Shown: positions 1 through 34,694 of the stretch, in pieces
Position numbering within the stretch: position 1 is the first letter of the stretch
Layout: the number at the start of each line of letters is the position of its first letter
From: an uncultured Clostridia bacterium
GTDB lineage: Bacteria > Bacillota > Clostridia > TANB77 > CAG-508
NCBI GenBank assembly: GCA_944390445.1
Contig: CALXQB010000003.1
Span: 1 to 34,694, forward strand
Reading direction: 5' to 3'
DNA length: 34,694 bases
Made by a program: the position numbers and the translations under genes
Notes under the pieces: model-generated
The model's database searches: none
What the model was told of the DNA's origin: nothing
The model's input: the letters and a program-made list of their open reading frames with translations, nothing else

Positions 1-1013
1 GTAAAGGAACATATCAAATAGCAACATTATTAACAAAAGAAGGTGTAGAACCTCCTGGACTACAAATGAAAATGACATGTGTAGTAAATAATATTACAAA
101 CACAACAGACAAGTGGAATCATAATACAGTTAGAAGAATTTTATCTAATCAAATATACATTGGAAATTGTGTGCAAAACAAAAATAAAAAGATTAGTTAT
201 AAAAGTAAAAAAATGATTTCATTACCAGAGGAGGAACACACAATAACTAAAAATCATCATAAAGCTATAATTCCAATTGAAAAATGGGAATTAGTACAGA
301 AAATGCTTGGAATACACAAAAACGCTAAAATTAGAGAAACGGATGTCATGTTCAAAGGTTTATTATATTGTTCTCATTGTAATAATAGGCTTTCTATTAG
401 AACAAAAGTGAATCATAATAAATCAGGAGATGTAACAAGAAGATATATATTGTGTGGTACTGCTGTTAAAAAAAATTCTAATAAGCCTTGTTATACAAGA
501 TATATAAAATATGATATTTTTGAAGAACAGGCTCTTTCTAAAATTGCAGAAACATTAGAAATGTATATAAATTCAAATGCTTTTAAAAACGAAGATGCTT
601 TGAAAAAAATACTTGAATCCCAAAGTAATAAAGGTAGTATTTTAAAAAAGATAGAAAAACTAAATAAAGATTTGGAAAAAGTTAATAAGAAAATAAGTAC
701 ATTATATAATGATAAACTAAATGGATTATTAGAGGAACAAGATTTTAAACTTTTTTCAGATGGTTTAGTTAATGAACGCCATAGAATTGAAAAAATCTTA
801 AAAGAAACTGAACTAGAATTAGAAAGTTTTGAAGAACATTCTACGAATAATAGAATAAAATCAGATATGCAGAATGTTATAAAAAAATTATCTAAAAGTA
901 AAGAGTTCAATAAAGAAACCATTAATCAATTAGTTAATAGGATTGAAATAGATAAAGATAATAATGCAGTAATATATTTTAATTTTTATGAATTAAATTG
1001 TATTGGAGGATAA
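1..1013 (+). CDS. Large serine recombinase, C-terminal part (cut by window edge)
   Basis: The reading frame is open from base 3, well before the first internal ATG at 66, so the gene begins upstream of the window and its catalytic N-terminus is not visible. What remains is the DNA-binding half of a large serine recombinase: a recombinase-domain segment (NHNTVRRILSNQIYIGN), a zinc-ribbon with CSHC followed by two later cysteines, a long charged coiled coil and a short C-terminal strand. The same order occurs in the next gene, which starts 7 bases after this stop, so the two are a tandem pair. Known members of the family (TndX/TnpX, phage integrases) move integrative elements. Role inferred: integration or excision of the element whose right edge lies at about 2600. 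Confidence 0.9.
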   Translation, partial: KGTYQIATLLTKEGVEPPGLQMKMTCVVNNITNTTDKWNHNTVRRILSNQIYIGNCVQNKNKKISYKSKKMISLPEEEHTITKNHHKAIIPIEKWELVQKMLGIHKNAKIRETDVMFKGLLYCSHCNNRLSIRTKVNHNKSGDVTRRYILCGTAVKKNSNKPCYTRYIKYDIFEEQALSKIAETLEMYINSNAFKNEDALKKILESQSNKGSILKKIEKLNKDLEKVNKKISTLYNDKLNGLLEEQDFKLFSDGLVNERHRIEKILKETELELESFEEHSTNNRIKSDMQNVIKKLSKSKEFNKETINQLVNRIEIDKDNNAVIYFNFYELNCIGG

Positions 1014-1020
1014 ATAGAAG

Positions 1021-2586
1021 ATGTCAAACAAGCAAGTAATTTATAGTGTAGGAATGTATTTAAGGCTAAGTAAAGATGATGGTGACGATATTGAAAGTGA
1101 AAGTATAACTAACCAAAGAAAATTAATTAAAGATTATATTAGTAAATATGAAAATATGAAACTATATGATGAATATGCTGATGATGGATATAGTGGAGCA
1201 AATTTTAATAGACCAGATTTTCAGAGATTACTTAAAGATATTGAAAGCAAAAAAATAAATATGGTTATAACTAAAAATTTGGCAAGATTAGGCAGAAACT
1301 ATATTGAAACAGGTAATTATATAGAGAAATATTTTCCGGATCATAGGGTTAGATATATTGCACTATTAGATAATATTGATAATTTTAAAGAAAGTGTTAG
1401 TAATGATTTTGTTCCTATTAAATCAGTATTTAATGAAAAACATTGTAGAGATACATCTATTGCAGTAAAGAAAACAAAAAGAAGAAAAATGGAGGAAGGA
1501 TTTTATGCTTGTAATACAGCACCTTTTGGTTATAAAAAGGATTCTGATACTCCTGGGAAATTGATAATAGATGGGGAAAGCAGTAAAACAGTAAAGAAAA
1601 TTTTCGATTTAAAATTAAAAGGATATACTACAAATGAAATTGTTAGATATTTAGATAAAAATAAATATGTTACACCAGTTGAATACATGAAAATTAGAGG
1701 ACAAGAATATATTGAAAATAAAAATTTATGGCGAAGAAGTACAGTAACTAGAATTTTATGTAATAAGGTTTATCTAGGGCATTGTGTAAGAGGAAAGACA
1801 CAAAACATTAGTTATAAATCTAAAGACAGAATTTTTGTTAAAAGAAATGACTTTATAATTACTAAAAATACTCATGAACCAATAATATCAGAGGAAGTGT
1901 TTGAAAAAGTACATAATACTAAAAAATATGGAGAAGTAAAAGAGTATAATGAAACAAACTATCTTTTAAAAGACTTAATTTATTGTAAAAATTGTGGCAA
2001 AAAACTTATTTTTAAGAAAGTAAGAAAAAGAGTAGTTATCTATTGTAGAAATTATGATGAAAACCCTAAATTATGCAACAATAATTGCAAATTAGATTAT
2101 TTTACAATTGAAAACAAAGTATTTGAATATATATCTAATATGTATAAAGAATATTTAAAAAATAATAGGGTAAAGGACAACCTTTACAAAAAATATACTG
2201 AAAATGTTATTAAAGTTTTAGAAGAAGATTTAAAACAATTAAATATATCTTTGGAACAGATAAATTTTAGAATAACATCTTTATATAATCAAAGATTGTC
2301 AGAAAAAATAAGCGAAGATGATTACAAAAATAGATATAATACTCTTATCGAACAAAGAAAAGGTTTATCAGATAATATTGCTGATAAGGAAAAAGAAATT
2401 AAAAATGAAAAGAATAAATTAAATACTTTAAATGAAAAGAAATTGATTCTAAAGAAAATTGAAAGACTTGATAAAAAGGATTTAAAAAATGTAAATTTTG
2501 AAGAATTGATTGAAAAAATTGAAGTATTAAAAAAAGATATACAAGTTAATTTTAACTTTGCAGAAGTAGTAAAACTTAAAGTTTAG
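1021..2586 (+). CDS. Large serine recombinase (TndX/TnpX-like)
   Basis: This 521-residue protein is a complete large serine recombinase. The N-terminal resolvase domain has YLRLSKDDGDD with the probable catalytic Ser17, a DGYSGANFNRPDFQRLL segment and the KNLARLGRNY motif with conserved arginines. It is followed by a recombinase domain (residues about 160-300, including ITKNTHEPIISEEVFEKV), a zinc ribbon (CKNCGKK, later cysteines near residues 345-360), a long coiled coil and a C-terminal beta tail. The start is the ATG 7 bases after the upstream recombinase stop, so both are probably co-expressed. It is the last gene before a truncated dacF-type gene, as expected for a recombinase lying next to its own attachment site. 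Which of the two enzymes cuts this site cannot be told. Confidence 0.93.
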   Translation: MSNKQVIYSVGMYLRLSKDDGDDIESESITNQRKLIKDYISKYENMKLYDEYADDGYSGANFNRPDFQRLLKDIESKKINMVITKNLARLGRNYIETGNYIEKYFPDHRVRYIALLDNIDNFKESVSNDFVPIKSVFNEKHCRDTSIAVKKTKRRKMEEGFYACNTAPFGYKKDSDTPGKLIIDGESSKTVKKIFDLKLKGYTTNEIVRYLDKNKYVTPVEYMKIRGQEYIENKNLWRRSTVTRILCNKVYLGHCVRGKTQNISYKSKDRIFVKRNDFIITKNTHEPIISEEVFEKVHNTKKYGEVKEYNETNYLLKDLIYCKNCGKKLIFKKVRKRVVIYCRNYDENPKLCNNNCKLDYFTIENKVFEYISNMYKEYLKNNRVKDNLYKKYTENVIKVLEEDLKQLNISLEQINFRITSLYNQRLSEKISEDDYKNRYNTLIEQRKGLSDNIADKEKEIKNEKNKLNTLNEKKLILKKIERLDKKDLKNVNFEELIEKIEVLKKDIQVNFNFAEVVKLKV

Positions 2587-2622
2587 TGTCTAAATTGTAC
2601 ACTCTATGATTGTACTGTTGCT
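2587..2622. other. Candidate attachment junction (attR) of the serine-recombinase element
   Basis: Between the recombinase stop codon (2584-2586) and the first recognisable dacF residues (VAMAEHLAGSE, from about 2617) lie about 30 bases where element sequence changes to chromosomal gene. The dacF frame is open leftwards to the recombinase stop, but residues before about DCTVAMAEH do not look like the family, so the crossover is probably near 2605-2616. A 7-base direct repeat ATTGTAC occurs at 2594-2600 and 2609-2615. The other end of the element is outside the window, so the core cannot be defined. Confidence 0.5.
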
Positions 2623-3399
2623 ATGGCAGAACATTTAGCAGGAAGTGAAGAATTATTTGTAGAACAGATGAATCAAAAGGCAAAAGAATTGGGAATGAAT
2701 GATACCACATTCAAAAATTGTCATGGAATTGACGAAGATAGTCATGTAACATCAAGTTATGATATTGCATTAATGTCTCGAGAGCTTATGACCAAACATC
2801 CACAAATAACAAAATACACAACAATTTGGATGGATAGTTTAAGAGATGGAAAATCCGAATTGGTCAATACGAATAAATTAGTTCGTAATTATAGTGGATG
2901 TACTGGACTAAAAACAGGTTCAACTTCTCTTGCTTTATACAATTTATCTGCCACAGCCACACGAGACAATTTATCTTTAATTGCTGTTATTATGAAAGCA
3001 CCTAATACTGCAACTCGTTTTGCAGAGGCCAAAAAATTGTTAGACTTTGGGTTTAATACATATGAATTTAAACAATTCAATCAAAAAGGAGAAACCATAA
3101 TGCAAATTCCTGTACAAAAAGGAATTTCTGTCAGTGTAGAAGCCATTATAAAAGAAGATGGAGGTATATTATTAAAAAAGGGAGAAGATAAAGATATTAC
3201 ACAAACGATTCAACTTCCAAATTCTATTTCTGCTCCTATTTCTGAAGGACAGCATTTAGGAGAAATTGTTTATTCAAAAGGAAATGATATCTTACTAACT
3301 ACTGAAATTGTAGCAAAGTCAGAAGTGAAAAAAATGAGCTTTGGTAATGTATTAACACAAGTGTATCAAAAATGGTTTACACTAAATCGTTCTCTTTGA
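2605..3399 (+). pseudogene. dacF: DacF-type D-Ala-D-Ala carboxypeptidase, 3' part, split by the element
   Basis: The frame encodes the C-terminal two thirds of a class A low-molecular-weight penicillin-binding protein (peptidase S11), which trims the D-Ala of peptidoglycan stem peptides. Visible are VAMAEHLAGSEE, the conserved GMNDTTFKNCHG stretch, the KTG box (GLKTGSTSLALYN, about 100 residues into the fragment) and a C-terminal beta domain (PBP5_C-like). The signal peptide, the SxxK nucleophile and the SxN motif are missing. They would lie on the far side of the inserted element, since the break is just at the SxN region. No ribosome site precedes the ATG at 2623, so that ATG is unlikely to be a real start. 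Excision of the element could restore a whole gene. In Bacillus, dacF is a forespore gene, so this may parallel skin-type interruptions. That is inference. Confidence 0.82.
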
Positions 3400-3424
3400 C
3401 ATTTAGCCTAAAAAGTGGTAAAAT
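3396..3424 (+). promoter_or_regulatory. Sigma-A promoter for the small membrane protein gene
   Basis: TTGACA at 3396-3401 and TAAAAT at 3419-3424 are separated by 17 bases. The -35 box overlaps the dacF stop codon. Confidence 0.7.
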
Positions 3425-3456
3425 AAAGTTATAAACTAAGGAAGGAGGCGGGAAAT

Positions 3457-3648
3457 GTGAGGCGGTTACTTAAGTCGATTTTCTGGGCATTACTCATTAC
3501 AATCATTTGCGTTGTATGGAAAGCCTTTATGGGCCTTGTAATTGACCTGGATGACATTTTTAGAGTGGCAAAACAGCCTTTCTTACTTTCCTTTATAGCC
3601 TATTTTATAGGCTATGGAGCTGGAAGAAAGGAGAAGAAAGTTAACTAG
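3457..3648 (+). CDS. Small two-helix membrane protein of unknown function
   Basis: A 63-residue protein with a basic N-terminus (MRRLLK), a first hydrophobic segment (residues about 7-27), a short polar loop (DLDD) and a second hydrophobic segment (about 42-56) ending in a basic tail (GRKEKKVN). It reads as a two-pass inner membrane protein. The start is GTG at 3457, preceded by GGAGG at 3444-3448. The nearby ATG at 3455 is out of frame and followed at once by TGA. It has its own promoter at the end of dacF. I do not recognise the family. Confidence 0.6.
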   Translation: MRRLLKSIFWALLITIICVVWKAFMGLVIDLDDIFRVAKQPFLLSFIAYFIGYGAGRKEKKVN

Positions 3649-3662
3649 CATACCCGACCGAC

Positions 3663-3685
3663 GGAGAATACAAATTGTATTCTCC
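3663..3685. terminator. Hairpin after the small membrane protein gene
   Basis: GGAGAATACAA and TTGTATTCTCC form an 11-base perfect inverted repeat around a single A. No long T-run follows, so it is a possible rather than certain terminator. Confidence 0.4.
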
Positions 3686-3770
3686 TAATCTATGTATGAG
3701 GGAAAATAAGAAGTATAGTGAGCTTTTATTGGATAAAATCTCATAAACTAGAAAAAATAATATAATAATA

Positions 3771-3799
3771 TTGACAGACGTAATACAATGTAGTACAAT
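3771..3799 (+). promoter_or_regulatory. Promoter and probable autoregulatory operator of the relBE-like pair
   Basis: TTGACA (3771-3776) and TACAAT (3794-3799) are spaced by 17 bases. Within it TAATACAAT (3781-3789) and TAGTACAAT (3791-3799) form a direct repeat with a 10-base period, and TGTAGTACA (3789-3797) is palindromic. This fits a ribbon-helix-helix antitoxin binding on one helix face over the -10 box. Confidence 0.7.
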
Positions 3800-3822
3800 A
3801 AAAGCAGAAAGGAGTGAATATT

Positions 3823-4041
3823 ATGACTATTTCAGTAAGATTAAGTGATAAAGACACAGAATTAATAAAAGCATATGCAGAAATGAATAACATTTCTTTA
3901 TCTGATTTAATAAGAAACGCAGTATTGGAGAAAATTGAAGATGAGTATGATTTGGAATGCTATAAAAAAGCAATAGAAGAATATAAGAAAAATCCTAAAA
4001 CTTATACAATGGAAGAAGTAAAAGAGGAGTTGGGAATGTAG
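3823..4041 (+). CDS. RelB-like (DUF6290-type) antitoxin
   Basis: A 72-residue protein with a ribbon-helix-helix N-terminus (MTISVRLSDKDTELIKAYAE, then ISLSDLIRNAVLEKIED) and a charged C-terminal tail that would wrap the toxin. I chose the ATG at 3823, which lies 8 bases after AGGAG (3810-3814). A GTG at 3814 is inside the ribosome site. Its stop codon overlaps the start of the RelE-type gene by one base, giving translational coupling. It should neutralise the toxin and repress the promoter just upstream. Confidence 0.88.
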   Translation: MTISVRLSDKDTELIKAYAEMNNISLSDLIRNAVLEKIEDEYDLECYKKAIEEYKKNPKTYTMEEVKEELGM

Positions 4042-4307
4042 TGAAATACAAAGTCATATTTACAGATAAAGCAAAAGGACAATTAAAAAAGTTAGATAAA
4101 CATATAGCTTCTCTTATCATTGGATGGCTAGAAAAGAATGTTCAGAATTGTGAAAATCCAAGAATACATGGTAAAGGTTTAGTGGAAAACAGATCAGGAC
4201 AATGGAGATATAGAATTGGAGATTATAGAGTAATATGTGAAATACAAGATAGAGAGGTAATAGTTCTTGTTTTAGAAGTAGGACATAGAAGAGAAATATA
4301 TCATTAA
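4041..4307 (+). CDS. relE: RelE-type mRNA interferase toxin
   Basis: An 88-residue RelE/ParE-superfamily protein: YKVIFTDKAKGQLKKLDKHI at the start, a central RIHGKGL segment, and the typical C-terminal strand block QWRYRIGDYRVICEIQ followed by VGHRREIYH. RelE enzymes cut mRNA in the ribosomal A site; the basic RYRIGDYR and HRREIY residues correspond to the usual active-site and RNA-contact positions. The start is GTG at 4041, whose G is the last base of the antitoxin TAG. The length is normal for the family. It acts in the cytoplasm as partner of the preceding antitoxin. ParE-like gyrase poisoning cannot be excluded, but the C-terminus fits RelE better. Confidence 0.9.
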   Translation: MKYKVIFTDKAKGQLKKLDKHIASLIIGWLEKNVQNCENPRIHGKGLVENRSGQWRYRIGDYRVICEIQDREVIVLVLEVGHRREIYH

Positions 4308-4361
4308 AAGGAATGCCTAAAATGACATTACTGATTTTTAGATGAGAAAACAGAAAAACAG

Positions 4362-4390
4362 TTGCTTTTTTTGGATAAATATGGTATGAT
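4362..4390 (+). promoter_or_regulatory. Promoter for rpmE
   Basis: TTGCTT (4362-4367), a 17-base spacer and TATGAT (4385-4390), about 50 bases before the rpmE start. Confidence 0.55.
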
Positions 4391-4438
4391 ATTATTCAGT
4401 AAAAATTTAGGAACAAAAAAAGAAGAGGTGAATGCGAA

Positions 4439-4639
4439 ATGAAACAAGGAATACATCCAGAATATAAAGAAACAACCATTACATGTGCTTGTGGAAACGT
4501 ACTAGAAGTAGGTTCTACAAAGGAAAACATAAAAGTAGATATTTGTTCTAAATGCCATCCATTTTGGACAGGTAATTTAAAACAAAATACAACAGGTGGT
4601 AGAGCAGATAGATTTAAGAAAAAATATGGAATTCAGTAA
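4439..4639 (+). CDS. rpmE: 50S ribosomal protein L31, zinc (type A) form
   Basis: A 66-residue L31 with [19 protein letters not shown] at the N-terminus and the four zinc ligands Cys16, Cys18, Cys36 and Cys39 (CAC and [10 protein letters not shown]). This is the C+ form made under zinc sufficiency. The ending [12 protein letters not shown] is family-typical. GAGGTG precedes the ATG. It bridges the ribosomal subunits. It is a single gene with its own promoter and is followed at once by a strong palindrome. Confidence 0.97.
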
Positions 4640-4650
4640 AAAAAAGACAG

Positions 4651-4724
4651 AGGGACAGAGCTTTTGTCTTAACAAATATGGAAGATGACTTTCTTGTTTT
4701 TGTTAAGAAAAAAGCTCTGTCCCT
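4651..4724. repeat. Long palindrome after rpmE, possibly doubling as its terminator
   Basis: AGGGACAGAGCTTTT (4651-4665) pairs perfectly with AAAAGCTCTGTCCCT (4710-4724), and an inner CTTAACAAA/TTTGTTAAG stem (about 4668-4676/4699-4707) continues it. It starts 12 bases after the rpmE stop. One arm of the same element, including the AAGACAAAAGCTCTGTCCCT string, occurs again at 20727-20746, so it is a dispersed repeat and not only a terminator. Confidence 0.75.
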
Positions 4725-4748
4725 TTCAATGTCATTTAGTTAAGAAAA

Positions 4749-4860
4749 TCAACCATATATACCTATATTTTATCCGCAAAACTCTCAAGGTTCAAGGAGT
4801 AATCCGTAAGCAGTAGGCGTGTTCGAGCTTTTGCTCCAAAATATAGGTATATATGGTTGA
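4749..4860. repeat. 112-bp element with perfect 23-bp inverted ends
   Basis: The ends at 4749-4771 and 4838-4860 are perfect reverse complements (23 bp; core CCATATATACCTATATTTT). The 66-base centre has no reading frame of note. The left end recurs with one change at 9137-9158. The size and terminal repeats are like a MITE or other palindromic intergenic element; no target duplication was identified. The rest of the 4640-5059 gap (4861-4984) shows no recognisable gene. Confidence 0.7.
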
Positions 4861-4984
4861 AATAAAAATAAAGAAAATATTTCACTTAAGTTAATGACAT
4901 TACCGTTGTTCTGTCTGGGATATTGGTCTCGTCAGTAAATCAATCAAAAAATAATAATTATTTTATATAAGAAGCTCTTATATC

Positions 4985-5014
4985 TTGCATTTTTTTTAAA
5001 GTTTGATATATAAT
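4985..5014 (+). promoter_or_regulatory. Promoter for the P-loop/Gls24-like gene and probably cmk-plsC
   Basis: TTGCAT (4985-4990), an 18-base spacer and a perfect TATAAT (5009-5014), about 45 bases before the start at 5060. Confidence 0.65.
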
Positions 5015-5059
5015 GAAAAAAAGAATTATGTTTATATAACATGAGAAAGGAATGAAAAG

Positions 5060-5911
5060 ATGATTGCATTCGACCATAAACCAAAAGCGTATGCATTTGT
5101 AGGACCTTCTGGTACAGGGAAAAGCTATAGAGCACAAATGGTAGCAAATGAAAGAAATATTAGTTATATTATTGATGATGGTCTTTTAATTAAAGATAAT
5201 GAAGTAATTGCAGGAACTTCTGCTAAAAAGGCGGAAACCAAAATAGAAACAGTAAAAAATGCACTTTTTACTAAACCAGAACAACAAGCAGAAATAAAAA
5301 AAGTAATTCGAAAATACAAGCCAGAAAGTATTTTAATATTGGGAACCTCTGATGGTATGGTAGAAAAGATTGCAGAAAATTTAGGAATTGCACCTATTGT
5401 AGAAACAATTTATATTCAACAAGTTGCTACAGAAGAAGAAATGAAAACAGCAAGAAGAATTCGAACAACAGAAGGTAAACATGTCATTCCTGTTCCTACT
5501 TTTGAAATCAAAAAAGATTTCTCTGGCTATTTATTGGACCCACTACAGATTTTTAAATCAAAAGGGAAAGATGTAAAACCATATATTGCTGAGAAATCAA
5601 TTATAAGACCAACATTTAGTTATTTAGGAAATTTTGTGATTTCAGATACTGTATTTAGACAAATTATAGAATACCTAGCAACAAAATCAGAAGCAATTTA
5701 TCGTGTAAATAAGGTAAGAACAGAAAAATCAGAAAATGGTATGTATATTTATATTGAAACAACAATTGAATATGGCTATAATGTTATTGAAGCATTAAAT
5801 TTATTTAAACAAAAATGTAAAAAAGAAATTGAAAACTTAACAGCAATGAATGTGGGAAGCATTGATATTGTCGCTAAAAACATACATATGCCAGAAGGAA
5901 AAATATCATAG
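5060..5911 (+). CDS. P-loop ATPase fused to a Gls24/Asp23-like domain
   Basis: A 283-residue protein. The first half is a P-loop domain with Walker A GPSGTGKS at residues 15-22, an IIDDGLLIKD stretch, and an ILILGTSDGMVEKIAENLG segment. The C-terminal ~100 residues (from about 185, RPTFSYLGNFVISDTVFRQI, ending MNVGSIDIVAKNI) resemble the Asp23/Gls24 envelope-stress family with its alternating beta strands. I know no assigned activity for this fusion. It likely binds a nucleotide and couples it to an Asp23-type scaffold. It starts at ATG 5060 after GAAAGGA, and cmk follows after 17 bases, so they are probably one operon. No signal peptide or membrane segment is visible. Confidence 0.75.
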   Translation: MIAFDHKPKAYAFVGPSGTGKSYRAQMVANERNISYIIDDGLLIKDNEVIAGTSAKKAETKIETVKNALFTKPEQQAEIKKVIRKYKPESILILGTSDGMVEKIAENLGIAPIVETIYIQQVATEEEMKTARRIRTTEGKHVIPVPTFEIKKDFSGYLLDPLQIFKSKGKDVKPYIAEKSIIRPTFSYLGNFVISDTVFRQIIEYLATKSEAIYRVNKVRTEKSENGMYIYIETTIEYGYNVIEALNLFKQKCKKEIENLTAMNVGSIDIVAKNIHMPEGKIS

Positions 5912-5928
5912 AAGAGGAGAAGATAAAA

Positions 5929-6597
5929 ATGGTGATAGCAATTGATGGACCAGCAGGTTCTGGAAAAGGAACAGTAACAGAATTATTAGCAAAAGAATTA
6001 AATTTTACCAAGATAGATACTGGGGCAATGTATAGAGCAATTACTTGGGAAGTAATACAAAAAAAGGTTTCATTAGAAGATATAGAAAAAATTAAAGAAA
6101 TATTATGCAATAGTAAAATTGAGTTTCAAAAAGAGAGAGTCTTCTTAAACCAAAGGGAAATTACAAATGAAATTCGAACAAAAGAAGTAAGTAATTTAGT
6201 TTCACAAGTATCTCATATTGTAGAAGTGAGAAATGCTATGGTAAAGTTACAAAGGGAAATGGGTGAAAACAGAGATATTATTATGGAAGGACGAGATATT
6301 GGAACAAATGTATTTCCCAATGCAGAAGTAAAAATATATTTAGATGCTTCACCAGAAGAACGAGCAAGAAGGAGATATGAACAAAACTTAGAAAAAGGAA
6401 TTTCAACAACATATGAAGAAGTCTTAGAAAATGTAAAATTCCGTGATCATAATGATAAAACAAGTAATGTGGGACCATTGAGAATTGCAGAAGATGCTGT
6501 AATTGTAGATTCTACAGACCTAACTATTGAAGAAGTAGTAGAAACAATAAAAAAAATTGTAGAAAAGAAAGAGAAGAAGGAAAATGCAAAATGTTGA
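5929..6597 (+). CDS. cmk: Cytidylate kinase
   Basis: A 222-residue (d)CMP kinase that phosphorylates CMP and dCMP to the diphosphates. The P-loop GPAGSGKG is at residues 7-14. KIDTGAMYRAIT, a central NMP-binding insert, GRDIGTNVFPNAEVKIYLDA and the RDHNDKTSNVGPLRIAEDA segment are all diagnostic. The ATG follows GAGGAG. Its last 14 bases overlap the start of plsC, which is the common cmk-plsC arrangement in Firmicutes. The highly charged KKIVEKKEKKEN tail is slightly long but not abnormal. Confidence 0.97.
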   Translation: MVIAIDGPAGSGKGTVTELLAKELNFTKIDTGAMYRAITWEVIQKKVSLEDIEKIKEILCNSKIEFQKERVFLNQREITNEIRTKEVSNLVSQVSHIVEVRNAMVKLQREMGENRDIIMEGRDIGTNVFPNAEVKIYLDASPEERARRRYEQNLEKGISTTYEEVLENVKFRDHNDKTSNVGPLRIAEDAVIVDSTDLTIEEVVETIKKIVEKKEKKENAKC

Positions 6598-7199
6598 AAA
6601 AAAGAGTAATAAGATCATTCGTTTAACAATTAAAAATATTATAAAAGTATTTTTACTAATTGTATTCCGTGTAAAAGTAGTAGGGCAAGAAAATATACCA
6701 GAAGGAGCTTGCATCATATGTCCTAAACACCTTAGCAATTGGGACCCACCTGTTATTGTTGCTTGTACAAAAAGAAAAATTAATATGATGGCAAAAGATT
6801 CATTATTTAAAAATGGGCTTATTAGATGGTTGGCTAAAATATTTGGAATTTTTCCTGTGAAACGTGGCATGAAAGATTTAGAAGCCATAAAAAATGCATT
6901 ACGTATTTTAAAAAAGCAAGAAGTGGTAGCGATTTACCCTGAAGGAACTAGAAAGGGATTAGAAAAAGGAGTAAAACCTAAAAATGGAGCAGTATTAATC
7001 GCAATAAAGGCCAAGGTACCAATTGTACCAGTTCGGAATACAGGGCAATTTTAAATTATTCCGCAAAATCAAAGTTGTATATGGAAAACCTATTTATTTT
7101 GACGAAAATAGAATTGATATACAAAATAAAGAACAAATTGATAAATTAACAGCTAAAGTAATGAAAGAGATCGTTAGATTGACAAATGAAAAAATATAG
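6584..7199 (+). pseudogene. plsC: 1-acyl-glycerol-3-phosphate acyltransferase, frameshifted
   Basis: The protein has the PlsC catalytic HX4D motif (His49-Asp54 in KHLSNWDPP), the VKRGMKD segment and the EGTR motif (YPEGTRKG), so it would acylate lysophosphatidic acid at the membrane; residues about 13-30 are hydrophobic. The frame runs to a stop at 7054, but family sequence continues in the next frame from GGA at 7035 (GIQGNFKLF..., then VVYGKPIYF) to TAG at 7197-7199. Removing one base, best the C at 7034, restores a product of about 204 residues. Both motifs lie before the shift, but the truncated form loses about a quarter of the protein. Either a real mutation or a sequence error. It overlaps cmk by 14 bases. 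Confidence 0.88.
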
Positions 7200-7207
7200 T
7201 ATATAAT
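7179..7207 (+). promoter_or_regulatory. Consensus sigma-A promoter for typA
   Basis: TTGACA (7179-7184), 17 bases, TATAAT (7202-7207): a perfect consensus placed over the plsC stop, giving a leader of about 80 bases. Confidence 0.8.
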
Positions 7208-7218
7208 ATATAATTGTT

Positions 7219-7275
7219 AAAATGAAGGTCAGGTGATCAGAACCTAACTGTTTCTGGTAACTGGTCTTTTATTTT
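7219..7275 (+). promoter_or_regulatory. Structured 5' leader of typA
   Basis: 7219-7232 pairs with 7261-7275 as a 14-bp stem (G-U pairs and one bulged U), and CAGAA/TTCTG inside forms a second stem. An alternative AGGT/ACCT hairpin (7231-7245) competes with the long one. No known riboswitch is recognised; it may act on translation of the typA ribosome site that follows. Confidence 0.4.
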
Positions 7276-7292
7276 GAAAAGGGGAAGTTTAT

Positions 7293-9116
7293 ATGTATAA
7301 CGAAAAAATAAGAAATGTAGCAATTATTGCACACGTTGATCATGGAAAAACAACATTGGTAGATGCCATGTTAAAACAAAGTCATGTATTTAGAGACAAT
7401 GAACAGGTAGCAGAAAGAGTAATGGATTCTAATGACCTAGAAAAGGAAAGAGGAATTACCATTTTGGCTAAAAACACATCTGTTATGTATCATGATATTA
7501 AAATCAATATTGTAGATACACCTGGACATGCTGACTTTGGTGGAGAAGTAGAAAGAGTTCTAAAAATGGTAGATGGAGTACTTCTACTTGTGGATGCGTT
7601 TGAAGGTGCTATGCCACAAACAAGAGAAGTATTAAAAAAATCTTTAGCATTAAATTTAAAACCAATTGTAGTTATTAATAAAATTGATAGACCGGGAGCA
7701 AATCCTTTAAAGGTAGTAGATGAAATTATTGAACTATTTATTGAACTAAATGCAACAGATGAACAACTTGATTTTCCAGTTGTTTATGCATCAGCTAAAA
7801 ATGGGACAGCTAAACTAGATTTAAATGCAGAAGATGGAGATTTAACATGCCTTTTTGAAACCATAGTAAATAAAATTGAATGTCCAAAATGTGAAGAAGA
7901 TGGACCAATGCAAATGTTAGTATCAAATATTGATTATGATGAATATTTAGGAAGAATTGCAGTAGGAAGAATAGAACGTGGAACCATTCATGTAAATGAC
8001 TCAGTTGCTGTTTGCAAAAAAGAAGATCAAATTACAAACGGAAAAATTGCGAAATTATACACTTATATGGGATTGAAAAAAGTTGAGGTTGAACAGGTGA
8101 AAGCTGGAGATATTGTATCTCTTTCAGGAATACCAGATATTAATATAGGAGATACCATCTGTGACAGCAATGCTCCAGAAAAAATACCATTTGTAGATAT
8201 TGATGAACCAACTGTATCTATGACATTTAGTGTAAATGATGGACCTTTTGCAGGAAGAGAAGGACAATTTGTTACTTCTAGACATTTAAGAGATAGACTT
8301 TTTAAAGAATTAGAGAGAAATGTAAGTTTAAGAGTAAAAGAAACAGACAGAGCAGAAAGTTTTGAAGTGTCTGGAAGAGGAGAATTACATTTATCCGTTT
8401 TAATTGAAACAATGAGAAGAGAAGGATTTGAACTTTTAGTTTCTAGACCAAAGGTAATTTTCAAAGAAATAAATGGTAAAAAATGTGAGCCAATGGAAAG
8501 ACTTATTGTAAATGTACCTGATGATTGTATTGGAACAGTAATTGAGAAACTAGGAAGAAGAAAAGGCGAAATGTTGAATATGGAGCCATTAGAAACAGGA
8601 CGTACCAAAATTGAATTTAAAATTCCAGCAAGAGGTCTTATCGGATATCGAACAGAATTTATGACAGACACAAAGGGAAATGGAACCATGAATAGTATTT
8701 TTGATTCTTATGAAGAATATAAAGGAGAAATATCTTCAAGAACAAGAGGTGTTTTAGTAGCATTTGAAAAAGGTGTTTCTGTAACATATGGATTATATAA
8801 TGCACAAGAAAGAGGAGATTTATTCATTGGACCTGGTGTAGAAGTTTATGAAGGAATGATTGTGGGATTAAATTCTAGAAGCGAAGATATTGCTATTAAT
8901 GTATGTAAAGAAAAGCATCTAACCAACACAAGAGCTTCTGGCTCAGACGATGCTTTAAGATTAGTTCCTCCAATAGAATTCTCACTTGAAAAAGCAATTG
9001 AATTTATAGCAGATGATGAATTAGTAGAAGTAACACCAAAAAATATTAGATTAAGAAAGAAAATATTAGATAGTAAAATGCGTGAACGTGCTGCAAGACA
9101 AGCATCTACAAATTAG
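7293..9116 (+). CDS. typA: Ribosome-associated GTPase TypA/BipA
   Basis: A full-length 607-residue translational GTPase. G1 AHVDHGKTT is at residues 14-22, then the switch I stretch (LEKERGITILAKNTSV), G3 DTPGHADFGGEVERV, G4 NKIDRPGA and G5 ASAKNG. EF-G-like domains follow, with SGRGELHLSVLIETMRREG and the TypA-specific C-terminal domain (PARGLIGYRTEFMTDTKGNG, KHLTNTRASGSDDALRL). TypA binds ribosomes and aids 50S assembly and growth at low temperature. ATG follows AAAAGGGGAAG. It has its own consensus promoter and a structured leader, so it is probably monocistronic. Confidence 0.98.
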   Translation: MYNEKIRNVAIIAHVDHGKTTLVDAMLKQSHVFRDNEQVAERVMDSNDLEKERGITILAKNTSVMYHDIKINIVDTPGHADFGGEVERVLKMVDGVLLLVDAFEGAMPQTREVLKKSLALNLKPIVVINKIDRPGANPLKVVDEIIELFIELNATDEQLDFPVVYASAKNGTAKLDLNAEDGDLTCLFETIVNKIECPKCEEDGPMQMLVSNIDYDEYLGRIAVGRIERGTIHVNDSVAVCKKEDQITNGKIAKLYTYMGLKKVEVEQVKAGDIVSLSGIPDINIGDTICDSNAPEKIPFVDIDEPTVSMTFSVNDGPFAGREGQFVTSRHLRDRLFKELERNVSLRVKETDRAESFEVSGRGELHLSVLIETMRREGFELLVSRPKVIFKEINGKKCEPMERLIVNVPDDCIGTVIEKLGRRKGEMLNMEPLETGRTKIEFKIPARGLIGYRTEFMTDTKGNGTMNSIFDSYEEYKGEISSRTRGVLVAFEKGVSVTYGLYNAQERGDLFIGPGVEVYEGMIVGLNSRSEDIAINVCKEKHLTNTRASGSDDALRLVPPIEFSLEKAIEFIADDELVEVTPKNIRLRKKILDSKMRERAARQASTN

Positions 9117-9136
9117 CAGATAATAAAGAAAAAATT

Positions 9137-9252
9137 AACCATATATACCTATGTTTTATATAGCTTAATGACATTGTAGGGGTCGCCGCGATTTAGGCGA
9201 CCCGTTTTCAAAAAATAGATCAAAAGATGTAGGGGCTCGTCTTGATGAGCCC
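9137..9252. repeat. Mosaic of intergenic palindromic repeats after typA
   Basis: 9137-9158 copies one end of the 4749-4860 element with a single change. Two TGTAGGGG-headed hairpins follow: 9175-9203 with arms GGGTCGCC/GGCGACCC, and 9228-9252 with arms GGGCTCGTC/GATGAGCCC. A third member with different arms is at 30000-30024. They probably also end typA transcription. Confidence 0.7.
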
Positions 9253-9312
9253 AAGTTTGAATGATATTGTTTTAAAGAAAGCCCCTAAAAATAATAAGAG
9301 AGGATAGAAAAA

Positions 9313-9909
9313 ATGAATCAGGAAGAATTAAAAAAGATAAAAAAAGAAGCGCTTTCAGAGCACATTCCTATTATTATGGATGAAACATTAAATACGATTC
9401 AAGAAATAATAGGGGATAAAAAATTAGAAAAAATATTGGAAATAGGAACAGCTGTTGGGTATTCCACAATTTGCTACACACAATTTCTAACAGAAAATGG
9501 AAAAATAGACACCATAGAAATAGACCATGAAAGAGTTCAGAAAGCAAATGAAAATATAAAAAAAGCAGAAGTAGATAAAAAAATTACAATACTAGAAGGA
9601 GATGCTTTAGAAGTTCTACCTAAGTTAAACGAAAAATATGATATGATATTTATTGATGCTTCAAAAGGAAAATATCCTAGATTTTTGGAACATGCTATAA
9701 GACTTTCTAAAGTAGGAACTATCATTTTAGCTGATAATATTTTATATAAAGGTTATGTAATGGGAGACTATAATAAACATAAGCAAAGAACGGCAGTAAG
9801 AAATCTAAGAGAATACATTAAACTAATTACAGAAAATCCTAAACTAAAGACGGAAATCTTAGAAGTAGGAGACGGCTTAGCAGTTACCAGAGTGAGATGT
9901 GAGAGGTGA
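9313..9909 (+). CDS. trmR: SAM-dependent O-methyltransferase, TrmR-like
   Basis: A 198-residue class I methyltransferase of the O-methyltransferase 3 family. Motif I is LEIGTAVGYSTI (about residues 42-53), motif II acidic IDTIEIDHERV, then GDALEVLPKL, the metal/substrate loop DMIFIDASKGKYPRF and ILADNILYKGYV. Bacillus TrmR (YrrM) methylates 5-hydroxyuridine at tRNA position 34, and this is the likely role, though the family also includes catechol-type enzymes. ATG after GAGAGGA. The last codons (RVRCER) run into a purine-rich GTGAGA repeat, so its C-terminus may have been altered by that repeat. Confidence 0.85.
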   Translation: MNQEELKKIKKEALSEHIPIIMDETLNTIQEIIGDKKLEKILEIGTAVGYSTICYTQFLTENGKIDTIEIDHERVQKANENIKKAEVDKKITILEGDALEVLPKLNEKYDMIFIDASKGKYPRFLEHAIRLSKVGTIILADNILYKGYVMGDYNKHKQRTAVRNLREYIKLITENPKLKTEILEVGDGLAVTRVRCER

Positions 9910-10013
9910 GAAGTGGGAAGTGAGATGTGAGATTTTACAGTTAGGCTTTGTAGCCTTTCTTTTATTCCCACCTCTCACTTCTCACATCTCATCTCTCATT
10001 TCACATTTCTCAC
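9892..10013. repeat. GTGAGA-type short repeats in inverted arrangement between convergent genes
   Basis: 9892-9931 is a run of GTGAGATGT/GTGAGAAGT-like units. 9967-10013 carries the complement (CTCACTTCTCACATCTC and variants). Together they form an imperfect inverted repeat of about 40 bases per arm around a small hairpin (AGGCT 9943-9947 / AGCCT 9952-9956, then TTCTTTT) that can serve as a terminator. The stop codons of both flanking genes lie inside the arms. Confidence 0.75.
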
Positions 10014-10719
10014 TATGAATATAATCTTCATAAGATATACCGTAATAATATTGAAAACATTCTTTAAAAGACATTTCCATAACAGGAGGGTTTAGAATAT
10101 CATTTATTACAATATAAGTAGGAACAGAACGGTAGGGGTGGCTAGGAATGATTCTTTTTTTATAATTTTTAGAATGGCTAGCTTCCCCATTTTTTGCTAA
10201 TTCTTCCATAGCTGCTGTCTTAATTTGTGTTTCTATATGAAAATCTGGAAGAAAAGTATGAAAACTAGAGACATGAAGGGATTCATAGCCATTTGGCTTT
10301 GGCTTTTTAATATAATCTTTTAATCTATCTGAAACCTCTTCAAAAGAATATTTTTCTTTGAAATTTTTTAAAAAATCTAAAAAATCATAACAAGCTCCAA
10401 TACAGAGCTCTTCAGAGGTATCATCATTTACTGCCTCAATAATATGTTTTTCTGCCAGGATATCATAGATGGGAATAGAATCACCTTTTGCTAGATATTT
10501 ATCTACTTTATCCATATAACTACGTGGGGATTTAATTCTTGCTCTTGAATAGAAACTAACATCTGGAAAAGCCTTTTTTAAAGCTTCATGTTCTGCTATT
10601 AAATATTCTAAGAATAAAGGTTTAAATTCAGTAGTATGTCTTAAATATAATTCATAAGCTTTCTCGCGCTGTGCTTGATGTTCAGGAGAAATCTTTAAAA
10701 AATCTTTAAATGAATCCAC
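9982..10719 (-). CDS. RelA/SpoT-type (p)ppGpp synthetase-like protein
   Basis: A cytoplasmic protein with a RelA/SpoT nucleotidyltransferase signature: RIKSPRSYMDKVDK (the RxKxxxS motif), IYDILAEKHIIE in place of the DLxGxRI strand, KPKPNGYESLH (the NGYxSxH loop) and IETQIKTAAMEELAKNGEASHS (the QI[RK]T helix). This matches single-domain alarmone synthetases, with no HD hydrolase, TGS or ACT domain. The upstream GTG at 10731 overlaps the GGAG site, so GTG at 10719 is preferred (245 residues). It follows the permease gene by 18-30 bases on the same strand, so probably one operon. The last residues (SEKCEMRDEM) are encoded by the GTGAGA repeat. Whether it is catalytically active cannot be told. 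Confidence 0.8.
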   Translation of the reverse strand: MDSFKDFLKISPEHQAQREKAYELYLRHTTEFKPLFLEYLIAEHEALKKAFPDVSFYSRARIKSPRSYMDKVDKYLAKGDSIPIYDILAEKHIIEAVNDDTSEELCIGACYDFLDFLKNFKEKYSFEEVSDRLKDYIKKPKPNGYESLHVSSFHTFLPDFHIETQIKTAAMEELAKNGEASHSKNYKKRIIPSHPYRSVPTYIVINDILNPPVMEMSFKECFQYYYGISYEDYIHSEKCEMRDEM

Positions 10720-10749
10720 GGTATAAATCACTCCAATTGTATGATAATT

Positions 10750-11289
10750 CTAAATAATCTTTATGTATTTAATACAAGAAAGAATCGTATCTGTAATAAA
10801 AATAATTAAAAAAATATTAAAAATAGTATATCTTAAACGGAGAGGAATTTTTTTTACAAAATGATCTACCTTTTTACGAATAAAAGGATGAATATGATTA
10901 ATGAATAAAATAGCAATAAAACCCCATGCGATACTGAAAGCAAGAGTAATTCTGCCATTTAAATTAAAAAATTCATTTGTATAATCCCAACATTTTAATT
11001 TTAAAGTAGCATCTAATAAAAAACTGACAAGATACTCAAAAACTGAGAAAATAATTCCTGCATAAAAAAAGAGCTTAAGAGAATTTTTTTTGTAATTGCT
11101 AAAAAATAAAATTAAAATCAAAGCACCATATCCATAAATAGGACAAATTGGACCATACAAAAATCCTCGCTTCTGAAATTCTCCCAAAGTAATAACACAA
11201 TATATTGTTTCCATACACCAACCTATAAAGGCATATAAAAAGAAATAAAAAGTGTATATGATAAATTTATTTTTCTTCAACGTATTCAA
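10750..11289 (-). CDS. CmpB-like putative ABC transporter permease (PF06541-type)
   Basis: A 179-residue integral membrane protein with about five hydrophobic segments. The diagnostic part is YAFIGWCMETIYC followed by FQKRGFLYGPICPIYGYGAL, shared by proteins annotated as putative ABC-transporter type IV / CmpB. No ATPase partner is adjacent, so transport is unproven. Start: TTG at 11289 preceded by AAGGGG; no ATG is available near the N-terminus. A promoter-like pair lies upstream on the minus strand (11318-11346). It is first in a two-gene minus-strand unit with the RelA/SpoT-like gene and divergent from glmM. Confidence 0.8.
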   Translation of the reverse strand: MNTLKKNKFIIYTFYFFLYAFIGWCMETIYCVITLGEFQKRGFLYGPICPIYGYGALILILFFSNYKKNSLKLFFYAGIIFSVFEYLVSFLLDATLKLKCWDYTNEFFNLNGRITLAFSIAWGFIAILFINHIHPFIRKKVDHFVKKIPLRLRYTIFNIFLIIFITDTILSCIKYIKII

Positions 11290-11317
11290 CGAAAATTCCC
11301 CTTTCTCAAATACTTAT

Positions 11318-11346
11318 ATCATACCAAAAAAACAATAAAAAGTAAA
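11318..11346 (-). promoter_or_regulatory. Promoter for the permease/synthetase unit
   Basis: On the minus strand, TTTACT (11346-11341), a 17-base spacer and TATGAT (11323-11318). The -35 box is weak. Confidence 0.45.
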
Positions 11347-11392
11347 GCAGATTAAAGAAATCATAAGATTTAAAAATTTTTTCAAAAAAGTA

Positions 11393-11422
11393 TTGTAAAT
11401 TCGTTTCATTTGAATATATAAT
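11393..11422 (+). promoter_or_regulatory. Promoter for glmM
   Basis: TTGTAA (11393-11398), 18 bases, TATAAT (11417-11422). Confidence 0.6.
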
Positions 11423-11465
11423 AGTAAAGAACAAAATAAATCATGACAAAAATGGAGGGAATACT

Positions 11466-12830
11466 TTGAGAAAATATTTCGGGACAGATGGAATCAGAAG
11501 AATTGCTAATTCAGACTTGACACCAGAATTAGTATACAAAGTTGCAAAGGCAGGTGCTTATGTTTTATCAAAACACTTAGATCATGCACCAACGATTTTA
11601 ATAGGAAGGGATACAAGAATTTCAGGAACACTAATAGAAAGTGCTATGACAGCAGGTTTTTTAAGTTATGGTGCTAATGTAAAATTATTGGGAGTGATTC
11701 CAACCCCTGCGGTTGCGTATCTAACAAAGAAATTAAATGCAGATACGAGTGTTGTAATTTCAGCATCACATAATACTTATGAATTTAATGGAGTAAAATA
11801 TTTTAGTAATAAAGGAATGAAAATACCAGATGATATAGAAGAAGAAATTGAAGAAGTAATGGAATCTGGAAAAATTAATGAATTAATTGCAATAAATGAT
11901 AAAATAGGAATATCAGAAGTAAGAGAAGACTTAATTGATGAATATCTTTATTTCTTCCGAAAAAATTTTGAAGAAAATATAGAAGAACATTTAAAAGATG
12001 ATTTTAAAGTTATATTAGATACTGCCAATGGTGCTACCTATAAAATTGCAGAAAAAGTATTTAAAACACTAAAAATACCTTATGAAATTATAAATAATGC
12101 ACCAGATGGTATTAATATTAATCAAAATTGTGGTTCTACTCATTTAGAGGGGTTAATACAAAAAGTGAAAGAAACAAAAGCAAGTTTAGGAATAGCTTAT
12201 GATGGAGACGGAGACAGATGCTTGGCTGTAGATAATGAAGGAAACGTGATAGATGGAGACGTCATTCTAGCAATCGTATCACATTATTTAAAAGAAAAAG
12301 AAAAATTAAATAAAGATACCATTGTTGCTACAGTTATGAGTAATTTAGGATTAAATAAATATGCAGAAGAAAATAAGATGAATTTAGTACAAACAAAAGT
12401 AGGAGATCGATATGTTTTGGCAGATATGTTGGAACATGGTTATAATTTAGGAGGAGAGCAATCAGGGCATATTATTTTCTTAGACTATAATCCTACTGGA
12501 GATGGCATATTAACTTCGCTTATGTTAATACAAATTTTATTAGAAAAAAATCTAAAAGCAAGTGAAGCAAGAAAGGTAATTCGCATTTATCCGCAAGTTC
12601 TAATTAATAGCAAAATTAATCCAGAAAAAAAATCAGAATTAGAAACAGACACAGTAATTCAAAAAGAAATAAATCAATTAAAAGAAGAATTTAAAGACAA
12701 TGGAAGAATATTAATCAGACCATCAGGAACAGAACCTTTAATCAGAGTTATGATTGAAGGGGAAAACCAAGAATATATTACGAAAAAAGCACAAAAACTA
12801 GCTAATCTAATTGAAGAAAGATTAAAATAG
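11466..12830 (+). CDS. glmM: Phosphoglucosamine mutase
   Basis: A 454-residue alpha-D-phosphohexomutase that converts glucosamine-6-P to glucosamine-1-P for UDP-GlcNAc and peptidoglycan synthesis. It opens with RKYFGTDGIRRIAN, has the phosphoserine loop VISASHN (phosphorylated Ser101), the metal loop DGDGDR, the sugar loop GGEQSGH and the phosphate loop RPSGTEPLIRVM. The residue after ASHN is Thr instead of the usual Pro. The start is TTG at 11466, only 5 bases after GGAGGGA (11454-11460) and directly before the conserved RKYFG, so no alternative is plausible. Length is normal. It is followed by an unrelated gene with its own ribosome site. Confidence 0.97.
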   Translation: MRKYFGTDGIRRIANSDLTPELVYKVAKAGAYVLSKHLDHAPTILIGRDTRISGTLIESAMTAGFLSYGANVKLLGVIPTPAVAYLTKKLNADTSVVISASHNTYEFNGVKYFSNKGMKIPDDIEEEIEEVMESGKINELIAINDKIGISEVREDLIDEYLYFFRKNFEENIEEHLKDDFKVILDTANGATYKIAEKVFKTLKIPYEIINNAPDGININQNCGSTHLEGLIQKVKETKASLGIAYDGDGDRCLAVDNEGNVIDGDVILAIVSHYLKEKEKLNKDTIVATVMSNLGLNKYAEENKMNLVQTKVGDRYVLADMLEHGYNLGGEQSGHIIFLDYNPTGDGILTSLMLIQILLEKNLKASEARKVIRIYPQVLINSKINPEKKSELETDTVIQKEINQLKEEFKDNGRILIRPSGTEPLIRVMIEGENQEYITKKAQKLANLIEERLK

Positions 12831-12876
12831 AAGATAAATCTCAAAAATAATTGACTTGAGAAGGAGATGATAAAAA

Positions 12877-14031
12877 ATGCCAAACAAATCCCATGAAGCA
12901 GATTTAAAAAAAGAAGAGCAATCAGAAAACACACAAGAACTAAAAGAACAAATACTACAATTTGAACAAGAAATAGAAAGAAACCACTCAGAATGGAAGG
13001 TAACAAATGTAACACGAAAAGAAATTCCTCTTAGCAAAGAATGGACAATCCCTAATGCTGTCGTTTTTGAAGTAACAGATGAAAAGGGAGAGAACTTTTA
13101 TATTGTAGCAAATTATGACGGAAAAAAATTAAAGTTAGAAGAAGCTGCTATGATAAGAAAAGATGGAGAAATTATTGTTAACAAAGAATATGCAGATAAA
13201 GTAAATGAAATGACAGCTGATAAAAGTAAAGATAGAGTATTAAAAACAGAAGAACGTAATTATTTAAAAGAAGAAAATGGAGAATTAAAGGTAATAACAG
13301 CAGAAGAAAAAGCAAAAGAAAGAGCCGAAAAAGAGCAGACAAGAGATGAAATAGATAAAACAATAAAAAAACAAGAAAGAGGAGAAAAAACAGAACCAGA
13401 AAAGGAAGAAACAGAAAAAGAGAAAGAACCTCAAATAGAAAATTCGGACAAGATACTAAGAATTGTAAAAGTAAATGAAGTAGAAGAATATTCCAAAATT
13501 TTAGGAAAAGATATTCCTCCAACAGCAGATATTTATATTGTAGAATATAGCGATAACAAATTTAGAACAGTAGTGAAACAAGATGGAAAATATGAAATGG
13601 TAGGAGGATTAGAATATCATAAATTAAATCAAGAAATTATATCTGGAGTGGAAGGCCTTGAAAATCATGTAAATGGAACAATAAAAGAGAACGAGTTAAC
13701 TGCTGGGAAAAGTACAGACGAAAACAGATATGATGTCTTAGTAATTAATGATAGGACATTTTCAGACAAAGAAACCATGATAAAATATGGTAGAGATGCG
13801 CAAACAGATGTTAGAGATATTGAAATAAGAAGAAATGGAAAACACATTAAAGTTTTAGATTCAGAAGGCCTTTATCCAGATGAAATTTCATTAGAAGGAA
13901 AACCAGTTAGAGTATCAGAAGAATTAGAAGTAGAAGCAAAACGAGAAAAAAGAAAAGAACAAATGCAAAACAAACAAAAAGAAAGAGAAGAGGAAACAGA
14001 AGAAGAAAAAACACTGTGGAACTCTTACTAA
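12877..14031 (+). CDS. Highly charged uncharacterised protein
   Basis: A 384-residue, very Glu/Lys-rich protein with no signal peptide or membrane segment. Three compact parts are separated by coiled-coil-like linkers: residues about 40-105 (SEWKVTNVTRKEI... FYIVANYDGKKLKLEEAAMI), about 188-255 (ILRIVKVNEVEEYSKILGKD... FRTVVKQDGKYEMVGGLEY) and about 285-345 (YDVLVINDRTFSD...). The first two share a plan: a strand, ENFYIVANYDGKKLKLEEAA-type versus NKFRTVVKQDGKYEMVGG, so they may be duplicated domains. The linkers are KEKERAEKEQ-like. ATG follows AAGGAG. It lies between glmM and a small membrane protein gene. I do not recognise the family and make no functional claim. Confidence 0.7.
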   Translation: MPNKSHEADLKKEEQSENTQELKEQILQFEQEIERNHSEWKVTNVTRKEIPLSKEWTIPNAVVFEVTDEKGENFYIVANYDGKKLKLEEAAMIRKDGEIIVNKEYADKVNEMTADKSKDRVLKTEERNYLKEENGELKVITAEEKAKERAEKEQTRDEIDKTIKKQERGEKTEPEKEETEKEKEPQIENSDKILRIVKVNEVEEYSKILGKDIPPTADIYIVEYSDNKFRTVVKQDGKYEMVGGLEYHKLNQEIISGVEGLENHVNGTIKENELTAGKSTDENRYDVLVINDRTFSDKETMIKYGRDAQTDVRDIEIRRNGKHIKVLDSEGLYPDEISLEGKPVRVSEELEVEAKREKRKEQMQNKQKEREEETEEEKTLWNSY

Positions 14032-14086
14032 AGACGAAAATATTAATTTTTAATATTTAATATATGATAAAGGAGTGAAAAGAGTT

Positions 14087-14425
14087 ATGCCAACAATTAA
14101 CATTTCAAATCCCATTAATTTAGTGCTATTATTAGCAGCAACAGTGTTATTGATATTTTTAGGAAAAGAAACTAAAAAAAGTTTAATTCCACAAATTGTG
14201 TTATTTGTTTATCTTATTTTATTAGTACTACATGTAATCCAACTAATGGGAATGGGACCAGAAGATGCTGAATTGATTTCAACATTGTACAAATGCATTA
14301 CTTTTGATTTCTTATTTATTCTAATGTCATTTATTTCATACTTATGGGTAGATGATTTGGAAGCAAGACTAAAAAAGAAAAAAAGTATAGACAACAGCTT
14401 AGATTGGTTTTGGAAAAAAATTTAA
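14087..14425 (+). CDS. Small three-helix membrane protein
   Basis: A 112-residue protein with hydrophobic segments at about residues 10-26, 36-54 and 70-90 and a basic tail (LKKKKS). ATG at 14087 lies 11 bases after AGGAG (14071-14075); the GTG at 14075 shares a base with that site, so the ATG is preferred. Function unknown. It may be cotranscribed with the charged protein 55 bases upstream. Confidence 0.6.
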   Translation: MPTINISNPINLVLLLAATVLLIFLGKETKKSLIPQIVLFVYLILLVLHVIQLMGMGPEDAELISTLYKCITFDFLFILMSFISYLWVDDLEARLKKKKSIDNSLDWFWKKI

Positions 14426-14438
14426 AAATAATTATGAC

Positions 14439-14468
14439 GGCACTCTATTTATTAAAATTTAGGGTGCC
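14439..14468 (+). terminator. Hairpin between the membrane protein gene and the TM1266-like gene
   Basis: GGCACTCTA (14439-14447) and TAGGGTGCC (14460-14468) form a 9-bp stem with one G-U pair. It is followed by CTCTTAACTATT, a weak T-run, so it is either a weak terminator or a leader hairpin for the gene at 14492. Confidence 0.45.
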
Positions 14469-14491
14469 TCTTAACTATTAGGAGGGATATT

Positions 14492-14719
14492 ATGTATATT
14501 GTATCAATTTCTATTGAACACAGAGAAAAATGTGTACCAGAAGTGCAAGAAGTATTAACAAGATATGGAGAAAATATTTCTACAAGACTAGGAATTCATA
14601 ATCCAGAAAAAGAAAATACGGGAGTGATTATTTTATCCTATGTAGGAGAAAATGTAGAAGAAATCGCAGAAGAATTAAATGGAATACCAGAGGTTACAGC
14701 TAATTTTATGGAAATTTAA
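14492..14719 (+). CDS. TM1266-like ACT-fold protein (iron-only hydrogenase system regulator family)
   Basis: A 75-residue protein: a first strand YIVSISIEH, a helix (VPEVQEVLTRYGENISTRLGI), then HNPEKENTGVIILSYVG and a second helix ending ELNGIPEVTANF. This is the layout of the small NikR-C/ACT-like family annotated as iron-only hydrogenase system regulator (TM1266). In other anaerobes these sit near [FeFe]-hydrogenase maturation genes; none is visible here. AGGAGGGA precedes the ATG. It is 33 bases ahead of a flavin-reductase-like gene, which supports a redox-related unit. Confidence 0.75.
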   Translation: MYIVSISIEHREKCVPEVQEVLTRYGENISTRLGIHNPEKENTGVIILSYVGENVEEIAEELNGIPEVTANFMEI

Positions 14720-14752
14720 AACAAAATTGAAGGGAGGAAAATAAATTAGAAT

Positions 14753-15262
14753 ATGAATAAAAAAGCTTTATTTCAATTAAGCTATGGTGTATATATCGTT
14801 TGCTCTCAATATGAGCAAAACTTTTCTGGTTGTATTATTAATACAACAACACAAATTACGGCAGAGGAAAAACCTAAAATTAGTATTGCTGTAAACAAAG
14901 AAAATTATACAAACGAATTAATACAAAAAAGCAAAAAAGCAAACATTTCTGTATTATTGCAAACAACACCATTTGAATTTATTGGTAAATTTGGCTTCCG
15001 AACAGGAAGAGAATTCGATAAATTAGAGGGAACAAACTATAAAATGGGAAATAATAAAATTCCTGTTATTACAGAAAATACAAATGCTTATTTAGAATGT
15101 AATGTACTACAAAGCATAGATGTAGGAACACATACTTTATTTATCTTAGAAGTAGAAGAAGCAGAAGTATTAGGAGAAAATCCTGTTTTAACATATGATT
15201 ATTACCATCGTGTTATCAAAGGGTTCACACCACCAAAAGCTTCTACTTATCAAGGAAATTAA
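14753..15262 (+). CDS. Flavin-reductase-like FMN-binding protein
   Basis: A 169-residue split-barrel flavoprotein: YGVYIVCSQYEQNFSGCIINTTTQIT near the start (the FMN-phosphate binding stretch), SIAVNKENYTNELIQKS, FEFIGKFGFRTGREFDK and ECNVLQSIDVGTHTLFILEVEEAEV. This corresponds to the FMN domain of clostridial high-molecular-weight rubredoxin and FprA-linked reductases, but the rubredoxin domain is absent. It probably moves electrons from NAD(P)H via FMN. GGAGG lies about 15 bases before the ATG, which is rather far. The neighbours are a TM1266-like gene and an NAD(P)-binding oxidoreductase. Confidence 0.85.
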   Translation: MNKKALFQLSYGVYIVCSQYEQNFSGCIINTTTQITAEEKPKISIAVNKENYTNELIQKSKKANISVLLQTTPFEFIGKFGFRTGREFDKLEGTNYKMGNNKIPVITENTNAYLECNVLQSIDVGTHTLFILEVEEAEVLGENPVLTYDYYHRVIKGFTPPKASTYQGN

Positions 15263-15338
15263 GCAAAATTATGCATACAATTGAATAGGAAAGCAAATAA
15301 TAAATTTATAATATAAAAAAGAAAGAGAGGAAATAAAA

Positions 15339-16415
15339 ATGGAGAGAAAAATAAAAGTCGTTCAATATGGAACTGGAAAAATGTCTGTTTATACCATGAG
15401 ATATGTGTATGAAAAAGGTGCAGAAATTGTTGGAGCTGTAGACGTAAACCCTAATGTTATTGGAAAAGACATAGGAGAAATCATGAATACAGAGAAAAAA
15501 GGAGTTGCTGTAACAGCAGCAGAAAATGCAGAAGAAATGTTAAAAAATACAAAACCAGATATTGTAATTGTAACAACTATGAGTCTATTTTCAGACGTAG
15601 AAGATGCATTATATCTATGTGCAAAATTAGGAATTAATGCTATCACTACCTGTGAAGAAGCATTTTATCCAGCAAACTCTAACCCAAATGCAACAGAAAA
15701 AATCGATAAAATGGCAAAAGAAACTAATTGTACTATTACAGGAAGTGGATATCAGGACATTTATTGGGGACAATTAATTGCAGCAATAACAGGTTCTACT
15801 CACAAAATAAAAAGAATAAAAGGAAGTTCTAGCTACAATGTAGAAGAATATGGAATTGCATTAGCAAAAGCACATGGCGCAGGATTAACACTAGAGCAAT
15901 TTGATAAAGAAGTTGCAGAAGCAGATAGAATTAGTGAACAAGCAAGAAATGAAATTATACAAAAAGGAGAATATCATCCATCTTATATGTGGAATGTAAA
16001 TGGATGGTTATGTTCAAAACTAGGATTAACTCCAATATCCCAAACCCAAAAATGTGTACCACAAACACATCACGAAGATATTTATTCTAGCACATTAGAC
16101 ATGACAATCAAAGCTGGAGATAGTACAGGAATGAGTGCAGTTGTAACAACAAATACAAAAGAAGGAATTGTAATTGAAAGTGAATGTATTGGAAAAGTAT
16201 ATTCAAAAGAAGACTTTGACAAAAATGAATGGACGATTGAAGGAGAGCCAACCACAACACTTGTGATATCAAGACCACAAACAGTAGAATTAACCTGCGC
16301 AACAGTAGTAAACAGAATACCAGATGTCATTAACAGCAAACCTGGCTATATTACAACAGATCAAATGGGAGAACTAATCTATAGAGAAAAACCATTAAAT
16401 GAATATGTAAAATAG
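15339..16415 (+). CDS. NAD(P)-dependent oxidoreductase, 2,4-diaminopentanoate dehydrogenase-like
   Basis: A 358-residue protein with an N-terminal Rossmann fold (KVVQYGTGKMSVYTMRYV, then EIVGAVDVNPNVIGKDIGE) and the dihydrodipicolinate-reductase-like fold of the clostridial Ord family: TTCEEAFYPANSNP, GSGYQDIYWGQLIAAITG, and a C-terminal VELTCATVVNRIPDVINSKPGY stretch. Ord deaminates 2,4-diaminopentanoate in ornithine fermentation. The other Ora/Ort/Or-4 genes are not in this window, so the exact substrate is open. AGAGAGGA precedes the ATG. A clear terminator follows, closing the 14492-16415 group. Confidence 0.85.
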   Translation: MERKIKVVQYGTGKMSVYTMRYVYEKGAEIVGAVDVNPNVIGKDIGEIMNTEKKGVAVTAAENAEEMLKNTKPDIVIVTTMSLFSDVEDALYLCAKLGINAITTCEEAFYPANSNPNATEKIDKMAKETNCTITGSGYQDIYWGQLIAAITGSTHKIKRIKGSSSYNVEEYGIALAKAHGAGLTLEQFDKEVAEADRISEQARNEIIQKGEYHPSYMWNVNGWLCSKLGLTPISQTQKCVPQTHHEDIYSSTLDMTIKAGDSTGMSAVVTTNTKEGIVIESECIGKVYSKEDFDKNEWTIEGEPTTTLVISRPQTVELTCATVVNRIPDVINSKPGYITTDQMGELIYREKPLNEYVK

Positions 16416-16418
16416 TGA

Positions 16419-16470
16419 AAAAAGCAAGAGAATATTAATTGCAAAGTTCAATGATATTCTTTTGCTTTTT
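16419..16470 (+). terminator. Intrinsic terminator of the oxidoreductase gene
   Basis: AAAAAGCAAGAGAATAT (16419-16435) pairs with ATATTCTTTTGCTTTTT (16454-16470), a 17-bp stem with one G-U pair and a T-rich 3' end. Its right arm overlaps the stop codon of the minus-strand remnant, so it may act in both directions. Confidence 0.85.
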
Positions 16471-16641
16471 CTTGTCTATCAACTATTGTCTTTATAAATA
16501 ATTTTGGGGTAGGATAATCATGATGTGGAAAAAATTCAGCCAATGTTGATTTTGGAGTATAGCGAATCATGGCTTTCAATGTTTTATAAACTGTCCACTT
16601 TACTTGTAGAGCACTTACATTAGGATAATATTTAGCTACTT
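16448..16641 (-). pseudogene. 3' remnant of a Spo0A C-terminal-like domain gene
   Basis: On the minus strand a frame of about 65 codons ends in TGA (16450-16448) and reads YSEVAKYYPNVSALQVKW, then TLKAMIRYTPKSTLAEFF and YPTPKLFIKTIVD. The helix spacing and the PTPKxFIxTI ending resemble Spo0A C-terminal-type DNA-binding domains common in gut Clostridia. No start is present: an in-frame stop lies just upstream and the sequence then becomes RHS-repeat coding DNA on the other strand. I read it as the tail of a gene lost when the RHS segment was joined. The family assignment is tentative. Confidence 0.45.
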
Positions 16642-18696
16642 CTGAATATAATAAGTAAAATCATAGATGCTAAAGATGCAGAAACAACTTATACCTATGA
16701 TAATTTAGATAGGCTATTAAGTGTTAATAAAACAGAAGGAACTAATAATTATCAAAATACATATACATATGAAAATGACAACTTAAAAACAATAGGACAT
16801 AATGGATTTAATTATTCTTTTATTTACGATAAATTCAATAATGTACAACAGGTAAAAATAGGAGAACAATCTTTAATTCAAAATACTTATGAAGCGGGAA
16901 ATGGTAATTTAACAAAGGCAACCTATGGAAATGGTCATGAAATAAGCTATCTTTATGATAACTTTAATCGTGTTTCACGCAAGACAGGAACAGATGGAAA
17001 CATAGACTATAAATATGATGGAAGAAATAATTTGGCCAAAGTACAAGATGGTGTAAATAATGAAACAATAACTTATACTTATGATTTAGCAGATAGACTA
17101 GTCCAAATACAGAATTCGAATTTATTTAAGACAAAGTATACCTATGATAATAACAGTAATGTGAACAGCAGAAAATATCTGTTAAATGAACTAGAAGAAA
17201 CAATAAATTATAAATATGATAGAGATAATCGAATTAATTATTTAAGCTTATCTAATGCAAAAGATTTGTTTTACCATTATGATAGACTATCTAGAATTGT
17301 AAAAAAAGAATTAAGAAGCGGAGAAAATACATATATAACAGAATATGAATACGAAAATACAGACACCTCCAATAGAACAACAACAAGCATAGAAACAGTT
17401 AAAAATGGAACAGAAGAACTAAATTATACCTATGATGCAAAAGGAAATATTGAAACAATAAGCGAAGGAGAAGTACAAACTCATAAATATTATTATGATT
17501 CACTAGATCAATTAATAAGAGAAGACAACAAAAAACTGAATAAAACAATAACGTATACATATGATACAGGTGGAAACTTATTACATAAAAAAGAATATGC
17601 TTATACAGAAAGTACTTTAGGAGAAGAAACAGGAACAGTAAATTATAGTTATGAAAACACAAACTGGAAGGATCAGTTAACAAGTTATAATGGGAAAGCA
17701 ATTACCTATGATAATATAGGAAATCCATTAACTTATGATGGAAATACATATACATGGCAAAATGGAAGACAATTAGCAGGAATTAGTAATACAGCTAAAG
17801 AACAAACAATTACATATAAATATAATGACGAAGGAATACGAACAGAAAAAGTAGTAAACGGAATAGCAAGCAAGTACTATTTAGAAGGAACAAAAGTTAT
17901 ATATGAAATGACCGGAACAAACTTGAGTTATTACCAATATGACGAACAAGGAAATATTATAGGAATGCAATATAATGGAACACAATATTACTACATAAAA
18001 AATTTACAAGGTGACATTATAGGAATTCTTGACAACGAATTAAATCAAGTGGTAAAATATGATTATGATAGTTGGGGAAAAGTAATAGCAATAACAGATG
18101 CAACTGGAACAGAAATAACAGATCAAAGCCATATAGGTAACATAAATCCATACCGATATAGAAGCTATAGATATGATAGAGAAACAGGACTATATTATTT
18201 ACAAAGCAGATACTACAATCCAGAGTGGGGAAGATTTTTAAATGCGGATGGCTATATAACAGGAATAGCTATAGGAAATAATTTATATGCTTATTGTTGC
18301 AATAATCCTATAAATTACTATGATCCATATGGAGAAATAGCAGTTACATCATCAATGCTATTATTACTTTTAGGGATAGCTATGGGAGCATATATGTTAT
18401 CCCAGGTAGATGTAGACTTATCTTGGATTGATTTTTCAACTCCAAGTTCATCTAAATCAAGTGCAACAAATGATGAAACAGTAGCTTCAGGAATTGTAAT
18501 CGCAGGAATAGCTGGGGCAGGAGGAATAGATGGACAAGAGGATGTAGAATTTAATAGTAGACTAAATTCCAAAACATATAGTAATAAAGGATATAAATCT
18601 TTTTATCAAGTAAAAAAAAGCAATTGGTTCACCAGGACAGGGAAGAGAATGGCATCATATAGTAGAACAATCACAAATAAAAAAATCAGGATTTGA
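16642..18696 (+). pseudogene. RHS-repeat polymorphic toxin, 5'-truncated
   Basis: The frame is open from 16636 but RHS-like sequence starts at about 16654 (IIDAKDAETTYTYDNLDRLL), with no start codon or ribosome site. A TTG at 17032 is internal. About fifteen YD repeats (for example YTYDLADRLVQI, YKYDRDNRINYL) lead to the RHS core PYRYRSYRYDRETGLYYLQS, RYYNPEWGRFLNADG and NLYAYCCNNPINYYDPYG. A hydrophobic pre-toxin stretch follows (MLLLLLGIAMGAYML, then VASGIVIAGIAGAGG). RHS shells encase and deliver C-terminal toxins against competitors. The signal and N-terminal delivery regions are missing, so this copy is probably a silent fragment. At A8 (18612-18619) the frame leaves the toxin tip and ends at 18696. 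Confidence 0.88.
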
Positions 18697-18892
18697 CGTA
18701 CAAATGATACAGAATCCTAAAAACCTCATATCAATTGATAAAGGAATTCATAGAAAAATAAGTGGTTATTATAATAGTATTGATATAAGATTGAAAAGTG
18801 GAATTAAAGTTAGAGACTGGCTTGCAGGACAAAGTTATGAAGCTCAATATGAGTTTGGAATAAAAGTATTAAAAATGTTCGGAGGAATATAG
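18620..18892 (+). pseudogene. WHH nuclease-like toxin tip of the RHS protein, out of frame
   Basis: In the frame one base on from the RHS shell, 18620-18892 reads AIGSPGQGREWHHIVEQSQ, then MIQNPKNLISIDKGIHRKIS and WLAGQSYEAQYEFGIKVL, ending in KMFGGI. GxGxxWHHIVEQ with a later N..NL..I...H is the pattern of HNH/WHH endonuclease toxin tips. The tip joins the shell if the A8 tract at 18612-18619 is read as A7. The stop (18890-18892) is 3 bases from the next ATG, and the GGAGG of the immunity gene lies in the last toxin codons, so immunity translation is coupled to the toxin. An internal ATG at 18704 lacks the WHH motif and is not a likely start. Confidence 0.75.
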
Positions 18893-18895
18893 AAA

Positions 18896-19246
18896 ATGTT
18901 AGAAAAATCAAATTTTGTAGAAAAATATATAAAATATTGTAAGGAATCTTTAAAAGCAATGGAAAAAGGAGACTCTAGGACAAACAATAGATATGCAAAA
19001 AGATTAAACAGTTTAGAGAAACAGTATGAAAATGAAAAATATTATTTGGAAGCATTAAACGAAATTATGGATAATGAAGATTTGGGAGTAGCATCATTTG
19101 CTGCTTCTGAATTTCTCAGACGCAATAGTAATACAGAAAAGGCAGAAAGAGTTCTAAAAAAAGTTATGCAAGAAACTTCTGGCGTAACAGCATTTGGAGC
19201 AGAAATGGCTTTGAAAATATGGTATGAAAGGACTAATGGAAAATAA
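18896..19246 (+). CDS. Probable immunity protein, HEAT-like (DUF2019-type)
   Basis: A 116-residue, all-helical, soluble protein. LEALNEIMDNEDLGVASFAASEFL, TEKAERVLKKVMQE and GAEMALKIWYER form HEAT-like helix pairs as in DUF2019 proteins. It lies 3 bases after the toxin-tip stop and uses GGAGG inside the toxin end, the usual place for the cognate immunity gene. It is related to the protein at 20280 in helix order and in the ending (A.MALKIWYER against AQMTLKVWKEG). Inference: it binds and blocks the WHH nuclease. Confidence 0.75.
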   Translation: MLEKSNFVEKYIKYCKESLKAMEKGDSRTNNRYAKRLNSLEKQYENEKYYLEALNEIMDNEDLGVASFAASEFLRRNSNTEKAERVLKKVMQETSGVTAFGAEMALKIWYERTNGK

Positions 19247-19372
19247 ATAAGAAAAGTGACTTCGTTACATGTACAGATTGCTTTGCAATCGCACAGAGAC
19301 ATAGGTAACTTAACTTTGTTGCTCCGGAAAAACCTGTCGATTTTACCTATGCAATAAAGAAGGGGGAATAAA
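19247..19372. repeat. Intergenic repeat module between immunity genes
   Basis: Contains GATTGCTTTGCAATC (hairpin) followed by GCACAGAGACATAGGTAAC, and a distant complement ATTTTACCTATG. GACATAAGTAAC and GCAATTTTAATTGCTCGCAC occur in the same sense at about 29919-29979, so both are versions of one mosaic repeat. No gene is seen here. Confidence 0.5.
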
Positions 19373-20212
19373 ATGGGAACATGGGGAACAGGAATATATG
19401 ATGATGATGTATCAAGTGATGTAAAGTATGAATACGTTGATATGCTAAGACAAGGAGTAAGTAATGAAGAAGCTACTCAAAAGTTAATAAATAGATGGGA
19501 CACAGAAGATATAGAAGAAGGACCAATATTTTGGTTTGCATTAGCCAATATCCAGTGGGATTATGGAAGATTACTTGAATATGTAAAAGAAGAAGCATTA
19601 AAACATATAAGGAATGAACTTGACCTTGAAAGATGGAAAGATAATAAGGAATTATATCGAAAACGAAAAGAAGCATTAGAAAAATTAGAGAAGAAATTGA
19701 ATACACCAATGCCAGGAGAAAAAAAGATATCAAAATATAGAAATTATATATGTCCATGGGAAATAGGAGATGTATATGCATACGAGATAAAAGAAAATGA
19801 AAAATATAAAGGGAGATATCTTGTTTTTATAAAAGTAAATCAAAATATATATGCTCCACATAATATATGCCCAATAGTATATGTATACAATAAAATATTT
19901 AATAAAGTACCTCAAATTGAGGATTTAAAAGATGTAAAATATTTGCCACAATTTTATGTCGTAAAGGCATATAAAGGAATATATGAAAACATGCTATATA
20001 AATGCCTAATAGGTCTTGGAATTACGAAAAAAAAATATTTACAAAGTTGTGTATATATAGGAAATACAAAAAATTATATTGTGCCAAAGAATGAAGAAAC
20101 TAATATTTATAGATGGGGAGAAAGCTATTTATGTCCTGTAGAATGGTTTGAAAAAATGCAGATTGAATTTTATGAAGAATGGAAAGATGTAAATTATTAC
20201 ATGAATTATTAG
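19373..20212 (+). CDS. DUF4259-like protein, probable immunity protein
   Basis: A 279-residue soluble protein opening with MGTWGTGIYDDDVSSDVKYEY, VDMLRQGVSNEEA and PIFWFALANIQWDYGRL, which is the DUF4259-type N-terminus often found beside polymorphic toxins. Residues about 130-279 form a second, beta-rich part (CPWEIGDVYAYEIKENE, KYLPQFYVVKAY) that looks like the partner domain seen in longer members. AGGGGG precedes the ATG. It is downstream of the RHS toxin/immunity pair and flanked by repeats on both sides, consistent with a displaced cassette. It may protect against a toxin no longer present. Confidence 0.7.
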   Translation: MGTWGTGIYDDDVSSDVKYEYVDMLRQGVSNEEATQKLINRWDTEDIEEGPIFWFALANIQWDYGRLLEYVKEEALKHIRNELDLERWKDNKELYRKRKEALEKLEKKLNTPMPGEKKISKYRNYICPWEIGDVYAYEIKENEKYKGRYLVFIKVNQNIYAPHNICPIVYVYNKIFNKVPQIEDLKDVKYLPQFYVVKAYKGIYENMLYKCLIGLGITKKKYLQSCVYIGNTKNYIVPKNEETNIYRWGESYLCPVEWFEKMQIEFYEEWKDVNYYMNY

Positions 20213-20222
20213 GTCAAGGAGA

Positions 20223-20238
20223 CGGTAGAGTGCTACCG
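20223..20238 (+). terminator. Short hairpin after the DUF4259-like gene
   Basis: CGGTAG (20223-20228), loop AGTG, CTACCG (20233-20238), then CCCCTTTGTTT. It is probably a weak terminator and resembles the other intergenic hairpins of this genome. Confidence 0.45.
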
Positions 20239-20250
20239 CCCCTTTGTTTC

Positions 20251-20277
20251 ATACTAAAAATGTTTGGAGGAATATAA
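20251..20277 (+). pseudogene. Relic of the last eight codons of a second toxin
   Basis: ATA CTA AAA ATG TTT GGA GGA ATA TAA reads ILKMFGGI-stop. The intact tip at 18620-18892 ends VLKMFGGI-stop, and both are followed within a few bases by an immunity gene using the embedded GGAGG. The match is too specific, in codons and in position, to be chance. Confidence 0.7.
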
Positions 20278-20279
20278 GT

Positions 20280-20660
20280 ATGAAAGAATTAAAAAAAGAA
20301 GAAATAATAAACCAATATATTAGAAGTGGACTTATAAGATACGAAACTACATTAAGTGGAGATTATAAGAAAGGAAATAAAGAATATCCTAAAACTTTAA
20401 AGGTTTTTAAATATTTAGAAAAAAATATTGAAATAGCAAAAGAAACATTACCATTATTATTTGAACATGAAAATGTAGAGGTGAGAGCTATTGCTAGTGC
20501 TCATTGTTTAGCATTAGGTATCTGCGTTAAGGAAGCAGAAGAAATATTAAAGGAAATAGCAAATAATGAAAAATATGGAATATTTAGTTTCACTGCCCAA
20601 ATGACATTGAAAGTATGGAAAGAGGGAAATCTAAAGATATATCAAAAAGATAAAAACTAA
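20280..20660 (+). CDS. Second HEAT-like (DUF2019-type) immunity protein, orphan
   Basis: A 126-residue helical protein. I chose ATG 20280, 9 bases after GGAGG (20266-20270), over the upstream ATG at 20244. LPLLFEHENVEVRAIASAHCLAL, KEAEEILKEIANNEKYGIFSF and AQMTLKVWKEG match the plan of the protein at 18896, with clear divergence. It is preceded by a relic of a toxin end instead of a whole toxin, so it is probably the immunity gene of a lost RHS tip, kept for protection against kin that still carry it. Confidence 0.72.
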   Translation: MKELKKEEIINQYIRSGLIRYETTLSGDYKKGNKEYPKTLKVFKYLEKNIEIAKETLPLLFEHENVEVRAIASAHCLALGICVKEAEEILKEIANNEKYGIFSFTAQMTLKVWKEGNLKIYQKDKN

Positions 20661-20726
20661 TATTTTTACTGACTAGAAACATAAACAACTGTTTTACTTA
20701 ATAGAATGGAAGATAGGGAAAAGGTT

Positions 20727-20749
20727 AAGACAAAAGCTCTGTCCCTTTC
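20727..20749. repeat. Partial copy of the rpmE-downstream palindrome
   Basis: AAGACAAAAGCTCTGTCCCT (20727-20746), followed by TTC, matches the complement of 4651-4670. A related TGGAAGAT motif and ATATATGGTT flank it. Only one arm is present. Confidence 0.65.
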
Positions 20750-20841
20750 TTTATATATGGTTACTTAATAATATAAAAAATTATAGTACATAAAATTTAT
20801 AAAGGTTGCATAAAATATACTATATTTATTGTGCAAAAAAC

Positions 20842-20871
20842 TTGACAATTGCTTTTTAGACATTGTATAAT
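20842..20871 (+). promoter_or_regulatory. Consensus promoter of the type III toxin-antitoxin locus
   Basis: TTGACA (20842-20847), 18 bases, TATAAT (20866-20871). It reads into the antitoxin RNA repeats, with start expected near 20878. Confidence 0.85.
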
Positions 20872-20877
20872 AAATAT

Positions 20878-21020
20878 AGTAAGAAAATGTTTCTCGCTTT
20901 ATGGTGGCGCGAGTAATAAGTTATCCATTTTGCTAAATGTTCTCGCTTTATAGTGGTGCGAGTAATAAATTATCTATTTTGAAAATGTTTAGCCTTCTAT
21001 ATTAAGTTATAGGAGGCTTT
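20878..21020 (+). ncRNA. Type III antitoxin RNA (ToxI/CptI-like), two repeats
   Basis: Two tandem units at 20892-20940 (49 bases) and 20941-20988 (48 bases) differ at about five positions and one gap. A partial third (GAAAATGTTT) runs into the terminator. Each unit contains CTCGC ... GCGAG, a 5-bp stem around a GTGG loop, and a common AGTAATAARTTATCYATTTTG tail, as expected for a pseudoknotted RNA that binds ToxN. The position between a strong promoter, an internal terminator and a ToxN-family gene is the classic layout. ToxN would process this RNA into single units. Confidence 0.88.
20991..21018 (+). terminator. Internal terminator between antitoxin RNA and toxin gene
   Basis: AGCCTTCTATA (20991-21001) and TATAGGAGGCT (21008-21018) form an 11-bp stem with one G-U pair, followed by TTAATTTT. 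In type III systems this leaky terminator sets the RNA-to-toxin ratio. Confidence 0.88.
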
Positions 21021-21043
21021 AATTTTAGAAAGGACAAGTTTAT

Positions 21044-21484
21044 ATGCTTTTAGAAACAGGATATGTATATCACATAAAAGATGAATATTTTGAATTTGCA
21101 AAAGATGAAAGACTTATGAAAAATCATGAAGATGGAAGTACAAGACCGACATATTTTTGTATTAAAGATGATAATAGTAAAATTTTATGGTTTATTCCTA
21201 TGAGTTCTAAAATAGAAAAATATAAAAAATTACAAGAACAAAAAATAAAGAAAAATGGAGTTTGTGATACTATTGTAATTGGTAAATATAGAAGAAAAGA
21301 AGCTGTTTTTCTAATTCAAAATATTTTTCCAATTACTGAAAAATACATAGATCATATAGACACTATTAGAAATCAAGCAGTTGCTGTTGTTGAAGGAACT
21401 CAAAAAGAAATTATATATAAAGTAAATAAAATTTTTAAACTAAAATCAAAACGGAATAAACTTAATTTTTCCAGATGTAGATAG
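21044..21484 (+). CDS. toxN: Type III toxin ToxN/AbiQ (CptN-like) endoribonuclease, 3' end frameshifted
   Basis: The family marks are GYVYHIKDEYF at the start, KNHEDGSTRPTYFCIK, WFIPMSSKIEKYK (the active-site Ser pair at residues 54-55), DTIVIGKYRRKEAVFLIQNIFPI and NQAVAVVEGTQKEIIYKV. These enzymes cut mRNA and the antitoxin RNA and can cause abortive infection on phage attack. The frame ends in SRCR at 21484. If one T of the T5 run (21466-21470) is removed, it continues PDVDRIEELLLKELNND to TAA at 21522-21524, giving about 160 residues. The loss of the last helix could weaken the toxin, or it is a sequence error. AAAGGA precedes the ATG. Confidence 0.9.
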   Translation: MLLETGYVYHIKDEYFEFAKDERLMKNHEDGSTRPTYFCIKDDNSKILWFIPMSSKIEKYKKLQEQKIKKNGVCDTIVIGKYRRKEAVFLIQNIFPITEKYIDHIDTIRNQAVAVVEGTQKEIIYKVNKIFKLKSKRNKLNFSRCR

Positions 21485-21529
21485 AATTGAAGAATTATTG
21501 TTAAAAGAATTAAATAATGATTAATATTG

Positions 21530-21561
21530 TAGGAGAGTTCATCTTATAGAGAACTCTCCTA
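21530..21561 (+). terminator. Terminator of the toxin-antitoxin locus
   Basis: TAGGAGAGTTC (21530-21540) and GAACTCTCCTA (21551-21561) form an 11-bp perfect stem followed by TAGTATTTT. Confidence 0.85.
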
Positions 21562-21697
21562 TAGTATTTTAGCAATATATCAGCTTACTGAGATGGAGAT
21601 TTTGACAGGTCAAAAAATTGGAAATTTTTTTATTTAAAAATTTTGTAAATATTTAAAGAAAAATCGGAGAAAATATTTTTTAATAGGAGGTGAAAGA

Positions 21698-22804
21698 ATG
21701 AAAAATACGATTAAATTTATTTTATTTTTTGCAATCATTTTTGCTATTTTATTAATAGCACCTAATATAGTTAATGCTGCAACACCAGCTACAGATGAAG
21801 AGTCATTGCTTAGTGCAATTTCAAGTTCTGATTCTGTGGTTTTGCAAAATGATATTACAGTTACAAAACCAATTGTTATTCAAAAAGAAATTACAATAGA
21901 TGGTAATGGACATAATGTTGTAGGTTCTCCTGATTGGACATCTACATCAGGTAACCAAACAATGTTTACTGCACAACTTTCTGATGGGAAACTTACTTTA
22001 AAAAATATAAAATTAAAGAACGGTCCTAAATATGGAGTACAGTCATACGACGGAGCAACTGTTATATTAGATAATGTTTCTGTTACTGGATTTAATTATG
22101 GAGGAGTTCTTGTAAATGGAGGTAAAGTAGAAGTAATTAATTTACACTTAGGATATAATGGTACAGGTGCAAATAATGGTATAGAAATTGACAAAGGTGC
22201 TTATGCAACCAATAATCCAACGTTAACTATGAATGGAACATTAATTACAGATACAAACGAAAATGTTGTACGTGTTGCCGAAAATGGGCATCTTACGGAA
22301 TTTACAATTACAAACACGTCTAATACAACTAACAAAATTGTTGTATCTGGAAAAACAGTTGCTTTAACAGATGCTAATAACAACGTTATTTCTGAATCAA
22401 CAATTCCGGAGAGTGCAACGGTAAATGCTGATATAAAACAAGCCATTGTAACAGCAATTGCTATTGAACAAACTAATAAAATAGCAGTAGATATAGGTAC
22501 AAAAATTACGTCTGATATGCTAAAATCCCATATGAATTTAGATGAAAGTATAGTAATTGATGGTTTTTATCAAGATGTTCAATACACAACAGAATTCAAT
22601 TTTAATAATCCAATTAATGCAGACACTACTATTTATGTAAAGACTTCTGCAAAACAAGTGCCACCGGAAACAGATAATGTAGTAGAAGAAAAAGACGAGA
22701 CACCAAAAACTGGAGTCCAAAATTATTTAGGCTTATCAATATTTGTTATTGTTTTTTCTGCAATTACAATGATTACGTTAAGAAGGAAAGAAATGAAAGG
22801 ATAG
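21698..22804 (+). CDS. Sortase-anchored surface protein with beta-helix
   Basis: A 368-residue exported protein. Residues 1-27 are a signal peptide (hydrophobic IKFILFFAIIFAILLIAPNIV, cleavage after NAA). About residues 40-200 form a right-handed parallel beta-helix-like repeat region (VVLQNDITVTKPIVIQKEITIDGNGH, KLTLKNIKLKNGP, ATVILDNVSVTG, GKVEVINLHLG). A second beta domain follows (220-320). The C-terminus has a sorting signal TPKTG at residues 335-339, a hydrophobic segment and RRKEMKG. PxTG-type motifs suit class B sortases of Clostridia, and one is encoded 30 bases downstream. AGGAGG precedes the ATG. It probably displays an adhesin or polysaccharide-binding beta-helix on the wall. The ligand is unknown. 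Confidence 0.85.
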   Translation: MKNTIKFILFFAIIFAILLIAPNIVNAATPATDEESLLSAISSSDSVVLQNDITVTKPIVIQKEITIDGNGHNVVGSPDWTSTSGNQTMFTAQLSDGKLTLKNIKLKNGPKYGVQSYDGATVILDNVSVTGFNYGGVLVNGGKVEVINLHLGYNGTGANNGIEIDKGAYATNNPTLTMNGTLITDTNENVVRVAENGHLTEFTITNTSNTTNKIVVSGKTVALTDANNNVISESTIPESATVNADIKQAIVTAIAIEQTNKIAVDIGTKITSDMLKSHMNLDESIVIDGFYQDVQYTTEFNFNNPINADTTIYVKTSAKQVPPETDNVVEEKDETPKTGVQNYLGLSIFVIVFSAITMITLRRKEMKG

Positions 22805-22822
22805 GCATTATGTCTATCCTTT
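22796..22822 (+). terminator. Attenuator-like hairpin between surface protein and sortase
   Basis: AAAGGATAG (22796-22804) pairs with CTATCCTTT (22814-22822), followed by TTTATATAA. The left arm contains the surface-protein stop codon. It would make sortase mRNA scarcer than its substrate mRNA. Confidence 0.75.
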
Positions 22823-22834
22823 TTATATAATATT

Positions 22835-23656
22835 ATGAAAAAAGAAAATAAAGTATGGTTTAGATTTGCATATCTTTTTTTTACTTTACTTATCATTTTA
22901 TCAGAAATTTATGTGGTAAATTTTTTTGTGTTAAAACAGAAAGCAAAACAAGAAAGTAATCTGTTGAATACAATTCAAATTGAAGAATATGAAGTCCCAA
23001 AAAATCAAATAAAAAAGATTGTACAAAAAACAGTGGGTGAGATAATAAAAAAGAAAAAAGAACGAATACTAAAAGTAAAAAAATTACAAGAAGAAAATGA
23101 AGATATTATTGGTTGGCTTGAAATAGAAGGTACTGATATAAATTATCCCGTATTACAAGGTAAAGATGATGAATATTATATGACACATAATTATAAAAAA
23201 GAGTATTCTAGGAATGGGTCAATTTTTTTAAGTAAAGATTATAATTGGGATATACCAAGCAATAATTTATTAATCTATGGACATAATTTAAATAATGGAA
23301 CAATGTTTCAAGAATTGTTAAAATATAAAGATGAAGAATTTTACAAAGAACATTCAATTATCCGTTTTACAACAGCATTTGAAGATGTGAAATTTGAAAT
23401 TATTTCTGTATTTCAGTCTAGGGTTTATTATAAGTCGGAAAAAAATGTTTTTCGTTATTATTATTTTGTTAATCCGGAAACAGAGGAAGAATATAACGAA
23501 TTTGTAGAAAGTGCTAAAAGGGTATCATTATATGAAATAGAGGCAACAGCCAATTATGGTGATTCACTTATTACTTTATCTACTTGTTCTTATCATGTAA
23601 AAGATGGAAGATTTGCAGTTGTTGGGAAGAAGATAAATAAAGAAGCCAATAGATAA
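22835..23656 (+). CDS. srtB: Class B sortase
   Basis: A 273-residue cysteine transpeptidase. Residues about 9-33 are a membrane anchor, followed by a basic helical linker and the SrtB catalytic domain (IIGWLEIEGTDINYPVLQGKD, DEYYMTHNY, NGSIFL). The catalytic triad is visible as His150 (LIYGHNL), Cys251 (TLSTCSY) and Arg259 (DGRFAVVGKK). It would cleave TPKTG-type signals and link the protein to peptidoglycan; the surface protein directly upstream is the obvious substrate. No ribosome site precedes the ATG at 22835. A terminator hairpin lies in the 30-base gap, so expression is probably low or from a near-leaderless transcript. Confidence 0.93.
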   Translation: MKKENKVWFRFAYLFFTLLIILSEIYVVNFFVLKQKAKQESNLLNTIQIEEYEVPKNQIKKIVQKTVGEIIKKKKERILKVKKLQEENEDIIGWLEIEGTDINYPVLQGKDDEYYMTHNYKKEYSRNGSIFLSKDYNWDIPSNNLLIYGHNLNNGTMFQELLKYKDEEFYKEHSIIRFTTAFEDVKFEIISVFQSRVYYKSEKNVFRYYYFVNPETEEEYNEFVESAKRVSLYEIEATANYGDSLITLSTCSYHVKDGRFAVVGKKINKEANR

Positions 23657-23665
23657 CCTATTGGC
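23645..23665. terminator. Shared terminator of convergent sortase and reverse transcriptase genes
   Basis: GCCAATAG (23645-23652) and CTATTGGC (23658-23665) form an 8-bp stem around ATAAC. On the plus strand GTATTTCCTTTTT follows. It contains both stop codons. Confidence 0.7.
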
Positions 23666-24868
23666 GTATTTCCTTTTTATCTTTATAATATTCACTTACA
23701 AGAGGACGATAATTACATTGTTTTAAATAAGAATACTTTATATTTCCATAATTCTTTTTATTATGTTTTCCTGTTACAACATACCTTAAACATTCTTGCA
23801 TATATTTATCGATTTCACGTAAGCCATTTGTGGTATTAATAACAGGGAAGAACCATCTAGACCATGTTAAATCCTTACCGTTTTCCATAAAATAAAATTT
23901 CTTATTAAACTTACGATTAATTGTTTTTAAAGCTCTTTCAGGAGAAGCGTTTTTGGCTATCATCCATCTTCTAATTTTTTTGGAAAATCTTTTGATTTTC
24001 TGCTTAATTTTCTTTTTAGTGACATCAGATATATCAACTACTCCATTATCATAAGAAAAACCTAAAAAAGTCCATTTGTTATTAGGAGCTATAATTTCTC
24101 GTTTATCTTGATTGAGATTTAAATTTAATTTTAAAATTTGATTTTCTAATGTAACAACATAATCATAGAGTTTTTCACTCTCACAAAATAAAATAATATC
24201 ATCAGCGTATCTAGCATATAAGATGTTTTTTCTGCATAAAAATGGTCAATATCATTAAAAAAAACATTGGATAAAAAAGCAGAAATAGGTACTCCAGCCA
24301 TAATTCCTTTTTCTTCTTCTATGATTTGACCTTGAAAAAATACTTTCTTATCAATCAAAAGTTGTTTCATAAATTGAAATAATGAGGGATCATCTGAAAT
24401 AAAATTTTCTAATTTAGATAATAATAAAGGTATTGGAATACTATTAAAATAATTTTCAATATCTACCTTATAGCAAGCTAAATATTTAATTTATCTTGTA
24501 GTGGTAATGTTAAAAATAGCTTGCTTAACTCCATAGTTTTGACGAAAAGAATAACAGTTAGGAGCAAATTTATTGTCATACTTATATAGTAAAAAAGATA
24601 ATAATTTTAATATCATTGTCTCATGTTCATTATATTGATAAACTACTCTCTTTTTTGATTTATCTATTTTATTAATAAGATATTTAGTAGGAGGTGAAAA
24701 GTGGTAGGTACCATCTATAATCTCATTAGCAATAGGAAGATATTTTTTGTGTTCAATATAATTGCGAAAGTATTTTTCTTCACCAGGTGTTAAAAGAGAA
24801 TGGTCTATTTTATATTGAAAAAAATTGTTCCATGATTTTTCATTTCTTAATTCATTAAGAATAGACAT
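23658..24868 (-). pseudogene. Reverse transcriptase, disrupted; candidate UG/DRT-type defence RT
   Basis: About 403 codons from ATG 24868 (GGAGG 5-6 bases upstream; the ATG at 24880 contains that site) to TAG 23658. Motifs in order: KRVVYQYNEHETMILKLL and NCYSFRQNYGVKQAIFNI (RT1-2), YKVDIENYFNSIP (motif A), GIMAGVPISAFLSNVFFNDID (motif B, lacking the usual QG), ILYARYADDIILF (motif C, YADD), NLNQDKREI and WTFLGFSYDNG (D-E), then a basic C-terminal part (about 130 residues) ending YRPLVSEYYK. No maturase, HNH or integrase domain is seen. It is broken by TAA at 24491-24493 in frame and by a one-base loss in the run at 24226-24231. A structured RNA lies directly upstream. The class is inferred, not proven. 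Confidence 0.8.
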
Positions 24869-24884
24869 AATAACCTCCATAAAA

Positions 24885-25019
24885 GAAAAAGCAAAAAAGA
24901 ACGATTTTGAAATCGATGTAATCGATACAAGACTGAACTTATAGAGACCACTTGCACAATCATAAAAACTATAAGCTTCGCCCTACCACAAGTGCCATAG
25001 GCATCTTTTTTGCTTTTGC
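24885..25019 (-). ncRNA. Candidate structured ncRNA upstream of the reverse transcriptase
   Basis: About 135 bases between a promoter and the RT start. The ends are inverted repeats: 24885-24900 and 25004-25019 match at 15 of 16 positions (14 contiguous), so they close the RNA. Inside are stems 24938-24944/24969-24975 (7 bp) and 24949-24954/24989-24994 (6 bp). The two cross and could form a pseudoknot. Hairpins 24902-24915 (CGATTTTGAAATCG), 24912-24926 (ATCGAT-GTA-ATCGAT) and 24993-25003 (TGCC-TAT-GGCA on the RNA strand) are also present, some mutually exclusive. No reading frame is seen. Retron msr-msd and DRT2/DRT9-type RNAs have the same position and terminal closure. This assignment is inference. 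Confidence 0.6.
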
Positions 25020-25021
25020 TA

Positions 25022-25050
25022 ATTATACACTAGATTTTATAAATATACAA
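25022..25050 (-). promoter_or_regulatory. Promoter for the ncRNA and reverse transcriptase
   Basis: On the minus strand TTGTAT (25050-25045), a 17-base spacer and a perfect TATAAT (25027-25022). The start would fall at the first base of the closing inverted repeat. Confidence 0.6.
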
Positions 25051-25059
25051 GTAAAATGA

Positions 25060-25086
25060 AGAAAAAAGACTTGCGAGTTGCAAGTC
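25060..25086 (-). terminator. Terminator of the DUF1540 gene
   Basis: On the minus strand GACTTGC-AACTC-GCAAGTC (25086-25068) followed by TTTTTTCT. It separates the DUF1540 gene from the RT promoter. Confidence 0.85.
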
Positions 25087-25123
25087 CCCATAAAGATAGT
25101 TCTAACTTATTTAGAAATTAAGA

Positions 25124-25297
25124 CTATTTTGTTGGTTTACATTCATAACTAGCACACATAGACTCATCTTGTGGTTTTCCTGTATTACAGTTAGCACAAG
25201 GTTCAACGATAATTTGCTCTAATTCACACTCTTGTCTTTGACTATTATTCCAAGTACAGCTTTGTACCGTACAATTTATTTTCTGATTTTTTTCCAT
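25124..25297 (-). CDS. DUF1540 cysteine-rich small protein
   Basis: A 57-residue protein, MEKNQKINCTVQSCTWNNS at the start, then CELEQIIVEPCANC and ESMCASYEC: the CxVxxCxxN plus Cys pattern of DUF1540. It has seven cysteines and no signal peptide, and is probably a metal-binding or spore-associated domain; the function is unknown. The ATG at 25297 follows a strong AGGAGG (minus strand). A terminator lies 38 bases after the stop. Confidence 0.85.
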   Translation of the reverse strand: MEKNQKINCTVQSCTWNNSQRQECELEQIIVEPCANCNTGKPQDESMCASYECKPTK

Positions 25298-25390
25298 TAA
25301 AATTCCTCCTTTAAAGTAATAGTAATAGTATGTGCAAAAAGAAAAAATATATCATTTTAAAATTTACTAAAAAAGAAAATTTTATGAAAA

Positions 25391-26314
25391 CTAATTAATT
25401 TTTTTATGATAAAACTTTCCTTGCCATAAATCTCTTTTCCTAAATTGTTTTTCGAAGCCATGTAAAATCCACATTTTATGGGCATTCCAATCAGGAGCAA
25501 CTAAAATATTTTTAGGAGCATCACCGGAAATTCTGTGAATAATCAAGTTAGGATTTAAATGTGTCATAATATAAATTAAAGATTCAATATAATCATCTAA
25601 TGTTAAAGGAATATATTCACCTTTTCTGTACATGTCAGCAAGTACAGTATTTTCAACCACATAGGTACAATGGATTTTTATCCCCTGTAATTTATGGCTA
25701 TTTACAAAATCAATAGTATTTTTAATATCGTCTTCTGTTTCATAAGGAAGACCAACCATCATATGAGTGACTACATCAATATCATATTTATTTAATAATT
25801 GGACTGCTTGTGAGAATTGTTCACTTGTGTATTGACGATGAATGATTTCACCTAATTGATTACTACTTGTTTGTAAGCCTAATTCCACACATACATAATA
25901 TTTATTTGTGTAAGACTTTAAGAGCTTTACAATTTCTTCATCAATACAGTCTGGTCTTGTGCCAATAGCTAATCCTACAATTCTATCATCAATTAATGCA
26001 GCATCATATTTTGCCTTTAAATTTGGAACGGTATCATAAGTATTCGTAAAATTTTGAAAATACACAATAAACTTATTAGCACGTTCTGCTCTATAAGTTG
26101 TAAAATAATAACGAATTTGTTCTGAAATATTTTCAATAGGATTAATTAATTCTCCAGAACCTTTTTCACTACAATAAATACAGCCACCATAACCTAAAGT
26201 TCCGTCACGATTAGGACAGGTAAAACCACCGTCTACGCAAATTTTTAGGGTACGTTCTCCAAATTTTTCTTTTAAATATTCATTTAAATGTCTATATCTT
26301 TCCATATCATTCAT
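25391..26314 (-). CDS. TIGR01212-family radical SAM protein (YtqA-like)
   Basis: A 307-residue radical SAM enzyme. The cluster cysteines are in CPNRDGTLGYGGCIYC. YFQNFTNTYDTVPNLKAKYD, GLAIGTRPDCIDEEIVKLL, YVCVELGLQT, VVTHMMVGLPYETEDDI and RISGDAPKN follow. Bacillus YtqA belongs here; the substrate is not established. I prefer the ATG at 26314 because the alternative TTG at 26332 lies within the promoter -10 box. Even so, the leader is only a few bases long and no ribosome site is seen. Confidence 0.9.
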   Translation of the reverse strand: MNDMERYRHLNEYLKEKFGERTLKICVDGGFTCPNRDGTLGYGGCIYCSEKGSGELINPIENISEQIRYYFTTYRAERANKFIVYFQNFTNTYDTVPNLKAKYDAALIDDRIVGLAIGTRPDCIDEEIVKLLKSYTNKYYVCVELGLQTSSNQLGEIIHRQYTSEQFSQAVQLLNKYDIDVVTHMMVGLPYETEDDIKNTIDFVNSHKLQGIKIHCTYVVENTVLADMYRKGEYIPLTLDDYIESLIYIMTHLNPNLIIHRISGDAPKNILVAPDWNAHKMWILHGFEKQFRKRDLWQGKFYHKKIN

Positions 26315-26323
26315 AATGAATTT

Positions 26324-26352
26324 AGTATACAAAAAAATAGTATGAAAATCAA
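26324..26352 (-). promoter_or_regulatory. Promoter very close to the radical SAM start
   Basis: On the minus strand TTGATT (26352-26347), 17 bases, TATACT (26329-26324), only 9-10 bases before the ATG at 26314. It implies a leaderless or nearly leaderless mRNA. Confidence 0.6.
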
Positions 26353-26395
26353 GGACTTTTACATTTCCTCAAGGGCTTTAGTGATTTTATAAATT

Positions 26396-27046
26396 CTATT
26401 TATAACTCAAATACCAACTCATTCCATTTTTGCTTTGTTCCAGTTCTGTAACACGTTCCTGTAACTCAGAAAATGTTTTTGGTGGTCTATTTACCACCGG
26501 TTTTCCATTTGTCCAGTTTGCAGGAATAACAGCATTTTCGCGATCTGAAGTTTGAAGCCCATCCAACATTCTTAAAATTTCTGGGATGCATCTTCCAAGT
26601 TCCATTGGATATACTAAAAAGGCACGAACAACTCCTTTTTCATCAATAATAAAAACATTTCTAACGGTTTCAGTGTTGCTAACACTATTAGAAATCATTC
26701 CATATTTTCTTGCAATTTCACCATTACGATCAGCGATAATAGGGAAAGGGATGATAATACCAGTCCTACAATAAATATCATAAATCCATGCTAAATGAGA
26801 ACTATTACTATCAACACTAAGACCGATAAGACAGGCATTTCTTTCCTCAAAATATGTATGACTATTAGCAAAGGCTATCATTTCCGTTGTACAAACTGGA
26901 GTAAAATCTCCTGGATGAGAGAAAAGTATAATCCATTTACCTTTATAATCATTTAATTTTATTGTTCCCATAGTTGTGGTTGCTTCAAAATCAGGAGCAA
27001 TTTGCCCAACTTTAACAATTCCATTCATCATTACTTCATAATCCAT
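26396..27046 (-). CDS. Peroxiredoxin (Prx6/archaeal-type AhpC-TSA)
   Basis: A 216-residue peroxidase that reduces H2O2 and organic peroxides. The active site is PGDFTPVCTTE with peroxidatic Cys52 and Thr49, and Arg129 (TVRNVFIID) is the third conserved residue. A C-terminal dimerisation arm (residues about 160-216, PANWTNGKPVVNRPP) marks the Prx6-like group. Cys153 (ELGRCIPEILR) is a possible resolving residue. The ATG follows GGAG. It is cytosolic and divergently placed from the aldolase gene, with no visible reductase partner. Confidence 0.93.
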   Translation of the reverse strand: MDYEVMMNGIVKVGQIAPDFEATTTMGTIKLNDYKGKWIILFSHPGDFTPVCTTEMIAFANSHTYFEERNACLIGLSVDSNSSHLAWIYDIYCRTGIIIPFPIIADRNGEIARKYGMISNSVSNTETVRNVFIIDEKGVVRAFLVYPMELGRCIPEILRMLDGLQTSDRENAVIPANWTNGKPVVNRPPKTFSELQERVTELEQSKNGMSWYLSYK

Positions 27047-27128
27047 AGATAAAGTCTCCTTTCACTTTTTGCTATATTTTATGAGTAAAAACGGTGTTTG
27101 GTTACATATTAGAAATCCATAATTTCTA

Positions 27129-27157
27129 TTGACTTTTTTTTATTTTAGAAATACAAT
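27129..27157 (+). promoter_or_regulatory. Promoter for fructose-bisphosphate aldolase
   Basis: TTGACT (27129-27134), 17 bases of mostly T, TACAAT (27152-27157), 33 bases before the ATG. Confidence 0.65.
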
Positions 27158-27189
27158 TAATTCAAAATAAATTTAAGGAGGAAAATTTT

Positions 27190-28119
27190 ATGGCATTAGT
27201 AACGACAAAGGAAATGTTTGAAAAATCTATGAAAGAACATTTTGCAATAGGAGCTTTTAATGTAAACAATATGGAAATTATACAAGGAATTGTAACTGCT
27301 GCCAATGAAGAAAAATCACCAGTGATTTTACAAGTATCTAGCAGTGCTCGAAAATATGCAGGACATCGCTATTTAATGAAAATGGTAGAAGCAGCAGTAG
27401 AAGAAACAGATATCCCAATTGCACTACATTTAGACCATGGACCAGATTTTGAAACTTGTAAATCTTGTATAGATGGAGGATTTACCTCTGTTATGATTGA
27501 TGGGTCAAAATATAGCTTTGAAGAAAATATAGCTCTTACCAAACAAGTAGTAGACTATGCACATGAAAGAGGAGTTGTTGTTGAAGCAGAATTAGGAAAA
27601 TTAGCGGGAATAGAGGACGATGTAAATGTAGCAGCTAGTGATGCCATTTATACAGACCCAGATCAAGCAGAAGAATTTGTAAAAAGAACAGGTTGTGATT
27701 CTTTAGCAATTGCAATTGGAACAAGTCATGGAGCATATAAATTTAAAGGGGAAGCAAAACTAAGATTTGATATTTTACAAAAAGTAAAAGAAAAATTGCC
27801 AAACACACCAATTGTACTACATGGAGCTTCTACAGTAATTCCAGAATTAGTAGAAATGTGTAATAGGTTTGGCGGTGATATTCCAGGAGCAAAAGGGGTA
27901 CCAGATGAAATGCTAAAACAAGCAGGACAAAACGGTGTTTCTAAAATTAATGTTGATACAGATTTAAGATTAGCTATGACAGCACAAATTAGAAGAGTAT
28001 TTGCAGAAAAACCTTCTGAATTTGACCCAAGAAAATATTTAGCACCAGCAAGAGATGCAATAAAAGAAACCGTACAACATAAAATTCATGATGTATTTTG
28101 TTCAAGTGGAAAAGCTTAA
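27190..28119 (+). CDS. fba: Class II fructose-1,6-bisphosphate aldolase
   Basis: A 309-residue zinc aldolase of glycolysis, splitting fructose-1,6-bisphosphate. AFNVNNMEIIQG is at residues 22-33, the metal/catalytic stretch LHLDHGPD at 79-86 (Asp82, His83), VEAELGKLAG, TDPDQAEEFV, AIAIGTSHGAYKF (zinc His), VLHGAST (zinc His) and INVDTDLRLAM near the end. AGGAGG precedes the ATG at 27190. A CBS-domain gene follows after 60 bases, so they may be transcribed together until the strong hairpin at 28626. Confidence 0.97.
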   Translation: MALVTTKEMFEKSMKEHFAIGAFNVNNMEIIQGIVTAANEEKSPVILQVSSSARKYAGHRYLMKMVEAAVEETDIPIALHLDHGPDFETCKSCIDGGFTSVMIDGSKYSFEENIALTKQVVDYAHERGVVVEAELGKLAGIEDDVNVAASDAIYTDPDQAEEFVKRTGCDSLAIAIGTSHGAYKFKGEAKLRFDILQKVKEKLPNTPIVLHGASTVIPELVEMCNRFGGDIPGAKGVPDEMLKQAGQNGVSKINVDTDLRLAMTAQIRRVFAEKPSEFDPRKYLAPARDAIKETVQHKIHDVFCSSGKA

Positions 28120-28179
28120 AAAAAAATGAATATCTTTCTTCAATTTGCGAATAATAATGGAAGAAAGGTAGGTAGATAT

Positions 28180-28629
28180 ATGAAAGTAAGAGATTGTATG
28201 AATACAAATCTAGTTTATGCAGAGCCACAATGCACCGTATGGGATATTGCAAAATTAATGAACGAGAAACATGTAGGAAGTGTTGTAATATGCAATCCTC
28301 AAAAAGAATTATCTGGAATTACCACAGATAGAGACATCGTATTAAGAGGTATTGCATGTGAGAAAAATATGCAAACAACACCAATTAGCGAAATTATGAC
28401 TACAAAAGTAATTACAGCAACACCTGAAGATGACGTAACAAATGTGATGCAAAAAATGGCAGAAAATCAAGTTAGAAGATTACCGGTCATAGAGAACGGA
28501 AAAATAGTTGGAATGGTAACTTTGAAAGATTTAGCAAACACAGAAAATGTGACAGACACAAAAGTGGGAGAAACATTTGAAGAAATTTGTGGATGCGGTT
28601 GCGAAAAACCTCAAAAAAATGCAGAATAA
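28180..28629 (+). CDS. CBS-pair protein
   Basis: A 149-residue protein made of two CBS motifs: MKVRDCMNTNLVYAEPQCTV, VGSVVICNPQKELSGITTDRDIVLRG and then SEIMTTKVITATPEDDVTN, RRLPVIENGKIVGMVTLKDLA. CBS pairs bind adenosyl ligands and act as sensor modules; no effector domain is attached. I chose ATG 28180, after AAAGGTAGG, because the 18 residues from the ATG at 28126 do not fit the family. The C-terminal tail CGCGCEKPQ is cysteine-rich and could bind metal. Confidence 0.9.
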   Translation: MKVRDCMNTNLVYAEPQCTVWDIAKLMNEKHVGSVVICNPQKELSGITTDRDIVLRGIACEKNMQTTPISEIMTTKVITATPEDDVTNVMQKMAENQVRRLPVIENGKIVGMVTLKDLANTENVTDTKVGETFEEICGCGCEKPQKNAE

Positions 28630-28668
28630 ATAAATATCCACCGGTTATACCGGTGGATATTTATTTAT
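28626..28668. terminator. Strong bidirectional-type hairpin after the CBS gene
   Basis: A 20-bp perfect inverted repeat (28626-28645 and 28649-28668, core ATCCACCGGT/ACCGGTGGAT) with a 3-base loop and AT-rich lower stem. It includes the CBS stop codon. Confidence 0.85.
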
Positions 28669-28759
28669 AGGATTACCACAATTTAAGCATTCCTAAAATT
28701 TAAAAAATAATGGAATAAAAAAGCCAAAACTGCATAAAATTTCTAGGAGGGGGAGAACT

Positions 28760-29857
28760 GTGGTAATTGATATGAGTTATTGGACAAAGGTCCTAAGAAG
28801 ATTAGTTATTTTTGTTGCAACAATTTTAGGAATTTATTTAGCATTTAAACTTGCAACCTTTTATATGCCATTTTTAATTGCTTTTATCATTTCCCTTTTA
28901 ATAGAACCACTTATAAAAAAAGTGAATAAAAAAACAAAAATAGGGAGAAAAAGAAGTGCTATCCTTGTAATTATTTTTGTATCTCTTCTTATTATTGGTC
29001 TGCTTGTTTGGGGAATCGTAAGTATTTTATCAGAAGCTTCTAATTTATTAGGAAGCCTTAACTTTTATTTTGATAAGGCATATAATCAAGTTCAATCTAT
29101 CATAGCTAGCTTCGATTTTGACAAAATACATTTGTCAGAAGAAGTAATAACGGTACTAAGAAATTCAGCACAAGAATTTTTGGGATTTTTAACACAAAAA
29201 GCAAAAGATGTTTTAACAGGTACAATAGGATTTTTAACATCTTTACCTGCAATTGGCATTTTTCTTGGAATTACATTACTAGCTACTTATTTCATGTGTG
29301 CCGATCGATTGTACATCCTAGATCAAGTAGAGCACCATTTTCCCAAATCATGGATTAAAAAGGTCACAGTTCATCTAAAAGAGATTATATCGAGTTTAGG
29401 AAGTTATTTAAAAGCAGAAGTAATTTTAGTTTTAATATCTTTTATACAAGTATTAATTGGTTTATTTCTAATGAAGCTATTCGGCTTAAATATTCAGTAT
29501 CCTGTTATAGCAGCAATTGCAATAGGATTTGTAGATGCTCTTCCTATTTTGGGGTCAGGAACAGTTATTGTGCCATGGTCCATTATTTCTGCTATCAATG
29601 GGGATATTAAATTAGCAATTGCCTTAATTGTTCTATTTATCATAATATCCGTTGTAAGACAATTAATTGAGCCTAAAATAGTTAGCAAACAAATTGGCAT
29701 ACATCCTATTTTTACCTTAATTGCTATGTATACTGGGTTTAAAGCAATAGGGGTATTTGGATTATTAATAGGACCAATTGTTTTAATTATTTTTAAAAAT
29801 GTATTTTCTACATTGATTGACAGAGGGGTTATAAAGACAATATTTGATAGAAAGTAA
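28760..29857 (+). CDS. ytvI: AI-2E family membrane protein, YtvI-like
   Basis: A 365-residue polytopic protein with hydrophobic segments near residues 12-45, 65-90, 150-175, and a C-terminal cluster (about 215-350). Family marks are YMPFLIAFIISLLIEPLI near the N-terminus, and GFVDALPILGSGTVIVPWSI, LIEPKIVSKQIGIHPIFTLI and GLLIGPI near the C-terminus. In Bacillus YtvI is a sporulation-associated member of the AI-2E transporter family; what it moves is unknown. The start is GTG 28760, 9 bases after AGGAGG (28745-28750). It supports a spore-forming host. Confidence 0.85.
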   Translation: MVIDMSYWTKVLRRLVIFVATILGIYLAFKLATFYMPFLIAFIISLLIEPLIKKVNKKTKIGRKRSAILVIIFVSLLIIGLLVWGIVSILSEASNLLGSLNFYFDKAYNQVQSIIASFDFDKIHLSEEVITVLRNSAQEFLGFLTQKAKDVLTGTIGFLTSLPAIGIFLGITLLATYFMCADRLYILDQVEHHFPKSWIKKVTVHLKEIISSLGSYLKAEVILVLISFIQVLIGLFLMKLFGLNIQYPVIAAIAIGFVDALPILGSGTVIVPWSIISAINGDIKLAIALIVLFIIISVVRQLIEPKIVSKQIGIHPIFTLIAMYTGFKAIGVFGLLIGPIVLIIFKNVFSTLIDRGVIKTIFDRK

Positions 29858-29889
29858 TAGAATTGATGAGAAAAAAAGATTAATAAAAA

Positions 29890-30024
29890 GCGGAGGCGCT
29901 GCTGTCAGTAGGGCCCCACGACATAAGTAACATCTTCTATGAAGAAATTACTTAAAATGGGCAATTTTAATTGCTCGCACTTCGAAGAATTTGCCAAAAT
30001 GTAGGGGACGGTCTTGACCGTCCC
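29890..30024. repeat. Mosaic intergenic repeat after ytvI
   Basis: It contains GACATAAGTAAC with a near-complementary ATTACTTAAAAT, GCAATTTTAATTGC (hairpin), and a TGTAGGGG-headed hairpin at 30000-30024 with arms GGGACGGTC/GACCGTCCC. Parts match 19247-19372 and 9175-9252. Confidence 0.6.
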
Positions 30025-30056
30025 AAAAAGCAGGAAGCCTCTCCAACGGGACATAC

Positions 30057-30596
30057 CTAAAATAAATTTACAGTTGGTATATAATAATCATCTGGTGGGG
30101 AAACCAATTCTTCTTTTGGTTTTTCCACTTCTTTTATGTCTTTTATTTCTATTACTGGCATTTCAGAATGGTAAAAACCTTTTTGAATGGTCCCTGTAAT
30201 TTCTACCCAAGTATGGTCTTCAAATTTCTTAGCATTTTTATATTTGCATAAAAAGCCAACGATAACAGTGTCATTTTCCTTATTAACTACCATATCTCTA
30301 GCCAATACAAATTCTTCTTCAGAAAAATCAATCTCTCGATGAACATAACCAATGAAATGAATTTTTTGACCAACATATTGCTCTGGATTTTCATGAACTG
30401 TTTTTAAAACATTAGTATAATTCTGAGCAGAAAGATTTGCAATTTCTGGAATAGGGATTTCGTCGCTTACAGTAGTACTTCCACAAAATACTTTATAGAC
30501 TGCCACACCAAATAATACAAAAATAATAATAGCAACAACAAGAAAAAATAATTTAAAAAGTTTATTTCCATTTACTTTAACATTACATACAAACAT
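30057..30596 (-). CDS. Membrane-anchored DUF1980/YcgQ C-terminal-like protein
   Basis: A 179-residue protein with one membrane segment (residues about 13-36) and an extracytoplasmic domain: NYTNVLKTVHENPEQYVGQK, IHFIGYVHRE, EFVLARDMVV, VIVGFLCKYKN, WVEITGTIQKGFYHSEMPVIEIKDI and PPDDYYIPT. This is the OB-like C-terminal part of YcgQ/DUF1980 proteins. The multi-pass N-terminal part and the usual permease partner are missing, so it is a short version. AGGAGG precedes the ATG. It diverges from secA. Confidence 0.75.
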   Translation of the reverse strand: MFVCNVKVNGNKLFKLFFLVVAIIIFVLFGVAVYKVFCGSTTVSDEIPIPEIANLSAQNYTNVLKTVHENPEQYVGQKIHFIGYVHREIDFSEEEFVLARDMVVNKENDTVIVGFLCKYKNAKKFEDHTWVEITGTIQKGFYHSEMPVIEIKDIKEVEKPKEELVSPPDDYYIPTVNLF

Positions 30597-30610
30597 GAAT
30601 TTTCCTCCTA

Positions 30611-30650
30611 TATTTTAGGCTTTGAATTAATACAATCTATGCCTAAAATA
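30611..30650. promoter_or_regulatory. 10-bp inverted repeat between the DUF1980-like gene and secA
   Basis: TATTTTAGGC (30611-30620) and GCCTAAAATA (30641-30650) are perfect complements separated by 20 bases, just before the secA -35 box. Possible operator or transcript hairpin; function unknown. Confidence 0.4.
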
Positions 30651-30651
30651 C

Positions 30652-30680
30652 TTGCAATATGATTAAAAAAATGATATAGT
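30652..30680 (+). promoter_or_regulatory. Promoter for secA
   Basis: TTGCAA (30652-30657), 17 bases, TATAGT (30675-30680), 33 bases before the ATG. Confidence 0.6.
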
Positions 30681-30712
30681 TAAAAGCAATTTAGAAGAAA
30701 AGAGGCAAAAAA

Positions 30713-33449
30713 ATGAGTTTATTTAGTAAGATTTTTAAAAGTTATAGTGAAAAGGAAGTAAACCGAACAAGACCAATTGTAGAAAAAATAAATCAATTAG
30801 AACCAGAAATAAAAAAATTATCTGATACAGAATTAAGAGATAAAACAGATGAATTTAAAAATAGATTAGCAAAAGGAGAAACTTTAGATAACATTCTTCC
30901 AGAAGCTTTTGCGGTAGTAAGAGAGGCTGGAGTAAGAGTATTAAACCAAAGAGCATTTGATGTACAATTAATTGGTGGAATTATTTTACATCAGGGAAGA
31001 ATTGCGGAAATGAAAACAGGAGAAGGAAAAACGTTAACTGCAACATTTCCTTTATATTTAAATGCATTAACAGGAAAAGGAGTACATTTAGTAACTGTTA
31101 ATGATTATCTTGCGAAAATGCAAGGTGAATGGATGGGGAAATTATATAAATTTTTAGGATTATCTGTTGGATTTGTTTTACCAGGAATGAGACCAGAACA
31201 AAAAAAGCTTGCTTATAGTGCGGATATCACATATGGAACAAATAATGAATTTGGGTTTGATTATTTAAGAGATAATATGGTAATTTATAAAGAAAATATG
31301 GTACAAAGGCCGTTACATTATGCCATAGTAGACGAAATTGATAGCATATTAATTGATGAAGCACGTACACCACTTATTATTTCTGGAACAGCAGATAAAT
31401 CCTCTGATTTATATAAAAAAGCAAATGATTTTGTAAAAAGATTAAATGCAAAAATTATTGTAGAAGAAGATGTAAAAAATATCGAACAGGCAGAGGATAA
31501 CGAAAATTATGATTATATTGTAGATTTAAAAGCAAAATCTGCTAGTTTAACGGCAAAAGGAATAAAAAAAGCAGAAAATGCTTTTGGATTAGAAAATTTA
31601 AATGACCTAGACAATTCTGAAATTGTACATCATATTAACCAGGCATTAAGAGCACATGGAATTATGAAAAAAGATATTGACTACATTGTAAAAGATGGAG
31701 AGGTTTTAATTATTGACGAATTTACAGGAAGAATTATGTATGGAAGAAGATATAATAATGGCTTACATCAAGCAATAGAAGCAAAAGAAAATGTAAAAAT
31801 TGCAGATGAATCTAGAACATTAGCTACCATCACATTCCAAAATTATTTTAGAATGTATGAAAAATTGGCTGGTATGACAGGTACTGCAAAAACAGAAGAG
31901 AATGAATTTAGAGAAATCTATAATCTAGATGTTATTGAAGTACCAACAAATAAACCAATGATTAGAGTGGATCACAATGATATTATCTATAAAAATGAAA
32001 AAGCAAAATTTAGAGCAATTGTAGAAGATATCAAACAAAGTCATGCCAAAGGGCAACCAATATTAGTTGGAACCATCTCAATAGAAAAATCAGAAAAGTT
32101 AAGTAGTATTCTAAAGAAAGAAGGAATTCCACATACTGTTTTAAATGCGAAATATCATGAAAAAGAAGCCGAAATTATTGCACAAGCTGGTAAACTAGGA
32201 GCTGTTACTATAGCAACCAATATGGCTGGACGTGGTACAGATATTATGCTAGGAGGAAATAGTGAATTCTTAGCAAAACAAGAAATGCGAAAATTAAATT
32301 ATCCAGAAGAATTAATTGTACAGGCAAATGCTTTTAACGAAACGAAAGATGAAGAAATTTTGGCAGCAAGAGAGAAATTCAGAGAACTAGAAAAGAAATA
32401 TGAAGATGAAATTAAAGGCGAAAAAGAAAAAGTGATTCAAGCAGGTGGACTAAAAATTATAGGTACAGAAAGGCATGAATCTCGAAGAATTGATAACCAA
32501 TTACGTGGTCGTAGTGGTCGTCAAGGAGATGTGGGTGAGTCTATATTCTATATTGGTTTAGATGATGACTTAATGAAGATATTTGGAGGAGATATGGTAA
32601 GTAGAGTGTATGATACTCTAAATGCAGACGAGAATCTTCCTATCCAATTAAAACTAATTTCAAATGCTGTAGAAAACGCACAAAAAAGAGTAGAAGGAAA
32701 ACATTTCGCAATCAGAAAACATGTATTACAATATGATGATGTTATGAATACACAAAGAAATATAATTTATTCACAAAGAAAAGAAGTTTTAGATGGAGAA
32801 AATCTAAAAGATAAAATCATAAACATGATTCATTCTGTCGCTGGTAGTGTAGTATCTGAATATGCAGGAGAAGAAGAAATAAATAAAGAAGCACTAGGAG
32901 CAGAAATTAAAAATATTTTTGGAATAGAAAATATTAATTTAAACAATAAAATAGAAGATATCACTTCAGAATTACAAGAAAAGGCACAGAAGTTGTATGA
33001 ACAAAAGGAAACAGAAATAGGAGAAAATGAATTAAGAGAACTCGAAAGAGTTGTTATGCTTAAGGTTGTTGACCAAAAGTGGATGAATCATATTGACAAT
33101 ATGGATGAACTAAAGGATGGAATTGGTTTACGTGCTTATGGACAAAAAGACCCAGTCGTACAATATAGAATTGAAGGATTTGATATGTTTGACCAAATGG
33201 TAGAAGACATTAAAAGAGATGTGGTTAAATTGTTGATGAATTTACATAAAAGAACAGAAGCTAAAAGAACACAAGTTGTAAAAGTTATGACAGAAAGATT
33301 AGCAGAAGTAGATAATCAATCAAAAGGCGCAAACAAAGAAGTTGCAAAGCAACCAATTACAAACGAAGGACCAAAGGTGGGAAGAAATGAATTGTGCCCA
33401 TGTGGTAGCCGGTAAGAAATATAAAAATTGCTGTGGAAAGAACGCATAG
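30713..33449 (+). CDS. secA: Preprotein translocase ATPase SecA, last residues frameshifted
   Basis: A 900-residue Sec motor. Walker A is [11 protein letters not shown] (about residues 100-110), then [14 protein letters not shown], the DEAD-like [17 protein letters not shown], the PPXD region, [15 protein letters not shown] and [12 protein letters not shown]-type helicase motifs, and the helical scaffold. The open frame ends at 33415 in CPCGSR. In the next frame the normal zinc tail continues ([17 protein letters not shown] at 33447-33449), so one extra C at 33409-33410 is implied. The lost CxC..CC tail binds zinc and SecB or lipids and is not always essential, so the shift may be tolerated or be an error. 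AGAGGC precedes the ATG. prfB, often next, is absent. Confidence 0.96.
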
Positions 33450-33502
33450 TATCTGCATCTGGAAGATTTAACAGAAAGTAAAAAACTAGTGATTAAATTA
33501 TA

Positions 33503-33540
33503 GAAGTGTAGCCTAAATAAAATGGGTAACACTTCTTTTT
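33503..33540 (+). terminator. Terminator of secA
   Basis: GAAGTGT (33503-33509) and ACACTTC (33529-33535), with inner GCC/GGG-type pairing, followed by TTTTT. The rest of the 33450-33755 gap holds a palindrome TCCAGAAATTTCTGGA (33558-33573) and no recognisable gene. Confidence 0.75.
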
Positions 33541-33690
33541 ATTGCATAGAAAATCACTCCAGAAATTTCTGGAATAACAAGTAAAGATTTGTAAAAAGAA
33601 ATTACTACCAATTTTAAAAGATGCACAACAGAAAGATTGAAAAAAGTATTATGTAGATAAATATTTTTAATGGAATTGTTGCCATAATTC

Positions 33691-33719
33691 TTGTCTTTTA
33701 TTTAAAAATATGCAATAAT
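33691..33719 (+). promoter_or_regulatory. Weak promoter for the ABC exporter
   Basis: TTGTCT (33691-33696), 17 bases, AATAAT (33714-33719), about 37 bases before the ATG. Confidence 0.4.
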
Positions 33720-33755
33720 ATTTCTTGTGAGTTTTAAAAGAGGAAGGAGAATGGG

Positions 33756-34514
33756 ATGATTACAGTAGAGCATATAACAAAAAAGTTTGTTAGAAATAAA
33801 AACAAAAAAGAAAAAGAAGAATTTTATGCAGACAATGATATTACTTTTGAGGCAAATGATGGAGAAATAATTGGAATATTAGGTCCAAATGGAGCAGGGA
33901 AAACAACACTATTAAGAATGATAGCAGGAATATTAGAACCAACATCAGGAAAAATAAGTTTTGATGGAATGAATTATAAAGACAATGAAATCGAAATCAA
34001 ACAAAATATTGCTTATTTATCAGGGAATACAAAAATTTATGATACATTATCAACTTATGAATTACTAAAAATGTGTTGTGATATATATGGAGTAGATAAG
34101 GAAAATAGCGAAAAGAGAATAAAGGAAATTACAAAAGTATTAGGAATGGAGCAATTTTTATATAACAAAATTGCAAATTTATCAACAGGACAAACCCAAA
34201 AAGTAAATTTAGCAAGATGCTTGGTACATAATCCTAAGTACTATATTTTAGATGAAGCTACAACAGGATTAGACATTATATCAAGTCAAATAATATTAAA
34301 CTTTATTAAGGAAGAAAGAGGAAAAGGAAAAACAATACTTTATTCAACGCATTACATGGAAGAAGCAGAGAATATATGTAATAGAGTAATTATGATAAAT
34401 AAAGGGAAGATAATAAAAACAGGAATACCAGAAGAAATCAAAAAAGATACAAACACAACGAATTTAAGAGATGCGTTTTTCTCATTAATAGGAGGTGTTT
34501 CCGCCTATGAATAA
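33756..34514 (+). CDS. ABC transporter ATP-binding protein, NatA-like
   Basis: A 252-residue ATPase subunit with Walker A GPNGAGKTT at residues 43-51, Q-loop region ENIAYLSG-like (NIAYLSGNTKIYDTLS), signature LSTGQTQKVNLAR (a variant of LSGGQ), Walker B YYILDEATTGLD and H-loop STHYMEEAE. It groups with NatA/CcmA-type exporters for sodium, drugs or antibiotics. The start ATG follows AGGAAGGAG. Its stop overlaps the next ATG by 8 bases, so the permease is its partner. Confidence 0.93.
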   Translation: MITVEHITKKFVRNKNKKEKEEFYADNDITFEANDGEIIGILGPNGAGKTTLLRMIAGILEPTSGKISFDGMNYKDNEIEIKQNIAYLSGNTKIYDTLSTYELLKMCCDIYGVDKENSEKRIKEITKVLGMEQFLYNKIANLSTGQTQKVNLARCLVHNPKYYILDEATTGLDIISSQIILNFIKEERGKGKTILYSTHYMEEAENICNRVIMINKGKIIKTGIPEEIKKDTNTTNLRDAFFSLIGGVSAYE

Positions 34515-34694
34515 TTTATGGAATATATTAAAAAAGGAACTTCGAGAATTATTTAGAGATAAAAAATCTTTAGCAATGATGCTTGTAATACCAATATTTA
34601 TACCTCTTTTGGTAATGGGAATGTCAGCTTTGTTTGAATCGCAAGTTAGTAAAGATGTAAGTGAATATAACAAAATAGGATTTGCTTATGAAAT
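34507..34694 (+). CDS. ABC transporter permease, NatB-like, N-terminal part (cut by window edge)
   Basis: The ATG at 34507 overlaps the end of the ATPase gene. The visible 62 residues read MNNLWNILKKELRELFRDK, then MMLVIPIFIPLLVMGMSALF as the first membrane segment, followed by a polar, probably extracellular, stretch. This matches the NatB/ABC-2 type permease N-terminus. AGGAGG lies 12-16 bases upstream within the ATPase gene. The rest is outside the window. Confidence 0.85.
   Translation, partial: MNNLWNILKKELRELFRDKKSLAMMLVIPIFIPLLVMGMSALFESQVSKDVSEYNKIGFAYE

What the first reader, a model, noticed from the sequence alone, without database searches (positions are those of the whole stretch)
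23658..25050. Reverse transcriptase with an upstream RNA closed by terminal inverted repeats
Seen: a YADD RT of about 403 codons, an own promoter whose start falls at a 16-base inverted repeat, and a 135-base non-coding stretch ending just before the RT ribosome site, with further internal stems that can cross into a pseudoknot. Known: retrons and DRT2/DRT9-type defence RTs have an ncRNA in exactly this place, copied by the RT. Inference: a defence RT-ncRNA pair. The motif B GVPISAFLSN lacks the common QG, and the retron Y-region VTG is not where expected, so it may be a poorly described class. In this copy the RT carries a stop and a frameshift.
Basis: partly seen in the sequence, partly recalled or inferred. 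Interest (0 to 1): 0.78.

Follow-up and report, generated by a model that had tools for sequence, protein, structure and literature searches.

The report
Broken UG26 reverse transcriptase with RT-5 RNA
This is a damaged copy of a widespread bacterial gene pair, a reverse transcriptase and a structured RNA just upstream of it; close relatives use such RNAs as templates for making repetitive DNA against viruses in a telomerase-like way, but this particular pair has not been tested as far as I could find.

Summary
The upstream RNA matches Rfam RT-5 (RF03026, 58.7 bits, threshold 45.7). The RT is PADLOC's UG26 (E 1e-145), closer to UG27 and UG17 (DRT10) than to retrons; group II and retron models stay far below cut-off. 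This copy has an in-frame stop and a frameshift; an intact orthologue sits at the same site (98% protein identity).

RT-5 accompanies nearly all UG26 RTs: 105 of 117 loci. Strong covariation supports a closing helix, hairpins and a pseudoknot; Rfam's model lacks the closing helix and shows no pseudoknot. Where no accessory gene precedes it, the RNA usually has its own -10 box. In one genus it lies 1-9 kb from the RT, same strand, so it can act in trans. A small accessory (PADLOC RTasCOG2852; PD-(D/E)XK-like fold) precedes it in 49 of 87 loci, not here.

Most likely mechanism: a Class 2 defence RT copying a short segment between the last hairpin and the closing helix into repeat DNA, as DRT10 does. 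Direct repeats there exceed shuffles but do not clearly covary, so this is inferred. RT and RNA are both catalogued; the three-part architecture, trans arrangement and near-fixed distribution in one family look new. No UG26 experiment was found in the held literature.

The parts
23658..24868 (-). UG26 reverse transcriptase gene, broken (about 403 codons if read through)
   Evidence: PADLOC RT_UG26 E 1.4e-145 over the whole length; 98% identical intact orthologue L002
24491..24493 (-). in-frame TAA stop in the RT
24226..24231 (-). one-base frameshift in a homopolymer run just before YADD
   Evidence: alignment to L002
24887..25018 (-). RT-5 ncRNA, whole extent by covariance model R1
   Evidence: 93.8 bits, E 1.5e-19; Rfam RF03026 core 24898-24997, 58.7 bits
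25005..25018 (-). P1 closing helix, 5' strand
   Evidence: inverted repeat; P1 covaries
24887..24900 (-). P1 closing helix, 3' strand, followed by a T-tract
24993..25003 (-). P2 hairpin
   Evidence: sequence; kept with changed sequence in relatives
24987..24994 (-). pseudoknot, 5' strand
24949..24956 (-). pseudoknot, 3' strand, in the loop of P5
24969..24976 (-). P4c helix, 5' arm
24937..24944 (-). P4c helix, 3' arm
24912..24926 (-). P6 hairpin, upstream of the proposed template
   Evidence: covaries in all 7 model pairs; a G-C to A-T double change against L002
24902..24911 (-). candidate template A-B (TTCAAAATCG, read 5'-3' on the minus strand)
   Evidence: position analogous to the DRT10 template; repeat tests; inferred, not shown
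24899..24901 (-). candidate realignment site A' (TTC), partly inside P1
   Evidence: inferred
25022..25027 (-). -10 box TATAAT (TTGTAT -35 at 25045-25050, spacer 17)
   Evidence: sequence; recurs at this place in relatives

Best explanation
The locus is a decayed copy of a two- or three-part RNP of the Class 2 defence-RT kind: UG26 RT plus RT-5 RNA, often with a small PD-(D/E)XK-like accessory. The 130-160 nt RNA starts at the closing helix P1 and folds with a pseudoknot. The RT binds it and copies a short segment between hairpin P6 (5' template boundary) and the 3' strand of P1, slipping back on a short direct repeat (A-B-A') to make tandem-repeat DNA, probably primed from a tyrosine in the conserved C-terminal tail. 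The product or the RNP acts during phage infection. Shown by comparative evidence: the RT-RNA pair, the RNA structure, the accessory's position, the inactivation here. Inferred: template position, repeat synthesis, protein priming, defence role.
For: RT nearest to UG26, then UG27, UG17 (=DRT10) and UG4. RT-5 found in 86 of 117 loci in held flanks and in all 19 informative wider upstream stretches of loci first lacking it. RNA pairs: 35 of 38 changed on both sides, 273 two-sided cells against 92.6 shuffled, and a fall when slid; pseudoknot and P1 found on a structure-blind alignment. -10 box at a fixed place. Accessory upstream in 49 of 87 loci, PADLOC RTasCOG2852 1e-58. Template: DRT10's template lies just 3' of a stem-loop near the RNA's 3' end (PMC12632851); direct repeats at that place in RT-5 exceed shuffles (p 4e-4; z 3.65). 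Tyr in 101 of 108 distinct C-terminal tails; Eco1DRT10 probably primes from a C-terminal Tyr.
Against: A and A' do not covary clearly: cross-pairing p about 0.2; only a post-hoc G-G association, p 0.003, overall p 0.09. A second repeat peak lies over P6. A' often falls inside P1. The candidate template core TTYAA is conserved, unlike DRT10's variable template. No SLATT partner was seen. No clear defence genes among the window neighbours tested. Near-fixed, syntenic presence in g479 is unusual for defence. No UG26 experiment was found in the held papers.
Confidence: 0.55

Rival explanations
1. The RNA is the RT's cofactor and template, but the template is another unpaired segment (for example the variable 6-10 nt bulge between P4c and P5), copied once or as a homopolymer rather than by A-B-A' slippage.
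For: The bulge is poorly conserved and sits beside the pseudoknot, against a roughly 9-bp helix that could act as boundary. In the window it reads TTTTTAT; DRT9 copies a poly-U tract.
Against: Direct repeats are not enriched there (p 0.38), and most bulges lack a U-run. The characterised DRT10 template lies at the 3' side.
Confidence: 0.2
2. A fixed, non-defence RT-RNA pair with a housekeeping role in some gut Clostridia (for example DNA repair or end processing), only sporadically carried elsewhere.
For: 77 of 115 genomes of one family, 49 of 62 good ones; g479 RTs form one clade of 22 with support 1.0 and conserved neighbours.
Against: Patchy elsewhere: 22 of 200 in f29, 3 of 195 in the window's family, 1 of 398 across the phylum; f29 and f17 are interleaved in the RT tree, so it moves horizontally. 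PMC12632851 states that all experimentally characterised UG enzymes are implicated in phage defence.
Confidence: 0.15
3. RT-5 is only a cis regulatory leader of the RT mRNA, not a template or cofactor.
For: It usually lies 10-100 nt upstream of the RT start.
Against: In a g61 clade it lies 1-9 kb away on the same strand and is still strongly conserved, often with its own -10 box; it is followed by a T-tract.
Confidence: 0.05
4. The stop and frameshift in the window are assembly errors and the system is intact.
For: One change is a one-base homopolymer difference. Of the 11 substitutions against L002, 9 are silent, 1 is a missense and 1 the stop (my count on the alignment), so the gene was under selection until recently.
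Against: Two independent lesions; the stop is a base substitution.
Confidence: 0.2

Closest known systems
RT-5 RNA (Rfam RF03026)
   Same: Significant match in the window (58.7 bits) and upstream of most UG26 RTs
   Different: The Rfam model covers 104 positions; it lacks the closing helix P1 and shows no pseudoknot, both supported here
UG26 RT (PADLOC PDLC03764, listed under DRT)
   Same: Full-length match, E 1.4e-145
   Different: Window copy broken; the PADLOC profile is of the protein alone, the RNA is not part of it
DRT10 (UG17 RT, ncRNA, SLATT), PMC12632851
   Same: UG17 is the third-ranked UG profile for this RT; 137-nt upstream RNA of similar plan; candidate template just 3' of a stem-loop; Tyr in the C-terminal tail
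   Different: No SLATT gene seen; accessory is PD-(D/E)XK-like; A-B-A' not established; conserved TTYAA core; RNA can be kilobases away
DRT9 (UG28)
   Same: RT fold aligns over 372 residues, Z 23.8; RT plus ncRNA
   Different: No conserved poly-U template across RT-5 RNAs
RTasCOG2852 (PADLOC PDLC03793)
   Same: Accessories in L004, L006 and L008 match at 1e-54 to 1e-72
   Different: Most divergent versions tested (L007, L009, f29, g479) escape that model or match weakly; absent at the window locus

Membership tests
UG26 RT | Best and full-length match to the UG26 profile | tested here: met
   1.4e-145 over residues 1-401; next family 7.5e-36
RT-5 RNA (RF03026) | Score above the gathering threshold | tested here: met
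   58.7 against 45.7 bits
Class 2 DRT | RT groups with the UG2/3/17/28 type | tested here: inconclusive
   Nearest UG profiles are UG27, UG17 and UG4, then Drt3a and Drt9; no full UG tree could be built
Class 2 DRT | Conserved ncRNA encoded in cis | tested here: met
Class 2 DRT | RNA-templated repeat cDNA | not testable with these tools
   needs RIP-seq and cDNA sequencing
Class 2 DRT | Phage defence | not testable with these tools
   needs plaque assays
DRT10 | RT is UG17 | tested here: not met
   UG17 1.3e-32 against UG26 1.4e-145
DRT10 | SLATT partner | tested here: inconclusive
   no SLATT hit among the window genes tested; neighbours of relatives were clustered but not scanned for SLATT one by one
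DRT10 | A-B-A' pattern in the template loop | tested here: inconclusive
   above shuffles, not above cross-pairs
Retron | Retron RT and msr-msd RNA | tested here: not met
   retron St85 model 51 against a cut-off of 235; no retron RNA reached Rfam thresholds
Group II intron RT | Maturase profile and intron RNA | tested here: not met
   TIGR04416 116.8 against 300; GIIM 13.6 against 23; no intron RNA. The fold resembles GsI-IIC RT (Z 30)
DGR | Template and variable repeats with a DGR RT | not tested
   no dedicated search; the RT belongs to UG26

The most novel reading that the evidence does not exclude
A telomerase-like RT with a separately encoded, trans-acting template RNA that has become a near-core, vertically inherited gene pair in gut Clostridia and makes repeat DNA for a purpose other than phage defence.
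Probability: 0.12. Interest if true: 0.9.

Novelty: new variant of a known kind. Interest (0 to 1): 0.55.

Why it matters
It joins three catalogue entries without known function (RT-5 RNA, UG26 RT, RTasCOG2852) into one system with a defined architecture. It gives explicit, testable template predictions close to the bacterial RTs proposed as relatives of telomerase, and offers hosts in which such an RT is fixed rather than sporadic.

Tried and rejected
The P4c/P5 bulge as an A-B-A' template: no repeat enrichment. Relatives in viral contigs: none; phages and plasmids: only distant RTs below 60% identity. DRT10 (UG17) loci from the same class as a positive control for the repeat test: none found in 196 genomes, so the power of that test is unmeasured. 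A UG26 paper: only cold-seep viruses and unrelated uses of the term. The papers I recall for the UG classes and the RT RNA motifs are not held. Foldseek on the accessory gave no strong hit (best E 0.016, EcoT38I). RNAalifold cannot show the pseudoknot together with P4-P6 in one nested structure; a script to place the pseudoknot in the fitted alignment found no consistent columns, so the pseudoknot rests. Region L169 was fetched on the wrong side and is not counted.

Full report
Observation. The minus strand of 23658-24868 encodes an RT whose frame is interrupted by a TAA (24491-24493) and a one-base frameshift at 24226-24231. An intact orthologue lies at the same site of a related genome (L002, CALXRW010000028.1, 98% protein identity). 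The 11 substitutions between the two genes are 9 silent, 1 missense and 1 the stop (my count), so inactivation is recent or an assembly error.

What the parts are. The RT, read through for the search with X at the stop and at the frame join, matches PADLOC RT_UG26 at 1.4e-145, next UG27 at 7.5e-36 and UG17 at 1.3e-32. NCBIfam group II and retron models stay far below cut-off. The upstream RNA is Rfam RT-5. The genome has one copy.

Relatives. Eight searches with the UG26 profile and one protein scan gave 117 distinct loci (count). A covariance model made here finds RT-5 in 86 of them within the held flanks. In 19 further loci, whose earlier flanks were too short, it lies about 3-9 kb upstream on the RT strand at 118-139 bits. 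Of the remaining 12, four were not tested further or end at contig edges (L030, L055, L058, L120) and eight are divergent (L024, L093-L097, L138, L141); L141 has an RT-5-like RNA by eye. The association is therefore close to universal, and the uncoupled cases argue for action in trans.

RNA structure. A structure-blind alignment recovers the closing helix and the pseudoknot, 16 of 20 pairs with two-sided changes. On a fitted alignment of 26 other matches, 35 of 38 pairs have two-sided changes, and all measures exceed 500 of 500 shuffles and fall when slid. The alignment was fitted to the model, so the pair percentage leans towards it; the covariation counts are the firmer part. The order is P1, P2, pseudoknot strand, P4 (its P4c part about 9 bp), bulge, P5 with the pseudoknot loop, P6, then a short segment and P1 again.

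Expression. Where no accessory gene precedes the RNA, a -10 box stands just before P1 in 26 of 38 loci, against 8 of 49 with the accessory and a background of 10%. So the RNA either has its own promoter or sits in the accessory's transcript.

Accessory. A 150-185 aa protein ends usually about 10 nt upstream of the RNA in 49 of 87 RNA-bearing loci. It has no Pfam family. PADLOC calls the typical form RTasCOG2852. A five-sequence AlphaFold model gives helix-strand-strand-strand-helix-strand-helix with low confidence in the N-terminal 60 residues and weak similarity to restriction endonucleases. The acidic residue of the third strand is not kept in many versions, so catalysis is doubtful (inference). 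The window lineage lacks it.

Mechanism. Class 2 DRTs studied so far use cis ncRNAs as templates for repeat cDNA (PMC13174585). DRT10 uses an A-B-A' template just 3' of a stem-loop and primes from a C-terminal Ser or Tyr (PMC12632851). In RT-5 the matching place lies between P6 and P1, where TTY recurs 7-12 nt apart (window TTCAAAATCG|TTC). Repeats there exceed shuffles (p 4e-4) but not cross-pairings between RNAs (p about 0.2), because the TTY consensus is family-wide. A sliding scan gives z 3.65 there and a similar peak over P6. A post-hoc test of the preceding base gives p 0.003 for G-G and 0.09 overall. I count this as suggestive. The bulge between P4c and P5 shows no such signal. The RT tail keeps LV[NH]EYY; 101 of 108 distinct tails have a Tyr there. 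The AlphaFold model of the intact RT (pLDDT 90.6) aligns with GsI-IIC RT (Z 30.5), G2L4 (25.9), DRT9 (23.8) and DRT2 (22.2).

Distribution. The pair is in 77 of 115 genomes of one family (f44) and forms a syntenic clade of 22 in g479. Elsewhere it is patchy and interleaved between families in the RT tree. So it is a mobile system that became fixed at least once. In the window it sits between a sortase-like gene and small housekeeping genes, not an evident defence island.

Verdict. Confidence in pair and structure is above 0.95; in ncRNA-templated repetitive cDNA of some kind about 0.7; in A-B-A' at the named place about 0.45.

Noticed in passing
L063, L110, L113, L059, L151-L168, L170: In one clade of genus g61 the RT-5 RNA lies 1-9 kb upstream of the RT, same strand, with other genes between.
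   Followed up: yes
L063 (RT-oriented 3558-5942), L059, L111: A 794-aa HD-domain protein, apparently membrane-bound at its N-terminus, ends directly at the RT start codon in some g61 genomes; a possible alternative partner.
   Followed up: partly
window 24899-24926 against L002: Between two near-identical systems most RNA differences fall in P6 and the candidate template, including a compensatory G-C to A-T change.
   Followed up: partly
g61 RT-5 RNAs, between P6 and P1: AATGATTTC resembles the Eco3DRT10 template CAATGATTC at the analogous place; may be chance.
   Followed up: no
L138: UG26-like RT inside a 1281-residue open frame, perhaps a fusion.
   Followed up: no
window 25126-25296 (approximate), minus strand: Small Cys-rich ORF resembling DUF1540 proteins by eye, with a terminator-like hairpin at 25065-25089 just before the RNA promoter.
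   Followed up: no
window 66-2586: Two adjacent large ORFs that look like serine recombinases with zinc ribbons, suggesting the end of a mobile element.
   Followed up: no
window 4041-4307: Small ORF that looks like a RelE/YoeB-type toxin.
   Followed up: no
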